64,000 bases of DNA from NCBI GenBank assembly GCA_015039365.1, contig WION01000157.1, positions 1-64,000 of the forward strand, read 5' to 3'. The DNA comes from Amanita rubescens (lineage: Eukaryota; Basidiomycota; Agaricomycetes; Agaricales; Amanitaceae). Shown here in pieces: positions 1 through 64,000 of this stretch (the first letter of the stretch is position 1; each line of letters opens with the position of its first letter). The translations under genes and the position numbers were made by a program. Under the pieces are notes generated by a model that ran no database searches, was not told where the DNA came from, and saw nothing but the letters and a program-made list of their open reading frames with translations.

Positions 1-347
1 GAAGTATTCGTTAGGGACGAATTCTTGTGTTTCGGATGCTATCCAACGTTCTGTAAGGTGATCGAATCTGATGTGTTGTTCCTGAAGATATAAATCTGCG
101 AAGTAATAATATGATTCGTTCGGAGGTCTAGTTCTTTTTGTGGTATCCAGAATTCTTGTTCTTTAACTGGATTTCCTCCTGTATCTTCCCAGATTCGTTT
201 TGCACCGTTTAGTCTGACGTAGTATCCGTCAAGAACGTAGTTCCCTTTACGATCTCGTGTAGCTCTATTCGGTGGAGCTCTCCAATCCGTTTTGACAACG
301 TGGCCAGTAACCTACGGGCTGGCTTTCCGGAAGTTCGTCGAAGTGTG
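1..347 (-). pseudogene. gag-like fragment of an LTR retrotransposon (cut by window edge)
   Basis: Read on the minus strand, away from the LTR at 348-855, the stretch translates in two consecutive frames. The first holds NYVLDGYYVRLNG and EQEFWIPQKE, the second YYYFADLYLQEQHIRF and TERWIASETQEFV. The frame changes near 140, so one indel is needed. Position just inside the LTR end fits an internal 5' gag region. No ATG is visible and the rest lies outside the window. The gag assignment is inference from position and composition, not a recognised domain. Confidence 0.35.
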
Positions 348-855
348 TGTTATCAAGTGCCAATGAATCGATGTTCAGGCTTATTGATAAGTTCGACTTA
401 ATTGTTACGAACTCGTTAATCTCAACTTAAGTTGCAGCGGCAACTCTAGTCACGATTACAAGTCTTAAGTCAAACGTTAAGATTATAAGTTCAATACTAA
501 GTCAAAGCGTTGACTTAGGATCTGAGGACGATATGGTAGATGAGTTTAAGAGTACGGTTATATTGCCAGACGACAATAAACAGCTAAGTCGAACTTAGGG
601 TTCGACTCTAGAATACATGCGGTATTTATACTAGCAAGTACAATGAGACGTACTAATTAATGAATAATGGTAAGTACGAAAGTAAGTACCAAGGACGGCG
701 TCATATGTGGAACAAGGAATGGTATAAGTAAGGAAACGAGTTAGTCCGTATGAGTCGAGCATAAAGGGAACGACGAGTAAGGTATGCATAAAGAAAATAA
801 ACAGTTCCGACGTATCATGTAAGCATAATGCGGGAGTCCGTACCGTGTTGTAACA
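348..855 (-). repeat. LTR of a Ty3-type element, same broad family as element A
   Basis: Minus-strand LTR of 508 bp starting TGTTACAACACGGTACGGAC and ending in TAACA. Its first 70 bases resemble the LTRs at 27228-27745 and 32944-33377 (shared ACGGTACGGACTCC and ACGTCGGA blocks). Flanking 5-mers (gtgtg left, aaaac right) do not match, so this is not an intact solo LTR. Most likely it is the 5' LTR of an element running off the left edge. Confidence 0.7.
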
Positions 856-2632
856 AAAACCGGCACTCAAGTTGGGCGATTCCGAGCCACGTTTGAAAGA
901 AAAAAATGAACGATGTCGGACTTAATTCTCACCTCAACGTTCAACAGTCCGCCTCTGCCAGTAGTACTCTTCGTTACAGAGTCTTGAATAGTATAAGCTT
1001 CCATAGGCTGACTAAACGAGTTTTATGACTTACCGTATCGGACAAATCCAGTTGTATGTAGAAATTTGAGAGTGATCACGGCCGTTCATCGTGAACCGCC
1101 GTGTCCTGGCGTGGATTACCGTGTCACGGCATGAATCATCGTGATTCGTCAGCATGCCCAACGCGTGAACGTGAACCGATCACGATCGGCTGACGTAACG
1201 CTCCCGTTCTGTTGCGCCCGCTAGTCTGACGGCTCAAGCGCTCGTCATCGACAGTATTTATTGACCCCGTGAGCCGGGGATGGTGTCCTTCGTGGGGGTC
1301 AAGGCGGGGAATGCCACTAGCGCGTCTCACAGGTCTCACAGATCACCGCGCTGGTAATACTCGCCAATCTCGTCTTTTCCCCGAAGAGGAATCCGGGTCC
1401 CCAATGTGAAGATTGGCTCTCCAGAACTCTCACCACGCAGGTCGCATCAATGAGTGCGTAGCAATGTTTTCGAAGCCGTGAGCGTACGTATCTTTCATCC
1501 TTCTCGCTTCGGCCAAGCTCGTTCAATATCTACTATCCTGGCCCACAGTTCCCGCCTCATTACACTCAAGGGTCCACCCAATACCAGCATATTCTTCGGC
1601 AGATCTAAAAGCAGTCGGTTACAACTGCATTTCGTCCAAGTAGGCACCCTGATTCGAGTTATTACAGACAATGATGAACAAGGTCACCTGCGTCCAGCAA
1701 CGCTGCATTAAGCGGATTAAGTGTTTTACGACTAATGCTCGTCCTGCTCGGTGCCAGTTGGTCTCGTAAAGGGTAGACGAAGTGGTTAGACGAAGAAGTT
1801 GAGGTATGTTTTCGAACATGGACAACTTTTGTTCCTTTTTGAAATAATCATGTCAGGTCAAATTGACGCATTGCCATTCATGTACTTTTCACGTAATATA
1901 CATATGCTACTGTCACCCTAGACCTACACCTCTTCCAATACAGCCCCTTGAGCATCCCCACCTTTGGACCCTCCCACTATCAGTCACCACATGAAGCCCC
2001 ACCGCTCCACCAAAGATTACTCGTCACCCAAATCTGCACACTCCCACCCGTACACGTTGTCATTGTCCCAATCAACTGGAGTGAGCAGTGAGAGTAGAAA
2101 CGAGGCTCACGGCAGTCCACGCGCGCCACGCTGGATCACGGCGGTTCACGCTGGATCACGATAGTTCACGCTGGATCGATACCGTCATATAGTTTCACCG
2201 TGGAAAGTTCAGAATGAATTCAGAATCGTACGGTCTGCGAAGCCGTTCGGCCTCGGCTTGGCGGCCCATGTGGTCGAGCAAGCTACCCGCCAGTAAGCAA
2301 ACGATGATGATTTGTAGAAATCGTGAATAATGCTGATCGATCATCACATCATAGAACATTGAGCCGCAGCTCGCGTTTCCGCATCTGAGCTGTTGCTTGG
2401 AGTTACTTTTGGCCCCGGATGAGTGCCACACAGTGGCGTTATACAATTCCGCTGGCATGGACCGCCCAACTCCTAATAGTGCAGCTGCAATTTAAGAAAA
2501 AATCTGCAGCCTGTTTTGGTAACGGCAGGACAGAATTCGGTTTCCATGCGATGGGATCTTGGCGAATTATTCAAGCTCAGATGGTTCAAACCCAGCATCC
2601 AGTATGTTTAAGTCGTAGCCCATTTTCGCCGG
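856..2632. other. no recognisable gene; GATC-centred motif-rich DNA
   Basis: Only short unconvincing ORFs. From about 1070 to 1250 and again at 2095-2180 the sequence is rich in degenerate copies of CGTGATTCACG / CGTGATCACG / TTCACG-type motifs. Similar motif clusters recur at 11690-11880 and 61560-61660. I see no domain, tRNA or splice-coherent gene here. Confidence 0.4.
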
Positions 2633-3031
2633 TGTAACGAGCCGATTCCAGCTACGTTGGAACCGATCTCCGAAACCTTCCGAAGCTCCCCGAAGCACTC
2701 CGAGCCTATGCTCGATCCCGGAGGATGATCGTTTGTGTTCGGACGCATGCACAGGCCTCGGACTCGGTGCAGGATTCATCACATGGTCACCTCGTGCCTC
2801 CGTAGTATATATACCATTGTGTACGTAGTTGTAGTTAGCGAATTATCACCCCATTACTGCTCCGAGTTCGATTCCTTTCGTTCCCTTCGTTCCTCGGTGC
2901 TTCGGACACCTTCCACTCATTTCACCTTCGCATTCGGCACCCTCTCTGCCTCCGAGGCACCCCCAGGACTGACCTCCGAAGCCCCTTTGGCCGAACGCAC
3001 TTCCGCATCAGGCCTTCTTCTGATCGTTTCA
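2633..3031 (+). repeat. 5' LTR of the gag-only element
   Basis: 399 bp, TGTAACGAGC...GATCGTTTCA, nearly identical to 4865-5261. Contains the TATA-like string GTAGTATATATACC near 2800 and TCCGAAGC-type short repeats near 2670-2700. Confidence 0.9.
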
Positions 3032-3417
3032 ACTGGAGCCCACCGCGAGGGGCTCTTAGGTCAGTCCGTCGGTCATTCCTTTCACCCAACTGCTGCACAG
3101 AAAGCATCGGACAAGTTCCGGTGTCACTTGGAATCTGCTCCGAGCCACTCCAAGCACTCTGCCGGCCCTCCCATAGCTCAGAGACCATACCCTGCCGACC
3201 TTTCTTCAATTATACCCTCCCCGCTCTTTACACTGCAGTAGCCTTCACCACTCGGCCCCACAGCACCAGCACAGCATCAGCCGAACAACGCCCACACGTT
3301 CCACTACTCCCGATCCAGCTCCGATCGATCAATAGCTTTCGTCCCTGAAGCCCCTTGCTTAATCCACCTCGCTTTCCATCAGAACAGCTCGCTTCGCTTC
3401 GGCCTGCCAGTAACATC

Positions 3418-4960
3418 ATGACCGAACCAAGCCGCCGCATGCCCATCCGAACGAACAAGGAGGCACCCTGCTTCCGAGGCACTGCCGCTGGCCTTGAGAG
3501 ATACCTCGAAGATATCGAGATGATCTGCGAGGATAGACAACGCTCCGGAGATGCTGAACTGATCAAATGGGCCTGTCTACTATACCGATGAGAAATCTTC
3601 CGAGATCTGGAGAGCCGCTCGGGACACCCTATCGGATCCGAAAACCTGGGATGCATTTAAGAAAGCGATTTCCGAGATCTACCCCGAGGCACAGCCCGAT
3701 CGCCGCCACACTATTGCAGCACTACACGCCGTTTCCGACCGCTTCTCAGCGCAAAATGTCACATCCGAGACAGCCCTTGCTGAGTATCACAGGGAATTTT
3801 CCGGAACAGCTCAATACCTCATCGGAAAGCGCCGCATGACACGCCGTGAGGCAAGCATCATGTACATGTCCGCATTCCCTCCCGAGCTCCGACCCGATAT
3901 CACTACTCGGCTCACAATCAAGTACCCGGACATCCACCCCGATGATGGCTATGATCTAAAAGACATGAATAGTGCCGCGCAATTCATTATCAGCTCAAGG
4001 TCTGCTATAGCCTTGCTCGCCGCGACCATCCCACATGTTCCGACGCTTCCGACACCTTCAACGCCTATCCCTACTTCCCCTCCGAGCACTGCCTTCGCTC
4101 CGAGCACAGCTTCCACCCATCTCCTTAGCAGATGCATTTTCTGTGGAGATATCAATCATCGGACGGCCTGCTGCCATATCAGGGATGAATACGCAAGGCA
4201 AGGGAAGATAAAAATAGTCAATGGACGGATTCAATTTTTGGACGGCAACGAACCGAATGCATTCCAATACCGCCACTTCGGACAATGGTTCAAAGAACGC
4301 ATCGATGTATGGCTGCTGAGGTACACACAGCCGACCGCTCCGAAGCCATTTGTGTCCTCCAACTACTTCCTGGAAGCTCTAGACCACTCCGGAACGCATA
4401 CCGCCGAGCCTGTCAATACTGAAGCACTGCAAAACGTACATACGACTCCGACGCACATACACATTAGCACCACGATCCCTAATCAATCCACGCTCCCTAA
4501 TACCACCCCCTCCGAACCCTCTGAACCCTCCAGACCCTCCGACGCTCCTACCACTACAACGCATGATATCGCTGAGACCTCCGAGGCTCCTGATGACCCC
4601 ACCACTGCTACGCCAATTTCTGCCACCCCGGAAACCCTCGGCGACCCCATCGCCGAAGTCTTTATCATTTCCGAGCCATCTGGCATCCCAACAGCTGCCA
4701 TTCCGAGACCTGATTCTGCCGAAATTCCGACCGCCGCCCTGACCGCCTGCACGATTGAAGAAAGCGAGATGAGGAGAACCCACCCACCACTTCCCTTCTA
4801 CTTCCTATCACCATCCGATCTCCCCGTCCTGACCAGGAGGTCAGTATTAAAAGTACCCAGGAGGTGTAACGAGCCAATTCCGGCTACGTTGGAACCGATC
4901 TCCGAAACCTTCCGAAGCTCCCCGAAGCACTCCGAGCCTATGCTCGATCCCGGAGGATGA
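3418..4960 (+). pseudogene. gag polyprotein of the gag-only element, one frameshift
   Basis: Starts at ATG 3418 (MTEPSRRMPIRTNKE). The first frame stops at 3591, but the coherent gag sequence (YYTDEKSSEIWRAARDTL) continues in the +1 frame from about 3573 to 4960. A CCHC zinc knuckle, CIFCGDINHRTACC (CX2CX4HX4C), lies near 4133-4174, followed by a Pro/Thr/Ser-rich tail. The reading frame runs over the polypurine tract into the 3' LTR, where it stops. Packaging of RNA is the expected role of the knuckle. The frame change is either a 1-nt mutation or a +1 frameshift; I see no known slip motif at TGT CTA CTA, so I treat it as broken. Confidence 0.7.
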
Positions 4961-5261
4961 TCGTTTGTGTTCGGACGCATGCACAGGCCTCGGACTCGGT
5001 GCAGGATTCATCACATGGTCACCTCGTGCCTCCGTAGTATATATACCATTGTGTACGTAGTTGTAGTTAGCGAATTATCACCCCATTACTGCTCCGAGTT
5101 CGATTCCTTTCGTTCCCTTCGTTCCTCGGTGCTTCGGACACCTTCCACTCATTTACCTTCGCATTCGGCACCCTCTCTGCCTCCGAGGCACCCCCAGGAC
5201 TGACCTCCGAAGCCCCTTTGGCCGAACGCACTTCCGCATCAGCCTTCTTCTGATCGTTTCA
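4865..5261 (+). repeat. 3' LTR of the gag-only element
   Basis: 397 bp copy of 2633-3031, preceded by the purine tract at 4855-4864 and followed by the target duplication CCGG. Confidence 0.9.
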
Positions 5262-5666
5262 CCGGTCTGTACGGCTTTTCTCTGATTATCACAACTGGCA
5301 TTTGATCATACTTTCGTCACTTTTGCAGCATTTGACACAAAACCTTGGCAAGATAAAAATGACTGTAAGACGCATCTTTCGGCAATTTACTAGCAATTAC
5401 CATCAAGGGTTTCAGGCCTTCGGCAATCAAGCCCTTTGGGACTCTGGACAGTGGAACACTCTCCGTGACCAGTTTTGAAGGTAGAATCGCACTCTAAAAC
5501 ATTCGAAATCATCTTTAGACCATCCTTACTACGTACTAAGCACCTTCCTCCACATTCGGGCGCGCTCCAGTACTGTCCGTTGGCAGTCGGGAGTCGGAGG
5601 AATGACTGTTTGCAGTTGACCACGGCTGCCAGTGCCACAGGGTCGCCTGAAGACCTTACATTTAAA

Positions 5667-7364
5667 ATGGTACGTCGGTCCACTCCACCAATTATGCCCA
5701 ACTTCAAGCGTGTCTTTTCCAGGCTTTCTCGCCGCAAATTTGACCCCCCTCTTATCGGTCCGCATGGTGGCTCATTTGACTCGCCCTGCCCAACCCCCGT
5801 TGGTCTTCATTCCATCCCCCTCCGACACGTCCAAGTCACCGTAAAAATGCGCCGTCTTCCAGTCTTACCTCCAGAAGTATGGCGCGTTATCTTCCGTTTT
5901 GCCACAGAAGACGATACCCCATTCACCCCCATCGAATTCCCTGCGAAAATAGCCGACACAAATGATATATCCTTCCTCCACCTTTCCCATTCCCATTCTG
6001 ACAGAGACGCCCGTCTAGAGCGCTACCTCAGGTCCATAAGGGAGAAGCACAACATCATGGAGGTCTGCAGGCAATGGAGCATCATTGCCCTCGAGGTCCT
6101 TTACGAGTGCATCTGGATCTACAAGCCTGCTCAGGCGCATGCCCTCGCCCAGGCCATCTGCTGTGAAAAGGCCAGCGGCACAAGCGAAACCCGCGGTCCC
6201 CGAAAAGGCCACTACATCAAGCAACTGCACATCGAGACACCCATCCGGGAACGCTGCTCCCCGAATGATTTGTGCGTCATAGTCGACAATGCGCCCCGTC
6301 TTGAAAATTACATGGACTGCAGGTCTGTCCGCCGCAGCATGCACGGTTCCAGCAACGGAGACCCTACATCCGCTGCACAACTCCTCCACACCATCACCCA
6401 GGCCAAGAGCCCCATCCGCTGTCTCTCCTGGACCAATTATGACGACATATCCTTTCACCTCCACCTGTCCCACTCGCTCGCCAATGTCGCATCCAAACTA
6501 GAATTCCTAGAACTCACCTTTTGCAACATGGACATACACAGCCTCTCAGAGCCTTTGAGAGGCTATCCAGGTCTACCACTTACCCTTCCGCATCTCCATG
6601 CCCTCAAACTTTGTTTGCATGATGCCACCCTCGCTGTCTTTGCTACTTGGGACCTGCCCATCATAAAAAATGTCTCTATCGTTGCGGCTGACTTTTCTTA
6701 CGCCGGCGAAGGCTTCTGCAACTTCTTCCGCACGCACGGGGAGAAACTTAAACAACTTGAACTTGCCCACTCGTCTTCCATCATCGAAGATTATTACCTC
6801 ACCATTCCTGTCGACCCGCAGACTGCCGCTTCGCGCAGCGTCCATCTTGCGGCGTGGTGCCCCAACCTGGAAGAGTTCATCTGCAGTGCCGATACCGAAT
6901 GGAACTGGCAAAGCTTGGACTGGATTGCGCCCCACCCTCTGCTTCTTTCCCATCCAAATCTGCGACTCATCGGCATCCGTGACTTGGATAAGCGGATGTG
7001 TGATGAAATCTCGATCCGCATGAACCCATTCCGCCCCCTTCTATCGCAGATCAGATCTCTCCTCTGTTACGGCTCATTCCCCAAACTCCGCGTCATCTGC
7101 GATATGAGTTTTGAGAGCAATATCATGCGTTCGGAAGCTTGTTCGGAGGCTGTCATCAACTTCTGGTCTCAAGTTGCGCAGCTCTGCAAGGATGCAGGAG
7201 TACAGTTGGAGGATTACGCTAGAATGAATATCATCATGATGACTCGTAAAGATATTGTTCATGCACAGGCCAAGGGGATGTTGCACAAGGAGAAGCAGAA
7301 GCTTTGCTGGTGGAGGCGAAACCCGCTGCATCACCTTACTAGGCTCATATCGATTGCAACATAA
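5667..7364 (+). CDS. F-box protein (565 aa, single exon)
   Basis: Intronless gene. An F-box-type motif, LPPEVWRVIFRFAT, lies near residues 66-79, followed by a leucine-rich region with repeated 'L..L.L' stretches (for example ASKLEFLELTFCNMDIHSL, LKLCLHDATL, KLKQLELAHSSS) typical of the LRR-like tails of agaric F-box proteins. The family docks substrates onto SCF ubiquitin ligases through Skp1; substrate unknown. Start: the frame is open upstream without ATG to 5475; ATG 5667 is the first methionine, and ATG 5847, directly before the F-box, is an alternative. It sits between an LTR element and a decayed gene and has no sign of frameshift, so it is probably a real host gene. Confidence 0.7.
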   Translation: MVRRSTPPIMPNFKRVFSRLSRRKFDPPLIGPHGGSFDSPCPTPVGLHSIPLRHVQVTVKMRRLPVLPPEVWRVIFRFATEDDTPFTPIEFPAKIADTNDISFLHLSHSHSDRDARLERYLRSIREKHNIMEVCRQWSIIALEVLYECIWIYKPAQAHALAQAICCEKASGTSETRGPRKGHYIKQLHIETPIRERCSPNDLCVIVDNAPRLENYMDCRSVRRSMHGSSNGDPTSAAQLLHTITQAKSPIRCLSWTNYDDISFHLHLSHSLANVASKLEFLELTFCNMDIHSLSEPLRGYPGLPLTLPHLHALKLCLHDATLAVFATWDLPIIKNVSIVAADFSYAGEGFCNFFRTHGEKLKQLELAHSSSIIEDYYLTIPVDPQTAASRSVHLAAWCPNLEEFICSADTEWNWQSLDWIAPHPLLLSHPNLRLIGIRDLDKRMCDEISIRMNPFRPLLSQIRSLLCYGSFPKLRVICDMSFESNIMRSEACSEAVINFWSQVAQLCKDAGVQLEDYARMNIIMMTRKDIVHAQAKGMLHKEKQKLCWWRRNPLHHLTRLISIAT

Positions 7365-9460
7365 TCTCAATCATAATGTCCTCTGGGGCGTCCCAACTGT
7401 ATCTCATGTTTTTAACGCATTCTTTCCTGTTGACATCACCCTTTTTGAACATTTTGCTTTTCGTTAACTTGCTTTCACTCGCTTTGATTTGTTTGATTGC
7501 TCTAGCTCTCAGATCTCTTTGCATCGTCTACTTGCTGCAACAGTCCAAACTGCTATACCCCGCACCCGCCCTCGATTGTTAAATGTTCTCATCCTCGCAA
7601 ACTGATTTGTTCATCACACTTACATAGAACGAGAGCAGTCATCGCTGGAGCGCCGACATGAACCTCGCGCCCAATTTCTTTATATAAAACTGTTTAAATC
7701 TACACAGTATGAATCTACACTACTGATGACATTTTCGTCAATATGTTCTAAGTAGAGGAGGGATGAAGAGGAAAACTGAGTCTTGAGTCTTTGATGGACA
7801 ATTCTCGCAGGCATTGCACAGCAGAATGTGAAAGGACATCACTGATCAGAGTCTTACCCTGAGCCTCGTTGCTTGCGTCGCTCGACATCACTTGTACTAT
7901 CGACGACAATCCGCTGTCTCTCGTATTTCAAGGTCACTGCCGCCCTATTAACTGCGTCAAGTTCTCTCCGTCGCACTCGAAAAACGCGCCCAAACTCGTC
8001 AAGTCCTCTGTCTATCCAACGCCAGCTGAGCCAACAACTCTCGTTTGCAGCTGGAAGATGAACGAGTTCAGATGCTACGATAATCCAAACCTACGGCGCC
8101 GCCGCCCTGTCTCTTTAACAAGTGCGTATTTTCCTACCATGTATTCGTGCTCTTTAAGCTAACTCTCCGCAAGAAATCACCACTTCGCCATGCTCCGTTT
8201 CCCACCCGTGATCCATGAAGAGCGGGATCATAAACATCGACTTCGGAACACGCCCTGAAAGTCAATGTGGAGGTTGGGATTCTGCAGCCACATTCGTGGA
8301 CGCATACGCTCCCGAGCAATACGCGTAGACCGCTTGCCCCCGGACAAGGCAACTTGAAAAAGCAAAGGGGAAAAAAGTCAGCCGAGATTCAGCTGAACCC
8401 AAATTCGACAGCGGCGATGTACGTCTACTCGTCCAGTGCCTACTTTAGACTTCTTGATTCACTCACAATTCGTGACAGCGATGTCTTCGCCGTGTGGTGG
8501 ATCACTCAACCGGGGTACAACCGAACCAAAACGGAGTTCACGAACGCTTGGAAGACACTCAGTAACGAGAAAAAAGAGGTGCGGCCTTCGATTTTCTCTA
8601 CATATCCTCTAAGTTACTTATTGACTTACAGGAAGTTTACCTAGTATTGTTATCTTCTAATCTAAGTTCTCTACAGGGAATTGGGGAAGAATTAGGACGA
8701 TGAGGAGGAGCAGGAGGGGCAGGGGAGGAAGGGGTACTAGCAGGGGCAGAGGGGGTTTCCGAAGGGGAGCAGGGGAGGTGCAAGCGAACGGTGGTGGGCA
8801 ACGACGAGTTAGATGACGCCGAAGTGTTCAGGAGCACACAGATCAATACAGATATTTTCAGATGCATTCAGATTCTATATGTTCTACGGGCGAATACAAA
8901 CGGCGTTGGCGACATCTACCACGAGCCCGGAGGCAACAGAAATACATCTGACAATGTGGCCACTTCTCCGGTTTGCCCCGGTTTGTCCCGTTCCTCCGAT
9001 CAAAACAGATTCCTCCCGCGCCTTTTCTCACTGGGTTTGACCGTTCGACCATGCACATAGTTGAAGGGCTCCAGAAGGCTCTTCCTCGTGATCCGCTCAC
9101 CGTCTACGTAGGTATCCGAGTCCCACACCCATCATCCTCCAGTCGCCGGCACTCGCGTTGTCGCTTCTTAAGTTCTTAGAACTGTATTACCACCGGACTA
9201 ACGGCGCTCATCACCTGGCGCTCATTTTGGCCATCCCTTTCGCATTCAAGTTCTTCATCTCTGGGACCATCATCTCTTTTCGAGAGATGTTTCTTGCGTG
9301 GAGGCTCGCCGATATCAGGGACCTCGACACTATCATCGGCGAATTGCCCACATGGAAGAAGGCTGGTGGCGAAAAGAAATTTGTCCTTGGTCTCCTTGAA
9401 GCTGTGAACATACTAATGTAAGACAATGATGGTCTTGAGGAAAGCGGAGCGAGAATCTCA
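7365..9460. other. no confident gene
   Basis: Contains several unlinked short ORFs. The best-looking are 8267-8644 (+), with PGYNRTKTEFTNAWKTLSNEKKE before a possible intron, and 9158-9421 (+), hydrophobic then ELPTWKKAGGEKKFVLGLLEA. Neither gives a recognised domain or a consistent exon chain. The C-terminal part of the SAPS pseudogene might be expected here on the minus strand, but I could not find it. Confidence 0.3.
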
Positions 9461-11428
9461 CCTTTCGACGTCATTTAGTTTTTGGCCTTGGACGATCTGA
9501 CGCATGATCTGTGCGTCGCGGAAGAGTGCTATGGCCAACTCGCGTTTAACCCGCTAGACACGTTTCCGGTCAAGATTTGGTGTATAAGGCCGTATACGGC
9601 GCTATGTAGAAAGTTGTTCCATGGGAAATTGAAAAAGAGGTCCTATACAACAATGCCGTAAGCACGCGGGCAGAACGTGTCTGAGAAAATGTTTCCCACC
9701 AGAAACGTGGTCAAGACATTCAAGTCGATAAAACACCGTTTGAGTTTCTCCCCGATGCAGAGCTCTATTTCTCGGATGACTGTGAGCGTCCTCCGCGAAC
9801 TTCTCCGAGACCCGCGGAATCTTGATTGCGAAGGCGGGAGATCTTGAGAAGTCGACGTCGCTCTGGCTAATGGCGTGCCTGGAGGCGTCATTTCGGGCGG
9901 TGGCGCGCTAAAAGGGTTTTCAGGAGGAGAGCTTTCGGGAGGAGACAATGAGGAAGGAGGGAGCGGTGATGGTTCCTGGGCAGGCGACATTGACTGAGGT
10001 TCATCAAACATGGCAATTTCTTCCGTTGCGTCTTCATCTAAACTTCCAGCCTCTTCGTTGCTGCTCATTTCTTCGTCCGAGGAGAAAACAGGAGAGGTGG
10101 AGGAACATGAAGCTCCCTGAACGGGCAGCTCCAAAGCGGGTTCTACCTCATCTTATATCATTTCAATTGGCCCTCGTTCCCGATCGCCCATCTGGTTAAG
10201 GGATATGACTTGCGCGAGTCCTTCAAGTGCTGCGAGGCCGCCCCGCAAACGACCCTGTTCGTCATATAGTTCGTCGTACTCGGGCGGCCGGTTCAGCGCG
10301 GACATGTTCGAACAATGCAACAACTCTGCAAACAGCTCGGATATCCGGTACCGTTTCAGCGTAAGCGGAGTGATCTGGCCCACAGTCGTCGACACAGGAC
10401 CAGTCTATGACGAGCTGAGTGAAAAGTATAAAGCAAAAACAGGGAAGACATACCAGGGATCTCGGCGACCCCAATAACCGTTGCAGGTCTCCCATCCGCT
10501 CACACATGATTTCCAACAGCGGCCCAAAATGGACCACACCCATCCGATCCACCATCTCTTGCATAGCATGCTCCAGCTCTTCCCTTCCATCTTCGGACTG
10601 CGTATGTAGATGTTGTTGAATCTGTATCAGCCGGTTCCGTGCAGTATGGAATATATAAGGTTCATAATAGTCCGCGCTTGAGTCAATAATGATGGAGATG
10701 GATTGTGCGACGGATGACGTGGCAGATTCGAGAGTAGGCAGGTTACTTGAAGTTTCTAGATCTTCTGCGTCTTCTGGCGCGACGTTGTGCCCATGAGCTT
10801 CAATGCGCTTTCTCTCTGGGCGAGTTCACGAGCAAAGCAGTTGGAAGCCAGTCCGTTTTGAAGGCCTTCCGTGATGCCTGCCGCAGGTGAAGAGGTTGCC
10901 ATAGCAATGATGTTTTTGATGAGTTCCGCCACGATCGCGTGTGTGTTGGGGCGACAAGAGGTCTGTCAGTCGCGGAATGAAGTTCTGGGATGATAGCCAC
11001 TGTTTTCGTCCCATTCAGGATGTATTTGCATGAAAAACGTAGTACGCACTTCAAGGATGCCAGCACCCTCGGGAAGCTCGTCCAGCTGGATTATCCGAAT
11101 CAACGGGTCTACAAATGGCAGCATCTCGATATGCCGCAAGAAGTTTTCGACAACAGAAGGTTGTGATTTGATAAATGCCACCATCTGAAGAAAAAAAAAC
11201 ATTTTCGAACCTCCGCGGTGGAAGAACAGAGAAAACGCACTCTGCGGGCTTTTTGCTCAAATTTTTGTGAAATGAGAGGCCATGACCATCTGTGTTTTCA
11301 TGTCTTCGGCCGGAGCGGTCGAGCACCGTCTCCCAGAAGGGTTCGAGAACCTGGTGTTGCTCGTTCGTGCAGGTCTCGACGATGGACCATATTTTGCTGC
11401 ATAGCACTTCCGTCGCCACGTAAGGATC
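9461..11428 (-). pseudogene. SAPS-domain (Sit4/PP6-associated) protein gene, 5'-truncated and frameshifted
   Basis: Minus-strand exons read like the SAPS family, regulatory subunits of Sit4/PP6 phosphatase. In order: DPYVATEVLCSKIWSIVET, MVAFIKSQPSVVENFLRHIE, WLSSQNFIPRLTDLLSP, AELIKNIIAMATSSPAAG, RNRLIQIQQHLHTQSEDGRE, MVDRMGVVHFGPLLEIMCE, LKRYRISELFAELLHCSN, a Ser/Pro-rich acidic insert, LKRCFIDLNVLTTF and FNFPWNNFLHSAVYG. The expected N-terminus is missing. Frameshifts are needed near 11310 (LDR/APAED), 10935 (QHT/AIVAEL) and 9548 (SSGLN/ELAIALF), and one 5' splice site near 11236 has lost a base. Several introns survive. The truncated end faces the tnp2 transposon, so that insertion may have broken the gene. 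Family call is strong; pseudogene status rests on the frameshifts. Confidence 0.75.
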
Positions 11429-11440
11429 TTGATGAGTCGA

Positions 11441-11929
11441 ACCGGATAAGAAAAGAAAAGAGAATTGTGACGGACTTCACACAGGTTCGGTTCCGGTCCG
11501 GTCAAGTATATATTGTATGATTCCCATTCCTACATGTAGGTGATCATGCGCAACACAACCCTCTTTGGTTCCCCTACATATATCTGGTACTTTTTGGAGG
11601 TGGAAATAGTAGTGAACGGTTTATTAATGCTGTTAAACGAGTCAAGAGCAATTTAATTTTATAAGCTAGATGGTTATGATAAGTTTGTCCACGGACAATC
11701 ACGCGTGAACAACTCACTGGACAAAAAATGAGTATTTTCGAGATCACGCATGGAAGTTGGAACACGCATGAATATTTTGTTTTATTTTCGAGCTGAATGA
11801 TCATGCAATTATGGAAAGAAAATGGGTTTTGCGTGATCACGAATGAATAATGCATGATCATGCGAAAAATTTGAAAAATTGGGGATTTTGTCCAATTTGG
11901 CGAAACATAGGATTAGCAACTAAGTTATA
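11441..11929. other. AT-rich spacer with GATC-centred palindromes
   Basis: No coding signal. Contains perfect palindromes such as CGTGATCACG and GCATGATCATGC around 11830-11870. It may include the 3' terminal region of the tnp2 transposon, but I could not find a matching inverted end upstream. Confidence 0.35.
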
Positions 11930-14900
11930 CTACACTTCACGACGATCTGTACCAAGATGTACTGTGACGGGCAGATTGCAATGAGACATGAGGTAATTGT
12001 TGAGAGTAAAATGAGTATCATAGGTATTGGGAGGTCCAGTTGGGATCTCGGCCACGTCGACCAGGCACAGCTGAAACAATCATGGGATATTCAAGTTCAT
12101 AAGGTTCTAAACAAATACTGTGTTAGCGGTTCAGATATGTAGCAAAGGAAAGCACGAACCCGGTCAAGCGATTGTATGACTAGCAAATTATCTCCAATAC
12201 CTGCATATGCAATCTGGCAGCTTGCAACGTGGCTCACGATGTCATTCAGTGATACAATAATAAGCGGTTCATGTTGATTGTGATAAAGCCGGATGTCGAG
12301 CAATGGATACTTTGCATATGGATCGTGTGAAGCTTCATGCTGGCTGAGACTTTTGAAGGGCGAGATAGCGCAGAATGGTTCTGTGATCCAATCGTTTTTA
12401 TTCTTTAACCGCCGATGCATGAATATTTCTTGAATGAGGCCAGCCTGCATCCCGCGCGAAGAATTGCCACCGTTAAAGAGAACGAGGGCATTTTTCCTGT
12501 TATGCCGAGGTGTGGTATATATGGTGCCCTTCCATTCTACCTTCTTCCTCTGCTGCGCAGCGCGTGGCAACATGGAAGTGCCAGGAGATGCCGATGAAAA
12601 ATAGTGTGGAATCGGTGGCGACTGCTTCATTAGATACGATGACAATGCAGAGTATACACTGTCAGACAAATCGACTGTGGCTTTACCATCTTCCCATCGG
12701 AGAGACCCTTCACAATGACTGGGCACGTCAGCTACCAGGAGGTCATGAAGGATGTTTCTGGTGAGACTGCTGCTGCAGTGCTGTCTAAATGGTTGCCGAA
12801 GGACTTCGACTGCCTTCCCATTGGAAGAACCCATCAGAGCCCTCAAATTAGCCCCCTGGCAGAATGCCCGAATGAAAGTCACTTCCAACTCGCCTAGCCA
12901 AACCCCGCTGTGAGGCTGTGGTAACAAGTGACATTCAACATACTTACCAGGTCGATTGTTCATATTCTGCCTCTGGATAATTCCATTGTACCTCTCAAAG
13001 GGGAAAGTCCACCAACCATGCACTGGCCCATATGCCTTCAGAGATTCAGCTAGGTGGAGTGAGGCATGATGGTTTGGGGTGAGCTGATCGGGTGGGAATA
13101 GTTCAAGAAAAGTCGTGAAATAGTGCAACATTTGCTCCTTGACGATCTCAATATGTTTGGTAGATGTATACCGGGCTGTTGCCCACCGGATAGCTGTAGC
13201 CAGTGCGAGAAAATTGTCTAATAGCCTCTTCTGGTGAGGCGTAGCATCGGTCCCTCCCCAGAGACGAATCATTGTGATTACGAGGGTAACGGTGAAAAAC
13301 ATCCGCCATGTGTCTGCCTTGAGTTTCCCGACTTTTGCTGATCCTATGTTTGGTGGGGGCGGAGCAAGCCATGTCGGAAGCGTCGTCTTCATCATGTCTT
13401 TATCTATCTCCTCCAAAACTAATCTGTTCAGAATGACGCGGCCTGCAGCTGCTCTGGATCCCTCTGACATCAAATCAATTACAGGATAAGGCTCTGGTGG
13501 CCGGATGTGAATCGAAACGATTGAATTTGATTTGCGCTGCATGGTATCTACCCCATCAGTTCTACAATCATTCGGGCTCAAGTACGAAAGTTACCCAGTT
13601 GACCAGGGCTGAAGCATACTCTTTTCTTGTCGGTGACTTTCCCTTACTCTGGACATATACGGCATTATCATGGGCGATGGTAGCCAAGTAAGTCCGACGA
13701 AGGCGGGCCAATGCCACGGTGTCTCCCTCTCCTATAGCCTTGACCGCTTTTTGCAACTCGCGGCTCTGTTCTTCAGTAGAATGAGGTGCGGTTCGTTTAT
13801 TTGGGGAGACAGAGCGGTCCATCCCCCAGAGATAGCGACAGTGTCGCTGAGCATTGCCCAGGAACAAGTTGTGCATAGCGTCCACGACGCCATGCTTGAA
13901 GGGGTCCCAGTAAGGAAGTCGCATGAGTTCCGACCAGCGTACGCCCGTTTCGGCAAAGATCCTTTCCCTAGCCTCTTGATTCGAGGCATTCAACCATCGC
14001 TCTCCAGCCGCCACATAGTCGTCTCTCGTCCACCGGGGCCAGTTCGAAACATTGAAGTCAGTCTTCTGCGATGCAGGCAATTTGCAAAATGCACACATGT
14101 GCTGCGCACTGCTATGGCCTGCAAATCCTGCTACTTTCCTATACCCCGGTAAATCGCATATCACAGCGAGAAGGGCACACTGCACAAGGAAGCTCAGCGA
14201 CGAACCTCCTATCCCACTAAAAATAACGCCTGGGCGGAACAGAAGCAACAAGTCATCAATCACCGGTCGCAAAAGATTGTTGAGTTCAGAGTCTGACGCG
14301 GGCTCATTTGGGCCAGGGATGATGCCTGCGAGATATACATTTTCTACCTGGAGCCAAAATTGCAAGCAGCGAAATAGTATAACAATGTGCCGCACCTGAT
14401 ACCGAAGATGGATCGGTAAATTCATGCATATCATATATATTCCGCCGATACTATACTGCCTTCCGCTCTTTCGAGATCCATACGGGTTGAACCAATCTAT
14501 ATTCATATTGAAAACGAGCTGGAGTCCGCCAGGTGAACTCTCCAAAAAGGGCCTCCCATCGGATCCCATCAGTTTCTTTGCTGCGTCCCCTTGAAGGATA
14601 TCGGATATCAGTTCTTGGTGGCTTCGTTGTGTCCCTGCTGCATTGACCCCGAGGGATTCCACGAGTCCAGGTCGAGCAAGCAGCCGCGCTAACCAGGACG
14701 TGAAAGGCTGATAAGCAAATGTTCGGATAGGCCTAGAGGTCGATTTTCCGGGTTCCGATGTCTCTGTTGCGACCATGATAGGTGTTCCACATTCCTCTCC
14801 CCCTTCAAATTTTCTATTCGTGCATTTGCGGGGGTATTCCTGCCCTATATCTGGTGCATAGAGGGCAAAACATTGGGGGCAACAAGCGTAATGAATCAGG

Positions 14901-17097
14901 TCTGGTTCAAGATGGAAATGAGCGATAGCCGTCCTTATGTCAAAAGGCCAGTCGTGCGCTGAAGGTATGCGCTTATCCGGATGATCTTCTCCATTTTTAA
15001 TCTTGAAAACTTGTGTGCAGGTGGAATATGTTGTGGCGACTATGGCACTGAGTGCAGCAAGCAAGAAATTTGTCCCCTCCCTGGAGAGGCCTGAGATAAT
15101 ATGCAAGACCAGCGCTGTTACGAGACCTAAAACGAGTGGTTGTGGAAGTTTCTGCGCCAGGCTGAATGTTCTAGTATCCTGAGCTAAAGACCGTGGGCAT
15201 TGACGTAGGGAAATATTTAACTCCACTCACTGCAGTCGATCAATTGTGGTTGAGACTCAGAGTCTCTGCGCAAAGCCGCGTCTATCCGCTTTGCAGCCCA
15301 AGCGCGGAGTACGGCTCCATCAAGGATGACAACATGTTCTCTTATCCGCGAAGTCAAGGATTCTTTTTGGTTGGGTAATTCTGCGTCTTCTTCAGCTGAT
15401 ATCTGCATGTCGTCTAATTCTCGCAGCGCATGTGCAACCCAGTCTTTGTGCTCAAGAAACACAGAGTTAGAATCAAAGTTTAAGGGAGGCGGTTCTTGAC
15501 AGCCAGCTGAGCTCCATTTAGTGGAAAAAATTATTGGTGGGAGCTTGAACGCGCGCTGGCGGTAGGGAATGGCAGGGGTAACCCCAGGGTTTTCAGAGCC
15601 CAACCCTTACCCTTACCCCCCAAAACCCTCACCCTTGGCCAGGGGTGGAGGGTTTACCCCTCAAAACCCTAGGGGTACACAAGGGGTTGCCCAAGGGTAC
15701 AAGGGTACAAAAATACCCCAGGGTTTGACCCAAAGGGTTATCAGTAGTGGTACTACTTCATTATCATATGGCACTGTGATATGTGACATATGTATCATGA
15801 TATATATATAAGGTGCTAAAAGTGACCAACCAGGCTCTACTGCCACTGGTGACATGTTTCCCATTAGTACAATGTGCCCCAACCTTGGCAATGGGTGCCT
15901 TTTTTACAACACCTACATATGTGCTCTATAATTATTGAAGGCTCTATCTATGTATATATGTATCATTCAGGAGGTTGGCAATATTAAATACCCAATGATT
16001 TGACTCAACACCATAAGTCATTAGCCAAGCTCTAACAAATTGCCATTACCTGTCAACCTCTGACTAATATTAGGCATTGAATGTTAGGGACTCACGGCTA
16101 TTATTTTGAAGTTACATATTGCAAAAGCAACTAACTACTTTGTATTGTAACAATGCTGTTGTCATACACACTTCCATTTATATTGATAGATATGTATGAG
16201 CATTCACTCATTGAATACTTCAATGACTAAGGTACATATCCTCCAAGTCAGTTTGAAGTCACATGGCTGTACAGACATACCCAATTATTCCATTCCCATT
16301 TGAAGAATGTCTAGGATTAGTGAGGGATTACATGCCATTGAACATTACATTACATTAGTGTAGTAGGTGCTTTATTTCCCTTCATCTTCTTAATTTAACC
16401 ATACTTACATGTATGCCCTTTGTTAGTGTTCTTTGTTTGTTCCTCATTGAAGATAAAACTATATTATTATCATTGAGCATAGCCAGTTTAATCTTATCTG
16501 GGTGCATATCATTCTTTTTGAAGTCTTTGGTGGCTGTGGTCCCAGGGGTATGAAGGGTTAATCCTTATAGGGAGGGGTTGGGAGGGGTAGACAGGCTCCA
16601 ACCCTTACCCCTACCCTCCACCAAACCCTCCATGAAGGGTGAGGGGTTGCCCATACCCCTGCCATTCTCTAGCTGGCGGCGGACAAATTCAGCCTGGATT
16701 GCATTGACTTTGCGCCGGTTCTGTGCAACTTCGCTCAATTCATCAGTACTGGCAGTACAGGTCCTAAGCTGTTCATTAGGAACATACCACGGGAGTCACT
16801 AAAACGTTCCTTTTCTCCCCGGCTCGGATGGCTGCTACCTGAATGTCGAAAATCTGATTGCACAGAATCGGGGTCTTGAGAACGAATGCGCATGTTGTTG
16901 ATTTGCGATGCAAGTAAATCGATATCATCGGGAGGTTTTGAGCGAAGGTGTACCTTTATTCCTTGTTCCCGTTTTTCATGTGCTAAGCGAGTGCTTGGCT
17001 TGATCATGCAACCAGGAACTTCAATGCCGGTATCAGGATGAGCAACTACCGTTTGAGAGCATTTGGAGCATTGGCATAAAAGAAACGCTGGTCCCAT
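11930..17097 (-). pseudogene. tnp2-like (CACTA-type) transposase gene, interrupted by a hAT element
   Basis: Multi-exon minus-strand gene. First exon MGPAFLLCQCSKCSQTVV (17097). A second exon (16740-15217) carries VRRQ | RAFKLPPIIF, split by the insertion at 15563-16671. The large exon 15226-13568 has a zinc-ribbon-like CCPQCF...C, then NMNIDWFNPYGSRKSGRQYS, MICMNLPIHLRY, GIIPGPNEP, FAGHSSAQHMCAFC and LPYWDPFKHGVVDAMHNLFL, all typical of the agaric tnp2 family. Exon 13581-12140 follows (LHLAESLKAYGPVHGWWTFP, FERYNGIIQRQNMNNRPGKY). A last exon after a GTTCGT...TTTCAG intron ends at 11930. Function: cut-and-paste transposition. Apart from the insertion I saw no internal stop, so it was probably intact until recently. 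Terminal inverted repeats not found. Confidence 0.8.
15563..16671. mobile_element. non-autonomous hAT-type element (1,109 bp) inside the transposase exon
   Basis: Ends are inverted copies of TAGRGAATGGCAGGGGTA, followed by subterminal ACCCT/AGGGT runs at both ends. It is flanked by a perfect 8-bp duplication GCTGGCGG (15555-15562 and 16672-16679). TIRs beginning TAGGG and an 8-bp duplication are the hAT signature. The interior is AT-rich with no transposase. Removing the element plus one duplication leaves the host exon in frame (VRRQ-RAFKL). Confidence 0.9.
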
Positions 17098-17365
17098 CGC
17101 GATGATTGTAATGATAAATCATGCGGTAGGGCGTGACAAAATTAGGATGGCAACTTATATTGAGCTATTATACAAAAAAATGACAGGAGCGAGGTAAACG
17201 AGTCAACACTATATGGCAAGCAGGCACCAAGTGGTTGGTTCATATGGGCCATGACAGCCATTCACGTCTTTAACTTCTTGGCACATAGTGGCATTTGATT
17301 ATTGTCGTGGTGACAATTACTAAATTAGGCACGAGCATACTCTGGATTATTACGCAGCTATGGAC

Positions 17366-18971
17366 CTACTTACGCTTTTTCCCTCTGGGTCCATACGATA
17401 TACCACTCTCCCCATTACATTCCAAATCCTTCTCAACATCTTCTTTTTTCATCTTATTTTCAAGGTACTTTCGCCAGGCAGCCGGAAGCCGGTTTGATGT
17501 TACAAAAGCGAGACCAATATGCTGAAATTGAGTTGCTGGAAGCGAAGGCTGCACCTTCTGGAGACTTGTGGCATGCCACTTTCCTGGCTTCCATGCGATT
17601 AATGTGTTTTTGGCATTTTGGACCCGTATCCCATATTCGGCGATGAAAAAGTTGCCCCCGTATGTGGAATCTGGGTACGACCTGTCGGTATTCCATGAGA
17701 TTGCCCAATCATGGGGTTGCTCATCTCTATGGACAGCCCTAGATGCACATCCTATGAGAAATTATAGTGGTAAAGGTAATGCTGCACTTACCGCGAGTAA
17801 TTGCTCGCCATAAGGCCCATAGGTGGAGCGAGCTCAACATCGTGGAAGTTGAAGGAAGTTTCGCCAATCACTACCTCATATGAACCTTCCCGAGTTGTTG
17901 TCTTCCAGTCGCGATTCATTGCTGGAAGGCCATTCTTGTGAATGAAGTCTTCGAAATCGCTGATGATCTCGTCGGGTAACCATGCCCGGCATAGGTTCCA
18001 AAATAGTGCAAATACTGCACTTGTCTGCTGGGCAAGGTTGTCCACCATTTCTTGGTCCTTCTTTCTTCTTTCAATATTCCTAGCCCAGTCGAACGCGAGC
18101 TTCGACCGGGAGCCAGCTGAAAAACCTGCGAGGACCAAGGAGCCAGGATCGTCTTTCTGGGGCAAAATCAGTTGCAGTATATTAGGAAATGGCGAGACAA
18201 CGCACTCTAACGTTCCTTTTCACTGCTATGCTCAGCTGAATCACCTGATTGACGAAATGTATGAGCTCAGGGTGCTTGCAGAAATCCCGAATAACGATCC
18301 CAACCAATTGGTCTTGAAATGCGCATTAGTGGATGGCTGGAATAGTCTGAAATACGCTTACCTTCTTCGTCTCTGAAAATGGCACTTTGGCCAGGCAGTA
18401 AATCATGCATAAGCATCTCCTCGTCTAGTTCATGAACTGGGAGGCGTGGGGTACGTCGGTCCTTCATCTTGCAGTTCTTAAGATGGCTGCTCCACATATT
18501 AAATATTGTCTTGTTCTCGGCAATCCAGTGACCAGGTGGAGGGTAGATCGCTCCGACTCCAAGGTCGATTGCAAGAAAAGTGGGAATGCTATCTAATAGC
18601 TGCTGCCTGCGAATCGCCTGGAATGGTGATTTCCAGTTCAGGCCGGCCTGGAAGACGAAGAGTCGCTGCTGCTCCTGCCGTGTGTTTTTCAGGTTTCGGC
18701 GGTCCTTCAAAACCTGCAGAAGTTGTTCGCTGACAGTGTTCCCGTGACAAAGAGGATTGTTGCAGAAAGAAATAAAGTTATTGACAAGTTTGGAGGGATC
18801 TAGAAGTTTCGGTGAGGCCCCTGCATCCTTGAGACATGTGGCTAGGGCATGGGAAACAGCCTGCAAAGCGTCGTCGGTGATTGCAACAGAAAGCAGATCG
18901 AGGAATGCGGGATCAGATCCAAGGACGTCAGCACAGTGTTGAAACATCTTGTTTGCCTTAGAGCCAACCAT
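17366..18971 (-). CDS. TET/JBP-like 2OG-Fe(II) dioxygenase
   Basis: Spliced minus-strand gene. Exon 1 starts at ATG 18971 (MVGSKANKMFQHCADVLG). Later exons include FQDQLVGIVIRDFCKHPEL, then KDDPGSLVLAGFSAG...MGLMASNYSR. The last exon starts at 17738 and reads AVHRDEQPHDWAISWNTD, YGGNFFIAEYGIRVQ, LIAWKPGKWHATSLQ. The HRD (HxD) pair, the GG-F strand and the distal H in WHATS form a double-stranded beta-helix iron-binding set; FVTSNRL could supply the 2OG-binding Arg. The arrangement matches the fungal TET/JBP family, which oxidises 5-methylcytosine or related bases. The gene lies 270 bp upstream of, and is co-oriented with, the tnp2 transposase, suggesting it travels with the transposon. A basic tail (GPRGKKRK) may be an NLS. 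No broken exon seen. Confidence 0.7.
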
Positions 18972-20446
18972 AGCAGAGGATACTATAGTAGAAAGGCGCT
19001 GCGTGTGTCGAGAAATAGCGGGCGGTTAGCACAGCCACCATACGTCTTACCTGCCACACCTATGCTGCGCGACCCACAACTCGTTGCACTGGGGAAAGAC
19101 CAGCCTTAGCCCTTGTTTCATGCCGTGCTGACCGGAGCGGGCAGGTTCTAGAACCAATGCATACGGGAAGTGAAGCCAGCATATCGCTAGGTCGGGTCAC
19201 TCTTTTCTACCACCAGCCCGCTTCAAGTCCTAAGCTCCTGTGCTCCAGCTAAACCGCTCCAATCACCACCACCTGGACCCGCAACTCCCGCATCCCTCCA
19301 ACCCATCTTCCGCAGCATCTGACAGCCCTGCCCCAGCAAGAGCACCCCAGCAGCACCCAGCAGCCTCCGACGGGGAAGCTCAAGATTTTGTGCGACCAAG
19401 GACATCCGAGCAAGGTGCGGCACCCGTTCCCCCATCCAAGCGACTGAGTACTAAGGTCTCCTGCAGTATGATAGCGTATTGAGCCGCGGAGCGATGCTCC
19501 TTGCCATATGGCCCTCTCTACGGCTACGCCTAGCCCTCCTTCCTCTCCCAAATCTGGCCCAGCAACCTGGACCTCACGACCCCACTTGAGTTCATTTACG
19601 GCCAGCGCTATCGTAGATGGGAGAGGAATCCGCGACCTTCTCAAGTGTGGAACTCGATTACCGCCATCATCATTCGACCAGACACTCCAAGATCAACCAG
19701 GTTCACTCACACACTCCCTGCCCCCCCGGGTCTCTTTGTCTACCCCACCATCCGGACGTCGTTGCCCCTAGCCACCTATCCAATATGCCCATCCACCAAA
19801 TCTTGATGCGGCCGGCGTTTTGCACTATATGTTTATATCAGTCAGGTGGATGCCCGCCCGGCAGTGCAGAAGACCGGCAGATTCTACCGCGGCGCGATTC
19901 TGCCCCGCAGTCGTCCAAGATTTCCTACCAACCGGTCCCCTTCGATTTGTTTTGCCGGGTCGGCTGGCCATTCACCGGTGCCGCCTTGCGCGGGCTTTTT
20001 ACAACTGTTACTGGCTGTAGAGAGTCCTCTGCGTCCCAATACCCCTACCCACATCTCCTTCTCCAGAGCCATCCACCGCCCCGCTGTGTCTCTATCGAAT
20101 GTGTTATACGCAGATTTCTTTTACAACCATACCTTCGCTTTTTCCTAACCCTAACCCTACATCATCCGATAAGGATCCTGGCACCAGTTCCTTACAGAGC
20201 ATGTCGTTCTAGTTCCCACTTTCACCTGTCTTGGTGGTATCTTGCCACTCTTCGAGATTGATCTTAATTGGGCGAGTAGCGATGGCTATAGTACATTCAG
20301 TGGCACAGATACACATAGCAATCAAACTAATCTGATATTTTTGTAACTTTACATAAGTGAGAAGGCATATAAAGTGAACTGCATACAAAAAAGTGCACAT
20401 TGCGATGGAAACTTTTGCTGACCAGTGGAGCGCAGAGGCTCAGCAC
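18972..20446. other. no confident gene; C-rich stretch
   Basis: Open but unconvincing Pro/Ser-rich frames on both strands between 19240 and 20260; no domain recognised. A short CCTAACCCTAACCCTA tract at about 20145-20160 resembles telomere repeats but is only two to three units. Confidence 0.3.
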
Positions 20447-22068
20447 TCACAAGCCAACTGATTTTAGCCACATCGGCACAATTTCATCGCTTACATAGGC
20501 AAACATGCGGCACACAGCCAAGTTGGCAAGGATCGCAGCATCTCCAAGAGGCGAGAAGGCTTGGCTTACTCTGTCAAAATTCTGTGCATCTGGGGGGTTA
20601 GACAGAAAAATCAGAAAAATCACCGCTTACCAGCTGTCTGACAGCAAGAAAGACACCAATCGTCCAGGACAAGAAAAGGACCAGTAGCACTGCACGATAG
20701 TGTCCATAGAAAGGATGTTTCGGTTTAGCTGGGATGCGCAAAAGATATTTAGATAGTAATAGACTGGTAAAAGAAGCTATCATACTCTGCTTGGAAACCC
20801 AAAGTTGAATATAGAAGTCGTCCCGGACACTTGCTGCTGCAAGCATCTCCACATCTTGGAAGGTACATTCCTTGTCAGAATTAGTAAGTGCACGACATCA
20901 ATCAAGCACAACACACAGCGATGGATTTGACGAGATATTCTACAAATGCAGGTAAGCGTAACTTAACATGCTCTCAAAGCCAACAGATACAACAGATACT
21001 CACGATCATGTTCAAGTGTCTGGACAATCTTTCCAGTATGTTTGTCCCAAATGCGAACTTGACCATTGTGCGAGCCCATCGTCACAAACCTCCCATTTGC
21101 CAGAAAATTTACAGAGAGTAGATCGTAATACAGCATGATGGGTATATCATCTGCGTAGGAGCGAGTCTTGACCAGCGACTCCGTGGAATAGATATCTACA
21201 CCCATGCGATAATTGGATACTGCAATCTCCTTCTCGTCCGGAGAAATTGCAGAGAATGCTCTTTGGCTACAATGAATACAAGTTACCATAGAACACGCAC
21301 TGCACTCACACATTCTGAGTTGGGCCTGGAAGGATTTGCCACAAGCGTGACAGCGTTGCGACATCCCAGCAACTATCAATTGTTAGTCATAGGCTGGGGA
21401 TTCGATGATTTAGGTGACACGAACAATATACCATGGTGCAGATAAGAAACAATCAATTTCTTGTCGCGCTCTACGAAGTGGAGCGACCTCCCACACGTTT
21501 TTTCACCATCGAATTGAAGGTCGAAAGGCCGCAGGAGAGCGATGGTCCTGAATTCTGCTGTCAAATCGCACAGAACAATTCACGTTAAGTTCAAGGTACA
21601 ACGGGTAGATGGCCTCACCATTATCGCCGGCAGCCAGAAAAACATTCGATCCAGCCACCAATGCTATGTGGCACACTGGCAAATGCCGGCTAACAGCTAT
21701 CGCATAAACTGGCTTCAGGAGTTCGTCCATCAATATGGAAATGAGAGGACCCTGCAGAAGCATTAGCCGGAGGCATTCTCGTAAAAATAGGATTAAACCT
21801 GATAGTTGTCGATATATAATGCAATACCATCCGAACAACCGACGAAGAGTCTGGCCTGATGTCGACTGTCCCAGACCAACGACAAGACTGGGGTCTCGAA
21901 TTGTATGGATGTCACTTGCACGCCGCTCGCAATATTCCAGATTACTAATACTCCGTCTTCGCTACCACTGGCCAGGTAATCACCCGCTGACGAAAAGGCT
22001 AGGCAGGTGATGGGTTCCTTGTGTTCGCCCGTCAATCTGCGAGTTGGAAGATAAAGAGGATAAGTCAT
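20447..22068 (-). CDS. WD40-repeat protein with C-terminal hydrophobic segment
   Basis: Multi-exon minus-strand gene starting at ATG 22068. WD40 blades: GEHKEPITCLAFSSAGDYLA with SGSEDGVLVIWNIASG, VLSLVWDSRHQARLFVGCSD, PVYAIAVSRHLPVCHIALVA, KLIVSYLHHGI, RAFSAISPDEKEIAVSNYRM and VNFLANGRFVTMGSHNGQVR ending in IWDKHTGKIVQTLEHD. A Cys-rich insert (CHACGKSFQAQLRMCECSAC) may be alternative reading of an intron. Exon 4 carries a transmembrane-like segment, RAVLLVLFLSWTIGVFLAV. The last exon, after a GTAAGC...CCCCAG intron, ends ...MWLKSVGL at 20447. Likely a host scaffold protein of the kind frequent in agarics; partner unknown. Exon borders approximate. Confidence 0.7.
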
Positions 22069-22976
22069 CGGGGTTAGAGGTAGGACACTGTTGTAGGTAG
22101 GATACTGTTGTCGAAGTGGCCGTTATTATAGTTCTCTGAAAAGTCAGGTTAGTCAACCAAGCAAAGAAAGAAAATCGCAGTTCACCGTCCAGATCCGGAT
22201 CGTCCGAGCCGTAAAACGATGGGCAGATTGGTATGGCAGAACATTCAAATCCTGTGTTTCTGCCAGGCCAGCCTCCACAACGTGGCGCAATGGTGGTACT
22301 CGCAATTGAGCCGTTATTCCAACCCAGAAAACGTGATGTCACTGAGTCATAGCCGAGAATTCAACAAAGAAACTGGTGAATTTTGTTGTATGCTTGCAGA
22401 TCTAGATCTAGAAATGTACCAGGACAAAGAATTTTGTATAATCACACTAGACGTCATTCGATTGTGCGTTGAAAACGTGTACACGGCATATGCCTTAGAT
22501 GCTCGATTACAAAACGTGTATGCGGTAATTTCCTGCATCATGGGTGGGATGAAACCAATGGGCCATTTAGGCTTGAAAGCCAAGTTTTGGCGACCCTGCT
22601 CCAGCCACGCAAACCCACTAAAATTACAACCATCATTGCCACGTTTCACGTGCCACTGGGACGCGCCTGAATATAACTGTTTCATAAAGGAATCGACACA
22701 TTCGAGGTAGTGATTTCAAGCCAAACAAAGATCTGTAGGATGGTCTGAAGATGATTCTTTTAGAGCGCGATTCTACCTCTGCATGCACGCGCGGCTTATT
22801 TTCCGGTACCTTTGATGGTTGTGGTTTCGCAACGATGTGTCTTGCATCGAATACTGCAGAGATAACACATCAGCAATCGCCGTTCCCTTGTCTCGTTCGT
22901 CGCTCGGCCTCTTGTGGCAATTGCGAATTGATTCGGAGGGCTAATCTCGAGCCCTCCACACATGTAAATCTGTAAT
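22069..22976. other. no confident gene
   Basis: Overlapping ORFs on both strands (22219-22710 +, 22347-22685 -) show no domain or intron structure; probably the upstream region of the WD40 gene. Confidence 0.3.
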
Positions 22977-25139
22977 TTATGAAAATATATATCAGCAAAA
23001 TGAATGCTATCAAGTTATGAACTTACAACTCACCTACTTAATCAAATTACTTGGAAGGAGACTCCCTGAGAGTCTCCATGCTTAATTATAACCCTTCCTT
23101 TTGTAAAAAGGGAAGAAACTCGTGGCGAGTCGTATTAGATTCGTCCGAGCCTAAAAAACGGAGAGTTACAACGAACTCTGACTTACCATCGAGTCCTCCC
23201 CGTCCATCCGTTTGACACCGCGTCCTCGGGAATACCTCCTGGCCCTCGTTCGTTCCAATACGCGAGAGGGCGACGCATAGTCCTACCCTCGAGACCGACA
23301 ATTGTCCAGGTCTCAAACACAAACCCTGGAGAGAACTCGTACTGAGTCCTCTCCCCTTATCGTCCGACGAACCGGAATAATCGCATCTATACGACGCGGT
23401 TAATATGAATCAAAACAAGTAGAAAACGAGAACGTACCTGCTCCCGAAGCTGCCTTCTCGCAGCCATTCCCCATCTACCTCGTCTACTACTTCTCCCGGC
23501 CGTAAACCACCTATAACGGACAAAAGACGACGCGACATTTACGTCGTCAGTAAATCATAACCCTCGGGTATAGCAAACTTACCTATACCCTCAACATCAC
23601 ACGGGAACTCAAACGAGAGTTCCCTCCATCAATCCATACGCCCGTTTTTCCCTTTCTCTTGAAGGGGAAGAGACGCTGGGCGTGTTAGTTAAGATCAATC
23701 GTTCAAAACAATGGAGAGCTCAAACGAACTCTCCGAATGCTTACAATCGGGATTCGAACGAATCCCTCCCTCTTGCCTATCGTTCATTGACAAGAAAATC
23801 GATAGGAACTTGCTGCTGAGTCCTACGAGTCAATAAGATGAAGCTGAAAGAATAAGTCAGCGAGAAACGAAGAAATGAAAAGGAAAGAATATACCTTTCC
23901 CGGAGCCCTCGTTCCATATCGTTCTCCTGCATCCCTCCTCGCATCCCATCAGCTCCCTCTTCATCGATAACGTCAAACGGGCCGCTCCTGGCCCCGTTCC
24001 CCCCTGTCGAAATGCGCGAGAGGCCAAGCCCTCGCTATTAGCCGGTTACACGCGTCTACACCTGATGCTAGTCAGCCACGTCGACAGGAAAGATATCAGG
24101 CACTTACCTGGCATCTGCACCATTCCCTTCTCCCCAAAGCACGTCGTGTGGGGGAGAATCCCATCTGTTATCCCGGGACCATGTTTATCTGGTCCCTATT
24201 CCCCATTTCCTATCCCTCGAAATCGGTTGCCGTTCAGCGTTGAAGTTCCATCACGCTAGCCCAGCAATCATATCAGCAAACCGAACGGAACGAAAGGAAG
24301 AAACGAAAGAAGAGACTTGAAGAGACGCACCATATGCCCTAGCTTCCATCCCCTCACGGCCGTCTCATCTTCCTTCTCCCTCTCCTCTCGATCTTCACCG
24401 GGATAGTACACGGCTCTTGAAGCCGTACTGGATTCTCGGCGAGCTCCTGGACTCGGAGCTCCCTCCCGCTTGGATTATTGCTAGGAGCCCCTAGCGATAA
24501 ACGGATTTGACGCGTCTTGCGCGTGTCACATGACCACCGGATACCGGCCACTCCCCTTCAGCCGGTACCAACCTCCTCACGTCGAAAGCCTCTGGAGTGA
24601 TCCCGCCTCAACCGTTTGGCTTCAAACTTCACACATGCGATGCTCTCACCATAAGCATCATGCCCAAGTCATCGGAACCCTCCTCAGCAACGCCCAGCCC
24701 AGCGCAATTCATTTTGACGCATCTGCCTCAGCCTGCGGTCACATTCACGTGACTACCTTCCATACTCAGAAGGTACGCCAAATTTCGACGCGCCCAGACG
24801 TCGAATGCTCTACAGGCCCGAGCTCCAAGTGAACAGCATCGCAGATGTTCGCTTTTATCGGGGATACATTCTATCCATTATCCCCTACACCCTCGGAGAG
24901 AAATTCGATTTTTACTTCGGTGAAATCATTATTCTCTCCCCTTTATCCACTTTCCCAAGCAAGTTTGCATATGCAAACCTCTCCCGTATATTTCTATACT
25001 TCGCCAATGACCCTTGGCAAGTGGGGGAGGATGTGACAAGTGTTTAACACCTCACGAAGATCTTAAGACACAATTTCGAAGATACACAACACTTGTATCA
25101 TCATTTCTTAAGATTGCAATGCAATCTTGTGGGGGAGGA
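22977..25139. other. non-coding stretch packed with perfect short hairpins; probable internal region of a decayed LTR element
   Basis: No long ORF. Many perfect stems of 7-9 bp with loops of 1-9 nt: 23057-23077 (GGAGACT/AGTCTCC), 23526-23548, 23566-23590 (GGGTATAG/CTATACCC), 23603-23624 (GGGAACTC/GAGTTCCC), 23749-23766 (GGGATTCG/CGAATCCC), 24175-24196, 24441-24461 and 25110-25128 (AAGATTGCA/TGCAATCTT). Loops often contain 'aaacga'. It ends at a polypurine tract (25131-25139) before an LTR, so I read it as the interior of that element, but no gag or pol similarity is left. Confidence 0.45.
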
Positions 25140-25459
25140 TGTAATGGGGCTACTATGTAGCTCTCGTACATATTCATCAAGACCTTCATCAAGATGGGAG
25201 ATCCCCTTGGGATCTCCGAATACAAGGATGGGAGTTATCCATTAACTCCCTTGTAGATAGATTTCCCCTATTCTCGTAGATAGTTATGTTATGGTACATA
25301 TATAGTAGGTTGTCACACTTTGTGACACATCATCTTACACCTTACTTTACCCCACTCGCGTACACCGCACGGTATCACATATACACGTTGATTCAGTGCA
25401 AGACGCAAGGGGTGATTAAGTTGGAACCTTATTAGGTTCCTTTCAGTAAGAACGTTACA
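25140..25459 (+). repeat. 3' LTR of element E
   Basis: 320 bp, TGTAATGGGG...AACGTTACA, with the purine tract GGGGGAGGA directly before it. The tract plus following 'TGT' also occurs at 25025-25035, hinting at a second, older LTR start. It carries four perfect hairpins (25197-25217, 25230-25250, 25311-25327, 25423-25440). No matching 5' LTR in the window. The right flank is a hAT transposase fragment. Confidence 0.7.
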
Positions 25460-25471
25460 CTCTACAAAACG

Positions 25472-25746
25472 TATAAATCACCCATCTACGTTTTTTATCT
25501 GCCTCCTGTGTTCAAAATTGAAAACCGAAAACATTATCAGGTCTTCCGGTGTGCGGCTAAGCAATGCACCACCAGGGATGGCCACGTAATCAAGAGGAAC
25601 ATGGGCACTGCTGATGCAACGTCCACGTCGAATTTGAAAGCACATGCGAACAAGTGTTTTGGAGAGGAGGTGGTCACGGCGGCTTTGGGGGTGAGAAACT
25701 TGAAGGTGGCCCGGGAACCTAATCACCGGGCCTACATGGCCATATC
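25472..25746 (+). pseudogene. N-terminal fragment of a hAT transposase (BED-type zinc finger)
   Basis: Open frame YVFYLPPVFKIENRKHYQVF, then RCAAKQCTTRDGHVIKRNM and DATSTSNLKAHANKCFGEE. The C...C...H...C layout with 'STSNL..H...C' is the BED finger that opens fungal hAT transposases and binds the element ends. It is bounded on the left by LTR E and on the right by the LTR of element A, so both retroelements inserted into or beside it. Catalytic domain absent. Confidence 0.65.
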
Positions 25747-25835
25747 TGTTATGATCACGTCAATCTCCACCTACAATGTGTCCACGCTAAGAGCGCTTGA
25801 CAAAGTAGACTAAGTCCAACAGACAAGTCAAACAA
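25747..25835 (-). repeat. distal part of element A's 3' LTR (split by the Plavaka element)
   Basis: TGTTATGATCACGTCAATCT... on the plus strand is the inverted end of the LTR seen complete at 27228-27745. It breaks off at 25835, where the Plavaka TIR begins, and resumes at 32944. The two parts add up to about 521 bp versus 518 bp for the solo copy. Confidence 0.9.
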
Positions 25836-27227
25836 CATCAGGAAAACGGTCGGGTTTGCTTTGGGTGCTTCAGCTTTGCAAGTAGAGCTTTCCTGGGCTT
25901 TAGCTTTGGGCCTGCTTGCTTTTCAAGCTTTAGCTTTGGGTCAGCTGGCTTTTTGAGCTGTAGAGTTTGGACAAGTTGCTTTGATTGCTTTATGACTCAG
26001 GCTTTCAAGTACTAGTGATGGAGATGAGAAACATAGTTATTTTAAAATACAGTCTCATGCGCATGGTAATCGATAAATTTATTTACATAAAAATCTTTAA
26101 AAGCTTCCAGCGCATTTGAATGATTAACCTCACGTGGAACAAATGATGATCCTGAAATACCAATAAGATGCGCACCACGGACAATAGAGTGGATTGGTAC
26201 AATCTTGAACTTGCGTTGGCCACCGCGGGCCAAGTCCCGCCGAACCTTCCACATTTGGGTGAATGGACATGGAGAGTTGCCAACTTTCTTGAAGGGGGTA
26301 ACAATTGCGCCTGGGTATTCGACTTTGTTGCAAGTGACTTTGAAGAACGCAACGACTTGGACGACATCCAGTCCACGAAATCCAGCTTCGTCCTCGTCAA
26401 CCTTGATAAAAACGCAGTCATATCGGCTTCCACCTCCACGCCACTTGTGAGTGGCTCGGATCCTTTCACGTAGCATCCCTCCAAGACCGGATCTGTCGCT
26501 GGGAGCATAGTAGGTGGCAATTGCAGATGGGTAAAGATAAATCCGATAGGCGTTAGCTGATGTTCCAGGTTGGTGCAGCGCCATGTATTCTGAGATGAGC
26601 GCCGGGAGAGAGGGGATCCGTAACCATTGAGTGAGCGCAGGAAGGAGACGTGGGATATGAGAGACTACAGTTACAAGTCAGATTACAAGTAATATGCTCT
26701 AAAAACTGAAGGAACGTACATGGTTTCCTTGCCAGTTTCACCTCTGCTTCAGCGTTCCTGTCATCGAGCTCCTCACCATCATTGTCGTTGTCAGCTGGAG
26801 GTGGTGGTACAGGGTCGATGTAATTTGCCCAAATCGACTCTCTAAGCATTCCGCGTGCCTTGAAGTCGACACTCGTAGCTTCCAGCTTGTCCAGGCGTGA
26901 GTTTGTACAAAGCATTTGAGAAAGCGCATTGAACTTGCTTGAACGGCGCCATGGTTTCCTCACGGCCCTGATATGCTTTGATTCCGTAATCGATGAGCAA
27001 AGACTGTTTGGCGCACCAAATTGACGGATCATGTCACTGTAGTGCGTTAATGAATGCTGACGTGGCAGGCTGAAATCATCTCGAATACCCTCTTCTACGA
27101 AAATCTCTCGATCCTCGTGGAATGCAGAAAGGTGCTCATCCAGTTTTTCGAGGTCATTGTCGTCAAGTACTGATTGCCGGACAAGGTAGCAAAACTCCAT
27201 GAAGGAGCTTATTGCCTGGACCATTTT

Positions 27228-27745
27228 TGTTACAAACACGGTACGGACTCCTACATTATGATTACATGACACGTCGGACATGCTTACTTTTTCGTATATG
27301 CCTACCCCTTCGTTGCATTCCCCATTATGTTCATCAAACGGACTACCTCGTTCCCTTATCGATCCCCATTCCGTTTACCCTATGCCCAATCCCTTGCTCA
27401 TACGCGTACCATCCCCTATGCCCCCTGTTTTACCTATACTTGCTATCGCCTTTGTTCTACTTACGATACGGCTGTGTTTCTGTACATGTATATAAACCCG
27501 ATGTACTGTAACGTCGAACCTTAAGTTCGACTTAACTGTCTTGTCAATATCACATCTCATCTCGCCTAAAGAATGTTGTTCCTACTCCGTTCATTATCGC
27601 TCTCAAGGATAAGACTCCTCATAGTCGTCTTATCACTTAGCTTATTCGTTCACCTATTGTTTGACTTGTCCGTTGGACTTAGTCTACTTTGTCAAGCGCT
27701 CGTAGCGTGGACACATTGTAGGTGGAGATTGACGTGATCATAACA
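27228..27745 (+). repeat. solo LTR (family A) with 5-bp target duplication
   Basis: TGTTACAAACACGG...GATCATAACA, 518 bp, flanked by ATTTT on both sides (27223-27227, 27746-27750). Same family as the LTR in which the host transposon is itself inserted. A solo LTR arises by recombination between the two LTRs of a full insertion. Confidence 0.95.
27488..27495 (+). promoter_or_regulatory. TATA box of the family-A LTR
   Basis: TATATAAA about 260 bp into the LTR, in the position expected for the U3 promoter; the same string is present in the other family-A copy (minus strand, near 33110). Confidence 0.5.
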
Positions 27746-29902
27746 ATTTTAGGCAGAACCCGTCCCAAAATTGTGGGTAAAATGACCTGGAATAATCGTT
27801 AGGGTTGAACGCAGATGTGAAAAGGGACACTAACCTTCATCAACGCTTTAGAGTCATCCCCCGTCCACTGTTTGTAACCGCGGCCCTCGGGAAAGCGGCG
27901 GAGCTTGGGAAATGGTGGCGCGCAGGCAATGCTGAAACAGAGAATTGTCACATGTTGACGCTATTGAGGAGTCTGTGCTTACCGCTTGTCTATATCGGCC
28001 AACTTTCGTTTCATGGCTCGCTTTTCTCCTGTATGTATCTGCTTGATATACTGTTCGATCCACGTTACGAGATGGTCCTTGAATGTTCCTTTGACCATTT
28101 GATGTAAGATATCGGGAGACAAAGTCTCGTGGATGTCACCTCGGGGGAAGTTGTACGTGAAAGGCTGTGAACAATACTCCTTAGCAATCATATCAATGAA
28201 TAAATGTACTTTAAAACTCACCATAACACCTGATACAATCCCATAATCATCCCAGAGTGTTTTGTCATCAAAGGCCTCCGTCGCCGTTTGTGTCCACTCG
28301 TGCGTACATTGGCCTCGAATACCATCTAAGTCATCTTTGTTTGCAGTACATTTAGGACACCATCCCTGCACAATGCAAGCGAGAAGAGCCTGCTCGGGAT
28401 AGTCAGTGATGTACGGGCCAAGCCCAAATATCGTCCGTCTATAATGCCCATCACCATAACGGATTATCTCCGGCTCGCTCATGCCAGAGCGAAGGCTCTC
28501 CAGTATGTGCGTTAGGGAACTATGAAACGCCTCTCGTCGAAATTTCTGGAATTCTACGCTATCATCGTGTTCCCTGTCCACTTTATCAAGTTGAGGTTTT
28601 GTCAAACGAAACAAATGCAAAAATGGAACATACTTTTGGGAATCGTGAGGAAAGCCAAAAGGGAAACACCGTTGATGTGCGCTCGGCGCACGTTGTTATG
28701 AATCAACCCATTAGAAATGTATAAGGGGTAATACTCGTTTTGCCCTGTAGCGACCGAAACAGTCGTCTTGTCGCTGCCCAAGATAATCGGGCAGAACGTA
28801 GCGCCATGGTTTTCGTCGTCTTTAGCTAGGATGTCCTGTTAATGCATTCAATATGACGAATTAAAATGATCAAGATCACTCACAGCCTGCTCCCAAGCCC
28901 ATTCGCCGGACATGAAGTCTTGATAGCGGCGGACATTCGTCTCGCTATCTCGTACTTCCTTTGGTGCGAAATCTATCTCCCCAACAAAATCCCGCCTCCC
29001 TAGCTGCATCTTGATGATTTCTAGTGGGTCGCGATACCAGACGTCATACGATTTGAGTTTCCAGGGCACGTCTGTTTCTCCTTCGTCCTCTTCCGTCTTG
29101 AAGGAAATCGTGAATGGGTTCCAGGGTATATTACCGAGTTTAGTTGCATCGATGGTGCTATACAAGTGCTGCGCATTCGCAAAAGGAGGATCTTCATTCG
29201 GAGCCAAAGTCCTCGCCCATATTTGCAGCAAATCATCTATCTGGTCTTCCGGCATTTGATTTCGTCTGAATAAAAGGTCCGCGAGCTGAAAGGACTCGCG
29301 CGAAGCATATGGTGCAAAGTTGGTCGGACTTTGGTCATTCCAAGGTGGCGGAGGCGTTCCCTCGGGTAGAAATTCGCCCGTAGAATTGCAAGGACGACCT
29401 AAGGGTGATAAGTGGTTGCTGAGGACAGTTTAATATTCGCGACTTACCATTAATATGCGGGTGAGTGACAACTTTCTCACCTGCTTTGCGTCGAGGAACG
29501 TTTTCATTATCTTGTTCGTCTTGTGTGTGTTCGTCATCAGGGATATCAAAAATCGGATCATTTAGCCCCTGGTTGAATAGGTCTTCATCATCAGTGTTGG
29601 ACGGAGGGTTCTCTTCATGAATATGACCATCGCGTGCGATGGGTGGTCCACGTTGCTGCTCGCGTGCAGAATGGGTCCTCAAGTGGTTTGATAAGCCAGA
29701 CCAGCTAGTAAAGTAGCGACTGCAATTTCGAACGCGACACGGAATGTTGCGAGGCCTGAACTTTGGCGGACGAGGCATGGAAGTTGAAACGATGAAGTCG
29801 AATTTCCTAATCGGTAAGTATGACATCTGCCCAATGTACGCGTCAAAAACCGCCAAGTCCCGTCACACCGTTACATTTCCCCAACGCTTTCGAACTTCCA
29901 TC

Positions 29903-32150
29903 ATGCCCCGCCAGTTTGTTTCCCTCACGTCACAGCACGTGTCAACGCGCGCTAGCAACAAAGATGCCCACCCTGGCCTTCCCGATATGCCTGCACCACG
30001 TCGAACACCTGCCGAAGTTGAGGAAGCTCACCAGGTAGCGACGGCTAAAGAAGCAGAAGCTGTCGAACGTCAAGAGAAAGCCCTCGACAGGCTAGCTGCT
30101 TTAGAAGACTGGCAACGCAACGAGGATCAAACGCTCGACAGAGAACACAAGAAGGACCTGGAGTTGTCTAGTAAGTAAAAGCAGTGGCTATATGCGCTAC
30201 AACCTCTTACCTCACATGAAGGGAGCGCTAGAACCGGTAACTCCAAGCACGTAAACGAAACGGCCCAGAAGCCTACTGGTATGTTGATTTCAGCGGCTAT
30301 ATGCTATTGATTGGGGGGGCTTACCGATGATACCAGATAAGGCGAAGACCAGTGCGTCCAAAAAGCGACCCCCCGGCATGCGATTTGAACCCACAGAGTT
30401 CACTGATACAGAGGAAGGGAATGGTGATGCTAGCCCGCCGCCAATGCCCCGTAGGTCCAGGCCGCGTGAACCTGTCAAGTACGTTTATAAAGGGCAATCG
30501 CCCGAGGAGTCTAGCGGTGAGTGACTGGCATACCTTTAATTGATGATTGATAACCCTTCCCATCAGAGGATGAATTCACGCCTGGCGCCAACAAGTCTGG
30601 CAAGGAGGACGATGAGGCCGAAGCCGAAGCCGAAGCCGAAGAAGGTGCTTCGAAGAAAGGATCCAAGAAGAAGGGCCGGAAAGACGTGGATGCCAGGAGG
30701 CAGACAGCAGCAGCATGCGGCACTCCCGCGGTCAACAAACGTAAGGCTGGTGAGATCAACGGAGCCAAAGATGCCCACAAGTACGTATTTGTCTATTTTT
30801 TTCTCACCTTATCTCTACTCACGATCAGCTGCAGCAAGTCAAAGCCCAAGAAGTCCAGGATCACCAAGGCAGAGTGGAACGCTGTGGTCACAAACAGGGG
30901 CAAGGCTGGGACCGCGGAAGAGATCGCTGAAGACAGTCCCATGTTCCAGTACAGCGGAGTGGTCCCAGACGGAGAGACAGATGCTGTGGAAGCAAAGGGA
31001 ATTCAAGCGGGTAAGAAGCGTGCAGGAAAAGCTTCGACGGGCGCATACGTTGAGTTTGGAATCATTAATCTGACGCTGAATTGACTTGATACTAGGCTAT
31101 GGTCAAAATTGAAGAAAAAACAGTTGAATCGAGCAAGAACGCAAAGAATGGCGCGAAGAAATGGAAGCTTAGCCATCTTCCTGACTCCCCTGAATCCGAA
31201 AATCCATATTCCAGTCGTGTTGTACCTCTTGCGCGCAAGAAAACCGGAACACTTGAACCCTGGGAAATGATAAGCGTGGATGATTTGCAGGTTATCATTG
31301 ACCAAGTCTACCCAGAGAAACAGTATAAAGTTGAGACGAATAATGTTTGGTTCGGACTGGTATGGTATTCCTATCTTTTATTTCAACCTTTGCTACTAAT
31401 ATACATCCTAGACAAAGATGCGCCTTGAAAGTTGGCGTAACGGATTTGCGGGTGCCGCTTTTAAAGCGATCGCAATCTCACCACCCAACAAGCGATTGCC
31501 ACTGAGATTGCAGCCCATCTCTGCTGCGTTCCAATCACCGTCACTACAGATATGACCTACTACACATATGCTTACCAATGGGGTAATTGGAGTGAAGACG
31601 ATTCGGAGCGAAAGGTACGTGTTTGAACTCGGGGGAACATCTCTGACATTTACGACGGCTCAGGGCTTTGGTCTTGGTTCACTGGTCCTCTCCACCTTTG
31701 CAAATGCCCATCTCGCCTACCTTGGAAACGACATTGACATCGTGAACGAGAAACCAATCGGCGCTCTCCTCTTGTCGATGCAAGCGGTATGATTCTGGTG
31801 ACTTTTTGGACAACACTCACTGTACACGTCAGGTTGGACGGGCTCTTGAATCCTGGAAGTCCGGCGTTCGGTCCGACCCAAAGGAACTTGACGAATTCTC
31901 AAAGGACAAGTACGGTGACAAATACGAACTCAGCGGAAAGGGTAAGGCCACGAAACGCATCCGCCGGGCCACATTATTCGTCAAGATGCTCCAGCAAATG
32001 AAGAATGAAGACTGGGAATATCTCATCAAGGAAGCACACGAGTGGATTGACAAGACGAGAGTCCGAGCCACGTCCACCGCTTCTGCCTCAACACTCGTCG
32101 AGGAAACCGTCTTCGAAGATGCCACAGAAGACTTCGTCATGGCCCTCTGA
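29903..32150 (+). CDS. Plavaka companion protein, function unknown
   Basis: Spliced gene starting at ATG 29903 (MPRQFVSLTSQHVSTRASNK), then DAHPGLPDMPAPRRTPAEVE and a coiled-coil-like stretch rich in Glu, Ala and Arg. Later exons are charged (acidic GKEDDEAEAEAEAEEGA, basic SKKGSKKKGRKD). The C-terminal folded part has LGSLVLSTFANAHLAYLGND, PIGALLLSMQAVGRALESW, FSKDKYGDKYELSGKGKATK and ends ...EDFVMAL. Similar mushroom proteins with the 'HPG.PDMPAPRR' opening are common and unassigned as far as I know. It lies fully within the transposon ends and diverges from the transposase, so it is cargo or a transposition cofactor. No stop or frameshift obvious; exon borders approximate. Confidence 0.65.
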
Positions 32151-32908
32151 ACTCGCTAGCATACGATTCCAACTTCATCTATGTGTTGAGAACTAACAAT
32201 GTCCGACAACTAATAGTTTACCCCGCAAACCCTCTCGTTTTCAAGTTTTTTCATGTCAGAATGTCTCTCGCACTCAAATGTATTTACGGCACTGCTCTCT
32301 TCTGGAAATGCTGACCATTCTATAGATCCATGTTGCATCAATCGCTTTCAAGTTTTCGTTGTCAAATTGCGCACTGCCACCATTCAAGATATCCTCGCTA
32401 TCGTTCGCTATTGTTCGCACTCGTTCACGCCCATCGCTACAAGCCTTCGCCTGTCAACATCACTTGCTGTCGTTCACTCTGATTCGCACCCATCACTATA
32501 TGTTTCTCGCCTGTCATTTCTCGTCATCGCAACTCGTCGGTCTTCATACCATTCATCACTATTATTCTCGCCTGTCGTTTCTCATCATCGCAACTCATCG
32601 CATTCACGTTTGCATTTCCTTATATACTATTATTGGTGATTCTTTGACGCACGTAATTATTGCTGTATTTGGATAGATAAAAATAGAAGATTTTTACGTG
32701 CAATGTGGGGGGACCTAAATGAACCCTAAGCTGCTTTCAAGCTTGCTTTCAAAGCTACCTGTTGGCTTTCAAAGCTACCTGCTGGCTTTCAAAGCTGAAT
32801 TTTAGCACTGAGAGCAAATGTTCCTTCCTTAAACAGGTGGAAACAGCTTTAGCAAAGCTCGGGTGCTTTTGTTGCTCTGAGAGCTCTGGTAGCTTTGCAA
32901 AGCTCTCA
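32151..32908. other. 3' region and subterminal repeats of the Plavaka element
   Basis: Holds an imperfect direct repeat around 32440-32610 (TCTCGCCTGTC...TCATCGCAACTC) and, from 32720 to 32908, repeated GCTTTCAAAGC-type motifs that mirror those at 25860-26010. These are probable transposase-binding sites. No gene. Confidence 0.5.
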
Positions 32909-32943
32909 AAGCACCCAAAGCAAACCCGACCGTTTTCCTGATG

Positions 32944-33377
32944 AATAGGTGAACGAATAAGCTAAGTAATAAGATGACTAGAAGAAGTCTTATACTTGAG
33001 AGCGATAATGAACGGAGTAGAAACGATGTTCTTTAGGCGAGATGAGATGTGATATTGACAAAGACAAACTAAGTCGAACTTAAGGTTCGACTTTACAGTA
33101 CATCGGTTTATATACATGTACAGGAGCACAGCCGTATCGTAAGTAGAGCAAAGGTGATAGCAAGTATAGGTAAAACAGGGAGCATAGGGGATGGTACGCG
33201 TATGAACAAGGGGTTGGGCATAGGGTAAACGGAATGGGGATTGATAAGGGAACGAGGTAGTCCATTTGATGAACATAATGGGGATGTGACGAAGGGGTAG
33301 GCATATACGAAAAAGTAAGCATGTCCGACGTGTCACAGTGTAATCATAATGTAGGAGTCCGTACCGTGTTTGTAACA
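32944..33377 (-). repeat. proximal part of element A's 3' LTR
   Basis: On the minus strand starts TGTTACAAACACGGTACGG at 33377, preceded by the purine tract AGAGGAGAGC (about 33381-33390). Truncated at 32944 by the Plavaka element and continued at 25747-25835. Contains TATATAAA and the hairpin GTCGAAC/GTTCGAC near 33074-33092. Confidence 0.9.
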
Positions 33378-33426
33378 CTAGCTCTCCTCTACGTTGTTGA
33401 CCGCAACAACAATATGCGGGTATCCT

Positions 33427-35148
33427 CTAAGTGTCGAGGTTGTGGCGGGCGTCTTCATCGTCATAAGGATGATAGCCAGCTGAGTTGTCGACGAAGACGG
33501 CGAAGTCATTCGTCTTGGTTCCATCCTCCTGCATTCCAGTCGGTGGGTGTGTCCGTGTACGTTTGGACGAGTTCTTCGTTGTTGGCCTCAAGCGAGTTGA
33601 GGAGTTTATGGAGAACCTTGAGGCGTCGGTTCTCTTCTTTGAGGAGCTTGATGATGCGCTCCTTGGATTCGTCGTCGGGACGAGGGACCGTTGGTGGTAG
33701 GGATGTGGTGGCGAAAAGCCAGACGTGGGACTGGTAGTGGAGGAAATCCGAGATTTCCTGGTGGATGCGGGCGAGGCGTTCTCGACCGTCGAAGGCGCCG
33801 ATGTTGAAGGCGGTTGGGGTTTGTTGGGTCTGTTCTGCGTTCCCTTCCATAATCGATAAAGGTTGTGCTGGGGAATGAGCGAGCGTCCGAGGTTCTTAAA
33901 TCTTTCAGCGGTCTGAGTGACGGGCGTGGAAGGTATAAGATTCTGATGGAGATCTAATTCCATCATGACGTGGGCAACTTCTTCATAGGCGTTGTGAGAG
34001 AGTTGCTGCAGTTTAGCTCCTTTGGTAAACAGATCTTCTGTCCATACGGTAGTCCGTCTAGAGGATTCGGCGATCTCCTTGATTCGATCTGCTAGATCTG
34101 CTAAGGCGATTGCTCCTATTTCAGTTCGGTTCGTAAGTTCCAAGATATGCTGTGCGTCTGGTGCGATCCTATGAGGGTCAGAGCTGTGATGGATGGCGAC
34201 GAGATCGTTAGGGTCGTCATTAAGGATGAATGGAGGGTGTATTTCATTCCTGACGTCTAAGATGGCTTGTTCGTAGAAGCGTTCTATGTCAGCGGTGAGG
34301 ATTTGGCGTAAGAGGTCGATTCCAAATTGGTGGATGGTGCATCCATGAGAGAGTTTGGTGTACCATTCCATGTGATCTAGGTTGGTCCAGATTTCTATAA
34401 GATCTGCGCAGTGATAGTTGTATCGTTCTCGAGCATTGACGATGATTGCCTTGGCGAGTCTTGCATCTGAAAGAATGCGCCAGAGTCTGGTAAGTTGTTC
34501 CAGTTCCTGAGAATTGATTGGCAGGCCGGAAAGTCTCTTAATATCGTCAATAGTCTTTCGCATGAGAGCTGAGCTGTTATAGTCTGCGAATGTCGTAAAG
34601 ATCGTCTGAGGTTCAGAGGGAGTGATGTCTGCCACGATTCGGCGACTGCTAAGGCTAGTTGGATCGTTATCATCGCCTCTGTCGCGAAGATTGCCAATTG
34701 GTTCTTTGTCGAATTCGGCAAAAGAGTCGGGGTTGTGATATATCTTTCGCATGTTATCAAGTATTTTCCTAGCTCTCCTTGTATCTTCATTATGTCCTCC
34801 ATTATCCTGATCTTCTGTGGTATCGTGAGGACTCGTAGCTCTGCTTGTTCTGGGTGAATCATCAGGTCGATTCTCTTTGTCAGAATCTGAAGCGCTGTGA
34901 TAAGGAATGAGGCGTGGCCTATTGGGTTCGGCGATCGTTGTCCTTCCGCTAGCATCCGGATTATTGGATGTATTGGGGGATTCGACGGTGGTGGTGGTGT
35001 TGTCGTCGTTGTCTGGGTAAAGACTGAGTATATCGGCGGTTCTGGTGATGGTGCTTTCGTTGTTGTTGGTGAGATCGTGGGTGAGGTTCTTGTTGATTCC
35101 ATGATTCATAGGTAGTTTCTGGGTGTTGTAGGTGTAATCTTTGCTCAT
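33427..35148 (-). CDS. extra ORF downstream of pol in element A (573 aa), function unknown
   Basis: Begins with ATG directly after the pol stop (TGA-ATG), in the same frame as pol, and ends about 40 bp before the polypurine tract and 3' LTR. The N-terminus is Asn/Thr/Asp-rich. The middle (RRIVADITPSEPQTIFTTFA, MRKTIDDIKRLSGLPI, IHQFGIDLLRQILTADIERF, ALADLADRIKEIAESS, EEVAHVMMELDLHQNLIP) looks helical; the C-terminus is Ser/Thr/Arg-rich and ends GYHPYDDEDARHNLDT. No signal peptide or membrane span, so not an ordinary env. The tail resembles that of the ORF at 62411-64000 in element B. It is uninterrupted over 573 codons although the pol upstream has decayed. Function unknown. Confidence 0.65.
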   Translation of the reverse strand: MSKDYTYNTQKLPMNHGINKNLTHDLTNNNESTITRTADILSLYPDNDDNTTTTVESPNTSNNPDASGRTTIAEPNRPRLIPYHSASDSDKENRPDDSPRTSRATSPHDTTEDQDNGGHNEDTRRARKILDNMRKIYHNPDSFAEFDKEPIGNLRDRGDDNDPTSLSSRRIVADITPSEPQTIFTTFADYNSSALMRKTIDDIKRLSGLPINSQELEQLTRLWRILSDARLAKAIIVNARERYNYHCADLIEIWTNLDHMEWYTKLSHGCTIHQFGIDLLRQILTADIERFYEQAILDVRNEIHPPFILNDDPNDLVAIHHSSDPHRIAPDAQHILELTNRTEIGAIALADLADRIKEIAESSRRTTVWTEDLFTKGAKLQQLSHNAYEEVAHVMMELDLHQNLIPSTPVTQTAERFKNLGRSLIPQHNLYRLWKGTQNRPNKPQPPSTSAPSTVENASPASTRKSRISSTTSPTSGFSPPHPYHQRSLVPTTNPRSASSSSSKKRTDASRFSINSSTRLRPTTKNSSKRTRTHPPTGMQEDGTKTNDFAVFVDNSAGYHPYDDEDARHNLDT

Positions 35149-35988
35149 TCAGAGTTTCCTACGTTTCTTATATTCGTCAAGGATATCCTCGGCGTTTGAC
35201 AAGTTCCTTTGGGGTTCCCAAGTGTTTTCGCTTGTATCATAGCCTTTCCATTTGACGAGAAACTGTAATTGACATCCGATCTTTCGGTGTGCGAGAATAG
35301 CTTCTATTTCGTATTCTTCTGATCCTTCTATCAGATCGGGTGGTGGACGTGTGTCGTTAGGTCCATGGAATTCTGTTTCTTTGAATGGTGATAGTAGACA
35401 TGCGTGGAATACGCTGTGTATCTTCCATTGTTTTGGTAAGTCTAATTGATAGGTGACAGGTCCTAAGACTTTCTTTATCTTGAAGGGTCCTTCCCGTTTA
35501 GGTGCGAGTTTACGTGATTGATAAGGAATGTGTAGGTTCTTTGAATCTAGCCAGACCTTTTCTCCTTCTTTGAACGGTTTAGAGTGTTTCATCGTTCATT
35601 GTGCCATTTTGAGGCGTGCAAGGTCGTGTGCTGCCAGAGCTTCTTCTCTTGCTTTGATCAGGAGTCTGATGCGTTCATCTGCTACAGGGGTAGCTGATTG
35701 TTCTGTAACCTGGGGTAGTGCCACAGGGTTAGATCCATACATGAGATAGAACAGTGATTGTTTCAGTTCTTCATGCGTTCTAGAATTATGAGCGAATTGC
35801 GTGATAGGAAGTATCTTGTTCCATTTGTCTGGTTCGTAAGTGCAGAATATGCGGAGGTATACTTCAAGTACGGCATTATAGCGTTCCGTTTGTCCATCTG
35901 TTTGAGGGTGAAAGGCGGTGCTCATTTTGTGTTTGATCTGAAGTGCGCTGGTTATCCCTTTGAAGACTTTTGCTGCGAACTGCGGTCT
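35149..35988 (-). pseudogene. element A pol, C-terminal half: integrase end and chromodomain
   Basis: Continues the integrase from 51558: PQFAAKVFKGITSALQIKHK, then STAFHPQTDGQTERYNAVLE with the catalytic Glu in QTERYN, then KPFKEGEKVWLDSKNLHIP. A classical chromodomain follows: EAILAHRKIGCQLQFLVKW, KGYDTSENTWEPQRNLSNAE. Chromodomains steer Ty3 integration toward marked chromatin. One in-frame TGA (35596-35598, between KMAQ and TMKHSKPF) interrupts it, probably from CGA. The pol stop TGA (35149-35151) is followed at once by the ATG of the next ORF. Confidence 0.85.
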
Positions 35989-36260
35989 TGTAAGGCTCGT
36001 ACGTCAGTAGAAGCCGGACGTTGTATATATCTATGCTCAAGACTCTGGGGAGTTTGTCTAACTCCCAATCTTATCTCTTTCCGTATATAGCATTAGTATA
36101 GTTACGCGTGACTACTTAAGTCACCTTATACCTATTAGATAAGCAGTCAATTCTTGTAACGCGCACATTAGCACTACCGGAATACACCCAGTACAGTGCA
36201 CCGCGCGTTTGAATAACTCGGAGATTATATCTCCACTATTATAAACTTATCAACTTTACA
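35989..36260 (+). repeat. 5' LTR of element D
   Basis: TGTAAGGCTC...CAACTTTACA, 272 bp. Contains TATATA-rich promoter-like stretches (36023-36032, 36084-36090) and perfect hairpins GGGAGTT/AACTCCC (36048-36066) and GGAGAT/ATCTCC (36220-36234). Confidence 0.97.
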
Positions 36261-36366
36261 CTTTTTTGCACTACCACGTTGTGTGTAGTAGCGCGGCAAC
36301 TTACAATCGAAAATCAACCAAAAACCTAGAAAAACAAACAAACTCAAAATTAAATAGAACGACGCG

Positions 36367-39300
36367 ATGTCCTTCGCGCCGAACAAAGCCAAGAACAAGA
36401 AAACCACTAGGGCTTCTCTTTCAAACACGCCCGCTGGCTCCGGGGGAAGTTCCCCCGTGTTAGTCCAACGTTCGGTTAGCACGTCGAACGCGTCAAAACC
36501 CGCGTCCGGCCCGGCACTGGATACCGGCAACGTAACCGTGAGGAGCGCAAGTTACGCTCATGCAGCCTCACACGTAAAAGCTGCAGCGGCTCCTGCAACT
36601 CCCGCTAGGAGTAATAGGTCCCCAGCGAGACCTTCTCGCTCCCCGAGGACGGAACCTTCCCTCCTCGGAATGAAACCCAAGCCACCTAAAACGAGTCCAG
36701 AGGACTCGAGACCAAGCGAATACAGAAAGGGGATATCGCTTAACTCCCCTCCCGAAGGTCGAGTTCCGTTCGGGCCAATAACACAATTGCCATTTAGGCT
36801 TAGCCAGCAAGCCTCTAGGAATGCCGAAGAGGAACGGGAAGTCCAACAATTGACTTCCCCAGACAAGGAACAGGCTGAAATTCAGCCCGAAGTCCCACAG
36901 GATATCCTGGAACGGGTTACCCCCCTTTCCGAAGATATGCCACTTCTCTTAGCCCCATCAGTCATGGAGACGGCTATCCCAAATCCCGCTCACGCCAGTC
37001 AGTTAGCGGACAACATCACTCGCGGAAAGCTCCGCGAAATCAAGGATTCTATTAACAACTCCATGGCGAGACAACAGCAACAATTCAGTATTGGAATGTC
37101 CCAAATACTGAGAGAGCTCCGCGAGTTCAACGTCTCAGTACAACAAGAACTTCGCACCTCAAACGATAAGAATACGCAGATCCAAACCCTGCTCTTAGAT
37201 GAACTTCGACGAACGAGAAGTCAACGATCTTACTCCGAGAGGGAACCCTCCCCTCAAGGTTCTGTGAGATCACAGTCCCCAGCTTTGAGCTACGTGTCCG
37301 TGGAACCGCAAGACACGACCGAACATATATCGATCCTGTCCTCTCGATATAGAGGCAGAGGCATGGCCCCTGCTGAACCCGACGACAGGGAAGAACTTAT
37401 TGCTCGCCTACATGAGTCGGGCGAACTAGACGCACTGATTACCCTCAAGAAGCTAGAGTTCAGACGCTCAACGGGAGATACGGGAAGTTTCGCAAATCGT
37501 CAGGGGCGGAATGAGTCCGTTCCGAGCTATGATGCTCGATTAACGACCAGCGCCAGGAACGCCGTCCTGGCAGAGATTAAGGCGGGAACTGATCCTGCTA
37601 CGCTTTTCGAACGTTTATCTCCAAACCGAAGGCAGACAAGATTTGAGGAACCGCCACGAAGGGAGCCCTTCCTCACGGGCGCGAACACGACGCCTTTGGG
37701 CGTTGCCTCAGGGAACGCCACGACGAATGACGTTCCAGATCAAAGAAGGCCACGCGGTACACCAAGCCCTTCATCCCCAAGTTCTGCTGGTGGAGGAAAC
37801 CCCGAGGACAGAGTCCCACGGAATTCTCGATACTTAGGACATATACCGGGTTATAGACCCAGCATGTCAGTCAGCAATGTCGGGCGCAACCCTATCACTA
37901 TTGGTCCTTTGACCATTGTTGATCGCTCGTCCGAAAGAACGGACGACATGGTCAGGTCAGAAATCCTCAATGCCCTTCAGGCAGCGGAACATCGCTCCGA
38001 CGCCATCAATGTTGGGAAACTGATGAAAATATCACTTCCTGAATACTCGGGAAGTGAATCTATGGACGCATACATGAAGTTTCTACGAGAACTTCTATTA
38101 TACCTATTGAACTACAACCTGATGAAGCCGGATTCGGACGCTCACCGAGTCGGTATATTGGGCGCAACATTAAAAGATAGAGCGCTAAGATGGTATCAAC
38201 ACACCATCAATCTCAACGCGGACGGCAGGTGGAACTTCCAGTCTGCCATGATCGAACTCAAACGACACTTCGTGAAAGACGTATCAGCTCGGGACGCGGC
38301 CGTACGATTCGACCGTCTCAAACAGAAGAACAGGACGGTAGCCGACCTTAAGAAGGAACTCGAACGGTTGAGTCAGCTCATGATTCAACAGCCCTCCGAG
38401 TACGACATGAAACGTCGTTTCCTAGACGCACTAAAGCCGGAAGTCTCTGGCGCGGTCCTATGCTTCGGGTTGAACCCGGAGAGCTCAGACTTTGACCTCC
38501 TGTTCGATAAAGCGAATGCGATCGAACAAGGCCAGTTATATGAAGAGAGTCATCGTAACGAGCGAATGAGCAAAAACGCTATAACTGGCTCTCAAAATCA
38601 AACCTACAAATCGTCTTCAGGCAAATCGTCAAAACTGTCGGGGAGGAAGTTCGTAAAGAAGCCTAAGAAAGAGGCAAGGGACGACAAGCCGACGGACCCG
38701 TCATCGAAGTCAGTGGAATGCTACCACTGTAAGAGAAAAGGACACATCAGTAAAGATTGTCCCAAAAAGACGGGCAAGAACAGATCCGCCAACGCGGAGC
38801 CTGCTGACGAGGATGAGGAAGCGGAAGCGCAAGGCAATGCTGCAGACGCTGACACCGGAGACTCTGAAGATTCAGAGTCAGGCCAAGATGATGATCACGA
38901 GGATCAATCGGATGAACAAGCAGAAAATGGCCCAGACTCGGACAATCTGTCCCTGAACGACTGGTGCCCCCAGGCTTGCGCTATAAGGCCTTACGTGGAG
39001 TCGTTGGATGACGAAGACGACGTCGTCGTTTACCACGAGCCAGGATCTCGTGGGAGGCCAGAACTTGTCGACTGGTCTCAAATGTCAGGCAGCAGCGTTG
39101 AATACGAGGACACCTCCTCTGTCGACGAACACGCTCAGGACGACATGCCAGAGCCAATGGTGTGGGATTGCCGAACAACACGCATAGTAGAAGACGACGA
39201 ACGTATGGAGTCCTGCAAAGCTAATGAGACGAATGGCGAACTTGTCGCGTATCGACAACGAGCTACCAAAGAATTCGGGTCACTCAGACTTGAGGATGGG

Positions 39301-39858
39301 CCGAAAAGAGACTTCAAGCGTTTGGGCGTTATAGAAGGTTACATGCGGATTAACGGCAACAGGGCCCACGTATTAATGGATGGGGGAAGTACCCTCGACA
39401 TGATATCGGCCAATTTTGCGTCTGTACTCGCGCTGGAAATGTTCCAGCTCAAGAAGCCAATAAAACTGCAAATGGCTACCTCTGGATCAAGGTCTTCCAT
39501 TAATCATGGAGCACGCGCAGAACTCCAAGTAGGGGAGTTCAAACAAATGCGATACTTCGACGTGGTCAACCTTGACCGTTACAACGTTATTCTCGGGACA
39601 CCATTCCTGAAGGAACACAAGATTATATTGAATTATGCTGGACACGGATCCTTCAAGCTGAAGGACAGATGGTTCCCAGTCCGGGAAGGCGATTTTAGCA
39701 GTCCTGTTTCCAAAAATGGGGAGGAAACGGGTGACGCCGTCGATAAAACCAAGTCTAGCACAAAAGGAAACGGGTTTAGCTCGCAACCACGCAAGTCTAT
39801 GAGCAGCAGCAACGGGAGGAATCCTAGCCCCTCGGTGCCGTATAAACGCTCTCATTGA
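36367..39858 (+). CDS. element D Gag-protease (1163 aa), ends in UGA-CUA
   Basis: ATG 36367 follows a 106-bp leader after the LTR. Residues 1-500 are Ser/Pro/Arg-rich and low-complexity. The capsid-like part at about 550-740 includes MKISLPEYSGSESMDAYMKF and ILGATLKDRALRWYQHTINL. The CCHC knuckle CYHCKRKGHISKDC starts at C785. The retropepsin region has VLMDGGSTLDMIS with catalytic Asp at 1005; the usual DT/SG triad reads DGG here. VILGTPFLKEHKI supports the protease call. The stop is TGA at 39856-39858, followed by CTA, and the frame stays open into pol, so stop readthrough would give Gag-Pol. Gag packages RNA; the protease matures the polyprotein. Confidence 0.9.
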   Translation: MSFAPNKAKNKKTTRASLSNTPAGSGGSSPVLVQRSVSTSNASKPASGPALDTGNVTVRSASYAHAASHVKAAAAPATPARSNRSPARPSRSPRTEPSLLGMKPKPPKTSPEDSRPSEYRKGISLNSPPEGRVPFGPITQLPFRLSQQASRNAEEEREVQQLTSPDKEQAEIQPEVPQDILERVTPLSEDMPLLLAPSVMETAIPNPAHASQLADNITRGKLREIKDSINNSMARQQQQFSIGMSQILRELREFNVSVQQELRTSNDKNTQIQTLLLDELRRTRSQRSYSEREPSPQGSVRSQSPALSYVSVEPQDTTEHISILSSRYRGRGMAPAEPDDREELIARLHESGELDALITLKKLEFRRSTGDTGSFANRQGRNESVPSYDARLTTSARNAVLAEIKAGTDPATLFERLSPNRRQTRFEEPPRREPFLTGANTTPLGVASGNATTNDVPDQRRPRGTPSPSSPSSAGGGNPEDRVPRNSRYLGHIPGYRPSMSVSNVGRNPITIGPLTIVDRSSERTDDMVRSEILNALQAAEHRSDAINVGKLMKISLPEYSGSESMDAYMKFLRELLLYLLNYNLMKPDSDAHRVGILGATLKDRALRWYQHTINLNADGRWNFQSAMIELKRHFVKDVSARDAAVRFDRLKQKNRTVADLKKELERLSQLMIQQPSEYDMKRRFLDALKPEVSGAVLCFGLNPESSDFDLLFDKANAIEQGQLYEESHRNERMSKNAITGSQNQTYKSSSGKSSKLSGRKFVKKPKKEARDDKPTDPSSKSVECYHCKRKGHISKDCPKKTGKNRSANAEPADEDEEAEAQGNAADADTGDSEDSESGQDDDHEDQSDEQAENGPDSDNLSLNDWCPQACAIRPYVESLDDEDDVVVYHEPGSRGRPELVDWSQMSGSSVEYEDTSSVDEHAQDDMPEPMVWDCRTTRIVEDDERMESCKANETNGELVAYRQRATKEFGSLRLEDGPKRDFKRLGVIEGYMRINGNRAHVLMDGGSTLDMISANFASVLALEMFQLKKPIKLQMATSGSRSSINHGARAELQVGEFKQMRYFDVVNLDRYNVILGTPFLKEHKIILNYAGHGSFKLKDRWFPVREGDFSSPVSKNGEETGDAVDKTKSSTKGNGFSSQPRKSMSSSNGRNPSPSVPYKRSH

Positions 39859-39876
39859 CTACAAGGACCCGAGAAT

Positions 39877-42630
39877 ATGAAACCCTATTCCGCAGCAGCA
39901 GACGTTGGGCGGAAGGGTACCACCTCCATAACGACGGAGGAAAGAAATAAATTACGCCTGAAATGGATCGACAAAGTAAAAGACTTACAAGCGCCAGAGG
40001 AGTTAACCATGCCTCCTCTACGTATAATCAACCACGAGATTCCACTAATAAATCCGAATCTCAAGATCGTTCACAGAGCGGCAAAATGCCCGGAGCCACT
40101 TAGAGATGAACTCAAGGAGAAAGTAGACCGATACCTAAAGGCGGGATACTGGGTCAGGACGGAACTACCCTCCTCGGCCCCTATGCTGATAGCCTTCAAG
40201 AAAAGCGGAAAAATAAGGACCGTCATTGACGCCAGACAACGCAACGATAACACACTATCTGATTCCACGCCCATGCCTGATCAAGAGACGATTAGGAACG
40301 ATGTGGCCCGAGCGAAATTCCGCTCGAAGATTGACTTATCCGACGCCTACGAACAGATCCGTATCTCCCCTGAACACGAGTCCCGGACTGTATTCTCCAC
40401 AATCTACGGGAACATGAAAAGCATGGTAATGCAACAGGGAGACAAAAACGGGCCCGCTACTTTCCAGAAGTTAATGAACTTCTCCTTTGCCGACATGTCA
40501 GCCGTCTTCGTCCATTGCTATCAAGACGACATATTCGTGTTCTCAGACACTCGCGAGGAACACGAAGATCACTTACAGATGGTCTTTGACCGTCTCAGAA
40601 AGCTCAGGTTGTACCTAAGCAGAAACCCGGAAAAGATCGACCTATTTTCGACAAATATGGACTGTCTGGGGTTCATAGTTGACGACGAGGGAATACATAT
40701 TGATCCCTCGAAAGTTGACAAGATCACACAATGGCGAACGCCCAGAAACTACCAGGACGTCCTGAGATTCAACGGGGTCATTCAATACCTCGCTCAATAC
40801 ATTCCAAAGGCTACGGAATATACTGCTCCATTAACTGGAATGTGCAGTAATAACAGAGAATTTGTGTGGACAGACTTCCACGATCTCTGCTTCAAGAAAC
40901 TCAAGAATTTGGTCGAGAAGAACATTGTCTGTCGACCCATAAACGGGAAACTTGACGTCCCTATTTGGGTAATCACGGACGCTTCTGCGACAGGAGTCGG
41001 CTGCTGGTACGGACAAGGGCCGACCTGGGATACGATATGGCCCGCGGGATTCTTCTCGCGGAAATTCACGCCTGCCCAAATGAATTACTGCACTTGGGAA
41101 CAAGAGCTACTAGGCGTCCTGGAAGCATTACTGCGCTGGGAAGACAAACTCCTAGGTCTCGCTTTTACCGTCGTCACCGACCACCAGGCATTAACGTTCT
41201 TCAACGAGGCCCCGACACGATCCCACCGTAGAACACGATGGTGGGAATACCTCTCCAGATTCAACTTTAAAATGCAGTACCTGAAGGGAGAGAAGAACAT
41301 TGTCGCGGACGCGCTGTCTAGATACTTTGCGAGCGATGAGCCGGACGAAACTCACGATGTTTCGGCATACGTCAACGCGGATTTCAGACTGGATCCGGAG
41401 CGTAATGACCTCACCATTGCTCGAACAGCAGAGTTGATCGCGTTTAAAGTGAATGCATATCCTACTTCTGGGAGGAAGGAGCTGGTCCGCGACCATGTTG
41501 AACAACGAGCTGTAGAAGCTCAAAATATATCTCGAAGCAAAGAAACGGAGACAGAGAATCCTCCAGATATCAACCCTATCGACGGAAGCTTCCAGTCGAT
41601 ATTCAAGGCTTTTCCCGAGTCGTACACAAAGGACAAGTTCCTAGCTCATATCTGGGAACATACCGACAGGTTCAACAAGTTTTTAAAGCAGAAGGATCTG
41701 CTTTGGACCAATAACAGGACGGGATCAAGAGTCGTCTGTGTCCCTGACGGCCTGCTCAAAGGGAAATCTCTGAAAGGGCTCGTCATTGACGCCTGTCACC
41801 AGACTATCGGCCACTTAGGAACTGAGCGAACGCTCAAATACATCAGACGTTGGTTCTGGTGGGCCACAATGGCTGAAGATGTCGATGACTTCTGCAAATC
41901 ATGCGGAAAATGTCAGACGACGAAACACTCCCGACAGAAGAGCCCAGGATGGCTCCATAACATGACATTCCCTTCACGGCCTTGGGAAAGCATCGGCATG
42001 GACTTCGTTGGCCCCTTCGTTGAAGTAGACAACTTCAACTACATCCTCCTTGTCGTTTGTCGAATGACAGGGATGGTACACTTAATCCCGACGCGAACCG
42101 ACGTATCAGCCAAACGAGTGGCTGAATTATACGTTAAGGAGATCGTCAGGCTTCATGGCATCCCGGAGTCCATCGTGTCTGACCGCGACACGAAGTTCAC
42201 GTCCCAATTCTGGAAGGAATTAAGCAAAATCCTAGGCCAGCGTTTGCTGATGTCCTCGTCATACCACCCTCAAACCGACGGTTCGTCGGAAAGAGCCATT
42301 CAAACCATGTCGCAAGTTCTGCGATCAGTGGTGAATGACTACCAGACGAACTGGGTGGAACAATTGCCACTGGTGGAATTCGCCATGAACTCTGCTCACA
42401 ACAAAACCACTGGCCACGCCCCCTTCGAAGCAAACTATGGATGGCTACCTCGTATGATACGTGGCGCCAGCTTCGATAGCCCACGAGAGGGCGTGAAGCA
42501 ATTCGTCGAGCGGATCACAGGCGTACTGGACAAGACCTTCGACAACATCACCGTACAAAGAACTCGTCAGGCTAAACAGGCTAACAAGCACCGACGAGAC
42601 GGACAAAATTTCCAAAAGGACGACTTAGTG
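39877..42630 (+). CDS. element D Pol: reverse transcriptase, RNase H, integrase core
   Basis: In frame with gag (six codons after the TGA, then ATG 39877). RT: IRTVIDARQRNDNTL, KIDLSDAYEQI and the active site YQDD at residues 215-218. RNase H: WVITDASATGVGCW, TWEQELLGVLEALLRWEDKL, TVVTDHQALTFF, ADALSRYF. Integrase: HHCC finger (HQTIGHLGTERTLKYIRR...CKSCGKCQ), then the DDE triad D709 (GMDFVGPF), D769 (VSDRDTKF) and E805 (SSERAIQTM), spacing DD35E. No broken codon up to 42630, where the KDZ element begins exactly after codon GTG. The frame resumes at 48726. Confidence 0.95.
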
Positions 42631-43051
42631 CAACACTTTACCCTCCCCCACGTGTCCTTGTAGACTCCTTGTGGACTCCCGGACTCCTCAGGACTCCTCA
42701 GGACTCCCTGTAGATTCCTGATAAATTGACATAAAATGCCAGGAGTGGATAAGGACTCCTTGTGGACTCCTTGTTCACTCCCTGTTCACTCCTCATTGGC
42801 TGCAAAAAAGCGAAAAATGCCAGGAGTCAACCCACAAGGAGTGGACCAGGAGTCCCTGTGGAGTCCTGCTCACTCCTGGTTCAAGCAAAAAAGTAGTACA
42901 TAAGTAAAAATTGCAAGGACTGGACAGGAGTCCCTGTGGGGTCCTGCTCACTCCCTGCTCACTCCCTGCTCACTTTTCATTACTGCAACAATGGCAACAG
43001 AAGTCTGTTATAGTACATAATGTTACATAACAAATCTCAATAACTACAAAA

Positions 43052-45240
43052 CTATTCAAAACTATCATCTACATCAATACCAACACCACCATCATCATCA
43101 CCATCCACCTGTGGCCCACTTTTTTCTTGCTTCAATTGATTGTTGATGACATGTCTTGTGTGGTAGAAAAGCATAGTATGCAGGAACCAGTTAAAATTGC
43201 CACTAGTCATCCTTTTCAGTATTTGCTCATAACCACCTAGCCAGGCATTCAATTGTTCACATGCCTGTGTATTGAAGGCACGCTTGTAATAAAGCTCTCC
43301 CTCAGCTGTTCTTCCTGCAATAACCAGGTTTGGAGCAGAACCATTCATAGGGGCAGGATTGCACCACTCCCGACACAATTGGTCTGTTGCTCTGTGGTTG
43401 GAGTAGTGATATGTATCAACTATAAATCTAGTTGTATTCTTCCATTCTTCCCATCTTCCATTTACTAAACAGCTTCGAAGAACTAAACAGGCCTTGTCAA
43501 TGCAAACATAATCAGGCCTGGAGTCTGAAGTGGGGTAAACTTTCTCCAAAAAACTCATGATATTTGCAGGTGACTCTGACTTTGCAAATTTTGCCCAAGC
43601 TACAACAACTCCACAGGGTGCACATATAGTTTCTACACAGTAGAATCTTGGTGGAGTAAAGGAATTTCTTGCCCTCTGTGTTCTTTGTTCTTCATCATGT
43701 GGTTGTACTACATTATTGTTTGACTGAGGCATCCATGGCCATGTCTCATCTGGCCTTCGTAGTGCTCTCCTGAAACCACCCAATGCCTGTTGTCTGTGAT
43801 TCCTTAAATATCTTTGCCAAGTACCTTGGTGCTGTCCACAGGCTTCAGTGCCTTGTACCTTTGGATTGGAACAGTTTGCAACATGGCAAAGACCACCATA
43901 CAAATTTTCATGAAAAGCACAATACATGCCACCTCTTGAATTTTGCAAGTCACTGGTGCAGTCATTATAGGCACAGTGTGAATGGCCCATGACAATGCCA
44001 TCTATAACAACCATTGTCACAGGTGCATATTCTGTATCTGTACTTGCACTCCCTGGCTCATTTTCTACATTGGTTTCACCTTGTATAACTTCATCCATTC
44101 CCACCATGCCTGATATGTTATTGGATAAGATGACATCAGCAGATTCCTTGTATTTGTGTGTACATTCTTCACAAGTATGTTGTTCAGCAGCCCTGATGAT
44201 CCCATCCTCACCAAGGGTGTTAAATGCCTGTCTTGTGACCTCATCTATTGACAGACCATCTTGCAATGTGAGGTTTATGTTTAGGTTTGAAGCAATAAAA
44301 CGTATAGACTCTTGGACAAATGCTTGCCAGATCTGACGTCTTGTCACTTTCCCCAGATGACTCAGTCCATCATTACAGAAATCAGAAAATGCATCTGCAG
44401 ATGCATGGAAAGTGTATATGCCACTCAGCACAGCTGAAGTAAATTTGCGATCAACCCATAAATTACTTCCAATCTTGACATGCTTAGCAGCATTGAGATA
44501 AACCCGCTCATGTCTATCCCCATTTGCTATAGGTGCCCTCTCATGATCAGCATAGTATAATGTTTTGCATTCTTTGCAATACCCTGACAAGACAGGTACA
44601 TTTTCATAAGAAATGAAGTTCTTCATAAGTCGTACAAGTGGAATGTCTCGCTGTCTTGACCATTGATATAAAGCATTTTTATTGCAAGCATATGTCTGAC
44701 AAACAGCTGTTCCTGGACAAACAATGTGAACAGGCTGTATTGCCTCTTGTGAAACAGGTTTTAAATTGCCCTTGAATTTTCCATTTGTTTTGCATGGATA
44801 CAAGTCAAGAAGCTTTGCAAGTGCATCAATTTTGAGACCAAGAACAATGGCAACTTTCTCATCTGTAATACCAGTATGCACATCTGATGCCTTCAACAAG
44901 TGGCTGCTTGTCTCTCTCAGCCTGCCATTCAGTGCATGTCCCAGACACCTAATCCAACCTGTTGCTACTGTGCTCCTCTCCCTTTGCCCTTCTGCATTCC
45001 TTTGACGAAAGTGTAGACTAAGCAGATCAACATTCTCTATAGTAGTGAAGAAGGTCATTAACACCACTGATAATGTTACAGTGGAGCTGAAGTGATTCTC
45101 AACAAATTTATTGAACATCTTGAATGTGATATCAGGGAAAGGTTGCTCTCCCTTTGCAGCAACAGCAGGAACATAGCATAGCATCACACTGACTAGCATT
45201 ATCCAAATAGGAAACTGAAAAAAGATAGGCATAGGACTAG
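43052..45240 (-). CDS. KDZ-like transposase with CxC5/CxC6-type cysteine clusters
   Basis: About 730 codons open to 43052. Cys modules: VHIVCPGTAVCQTYACNKN, GYCKECKTLYYADHERAP, HTCEECTHKYKE, HSHCAYNDCTSDL, MYCAFHENLYGGLCHVANC with SNPKVQGTEACGQHQ. This matches the Cys-rich layout of agaric proteins annotated as KDZ-associated CxC5/CxC6. The C-terminal catalytic-like part has CAPCGVVVAWAKFAKSESPA, RPDYVCIDKACLVLRSC, TTRFIVDTYHYSNHRATDQL and RAFNTQACEQLNAWLGGYEQ. No internal stop. No clean ATG at the 5' end; splicing a 47-nt intron (GTAAGC...GCTAG, 45277 down to 45231) would join it in frame to the exon at 45280-45789, so the two may be one gene. Confidence 0.7.
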
Positions 45241-45279
45241 CTAATTTAAAAAACACAACACATAGGTACAGTTCAATGC

Positions 45280-48200
45280 TTACTTAGCTTTCCTCTTGTG
45301 ACTCTTCTTTGAGTTTTTTTCCAATTGAGATTGCCCTTCACTGTCCCTCTTGTTTTTACCCTTCTCCCCATTTCCCCTTCTCCCTTTCTCATCTTTAAGA
45401 TCAGCAAAGGTATAAGTAGCCTTCCTCTTGCCCCAAACCTCTGTGTCTGTAGGGGAACCAACTTCATTCTCCAGCCACTCCTTGAGCACAGGGAAATTGT
45501 TGATGTCAGAAAATGCAGGAACTACATATGCAAACCAGGTTGACTTGGATGCAAAAAGTTCAATGATAGTGATTGCAGTAGGCCTCTTTCCAGGCCAGGT
45601 CCCAGCCCCCACTTTCTGATCCAAGACCTGCTGAGCTTCCAGACAACATTTGTATCTGGCATAGTACTGCCTGATACCAAGAGCCTTAGAGCTCACCTCC
45701 CTTGTCAATTGCTCAGGAATGTTGAGCAATGTAATCAGTTCATTCTTGGAGTGCTCTGCAGCTGTAGATTTTCCTGCTTTTACACTCACAGGAGGCTCAG
45801 ACCTAACTTGAGGGGTGTAGGCTATCTCAGTGTCTAACTCCTGTATGGCTTTTAGCTCTCAGAAATGTCAGATATAACTTTACTTGCAGCACAGATCATC
45901 ACAGTAGGTTTTCCATCAACAGTTATCCACTCAAGTTCTTCATCATCTTCAAGGGCACTGCTGAAAGGGCCTTTGATACTCCACAATCCATCTTCAGCCA
46001 CATATACAATCCTGTTTTGTGCTACAGCAAGGCAAGTCAATATTATGATTACTGAAAATATATTGCAAAAAAACACTCACCTTCAATGTAAGGTGCACGC
46101 TTACCAAGCATTTTCAAGACAGGGCCTAATGTTGGGCAGACACCTATCTTAAAAAATGCCTTGGGAGCAGCATCCACAGGATCCATGACCAAGGCATCAT
46201 GGACCCTGACAATCCCCTTAGCAGAAGCAGCTTGCAGGGTCAGATGTTCTGCATCTCCATGATTGAACACATTGCCCAAGGCATTCCCCCTTAGTATACC
46301 TCCAGTAGTGCGAGAGGAGCCTTGAAGTGCAGGCTTGGGGCCCACTTCTTATTTATGTCAGGCACTTGTAGTGGTACATAAGACTATATCTTACCATCAT
46401 CCTGATCAAAAAAATTATTCCCACCAACCTTTGTCTTTTATTCAGTCAAATATCAATAGATGGGCACCAAAACAACTCACCTCCTTCATGGTATCCACAA
46501 TTTCATCTTCATTATAATTAATTCCAGCAAAATCAGTCTGTGACACTCTCAGCTATCACAGCTATCATTGAATGTGCACCCAATATTGACTGACCTCCTT
46601 CATTCCATCTGAATTTTCATCATGATCCTGTTTCTAGCTTTCAGAAATTATAATTATGAATACATATGTATTAACTGACCTCATCCCTTACATCATCTTG
46701 TACACCCAAACTCTCCATATCAAGATCTCTTACACCATGCTCCTGATCACTGCTACTTTCACTATTGTCACTAACCTTATCACTAATCTTCTTATCACCA
46801 TCATTGCTGTCATCACTTCCTGCACCTTCTCAAATTGATTTGTCTCTCACAAAAAGAGCAACATGACATACTTGACTCCTCACTACTTTCCTCCAAGTTG
46901 TCTTGTCGAATACGAGTTGATTGAACTTGAGCTGCCCGTGAGGGAGCAAAGGAAATAGCAGACTTGCGAATACGTGCAGGTGGTGCAATGGATACACCAC
47001 TGTTCTCAAGTATTTGTTCAGCTCTACAAGAAACACGGTACATATGGTACAGTGTAGGTATGACACACCAGAGCACTTACCGTGTGTTCTGAGTTGGTGC
47101 ACTCTCTGCCATCATGGCATCTTCAGCAGCTCGAGCAGCTGAGTTTTTCCTCATGGATCTGGGTTGGTTGTGAATGCAAGCATAATGGGGTCAAGGGCAG
47201 GGTGTTACTTACCTAGTGACATGGGAAGTGGGAACGGGTTAGTTGTGGGCATAAACGGGTGAGATGTAGAGTGGTGACATGGCAGGTGGGAACGGTTCCA
47301 TGGTGGGTGCAAACACGTCGGGTGCGAACGGGTGTGGTGGTGGCCTGTTAGCTATGGGCTTGATGGGTGGGGCATTGCTTACCTGGATGGGTGGGAATGG
47401 GTCCGTGGCGGATGGGAATGGGTCCGTCATGGGTGCAAATAGGTGTGGTGGTGGTTCTGTTAGCTATGGGTTAGATGGGCGGGGCAATCCTTACCTGAAG
47501 GGCGGGAACGGGTCCGTTTTGGGCGTAAATGGGTGAGGTGGTAGCGAGGCGGGTGGGAATGGGTCCGTTGGAGTGGCGAGCGATGTGGCGGGTGGGAACG
47601 GGTCCGTTGTGGGCGCAAATAGGGGTGGTGGTGGCCTGTTAGCTATGGACGCGATGGGCGGGTGTTGCTTACCTGGATGGGTGGGAACGGGTCCGTTGTG
47701 GGCGTAAACGGGTGGAAACGGGTCCGTTATGGGCGTAAATGGGTGAGGTGGTAGTGAGGCGGGTGGGAACAGGTCCGGTTGTGGGCGCAAATAGGGGTGG
47801 TGGTAGCCTGTTAGCTATGGATGTGATGGGTGGGGCGTTGCTTACCTGGATGGGTGGGATGTGAGCGTAAACGGGTGGGAACGGGTCCGTTATGGGCGTA
47901 AACGGGTGAGGTGGTGGCGAGGCAGGTGGGAACGGGTCCGTTGTGGGCGCGAATGGGTGTGGTGGTGGCCTGTTAGCTATAGGTGCAATGGGTGGGGTGT
48001 TACTCACCTGGAAGGGTGGGAACGGGTCCGTTGCAGGCGTAAATAGGTGAGGTGGTGGCGAAACGGGTGGAACGGGTCCGTTGGTGACGTGGCAGGTGGG
48101 AACGGGTGCTGCGGTTAGCGCGGGACAGAGAATGGGTAGCGGTGGATGGGCTTACCGTGTGGACACGTTGGGGGTGCTCTGTGTGGCCGCGCTATCCTTA

Positions 48201-48373
48201 CCAGCCGCTGGCGTTGCACGGGCGTCGTCGTCGGTCTTGTCGGCTCGTCGTTGTTTCTTTCGTTCCTTCCCGGGGCTCTTGATGGACGCTGTGGATTTGG
48301 TCCGTTTGCGACAGGAACGGGGAGGTGGGGAGCGTGGGGCAGCGGACGTGTGTGCTGAGCGGGTGGTGGGCAT
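45280..48373 (-). CDS. upstream exons of the KDZ element: nuclear-type protein or N-terminus of the transposase
   Basis: First exon, ATG about 48373: MPTTRSAHTSAAPRSPPPR, then the basic SPGKERKKQRRADKTDDD, ending at GTAAGCCC near 48152. The minisatellite region 47206-48115 follows. Then MRKNSAARAAEDAMMAESAP (47156) and GVSIAPPARIRKSAISFAPS, an acidic exon GSDDSNDGDKKISDKVSDN, NALGNVFNHGDAEHLTLQAA with LVMDPVDAAPKAFFKIG, NRIVYVAEDGLWSIKGPF, EWITVDGKPTVMICAASK, and last TWPGKRPTAITIIELFASKS ending SHKRKAK at 45280. No recognised domain; basic and acidic tracts suggest a DNA- or chromatin-contacting role. Exon joins are inferred from GT-AG signals. Confidence 0.5.
47206..48115 (-). repeat. Pro-rich minisatellite with embedded intron signals
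   Basis: Five to six imperfect units built from CACCCGTTCCCACC-type blocks; on the minus strand they can read as PPPHPFAPTTDPFPPASP. Each unit contains GTRAG...CCATAGCTAACAG: candidate introns at 47345-47382, 47457-47494, 47636-47672, 47808-47845 and 47970-48007 (38, 38, 37, 38, 38 nt). A longer normal-looking intron (GTAAGTAAC...CAACCCAG) ends before 47160. Confidence 0.7.
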
Positions 48374-48725
48374 GAGCGTCGTGGTGGTGGGAGACGTGGT
48401 GCACAGCAGTTGTGACTGTGACATGTAACTGTAACAAACTTCACAGGCCTTCACAAATGCACATATACACTAAATAAACAGGGAGTCCTTGTGGACTCCT
48501 GACACTCCCTGTGGACTCCTCATAAGGGGAGTCCAGAGGAGTCCCGGGAGTCTACCGGGAGTCTACTGGGAGTCCTGGCTCACTCCCGGTGCATTTTGGC
48601 CTGGGATGAGGGGTCTCCCAGGGAGGTAGGAGTCCGGGAACTTCCCTCTGGAGTCCCGGGAATTCCCGGGAGTCCTCAGGAGTCTACAGGGAACGCGTGG
48701 GGGAGGGTAAAGACCTCACTTAGTG

Positions 48726-49166
48726 CTCCTTTCGACGGAAAACATTAACCTCCCTCGTGGACGCGCTAGGAAACTGTGTCCGAAGTTTATCGGACCATTC
48801 AAGATCATCAAAGCTTACCCGGAGAGTTCAACTTACAAGCTGGAGCTCTCTCCCAACTTACTATCTCGTAAAATGCATGATGTATTCCACGAGAAGCTAC
48901 TAAAACAATTCGTTGGGAATGATCCTGACAAGTTCCCGAAAAGGGAATCGCAAACGAACTACGACGTCGGTGTGGACCCGGAACGTGAATGGGTTGTAGA
49001 GGCCATCGAGGATCACAAGTGGACGCCCCGCCTTAAATTCAAGGTGCGATGGGCTCTGGGTGATTTCACCTGGGAACCACTACATGTGGTCAATGATCTC
49101 GAAGCCTTGGATCACTACCTGGAACTCGAAGGAGTTACCAAGCCCTCCGAACTTCGGAGAGTTTGA
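48726..49166 (+). CDS. element D Pol, C-terminal part: integrase tail and chromodomain
   Basis: Resumes the pol frame right after the KDZ element: LLSTENINLPRGRARKLCPK, then FIGPFKIIKAYPESSTYKLE, then a divergent chromodomain EWVVEAIEDHKWTPRLKFKV with RWALGDFTWEPLHVVND. Ends RRV-TGA at 49164-49166 followed by CCT; the same frame continues open for 252 more codons. Confidence 0.85.
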   Translation, partial: LLSTENINLPRGRARKLCPKFIGPFKIIKAYPESSTYKLELSPNLLSRKMHDVFHEKLLKQFVGNDPDKFPKRESQTNYDVGVDPEREWVVEAIEDHKWTPRLKFKVRWALGDFTWEPLHVVNDLEALDHYLELEGVTKPSELRRV

Positions 49167-49925
49167 CCTTCGGTGGCAGTGTACCCTCCCGATTGGCCCG
49201 TCTTACGCCAGTTACCAAATTGGGAGATCCATGTAAGACAGCGGTGGGAACCTCCCATGCGTCCTCTCTTTTATCACTCCATCCTCATGTCCACATCGCG
49301 CGACTTCACCTTTAGCCGACAACCCTCGCAAAACGAGAATACGCGCTCAAAGCGCGGTCTGTCCTCACCCCCGCAAGTCACGGGTAGGGAAAAAGATCGC
49401 CGGAGACGCACTCGCTCTCCCTCACCCGACGAATCCCGAGGACTCTCCTCGCGTCGCCGGCCCGTCGACGCTGCCGATTTCCTTTCCAAAGTACTGCCGG
49501 AGTGGGAAGTACATGAATCCACTCATATCCTACTCCACCTCACCAAATGCGAAGAGTGTGCGGACTTCGCCGCACACGTAGCCAAACAGACTCAGGGCGG
49601 AGCCCTTGAGATTTTTATCGACAAACAGAAACGACACTGGCGTCGAGTTCTAGAAGAAGAAAACAGAAGAGATCGGGAAGACGCCTACCAAGCGGGTATC
49701 CGATCTGCTGATCGAGAAGTCGGTGCTCTTAAGGACGAGCTTGACCGGTACCGCCGCCGTGCCGAAAACTTGGAACGAGACATAGACGAGTTACTTGATA
49801 AGAACCGTCGGCTCGAAAGCCGCCTGAACAGCCAAGGGCCTCATTTCCGTAGGGGAGAAACCCGAGGTAGACCCACGGGCAGTGAATTCAGGAGACCTCA
49901 ATCTCCAGCACGGGGATATGAATGA
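49167..49925 (+). CDS. element D module 3, coiled-coil protein, in frame after a UGA
   Basis: Open from the codon after the pol TGA (PSVAVYPPDWPVLRQ) to TGA 49923-49925. The first ATG would be in MRPLFYHSILM (about 49257), or it is made by readthrough. Middle: DAADFLSKVLPEWEVHESTH, LHLTKCEECADFAAHVAKQT. Then a long charged coiled coil (RDREDAYQAGIRSADREVGA, LERDIDELLDKNRRLESRLN) and an Arg-rich tail. It lies where env would be in infectious retroelements but has no membrane segment or signal peptide. Function unknown; a structural or RNA-associated role is speculation. Confidence 0.6.
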   Translation, partial: PSVAVYPPDWPVLRQLPNWEIHVRQRWEPPMRPLFYHSILMSTSRDFTFSRQPSQNENTRSKRGLSSPPQVTGREKDRRRRTRSPSPDESRGLSSRRRPVDAADFLSKVLPEWEVHESTHILLHLTKCEECADFAAHVAKQTQGGALEIFIDKQKRHWRRVLEEENRRDREDAYQAGIRSADREVGALKDELDRYRRRAENLERDIDELLDKNRRLESRLNSQGPHFRRGETRGRPTGSEFRRPQSPARGYE

Positions 49926-51230
49926 AGCCAACCGCCATCAGTCCCTGTACAGCCGGACCGATCCTTGCTATCTAGAATCGAAGGAAGCCCTGCTCCTTCG
50001 ACGGCCAAACCCACCTCCGCTCCTGCTCCCTCGTCGGCCAAACCCACCTCCTCTGCGAAAGAGAAGGAAAAAGAACAGGCTACGGGCCTAGACGCACCAC
50101 CTCCTCCTACTGAGCCAACCCCGCGATCCCCATCACCTCAGAGCGACGTATCTTCAAACATTCGAGTAAAAGGGACCGGCAAAGCTCCCAAGATGTACCT
50201 GACGGACAACTCTGATGAGGTTTCGATACCGGATGAAGAAGGGCTAGATCGACACGATACGCCCGAGGGGGAAGATTCTCCCCCTTCCAAGGCAGAAGAT
50301 GCTTTTCAACCGATGACAAACAGTCAATACATTGGAGATCAAACCCCCTTCCGTCTCGACAAGGATTCCAAAGCATTCCAGAGCAAACACGGTCACGTCT
50401 GCATTAGCGACCCGACACACTGGAATCGTAGTAGCTCAGCGCTGTTCGAAAAGGCGAACCGTCTCAGAGGATATCGACTATGGGTCAGCGGATTCCCGAT
50501 GCAGATGGCGAAGGAAGCTTCCCTTGTCCCATTCGACCAACGATCGGACGCTCAACGTTGGACCGTTCGAGATGCTACAAGAGTTGGGTACCTTCCCCTG
50601 CTTAGCGCTCGGGCTGAGCCCGACGTTGAAAAGCTGGCGGAGGAGAACCGCTTACCCTCCTTCTTGCGACGAAACCCAGACGGCCGCCTGAACGCGAAGG
50701 ACGTCACGGCTTGGCTACTCCTTAAGATGACAGAACCTGAAGAACCACAGGTTACTGAGTGGTTCTGGTGGACTGCCTGCCGCCTGTTCGCACGTCTCGG
50801 AGATTACAAGGAGGCATTAGATCGGCTAAGCCTGCGCGACGAGCCGAAGGGCTATGTCCCTATCCATCTCATGTTCTTCCGAGAGCTCACTAGGGATGAA
50901 CTCGCGCTCCACTTCCACCGCTGCGGAGTCCGAGTATCCGATTGCACCAGTCACCTGTGGGACTTCTCGAGGAATTACCTTCGAGGAAGATCATCCCCAG
51001 CACTGCCCCCCTGGTCAACCTTGCCCCCCTCACGGCCTAGAGAATCCCGGCCGTCGAGCTCTCAGAGAAAGAAACGCGGCTACAAGGCTTTCACCGATCG
51101 CGGTCAGGAACCACCTCACCACCACTCTTCAAATACCGTCACTGGATCGACCAGTGAACCTGCAAGACATCATCAAGGCCATCGCGTCCAAGGACCTTCT
51201 CAGAACGATGCAAGCATGCACGTCGATTAA
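49926..51230 (+). CDS. element D module 4, function unknown, in frame after a UGA
   Basis: Continues the same frame after TGA 49923-49925 (SQPPSVPVQPDRSLLSRIEG) to TAA 51228-51230. The first ATG lies far inside (MYLTDNSDEVSIPDEEG, about 50193). Pro/Ser-rich N-terminus, acidic linker, then a Trp- and Arg-rich globular-looking part: HVCISDPTHWNRSSSALFEK, LRGYRLWVSGFPMQMAKEAS, RWTVRDATRVGYLPLLSAR, TEWFWWTACRLFARLGDYKE, LTRDELALHFHRCGVRVSDC. A His/Arg-rich tail ends 55 bp before the 3' LTR. No family recognised. Lack of an early ATG favours synthesis by readthrough or from a shorter RNA. Confidence 0.6.
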   Translation, partial: SQPPSVPVQPDRSLLSRIEGSPAPSTAKPTSAPAPSSAKPTSSAKEKEKEQATGLDAPPPPTEPTPRSPSPQSDVSSNIRVKGTGKAPKMYLTDNSDEVSIPDEEGLDRHDTPEGEDSPPSKAEDAFQPMTNSQYIGDQTPFRLDKDSKAFQSKHGHVCISDPTHWNRSSSALFEKANRLRGYRLWVSGFPMQMAKEASLVPFDQRSDAQRWTVRDATRVGYLPLLSARAEPDVEKLAEENRLPSFLRRNPDGRLNAKDVTAWLLLKMTEPEEPQVTEWFWWTACRLFARLGDYKEALDRLSLRDEPKGYVPIHLMFFRELTRDELALHFHRCGVRVSDCTSHLWDFSRNYLRGRSSPALPPWSTLPPSRPRESRPSSSQRKKRGYKAFTDRGQEPPHHHSSNTVTGSTSEPARHHQGHRVQGPSQNDASMHVD

Positions 51231-51285
51231 GCACAACGTCAGTTTAATTGATCGGATCTCCCAGGTTCAATCCTGCAGGGGAGAG

Positions 51286-51557
51286 TGTAAGGCTCGTACG
51301 TCAGTAGAAGCCGGACGTTGTATATATCTATGCTCAAGACTCTGGGGAGTTTGTCTAACTCCCAATCTTATCTCTTTCCGTATATAGCATTAGTATAGTT
51401 ACGCGTGACTACTTAAGTCACCTTATACCTATTAGATAAGCAGTCAATTCTTGTAACGCGCACATTAGCACTACCGGAATACACCCAGTACAGTGCACCG
51501 CGCGTTTGAATAACTCGGAGATTATATCTCCACTATTATAAACTTATCAACTTTACA
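51286..51557 (+). repeat. 3' LTR of element D
   Basis: Base-for-base copy of 35989-36260 as far as I can compare, preceded by the purine tract at 51274-51285 and followed by the target duplication GGTCT. Confidence 0.97.
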
Positions 51558-52600
51558 GGTCTCCTGTCAGATATCATGATGTCTGGTAATCCGAAGTTCT
51601 TGAAAACTTCTTTGATGTAGAGGTCGGCGGTTTCGGCTGATGTAATAGTTTTATTACAGGGACATAGAATTACTCCCTTTGAAAGTCCTTGGTCGACCAC
51701 GACAAAGATAGAATCAAAACCGTCACTAGGTGGTAGATCGGTGATGAAATCCATGGTGATTTGTTGAAATGGTCGGTGTGCATGGGATTTAATTGGCATT
51801 AGGGGTGTGGCGGTGGGGTGTGTATTAGGTTTCATCTGTTGACAGGTAAGACATCCGTCGATAAAACTTTTGACAAGTGTTGTCATTCTAGGCCTCCAAT
51901 AGTGTTCTCTTAGTAGGCTAAGTGTTTTGAAGAATCCAGGGTGTCCTGCGCTCGGTGCTTCATGGTATTCTTTAATAATAGATCAGCAAAGATCGGAGTC
52001 CATTGGTACATATGCCTTATTTTTGAATAGGATGATTCCGTTGTCTTCGGTCCAATCGGTGATTGCTGTGCAGAGGGGTGCTGTTCCTTTCTCCTTTAAG
52101 CATCTTCTAATGGTTTCAGCGAACTCATCGGTTTGAGTTGCGTTCTTTACTTGATCTCGGAGATCTTCGGCGATGATTTGAATGAATAGTGAGTCAGGGA
52201 GCATCGTGACTGTTTCATCGTCTTCTTCTCCATTGGTATGATCAGGTCGGCGGGATAAGGCGTCCGCTTGAGTTAATTTTGCTCCGGGTATGTGAATTAG
52301 TTGGTAAATATATCTTGAAAGATTATTCCACCATCTTGCTTGTCTAGCTGTGAGACGTTGTGGTGCGCGGTAATAGGTTAAGTTTTTGTGATCGCAGTGT
52401 ATAGTGAGTGTGTGTTCTGCTCCAAGCAGTAGGTATTTCCATTCGTCAAGGGCGTAAATTATAGCAAAGAGCTCTCAGTCGTAGATTTGCCAATTTCGTT
52501 CAGTAGGCGTAAGTGCGTGTGAGTCTCAGGTTCCTTATCGCTTCATCTCAGGTTTCAGTAGTCATGAAGAACGCCAGCACTTTCACTTCGAAATCGTTCC
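51558..52600 (-). pseudogene. element A pol: RNase H tail and integrase N-terminal/core
   Basis: Minus strand: LTPTERNWQIYD-stop-ELFAIIYALDEW, then TLTIHCDHKNLTYYRAPQ, HIPGAKLTQADALSRRPDH, DGCLTCQQMKPNTH, ITMDFITDLPPSDGFDSIFV, KNFGLPDIMISDR, cut at 51558 by element D and continued at 35988. RT and protease are missing: gag residues (FFMTTET-stop-DEAIRNL) run directly into the RNase H block, so a large internal deletion fused gag to RNase H. The in-frame stops are TGA where CGA (Arg) is expected. Confidence 0.85.
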
Positions 52601-52603
52601 AGT

Positions 52604-53674
52604 TAGTGTTTCTATTTCCAGTCCTGCAGGACCGAAAAAGACCGGAACCAGACTGGACCAGGACCGATTTGGACCAGACTGCGGTCTCAGGTCTTGGCAG
52701 GTCCAAGGGCAGTCCGGTTCCGGTCTTTTTAAAATTTTAAAATCAAAAAAACCGCAAAAGACCGGTCTAGACTGCTCATAGCAAAGGGTGACCAATACAG
52801 TTGTATTCTACCATATTTTAGCTTTTTTTTGAGCACTCAAATGTCCAAAACGGTTGAGATCTGAGCTTACAATGGTAACTTTTGTTTGAAGCTATATATA
52901 ATTTGTGAATATTGTTGTTGCAACACTCCAAGTAAGAAATTCTGAACATGGTTAATCCAACTATGTTCTAGTACATCCAAGTTATTTTTTGACCCATCAG
53001 CTATAGGAAATGGCTAACATTTGAGGTAGTATGATCTTGGGACTCTCTTTGGGACTCTCTTTGGGACTCTCTTTGGCTATGTTTGGCAGTCTCCTAGTAT
53101 TGTCAAAAATGGTTCATGTGGCTTCCCTAGAGTGCAGGTGGGTGTGAGAGGGAGTGTGAGAGGGTGCAGTTGGTCCAATGGAGTATAGTTTATCAGTGGG
53201 AGGGTGAGGGTCAGCAACAATGGGTTTCATTCTCTCTTTGGTGATCTCTTTGGTGATCTCTTTGGCAATGTTTGGCACTCTCCTGACTTACCTGGAGTGC
53301 AGTTGGGTGTGATATATGAGAGGGTGAGGGTTAGCAACACTGGGTTTCACATGTGATGGCATGGCTTATATGTACTATTATATTGATATTTATGTTGTCT
53401 TTTGTAGTTTTACATCAATTTCAACATTGCAATTAATTGTATGGGAGCCATAGGGACATGGAAAACAATGTAAGGACTGGTCTAGACCGGTCCAAGACCG
53501 GTCCTGGTCCAGACCGGTCCTAACCGGTCTTTTTTCTGAATTTAGACCAGTCTAGCGGTCTTAAGCGGTCCGGTTCCAGTCTTTTTGATATCAGGGACAC
53601 CCTGGGACTGGTCCGGTCTTGGTCTTTCCTAAAAAGGCAATAAAGACCGGACCGGACCGGACTTTAAAACACTA
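52604..53674. mobile_element. non-autonomous hAT-type element (1,071 bp) in element A gag
   Basis: Ends TAGTGTTT...AAACACTA, flanked by the 8-bp duplication GTTCCAGT (52596-52603, 53675-53682). Both termini are dense in AGACCGG/CCGGTCT copies. The interior has the tandem string GGGACTCTCTTT x3 at about 53038-53074 and no ORF of note. Without it the gag frame reads PPPFNNWN-DFEVKVLAFFM. Confidence 0.9.
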
Positions 53675-54265
53675 GTTCCAGTTGTTGAATGGTGGTGGAT
53701 GTGTGAACGCCATCAACCCTGGCTCTGCTGCTCGTAGTACCATTTCTCCCATCAGTGATATTACTGCCACTACTTCCTCTCTTGCTTCCACTCCCATTCT
53801 CGTCTGTTCCCACGTGTAATTATTCGCTTGCGGTTTTACCGCTAATTCCATTACAAAATCCATGAATTCCTGTAGTTTTACTCCCGCCCAATTCTCCGCT
53901 CTGTTGGCCATTCCTCTTTTTATTCGTTGTAATGCAATTACTATCATCTGGCTGTTGTTGAGTACTTCCATCAATGAGAAGTATGCTTTCATTGATCTCA
54001 CCCAATGCGCTATTTTCTCAGGCTTTCCTTCGTACAGTTCAGGTGGGTCAATCTTCATCTGGGGTCTAGGTGGGCAGGGTGGTTCTCTGAATGCTTCCCT
54101 TATCTCTCCTATCGCTGTTGCTACTCTCGCTCCCACTGCTCTCTGGTCCATCCCCGACGTTGCCATCCATAGGGCTCGTATTGGTGCAGATGAAAAAGCT
54201 CCAATCAATGCTATCAAGAGCCCTACGCGTGCTGTAATCAAAGCTTCCATTGGCGTGTAAGGCAT
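53675..54265 (-). pseudogene. element A gag, N-terminal part
   Basis: ATG 54265, MPYTPMEALITARVGLLIAL; capsid-like region PPELYEGKPEKIAHWVRSMK, AYFSLMEVLNNSQMIVIALQ, RGMANRAENWAGVKLQEFMD, AFTHPPPFNNWN, resuming beyond the hAT insert as DFEVKVLAFFMTTET-stop-DEAIRNL. This is the retrotransposon-gag pattern of agaric Ty3 elements. Downstream gag, protease and RT are deleted. Confidence 0.75.
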
Positions 54266-54643
54266 TTCTTCTTAGTTTTCACAGGGACAAAGGGAGTTCT
54301 TATACTGTTTGTTTGGTTTACGTTCATTTTCTCCTATGGATTGAATAGGTATGCCCAAACATGAACGGATCATGGTTTTACTAGGTCTGCAACTCTGAGT
54401 TTAGAGCAGCCCCAGTCCTATCTCGTTAACCCTCAAGTCAGGGTTTATCAAGCGGTAGTGGATACGCGCAATGTGCAGCGTGAGGAGGTAAAGGTATCTG
54501 AAGTGGGCTACTAGCGCTATCAAGCATAGCAACCATCGAATGGTTTGCATGTCCATCGTGAGCAATGATGAACAAGTGAGTGTGGTAGGGTGAAGAGCCT
54601 TACAATTATATTAGGAGGTGATCCTGACACAATCACTAAGACA
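54266..54643. other. probable leader of element A; no gene
   Basis: Non-coding DNA between gag and the next hAT element. The 5' LTR of element A is not recognisable here or beyond and was probably lost. Confidence 0.35.
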
Positions 54644-55999
54644 TAGTGTTTAAAGGTCCAGTCCAGTCCAGCTTTTTGCCCAAATTTGGGAGAACTGGAA
54701 CTGTGACTGGTCACTGACAACTCCTTAAAACTAAGAACTGGAACTGGACCAGTCATAACTGATTGTAACCAGTCATTATCAGTCCAGTTATGGTCATATG
54801 ACCAGTTATAACCAGTTCTGACCAGTAAGAACTGCTTCATTGGACTTGAGCCACAGGTGTGACACCATTGCAGCTGTTATCTCCATACTCCTGCTATGTT
54901 TTTGGAGTTCACTGACCCACCTAATCCATAAAGGATCATGTTACATGCCATTGAACACTTTCTAACCCTCAGTTATTGAATCAGATGGCCAAGAGTTGGT
55001 CATCAGAGAGCACCAAAGAGGGTGACACAGCCACTCAGCCCCTCCTGTTGGAATCTAAGATTATTTTGAGCACACCACTGTTTTTCTGAGGCTGTAGTGA
55101 AACATAGGTCTCAGTCTTATATCCAGTCTCTGATGGACATTTAAATCCCAGGTATTGAATAGCCAATAGCCGAGCTGTGGCTTGCCACACTGTGCCAAAT
55201 AACACACAGCCACAAGTGACTTTGCAACTTAAGACAGCTAGTCACACATTGTGATGACCTTCCTCTTCAGGAAGGAGCACTGAATTTTGACATTGTGTAC
55301 AGTGACCACCACGCATTCATTAACTCATTAACTAAAATAAAATGGCCTTGGACCTGCCACACAAAGTGGTGGCCCATGCTTGCCAAGTCCATATTGGGTA
55401 CACATGTGTTCTGCCAACCCTTTTTCATTTTTGTACTATTGTTAACTGTTAATTCATGTTCCTCTGGCTATGTTTGAACATAAGCTTAAAAGAGGAAATA
55501 AGGCTTATCAGGCTGTTTGGGGGGGGGTCACCTTGATCATGTTATATCTCATCCATATGTATCTTGACAGATTTGCATCTACCAGGGCACAATTTGAAGG
55601 GCTTTCACCACCCTTTCTGATGATGCTAGCTGTTTTGTGAGTGATCCCCTCATTCATCTGCTATTCAATGCTTTCTGATGAATCATGTCCATTTTGGGTG
55701 GGCTACTTTGTTCCAGGTCATATCTCATCCATTCCTTAATGGATTTCCATCATCTAGAGTGTAATTTGAATGCCATTTGATACTAGTAGTATTACACTGT
55801 GTGATAAGTTATTATAACCATCAAAAACCAGTCATGACTGGTCATGCATCAGTTCCACATTTTCTGCATTTCTACAGAACTGTGACTGGAACTGCTATCC
55901 AGGCAGCATAACTGGAACCAAAGGTCCAGTCATTACCAGTCATGGTTCAGTCCAGTTCCAGTTATTTTCCAGTCACAAGGACTGGACCTTTAAACACTA
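54644..55999. mobile_element. non-autonomous hAT-type element (1,356 bp)
   Basis: Ends are inverted copies of TAGTGTTTAAAGGTCCAGTC, followed on both sides by dense ACTGG/CCAGT clusters (54660-54840 and 55810-55980). No transposase inside. The immediate 8-mers (ctaagaca, ctaatcac) do not match, although AATCACT occurs close to both ends, so a perfect duplication is not shown. Confidence 0.8.
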
Positions 56000-56107
56000 C
56001 TAATCACTCGAGATCGAACGCAGAAATGAGAATGAGACTGGATTGCATCTATGGATGACAGAAACAATCGTAAGGCTAGCGAATACCTAGGTAGCCTTCA
56101 GTATATA

Positions 56108-57052
56108 CAGTAACCCTCAAAACTGTTCCAATGTTTGGCTATCCTGAAGAGATTGACCTACCATGCAATGGGAAGAATTTACAAAATTAGTGGAAATTCA
56201 CAGATGATAGTGTAGCATCTGAGCTTGAATTTGAGCCTATAACATTGTCAATTGAGTCAGTGGTTCATGATATATAAAATGATCTGTGAGGCCATGTCAT
56301 TGGAATGGTTTTGTGGCTGCCATTATAAAATTACAAAATATGGTATCCTAGTACTTTGTACTGCCTCCCTTTGCTTCTATTACAGCCTGCACCCTCCTAG
56401 GCATACTCTCAATCAAATCCTGACAAACCTTGGGGTCAATCTTGTCCCATTCAACCTGTACCCGCTCCCACAACTCCAGTATCCCATTGGGCTGGGTTTC
56501 ATAGTTTGCAAGCCTTCTTTTGAGGTGATGCCAAAGGTGCTCAATAGGATTGAGGTCTGGAGACTGTGCTTCAATTCCATGGTCATCAAACCACTTCTTG
56601 GCCAATTTGCAGGTGTGCTTGGGGTCATTGTCCTGCTGAAAGATGACATCTTCAGCTTCCTTTCCATAATAATCAAGGCTGGCTTGAAGGTCATCCTCCA
56701 GAATGTCAACATACAGCTGCCCATCCATCCTCCCATCAATTTTGCAAGCCATACCTGGTCCCTCCCACATCATACACCCCTATACCATCACTGACCCACC
56801 CCCAAACTTCAGTGTACCCTGCACCAACCTCTCACTGAGACCCTCCCCTGCCTTCTTCCAAGCCCATTTCCTCCCATCTGACCCCAGACAATTGATTTTA
56901 GTCTCATCTGACCACACCACCTTCTTCCAGTCCTCTAGAGTCCAATGCCTGTGTGCTAGAGCAAAATCCAGCCTATTGCGCTTATGTTGTGCTGTGAGTA
57001 ATGGCTTTTTCTTCTTCACAACAGCCTTCATCCCAGCCTTTTTCAAGCATCT
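56108..57052 (-). pseudogene. Tc1-type transposase, N-terminally truncated, one nonsense codon
   Basis: Minus strand: KAGMKAVVKKKKPLLTAQHK, then WKKVVWSDETKINCLG (first Asp), then VMV-stop-GCMMWEGPG (TAG at 56780-56782 in place of a Trp codon), FQQDNDPKHTCKLAKKWFDD (second Asp), LNPIEHLWHHLKRRL (Glu): a DD34E triad. The outer end CAGTAACCCTCAAAAC starts at 56108 next to TA (56106-56107), the Tc1/mariner target. The N-terminal DNA-binding half is replaced at 57053 by an LTR fragment. Confidence 0.85.
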
Positions 57053-57202
57053 TGTTAAGTTTGTTCGTTCACTGATAAGTCAAGCCTATCAGGTACCGTA
57101 GGTTCCTCAAGGGAGTTCCGGCACTTAAGAACGTTCAAAAAATAAGAGTGTTATCGGATAAGTCCTCAAGGGAGCTTAGACGATAACGAGACAGATTTTG
57201 AC
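57053..57202 (-). repeat. fragment of a family-B LTR
   Basis: TGTTAAGTTTGTTCGTTCAC... to ...GAGACAGATTTTGAC, about 97% like 61925-62075. Broken at 57202 where the foldback element starts; its other part is absent. Confidence 0.85.
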
Positions 57203-60038
57203 ACCTGTTAAGCCGGCAAAGAACTGTTAATTAGCAGTGGACACAGGCCCTGTGTCCCTTGGTAATTAGCAAGGATGTTGGGCTTGCGGCTCACTTTCAA
57301 TAAATCCCAATAATTATATAGGGAAATTTTGATGAAGTCCCTTTTCCCACAACTAAAGTTACCATTTTTGGAAGGTGGGGGATGTTTGTACATGTTATGA
57401 GATGGGAATTGGATCAAAATAAAGGAACAAGGGGATAATTGCCATATTTGGTAAGATGGGTAGATTCCAAATAAGGAAAGCAAGTTAGGATGCCATTTTT
57501 GGAAGGTTGTGAGGGTGTTTGTACATATTTGTACATGTTATGGCACAAATTCCTTATTTGGAAATAGTTGCCAGATGTCAAATAAGGTGAAATGGGAAGC
57601 AATGTGATCGTGGGAAAATATTTCCTAAAATGGAAAGTGATTACGTAATCTCAGGGTCAATGAAATGTGTAGCCTTGGTCAGTGGCTTTCTAAATGTGGT
57701 TGTATGACAGTGTTTGGTGCTGATTTCATTGAGATATTCACTAATTGATTTTCAGGGTCAAATTTCTAAAAAAGGAAATAGATAATGTAATGTGTGCTTT
57801 AGGATCCAGTGGTGCATTTCCAAAAATGGAAATAGCGCACTTCGGACTTGCCATTTTGGGACATATCTGCTCACTGTTGGTCATGATGAGCAGAAAGAAA
57901 TTGCAATATCTCCCTTAATACTGAATGTTTTTGTGGCGCGTTTTTTGGAACATATTCCTTATATGTATATGCACCTATCCACTATGTTAGAATGTAAAAA
58001 ATGCAAGTGGTTTCTGTCAGAATGCAACATGTCTTGCTCACTGTTGACAACAGTGAGGAGCAACAAATGACAATATCTCCATCAATACTGGTTATTTCTG
58101 TGGCGCTTTTTTTGGTATGTCCCTATTAGGCACATAGGAAGGCACTTGGAATGTTAGAATGCAAATAGTATGTACCAATCATGCCACAAATGAAATTGGT
58201 GTGCTCACTGTCTGCCATGATGAGCAGCCATATCTCCATCAATACTGGTTATTTCTGTGGCGCTTTTTTTGGTATGTCCCTATTAGGCACATAGGAAGGC
58301 ACTTGGAATGTTAGAATGCAAATAGTATGTACCAATCATGCCACAAATGAAATTGGTGTGCTCACTGTCTGCCATGATGAGCAGCCATATCTCCACCAAA
58401 ACAGGATCTTCCTGTGGCGCTTTTTTGGATTCTGATTCCTTATCATAACAGAGTGTCATTCAGGGTATCTGAAAGCAGATTACCCTGCTGATTAATGTGT
58501 AGTTTTCAGTTTCATGATAAAAGACTGAACATGATACAGAAAGAGTGGCTGACAAGTTGACATGTCAGGATAAATGGGAGATTCCACTTGATCTTGCCTA
58601 GGGATCCTCTGTTGTGACCCTCCCAATGTTTATCTTTGTTATGTGTGATCCCAAATCAAAAAAAGCGCCACAGAAAGATCTTGTTTTGGTGGAGATATGG
58701 CTGCTCATCATGGCAGACAGTGAGCACACCAATTTCATTTGTGGCATGATTGGTATGTACTATTTGTATTCTGACATGCCAAACACCTTCCTATATCCCT
58801 AATGGGGACATACCAAAAAAGTGCCACAGAAATAACCAGTATTGATGGAGATATGGCTGCTCATCATGGCAGACAGTGAGCACACCAATTTCATTTGTGG
58901 CATGATTGGTACATACTATTTGCATTCTAACATTCCAAGTGCCTTCCTATGTGCCTAATAGGGACATACCAAAAAAAGCGCCACAGAAATAACCAGTATT
59001 GATGGAGATATGGCTGCTCATCATGGCAGACAGTGAGCACACCAATTTCATTTGTGGCATGATTGGTACATACTATTTGCATTCTAACATTCCAAGTGCC
59101 TTCCTATGTGCCTAATAGGGACATACCAAAAAAAGCGCCACAGAAATAACCAGTATTGATGGAGATATTGTCATTTGTTGCTCCTCACTGTTGTCAACAG
59201 TGAGCAAGACATGTTGCATTCTGACAGAAACCACTTGCATTTTTTACATTCTAACATAGTGGATAGGTGCATATACATATAAGGAATATGTTCCAAAAAA
59301 CGCGCCACAAAAACATTCAGTATTAAGGGAGATATTGCAATTTCTTTCTGCTCATCATGACCAACAGTGAGCAGATATGTCCCAAAATGGCAAGTCCGAA
59401 GTGCGCTATTTCCATTTTTGGAAATGCACCACTGGATCCTAAAGCACACATTACATTATCTATTTCCTTTTTTAGAAATTTGACCCTGAAAATCAATTAG
59501 TGAATATCTCAATGAAATCAGCACCAAACACTGTCATACAACCACATTTAGAAAGCCACTGACCAAGGCTACACATTTCATTGACCCTGAGATTACGTAA
59601 TCACTTTCCATTTTAGGAAATATTTTCCCACGATCACATTGCTTCCCATTTCACCTTATTTGACATCTGGCAACTATTTCCAAATAAGGAATTTGTGCCA
59701 TAACATGTACAAATATGTACAAACACCCTCACAACCTTCCAAAAATGGCATCCTAACTTGCTTTCCTTATTTGGAATCTACCCATCTTACCAAATATGGC
59801 AATTATCCCCTTGTTCCTTTATTTTGATCCAATTCCCATCTCATAACATGTACAAACATCCCCCACCTTCCAAAAATGGTAACTTTAGTTGTGGGAAAAG
59901 GGACTTCATCAAAATTTCCCTATATAATTATTGGGATTTATTGAAAGTGAGCCGCAAGCCCAACATCCTTGCTAATTACCAAGGGACACAGGGCCTGTGT
60001 CCACTGCTAATTAACAGTTCTTTGCTGGCTTAACAGGT
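57203..60038. mobile_element. foldback element, 2.84 kb, with nearly perfect inverted arms of about 1.2 kb
   Basis: Starts ACCTGTTAAGCC and ends GGCTTAACAGGT. From 57203 to about 58390 the sequence is mirrored at 58855-60038 with constant coordinate sum (117241), i.e. no indel; the only difference I noted is one base near 57215. Each arm contains a 157-bp tandem unit: two copies on the left (from 58073), three on the right (58691-59160, one diverged). A 200-300-bp unique centre lies at about 58440-58670. ORFs in the arms are mirrored and unlikely to be genes. Flanks show no clear duplication. Confidence 0.85.
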
Positions 60039-61537
60039 GCAATGAAGTCATCTCGACAAGGAGACATGTGCCAGTGGCTGGCCCCGGAATCGTATAAGTC
60101 CCAAGCGCAAAGACTATTGCTTTGATTCGTAGCGGCAAAGGCAATAACTGCAGGTGGGATAAAAACGGGTGTTTCATCGATTTCCAGGCCATCCCCATTG
60201 GGACCGTGATTGTTGTCGAATTTCCGAGGTAAATTCGCTTCACCCCTACATTCACCGGGTCTAAAAGAAAATTTTGCAAACTTCTCTTCAGACCTTCGAC
60301 AATTCAACCATGTAGTAAATGCGTCCCAATCTTCCACGAGATCCATCAATTCGGATGGTGCGTCCTCGTCCTCCGTGAGATAACCTTCATTCTCATCAAT
60401 TTCAGTGAGAAAATCATCAAAATCCTCCCCCTCGCTCTCAAGCTCGACCATTGCGGTCCAAGCTCCGATAACGGATTCGTCAACAGCAGAGTTAGCGCCA
60501 GGCTTCTTTGACGAAGACGAGGAGTTGGAAGATGAACCAGAACCCGACGAACCGCTAGGTCCAGGTCCTTTGCTTCCTCCGGAATTCCCACCAGACTGAT
60601 TATCTTTCTTTTCTCCTTTCGGACTAGGACAGTTATTCTTTCTATGTCCTTTTCCGCCGCAGTTCCAACACTCGCCGAATCGTCCGCGACGATTTTGGTT
60701 GTATTGACGACCGCCACCCGCTCTAGTGCCAGGTTTCTCACTAGAGACGGTTGCAAGTGCTGTACCCGAAGGATTCGCAGTGCTAGGTGAGGGTTTTGTA
60801 CGACCCTTCCTATCGGCTTCACGCCGATCCCATTCCTCGGTAGCCAGTATCATCAACGCCTCAGCGTCGAGCCCCATATCTCTCGCCTTGCCTTTATCAG
60901 AGGACGTCTCTGATTCCGAAGCAGTCTGCAGATTCATCAAAGCAAACACCTTCATTCCGGCCGAGATATTTGCGAGGAATGTCGAAATTTCGGATGGAAC
61001 GAAATTTATGATAAGCGAACGGTAATCCTCCTCGCTGATTGAAATACCGAGATTCAGCAATGTAACATGCTTCATACAGACTTTATCAAATTGAACCCGT
61101 AAGTCCGCGCCTTTTTCGTATTGCATGCCCATGAATTCCGAGTGCAAGTTTGACCTCATAAGCATAGACTTCTGGGTAAACTCCTGCACGATGGCCGCCC
61201 AAACTTCGGCCACGGTATCCTTATTCAGATACTTCGTGAATATTGCATCTGGAAGCTTCTGAGTAAGAAGGTAATTGGCAAGATCCTCTTTTTCCTGCCA
61301 CGACGCAAGTTCTTTATCAAAATCTTTCTGTTCCGTACTCGACGGATTCTCCTTCGTCAAAACCGGCTTTTTGCTAGACCCGTCGAAATGGCCGTACACC
61401 TTCTTCTGTTTCACTGCAATAAGGAAACGACTCTTGAAGATGACCCAATTCGACCCTGTAGCCTCAAGCTTTTCGACGGCGCTCGAGAAATCTGTCAAAG
61501 AAACAGCTGTAGTACTTTGCTCCGCGAAACTGGACAA
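60039..61537 (-). pseudogene. Ty1/copia-type gag-protease start, truncated by the foldback element
   Basis: ATG 61537 (MSSFAEQSTTAVSLTDFSSA). UBN2-type gag: EKLEATGSNWVIFKSRFLIA, AEVWAAIVQEFTQKSMLMRS, LRVQFDKVCMKHVTLLNLG. A CCHC knuckle CWNCGGKGHRKNNC, Ser/Gly-rich linker, then the protease motif LYDSGASHWHMSP with catalytic Asp in DSG. The frame runs out at CRDDFIA where the foldback element begins; integrase, RT and RNase H are missing. No internal stop in about 495 codons, so truncation is recent. Confidence 0.85.
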
Positions 61538-61924
61538 AACGGAGTGAACACTGATAATCTTGTATGATCATTCGCATTCATCACAATTCATCAGGAGCGA
61601 ACGTGATCACTGGTGATCACTGGTGATCATTGATGATCACCGATTATTGTTGATGATCCATCGTGAGGCGGGGTGAGCGAACGTGAGCCAACCATTAACA
61701 GATTTTACCTTCTGAAGCCATTTCATCGTGACCGGCCATTGACAATGATGAACGAACGTGACTTAGTGTTAGCAAGCAGCCCGACAGTCTGTAGCACAAC
61801 AGTGGATGCTCGTGAAGGGTTCGTGAACATGTTTGATCATCGGCAACCAATAGTGATTCTTTCATGATTTGTAGACGGCAGAACTTATGAGCAAAATTAT
61901 TGTCTGAGTTATATACAAGTTTGC
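61538..61924. other. leader/LTR remnant of the copia element; GATCA-repeat-rich
   Basis: Contains repeated TGATCACTGG / TGATGATC motifs at 61566-61660. No gene. The 5' LTR of the copia element should be here but its borders are not recognisable; element B's LTR begins at 61925. Confidence 0.35.
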
Positions 61925-62353
61925 TGTTACGTTTGTTCGTTCACTGATAAGTCAAGCCTATTAGGTACCGTAGGTTCCTCAAGGGAGTTCCGGCACTTAA
62001 GAACGTTCAAAGTATAAGAGTGTTATCGGATAAGTCCTCAAGGGAACTTAGACGATAACGAGACAGATTTTGACTGTTAAAACTAGACTGAGGTCTAGTC
62101 GTATATTTGCGTGATTTATATAGTACAAAGTACATACGCAAATATGGTAAGTATATACACATGTGATAATGAAAACGGTTACATGTGATAATGAAACGGT
62201 TAACATGTGAAAACGACATACATGTGATAAAAGTAATTGGCATATGATAAACGATGAATGTTCCGGAAGGAACGCATATGCAAATAATGAAATAGGAGGA
62301 ATGACATAGATGATAAAATAAGAAAAGATAGGCCATGACGTACGTTTGTAACA
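61925..62353 (-). repeat. 3' LTR of Ty3-type element B
   Basis: Minus strand TGTTACAAACGTACGTC...AAACGTAACA, 429 bp, with the purine tract AGGAGAAGGGC just before it (about 62357-62367). Contains hairpins ACTAGAC/GTCTAGT and TATTTGCGT/ACGCAAATA near 62080-62145 and a TATATAAAT promoter-like string on the minus strand near 62117-62126. The 5' LTR lies outside the window. Confidence 0.9.
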
Positions 62354-62410
62354 TAGCCCTTCTCCTACATACGAAGTCCAATATTCACCGAATATTGAAA
62401 TAATTTGTGA

Positions 62411-64000
62411 CTATGTGTCACGGTTGTGTTCGGCGTCGCTATCATAGGTGTAAGAGTCTTCGTTTCCTTGCCAAGGGTGACGACGGCGACGACGGTTATC
62501 GGTAAGACGTTCTTGAAGAGTTGGTCGTTCTTCTCGTGTATTCGAGGCGGTCATAGTGGCGACATGTCGTGTCGACTGTCCTCGTGTGGATTGGCCTCGA
62601 CGGTTTCCAAGGTTTCGTCGTGATGGTGGAGGTCCAGTAGTAGTAGTAGTGAAGCGGTTGCCTGGAGGACGAGTATTTGTCCCTCGTCGTCTTCTTTCGA
62701 TAAGCGGGGAAGGTTCGCCTTGTTCGAGTTGGGCGGAATCGATAGTAGTAGCGGGCGAAGCGGTAGAGATTCGTCTTTCAGGGATTTGTTCAAACGGGGT
62801 GGGCAGCGATGATTGTGTCATAGCGTCTGGATAAGTGGGAGGCGGGGTTTCCTCATGCACCGGTCCTCGGCGTATTTCTCGTCGTCGATGGTGTTCGGTA
62901 GTGTGATGCGGGGCTCCGCACATGTAACAACCTTGAGTTCCAGGGATGTCTTCTCCCTCGAAGGCTAGGTTATTCGGTTCGAATGATACCAGTCGTTCGG
63001 CTGAGGGATCAGGTCCGTGCAGGTGAAAGATGGTGCGACGTGTCGGGTTTTCAAGGATAGGGACATCGCGTCCTTCAATTGTATGTCCTGTTTGAAGTGC
63101 GATGACGGCGGCGTCTTGGTATTCGTTACTGGCATTGGGTCTGTTAGGGTTACGATCGTGCCTCCACACGAGATTGTTAATCGTCGTTTGTAGTTGTCGT
63201 AATATAGTTATGTCCCAACCATCAGGGGTCATCATCGGGTTGAGTTGGTCACTAAGGGTTCGAATTCGTTCGAACGTGGCATTGACGGGAGTGCGGGGAA
63301 ATACAGGGCGTCCGTGCATCCAGGCCATGCCAGTGTCTAAAGCGGGTTGTCGTGTCGGTTGGATGAAATGGTGACGATGTCCGGCGGTGGTAAGACGGGT
63401 TGCTTCTTCGAGGTATACGTCTCCTCGTAGATCACAAAACCAATGAATATTATTCCAGATCATCAAAGTGATCCAGCGGTTGTGTTGCGGTTCTCGGAAC
63501 CGACGGGTGAGATTAATGATGACGTTGACGAGGGCCATCAGATCAGGGCGAACATATCTATTCAAGATGAACAGATAGTTGTTGGCAAAGGTCCAGGACG
63601 TGAACAACGTCCAGATTCTGTAAAAGGCTCGTCGTATTATCGGATCGACGAAGGAGGGGATGGCGTAATGCGTCAAGATGACGTTTATGGTGGGAATGTC
63701 GGGTGCGGGTACGTTAAAGTTGTCGTCATTGACAGAGGCGTGCTGGAAATAGAACCTAGGAATAGGTCCTTCGGCAGGGAGTCTAGGTACTGGGCTCATG
63801 GATCGAGCGTGGGTTTCCCTCATTAAATCCAACGGGGTGTAAAGGGGCCTTGGCGATGGAGTGTCTTCTGGGAAGACAATAGGGATCGAGATGGGATTGA
63901 CGAGTCTTTCATTGATCTCGTCGTCGGTGATGGCGTTAGCGGTGACAACATCAAGTTCGGCGGCGACAGCATTAGCAGCAGCAGAGATGGCGGCAGTGGT
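62411..64000 (-). CDS. last ORF of element B: zinc-knuckle protein directly before the 3' LTR (partial at window edge)
   Basis: Frame open from the window edge (TAAISAAANAVAAELD...) to TGA 62411; the first ATG inside is at 63823 (MRETHARSMSPVPRLP). Middle: FYFQHASVNDDNFNVPAPD, INVILTHYAIPSFVDPIIRR, LVNVIINLTRRFREPQHNRW, LQTTINNLVWRHDRNPNRP. A knuckle CYMCGAPHHTTEHH has CX2CX4HX4H spacing (last Cys replaced by His). Arg-rich tail ends SYTYDSDAEHNRDT, like the tail of element A's extra ORF. It is either a Gag of a gag-only element or a downstream RNA-binding module; pol is not in the window. Confidence 0.65.
   Translation of the reverse strand, partial: TTAAISAAANAVAAELDVVTANAITDDEINERLVNPISIPIVFPEDTPSPRPLYTPLDLMRETHARSMSPVPRLPAEGPIPRFYFQHASVNDDNFNVPAPDIPTINVILTHYAIPSFVDPIIRRAFYRIWTLFTSWTFANNYLFILNRYVRPDLMALVNVIINLTRRFREPQHNRWITLMIWNNIHWFCDLRGDVYLEEATRLTTAGHRHHFIQPTRQPALDTGMAWMHGRPVFPRTPVNATFERIRTLSDQLNPMMTPDGWDITILRQLQTTINNLVWRHDRNPNRPNASNEYQDAAVIALQTGHTIEGRDVPILENPTRRTIFHLHGPDPSAERLVSFEPNNLAFEGEDIPGTQGCYMCGAPHHTTEHHRRREIRRGPVHEETPPPTYPDAMTQSSLPTPFEQIPERRISTASPATTIDSAQLEQGEPSPLIERRRRGTNTRPPGNRFTTTTTGPPPSRRNLGNRRGQSTRGQSTRHVATMTASNTREERPTLQERLTDNRRRRRHPWQGNEDSYTYDSDAEHNRDT

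Follow-up and report, generated by a model that had tools for sequence, protein, structure and literature searches.

Structure of the element

The window, that is, the whole 64,000-nucleotide stretch of Amanita rubescens DNA analyzed here, carries an LTR retrotransposon, the features of which are collected in Table 1. Its two LTRs are identical at 272/272 bases and are flanked on both outer sides by GGTCT, and Pfam matches follow the order Gag, protease (PR), RT, RNase H, integrase (IN); both the LTRs with a short target duplication and this domain order are those of a chromovirus-type Ty3/gypsy element (Metaviridae). ORF1 matches Retrotrans_gag (1.8e-6), zf-CCHC (2.8e-5), and RVP_2 (4.9e-7). 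In ORF2, the rve match reaches 30.9 bits, slightly under the cut-off of 32.6, and the C-terminus matches SH3_Tf2-1 (2e-12), with a weak Chromo match (E 0.53) lying below the cut-off. ORF3 and four homologs give weak coiled-coil-type matches only, and the conserved C-terminal region of ORF3 is without a Pfam match.

Table 1 Features of the element (positions in the window)
Feature	Position	Strand	Remark
5' LTR (TGTAAGG..CTTTACA)	35989..36260	+	target duplication GGTCT at 35984-35988
ORF1: Gag (capsid, CCHC knuckle) and aspartyl protease	36367..39858	+	ends at UGA of site 1
Linker, 58 codons, protease motif WFPV to UGA	39682..39855	+	49 to 63 codons in other families, each in frame
Site 1, UGA then CUA, putative leaky stop	39856..39858	+	between protease and RT
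ORF2: RT, RNase H, integrase, C-terminal Tf2-1-type SH3 domain	39859..49166	+	split by KDZ insertion
RNA hairpin 1, predicted	39882..39918	+	counterpart predicted in all six families
RNA hairpin 2 (CCUCC..GGAGG), predicted	39923..39940	+	in all six families, inside conserved peptide
KDZ-type DNA transposon inside ORF2	42632..48717	-	CxC5 and CxC6 clusters; ends approximate; 8-bp target duplication
Site 2, pol terminator (putative)	49164..49166	+	TGA, then CCT, in the window
Spacer, pol stop to ORF3 start	49167..49286	+	no coding signal in pol frame
ORF3 (modules 3 and 4 as one ORF)	49287..51230	+	own AUG at 49287
Site 3, private nonsense change (CpG to TpG) in ORF3	49923..49925	+	TGA, then AGC, in the window copy
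3' LTR	51286..51557	+	followed by GGTCT at 51558-51562

A first-pass annotation of this DNA had described a single reading frame of about 2,920 codons, interrupted, apart from a KDZ insertion and an 8-bp duplication, only by three TGA codons (followed by CTA, CCT, and AGC) and closed by TAA. The open frames of the window (36358-39858, 39859-42663, 48711-49166, 49167-49925, and 49926-51230) bear out this layout. The insertion is likewise supported by copy C224: its alignment with the window breaks off at 42631 and resumes at 48718, and the 9 nt of C224 covered by both matches agree with a target duplication of 8 bp and one further base matching by chance. Without the insertion, pol would by arithmetic measure 3213 nt (1070 codons and the stop), and uninterrupted copies have an open frame of 1070 aa.

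For comparison with other copies, those on the minus strand were turned to their reverse complement, and two rows of alignment A7 that represent one copy were counted once. Counts at site 1 leave out C11, C629, C2, C62, and C515, and those at site 2 leave out C11, C87, C515, C156, C545, C28, and C191, in each of which the sequence read stops short of the site concerned.

The stops at the end of pol and within ORF3

All three stops had been interpreted as leaky in the first-pass annotation, with graded readthrough setting the ratios of four products, and a comparison of copies at the three sites had been proposed there as the check. The codon is TGA in 19/19 junctions at site 1, TGA in 16/16 copies at site 2, and CGA in 9/9 other family A copies at site 3; a preponderance of CGA was what the annotation itself had named as speaking against leakiness. 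Site 3 is thus a mutation of the window copy only, and the competing idea of a CGA-to-TGA change, also raised in the annotation, holds there. Substitutions private to the window copy number 12 over about 5.8 kb, 5 of them CpG to TpG; only the private changes of C65 were used here, and the 210 (92 transversions) shown by copy C164 were set aside as probably reflecting a badly aligned stretch. At this density only about one difference is expected between two 272-bp LTRs, so that their identity, adduced earlier against random decay, is a weak argument. Moreover, since a CpG change can make no stop other than TGA (from CGA), a series of breaks consisting of UGA only is not in itself evidence of recoding.

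As for site 2, a polyprotein with three leaky stops would accord with the single frame running through all modules in the window, with the TGA in 16/16 copies and a C next in 15/16, and with the frame remaining open past site 2 in families A, B, and B2. However, the spacer has no coding signal in 7/7 pairs tested (P 0.27 to 0.76), among which the B/B2 pairs are informative: changes by codon position are 5, 7, 4 (P 0.76) and 5, 9, 4 (P 0.66) in B/B2 and 5, 7, 7 (P 0.33) in A/C173, whereas ORF3 past its AUG gives 9, 5, 23 (P 0.00024) in B/B2. The coding constraint by which readthrough would be recognized is thus absent after site 2. The spacer motif GTGGCNGTGTAC is in different reading frames in A and B, and ORF3 of the single family C copy read lies out of frame with pol, with many stops between, so that the common pol/ORF3 frame is not general. 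The spacer test and the family C frame together rule out this shared frame as support for readthrough at site 2, which looks like an ordinary pol terminator. With site 3 private and the spacer lacking a coding signal, the graded four-product scheme was rejected as highly improbable. Because the TGA of site 2 is itself invariant, an unchanging type of stop proves little by itself, a caveat that applies to site 1 as well.

The UGA between protease and RT

At site 1, TGA is followed by C in 19/19 junctions read from six families (A 7, B 5, B2 3, C 1, D 2, and E 1), compared with 22% of the 1216 TGA triplets on the plus strand of the window. UGA-C is constant while the nucleotides following the stop differ (CTACAA, CTACAT, CTCGGG, CGCCAG, and CGCCAA), the next codon being CUA in A, D, and E, CUC in C, and CGC in B and B2. 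In all 19 junctions the stop is retained in frame with the coding regions on either side of it, a hallmark of readthrough elements. The frame is maintained although the linker preceding the UGA ranges from 49 to 63 codons; on the other side, the RT motif PPLR follows the UGA at a distance of 51 codons in A, B, B2, and C and of 49 in D and E. The RVP_2 match is upstream of the UGA, which places the stop elsewhere than at the Gag|PR boundary used by Tj1-type elements. Judged from their last residues, Gag-PR proteins of other records have the same end point in 7/9; the end of P0131 is one residue later, and 2/9 homologs end elsewhere, which we count against readthrough. The most diverged relatives read at this site, C191 and C28, are both without the stop, and in the tree the UGA rows of A, B, B2, C, and E fall on one side of a branch (support 83/93).

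A sense codon that decayed as at site 3 and was then inherited by descent would suit a genome in which CpG decay turns CGA into TGA (5 of the 12 changes private to the window copy are of the CpG-to-TpG type) and in which TGA accounts for 13/15 stops within the ORF3 segments matched in other copies. Its probability is nevertheless negligible, as the UGA is common to all 19 junctions and the RT beyond it is under strong purifying selection (dN/dS 0.01, B/B2).

Coding constraint is found on both sides of the stop. After the UGA, dN/dS is 0.11 to 0.39 in 8/9 pairs computed, the ninth being undefined, and B versus B2 gives 0.18-0.19 before and 0.11 after it. In the 25 codons from the UGA to the first AUG, changes between B and B2 by codon position are 3, 2, 10 (P 0.0013), whereas the two shifted frames give P 0.83 and 1; constraint directly 3' of the stop and before any AUG, another mark of readthrough elements, is thus present in this pair. 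The signal in this interval is significant in B/B2 only (D/E, P 0.11; C/E, 0.21; C/D, 0.07), and the 51 codons after the UGA in A versus C173, with 0 synonymous and 3 nonsynonymous changes, were counted against constraint.

These data bear on a second possibility, in which translation genuinely ends at the UGA and starts again at an AUG farther downstream to give RT-IN. Family A would allow it, having an in-frame AUG at +7 in 7/7 copies, but the first in-frame AUG is at +26, +26, +37, +24, and +24 in B, B2, C, D, and E, and with positions differing in this way there is no AUG shared among the families. Furthermore, the B/B2 constraint is located upstream of the first AUG, family C has the shared motif GTTSI before its first AUG, and RT-IN begun at an AUG would be without Gag, by which Pol is usually brought into the particle. 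We consider reinitiation unlikely.

It appears very unlikely that some of the transcripts lose the stop, whether through excision of a small intron or through A-to-I editing that turns UGA into UGI. Editing of stop codons of this type occurs in filamentous ascomycetes, and in C, D, and E the UGA is itself within a small predicted hairpin. For splicing there is the precedent of Copia, in which Gag is produced via regulated splicing (PMC2194720). However, a scan for consensus-like sites (GT[AG]NG donor, branch-like CTNAY, YAG acceptor, 42-140 nt) found no intron across the UGA in 7/7 sequences. Editing would leave the conserved C after the UGA unexplained, and we know of no A-to-I stop editing in mushrooms.

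Comparison thus establishes that UGA-C, the frame, and the RT-side length are conserved, that constraint across the UGA is clear in one pair, and that a recurring, covarying pairing follows downstream, without a conserved AUG. We favor, with a probability of roughly 0.85, programmed UGA-C readthrough at site 1, yielding Gag-PR and a smaller amount of Gag-PR-RT-RNaseH-IN. In the proposed mechanism, the majority of ribosomes would terminate at the UGA, situated between PR and RT coding regions of one frame, and release Gag-PR, whereas a minority would insert an amino acid there, aided by the next C (CUA, CUC, or CGC), with a probable contribution of the downstream hairpins, and continue to the end of integrase. 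Pol would terminate at the second, ordinary UGA (site 2), and ORF3 would be produced separately from its own AUG. That readthrough occurs, its rate, and the action of the hairpins on it are what we infer from sequence comparison. The leaky-stop claim accordingly survives for site 1, with UGA-C in 19/19, constraint on both sides, and predicted 3' hairpins, and falls for the other two; the three stops are not of one kind, site 1 being programmed-like, site 2 apparently an ordinary end, and site 3 a private mutation.

Predicted downstream hairpins and comparison with known systems

RNAalifold applied to an alignment of eight related rows found hairpin 1, with a double change in 5/9 pairs. Its 7 outer pairs have a covariation score of 0.633, compared with 0.396 (sd 0.064) for shuffles, none of 500 being as high, and slid versions of the hairpin score 0.14-0.27. 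Two of the five covariation measures in this alignment are not beyond shuffles (double-change pairs, 43/500, and pair types, 108/500 as high), and in the close sets no measure exceeds shuffles (59 to 500/500 and 86 to 500/500 as high). These elements are structured in many places, the 90-nt stretch adjoining the UGA ranking 7/234, 15/203, 2/205, 12/204, 10/205, and 18/225. This stretch is more stable than synonymous recodings in all six families (z -1.3 to -5.0), B (68/1000) and E (103/1000) not being significant and 5/18 control stretches also falling below 5%. The distance from the stop to the start of hairpin 1 ranges from about 15 nt in D and E to 27 nt in B and B2, and an outer stem at about 10 nt past the stop is predicted in B and B2 only.

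We consider that the hairpins probably stimulate readthrough. More tentatively, and with somewhat less than even confidence, we suggest that the two hairpins, together with the UGA-containing hairpin in C, D, and E, may serve as a specialized stimulator of readthrough with a new arrangement, retained throughout a mushroom Ty3 clade that places the Gag/Pol decision at PR|RT instead of Gag|PR. If so, protease would be made at the level of Gag, and only RT-IN would be rationed.

A close parallel is found in the fission-yeast Ty3 elements Tj1, Tosmo1-3, and Tcry1, which have an in-frame TGA-CT between Gag and PR-RT-IN, with transposition of Tj1 requiring the stop and with the single-ORF relatives Tf1 and Tf2 (PMC10085805, PMC4600332). 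The Amanita elements share with this group a TGA-C between structural and enzymatic parts and the existence of stopless relatives. They differ in having the stop at Gag-PR|RT-IN rather than Gag|PR-RT-IN, in their varying contexts (CUA, CUC, CGC), in the predicted hairpins that follow, and in the extra ORF3 downstream.

Tca2 of Candida albicans is an element of the Ty1/copia type. It resembles site 1 in having a UGA between coding regions with a predicted RNA structure 3' of it, but its stop separates gag from pol, and the gag UGA with its flanks gave no directed readthrough in Saccharomyces cerevisiae (PMC2194720). Type II viral readthrough signals (alphavirus, tobravirus, coltivirus) are described as UGA followed by CUA or CGG with a stem-loop about 8 nt 3' (PMC3542737); site 1 is similar in its UGA-C (CUA in A, D, E) and predicted 3' stem-loop, but has CGC or CUC in B, B2, and C and hairpin 1 at 15-27 nt. 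In fungal metabolic enzymes, UGA-CU(A) readthrough works in the basidiomycete Ustilago maydis and adds a short peroxisomal tag, whereas about 1,070 residues of RT-IN would be added at site 1 (PMC4207609). A literature search, mostly without subscription papers, found no description of mushroom Ty3 elements with a UGA separating PR from RT, and a search for Amanita found no paper.

The site 1 elements would represent a known readthrough theme, new in the PR|RT position of the stop and the extra ORF in mushroom Ty3 elements. In the literature consulted, the fungal elements in which a leaky stop divides the structural from the enzymatic proteins are the Tj1 group and perhaps Tca2. A caution also follows: where a genome undergoes CpG decay, several breaks that are all UGA need not indicate recoding. 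With its diverged families, stopless relatives in the same genome, and UGA-C accompanied by recurring hairpins, the mushroom clade offers a natural series in which the parts of the signal may be dissected.

Nested organization of the family A element and sampling of its copies

The window holds one Ty3/gypsy element, the family A member of six related families (A, B, B2, C, D and E), flanked by GGTCT on both outer sides of its LTRs. Nesting is threefold: a KDZ-type transposon sits within the family A element, which itself interrupts the integrase region of a further Ty3 element. The KDZ insertion breaks ORF2 of the window copy. The chromodomain match in ORF2 is weak. Amanita supplies the nearest named homologs, which suggests a mushroom host.

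Features of the nested elements and of the three UGA codons (strand given where reported)
Feature	Position	Strand	Description
Second Ty3 element, integrase region	35149-36003 and 51536-52474	minus	hosts the family A element
Family A LTRs	35989-36260 and 51286-51557		identical, 272 bases
ORF1	36367-39858		Gag with CCHC knuckle, aspartyl protease
Site 1	39856		TGA, protease/RT junction
Hairpin 1	39882-39918		predicted, 3' of site 1
Hairpin 2	39923-39940		predicted, 3' of site 1
ORF2			in the family A element; RT, RNase H, integrase, Tf2-1-type SH3 domain
KDZ-type transposon	between 42631 and 48718	minus	inside ORF2; CxC5 and CxC6 clusters
KDZ-associated ORFs	43052-45858	minus	CxC5/CxC6 cysteine clusters; two frames overlapping
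Repeat family	47320-48048		within the KDZ insertion; 3 copies of 104 nt, copies 2 and 3 being 79% and 81% like the first
Site 2	49164		TGA, probable pol end
Motif GTGGCNGTGTAC	49173-49184		between pol and ORF3
ORF3	49287-51230		after ORF2
Site 3	49923		TGA

In this genome of 75.7 Mb in 786 contigs, DNA searches that scored best candidates only, and so gave lower bounds, found the site 1 region in at least 7 copies of family A, site 2 in at least 10 and site 3 in at least 10, together with more diverged relatives. Site 1 junctions were read in seven A copies (C65, the window copy, and C224, C164, C157, C86, C103 and C173), five of B (C156, C117, C783, C121 and C30), three of B2 (C87, C36 and C223), C759b of C, C759a and C167 of D, and C545 of E; site 2 was read in 16 copies (10 A, 3 B, 2 B2, 1 C).

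The stop codon between protease and reverse transcriptase

On comparative evidence, programmed readthrough is well supported at site 1, a reading to which we assign a probability of roughly 0.85. In all 19 copies read, from six families, it is TGA followed by C in the protease/RT frame. The linker from protease to UGA is 58 codons long in A, 62 in B, 63 in B2, 49 in C, 50 in D and 51 in E, and its sequence also differs between families; the distance from the UGA to the PPLR motif of RT is 51 codons in four families and 49 in the other two. The protease is continuous with RT, without a stop, in two relatives of greater divergence, C191 and C28 (RT-piece identity 50% and 46%), which in an RT-piece tree lie opposite the UGA rows (A, B, B2, C and E, on one branch side with support 83/93), the root position being unsure owing to long branches.

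Downstream of the UGA, dN/dS is 0.11 to 0.39 in eight of the nine pairs computed, many of them being close to saturation; the ninth, A/C173, has no defined value, with 0 synonymous and 3 nonsynonymous changes. For B (C117) versus B2 (C36), with dS of 0.58-0.91, the ratio is 0.18 upstream of the UGA and 0.11 downstream. Within the 25 codons 3' of the UGA in this pair, a stretch preceding the first in-frame AUG throughout, synonymous changes make up 10 of the 15 (P 0.0013, against an expected share of 0.26), and the identical letters read in the two other frames give P 0.83 and 1. The signal is weaker in D/E (P 0.11), C/E (0.21) and C/D (0.07), perhaps because of saturation and the decayed E copy. 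The first in-frame AUG follows the UGA at +7, +26, +26, +37, +24 and +24 codons (A, B, B2, C, D and E), so that no AUG is common to all six families, and no consensus-like intron spanning the UGA was found in any of seven sequences checked. Among nine Gag-protease homologs in the protein database, where the stop codon itself is not visible, the C-terminal residues place the end of seven at site 1: P0132, P0134 and P0135 of Amanita brunnescens end in KRTH or KRAH, P0133 in CAE, P0137 in KRQKH, P0139 in KKSH, and P0131, one residue longer, in KRTHH. P0136 and P0138 end elsewhere.

Folding of 150 nt from the UGA gave z scores of -1.7, -3.8, -2.9, -4.9, -5.6 and -2.6 (A, B, B2, C, D and E), and hairpin 1 followed by hairpin 2 is predicted in each family in constant order. 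The start of hairpin 1 would lie about 15 nt downstream of the stop codon in D and E, 22 nt in C, 23 nt in A and 27 nt in B and B2, with a predicted outer stem in B and B2 starting about 10 nt downstream of it; hairpin 2, located in a conserved peptide, says less. RNAalifold, applied to an alignment of eight mutually related rows, returned hairpin 1 only, with both-sided changes in five of nine pairs. Its seven outer pairs form in 87.5% of 56 cells (1 of 500 shuffles as high), with a covariation score of 0.633 against a shuffled mean of 0.396 (0 of 500 as high), and score far higher than slid versions; the count of double-change pairs (43/500) and the pair types (108/500) lie within the shuffle range. 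In the close sets, pairing reaches 96.5% of 57 cells for C, D and E (33-63% when slid) and 98.6% of 70 for B and B2 (34-63%), neither exceeding the shuffle control. The UGA-adjacent window ranks in the top 8% in all six scans and best in none, the best window of family C starting 3 nt before the UGA; structure is found elsewhere in these elements as well. When compared with synonymous recodings, the native sequence stands out in four of the six families (22, 5, 0 and 2 of 1000 as stable), though not in B (68/1000) or E (103/1000), and 5 of 18 control stretches stand out too.

A small predicted hairpin encloses the UGA in families C, D and E (loci L030 1771-1791, L022 1774-1787 and L066 1366-1379), that of family C having 9 bp, with UGACUCGGG paired with CCCGAGUCA.

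Sites 2 and 3 and the expression of ORF3

The first-pass annotation had proposed that all three UGA codons are leaky, graded readthrough of one polyprotein giving four products; of this proposal, the part concerning site 1 is supported. All 16 copies read have TGA at site 2; the next base is C in 15 of them and T in the family C copy. As the stop type is equally constant at sites 1 and 2, it is the remaining evidence that tells them apart. The spacer from site 2 to the ORF3 AUG is 40 codons long in family A and 30 codons long in B and B2, and carries no coding signal in the seven pairs tested. Two B/B2 pairs show 5, 7, 4 (P 0.76) and 5, 9, 4 (P 0.66) changes by codon position in the spacer, and 9, 5, 23 and 9, 7, 24 (P 0.00024 and 0.00012) from the ORF3 AUG; the A pairs (four at P 0.33-0.46 and one, with a single change, at 0.27) have little power, since ORF3 codons 1-60 are not significant in them either (P 0.09-0.54). 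The single frame proposed for pol and ORF3 holds in the window copy and fails in the one family C copy, where ORF3 lies in another frame with many intervening stops. The ORF3 AUG has a Kozak-like context in B and C (CCACCATGTC), and the homologs P0001 and P0002, from other records, begin at this AUG (MSSSRDS). Because the spacer shows no coding signal in these pairs, the frames differ in the family C copy and ORF3 has its own AUG, it is most likely that site 2 is an ordinary end of pol and that ORF3 is separate; a low basal leak may occur there. ORF3 would most probably be expressed from a separate or spliced RNA.

The spacer motif GTGGCNGTGTAC (also in loci L083 and L085-L087) is kept in C65-like A copies, B and B2, with its end altered in the A copies C173, C629 and C2. 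Its reading frame differs between A and B, and it may be part of ORF3 expression despite lying in a region without coding signal.

Site 3 is a mutation, as the competing CGA-to-TGA idea held: the aligned place is CGA in all nine other family A copies (C224, C157, C103, C164, C62, C86, C173, C629 and C2), and of 12 private substitutions of the window copy in about 5.8 kb, relative to five copies, 5 are CpG to TpG, this one included. In matched ORF3 stretches of other copies, 13 of 15 internal stops are TGA, because a CpG change yields a stop from CGA only.

ORF3 itself is a conserved extra protein of this Ty3 clade. It shows 36-48% identity to its counterparts in the genome's other families and has ten database homologs, the other nine being 35-84% identical to P0001, with homologs present in Amanita. 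The protein combines a coiled-coil part with a conserved region bearing WFWW, FPMQMAKEAS and PFDQRS motifs; a Pfam search of ORF3 gave no clear domain and no family match.

Relation to known readthrough systems

In avian alpharetroviruses the decision point comes after the protease and operates by frameshift. In the fission yeast elements Tj1, Tosmo and Tcry1 a conserved GAA-TGA-CT separates Gag from Pol, the protease belonging to Pol, and a Tj1 lacking the stop was inactive (PMC10085805, PMC4600332). Type II signals consist of UGA with CGG or CUA plus a stem-loop (PMC3542737), and UGA-CU is leaky in Ustilago (PMC4207609). Because the protease precedes the stop at site 1, the arrangement in families A to E differs from that of Tj1, but the putative readthrough would be like Tj1, Tosmo and Tcry1, the type II signals and the Ustilago UGA-CU in its mode.
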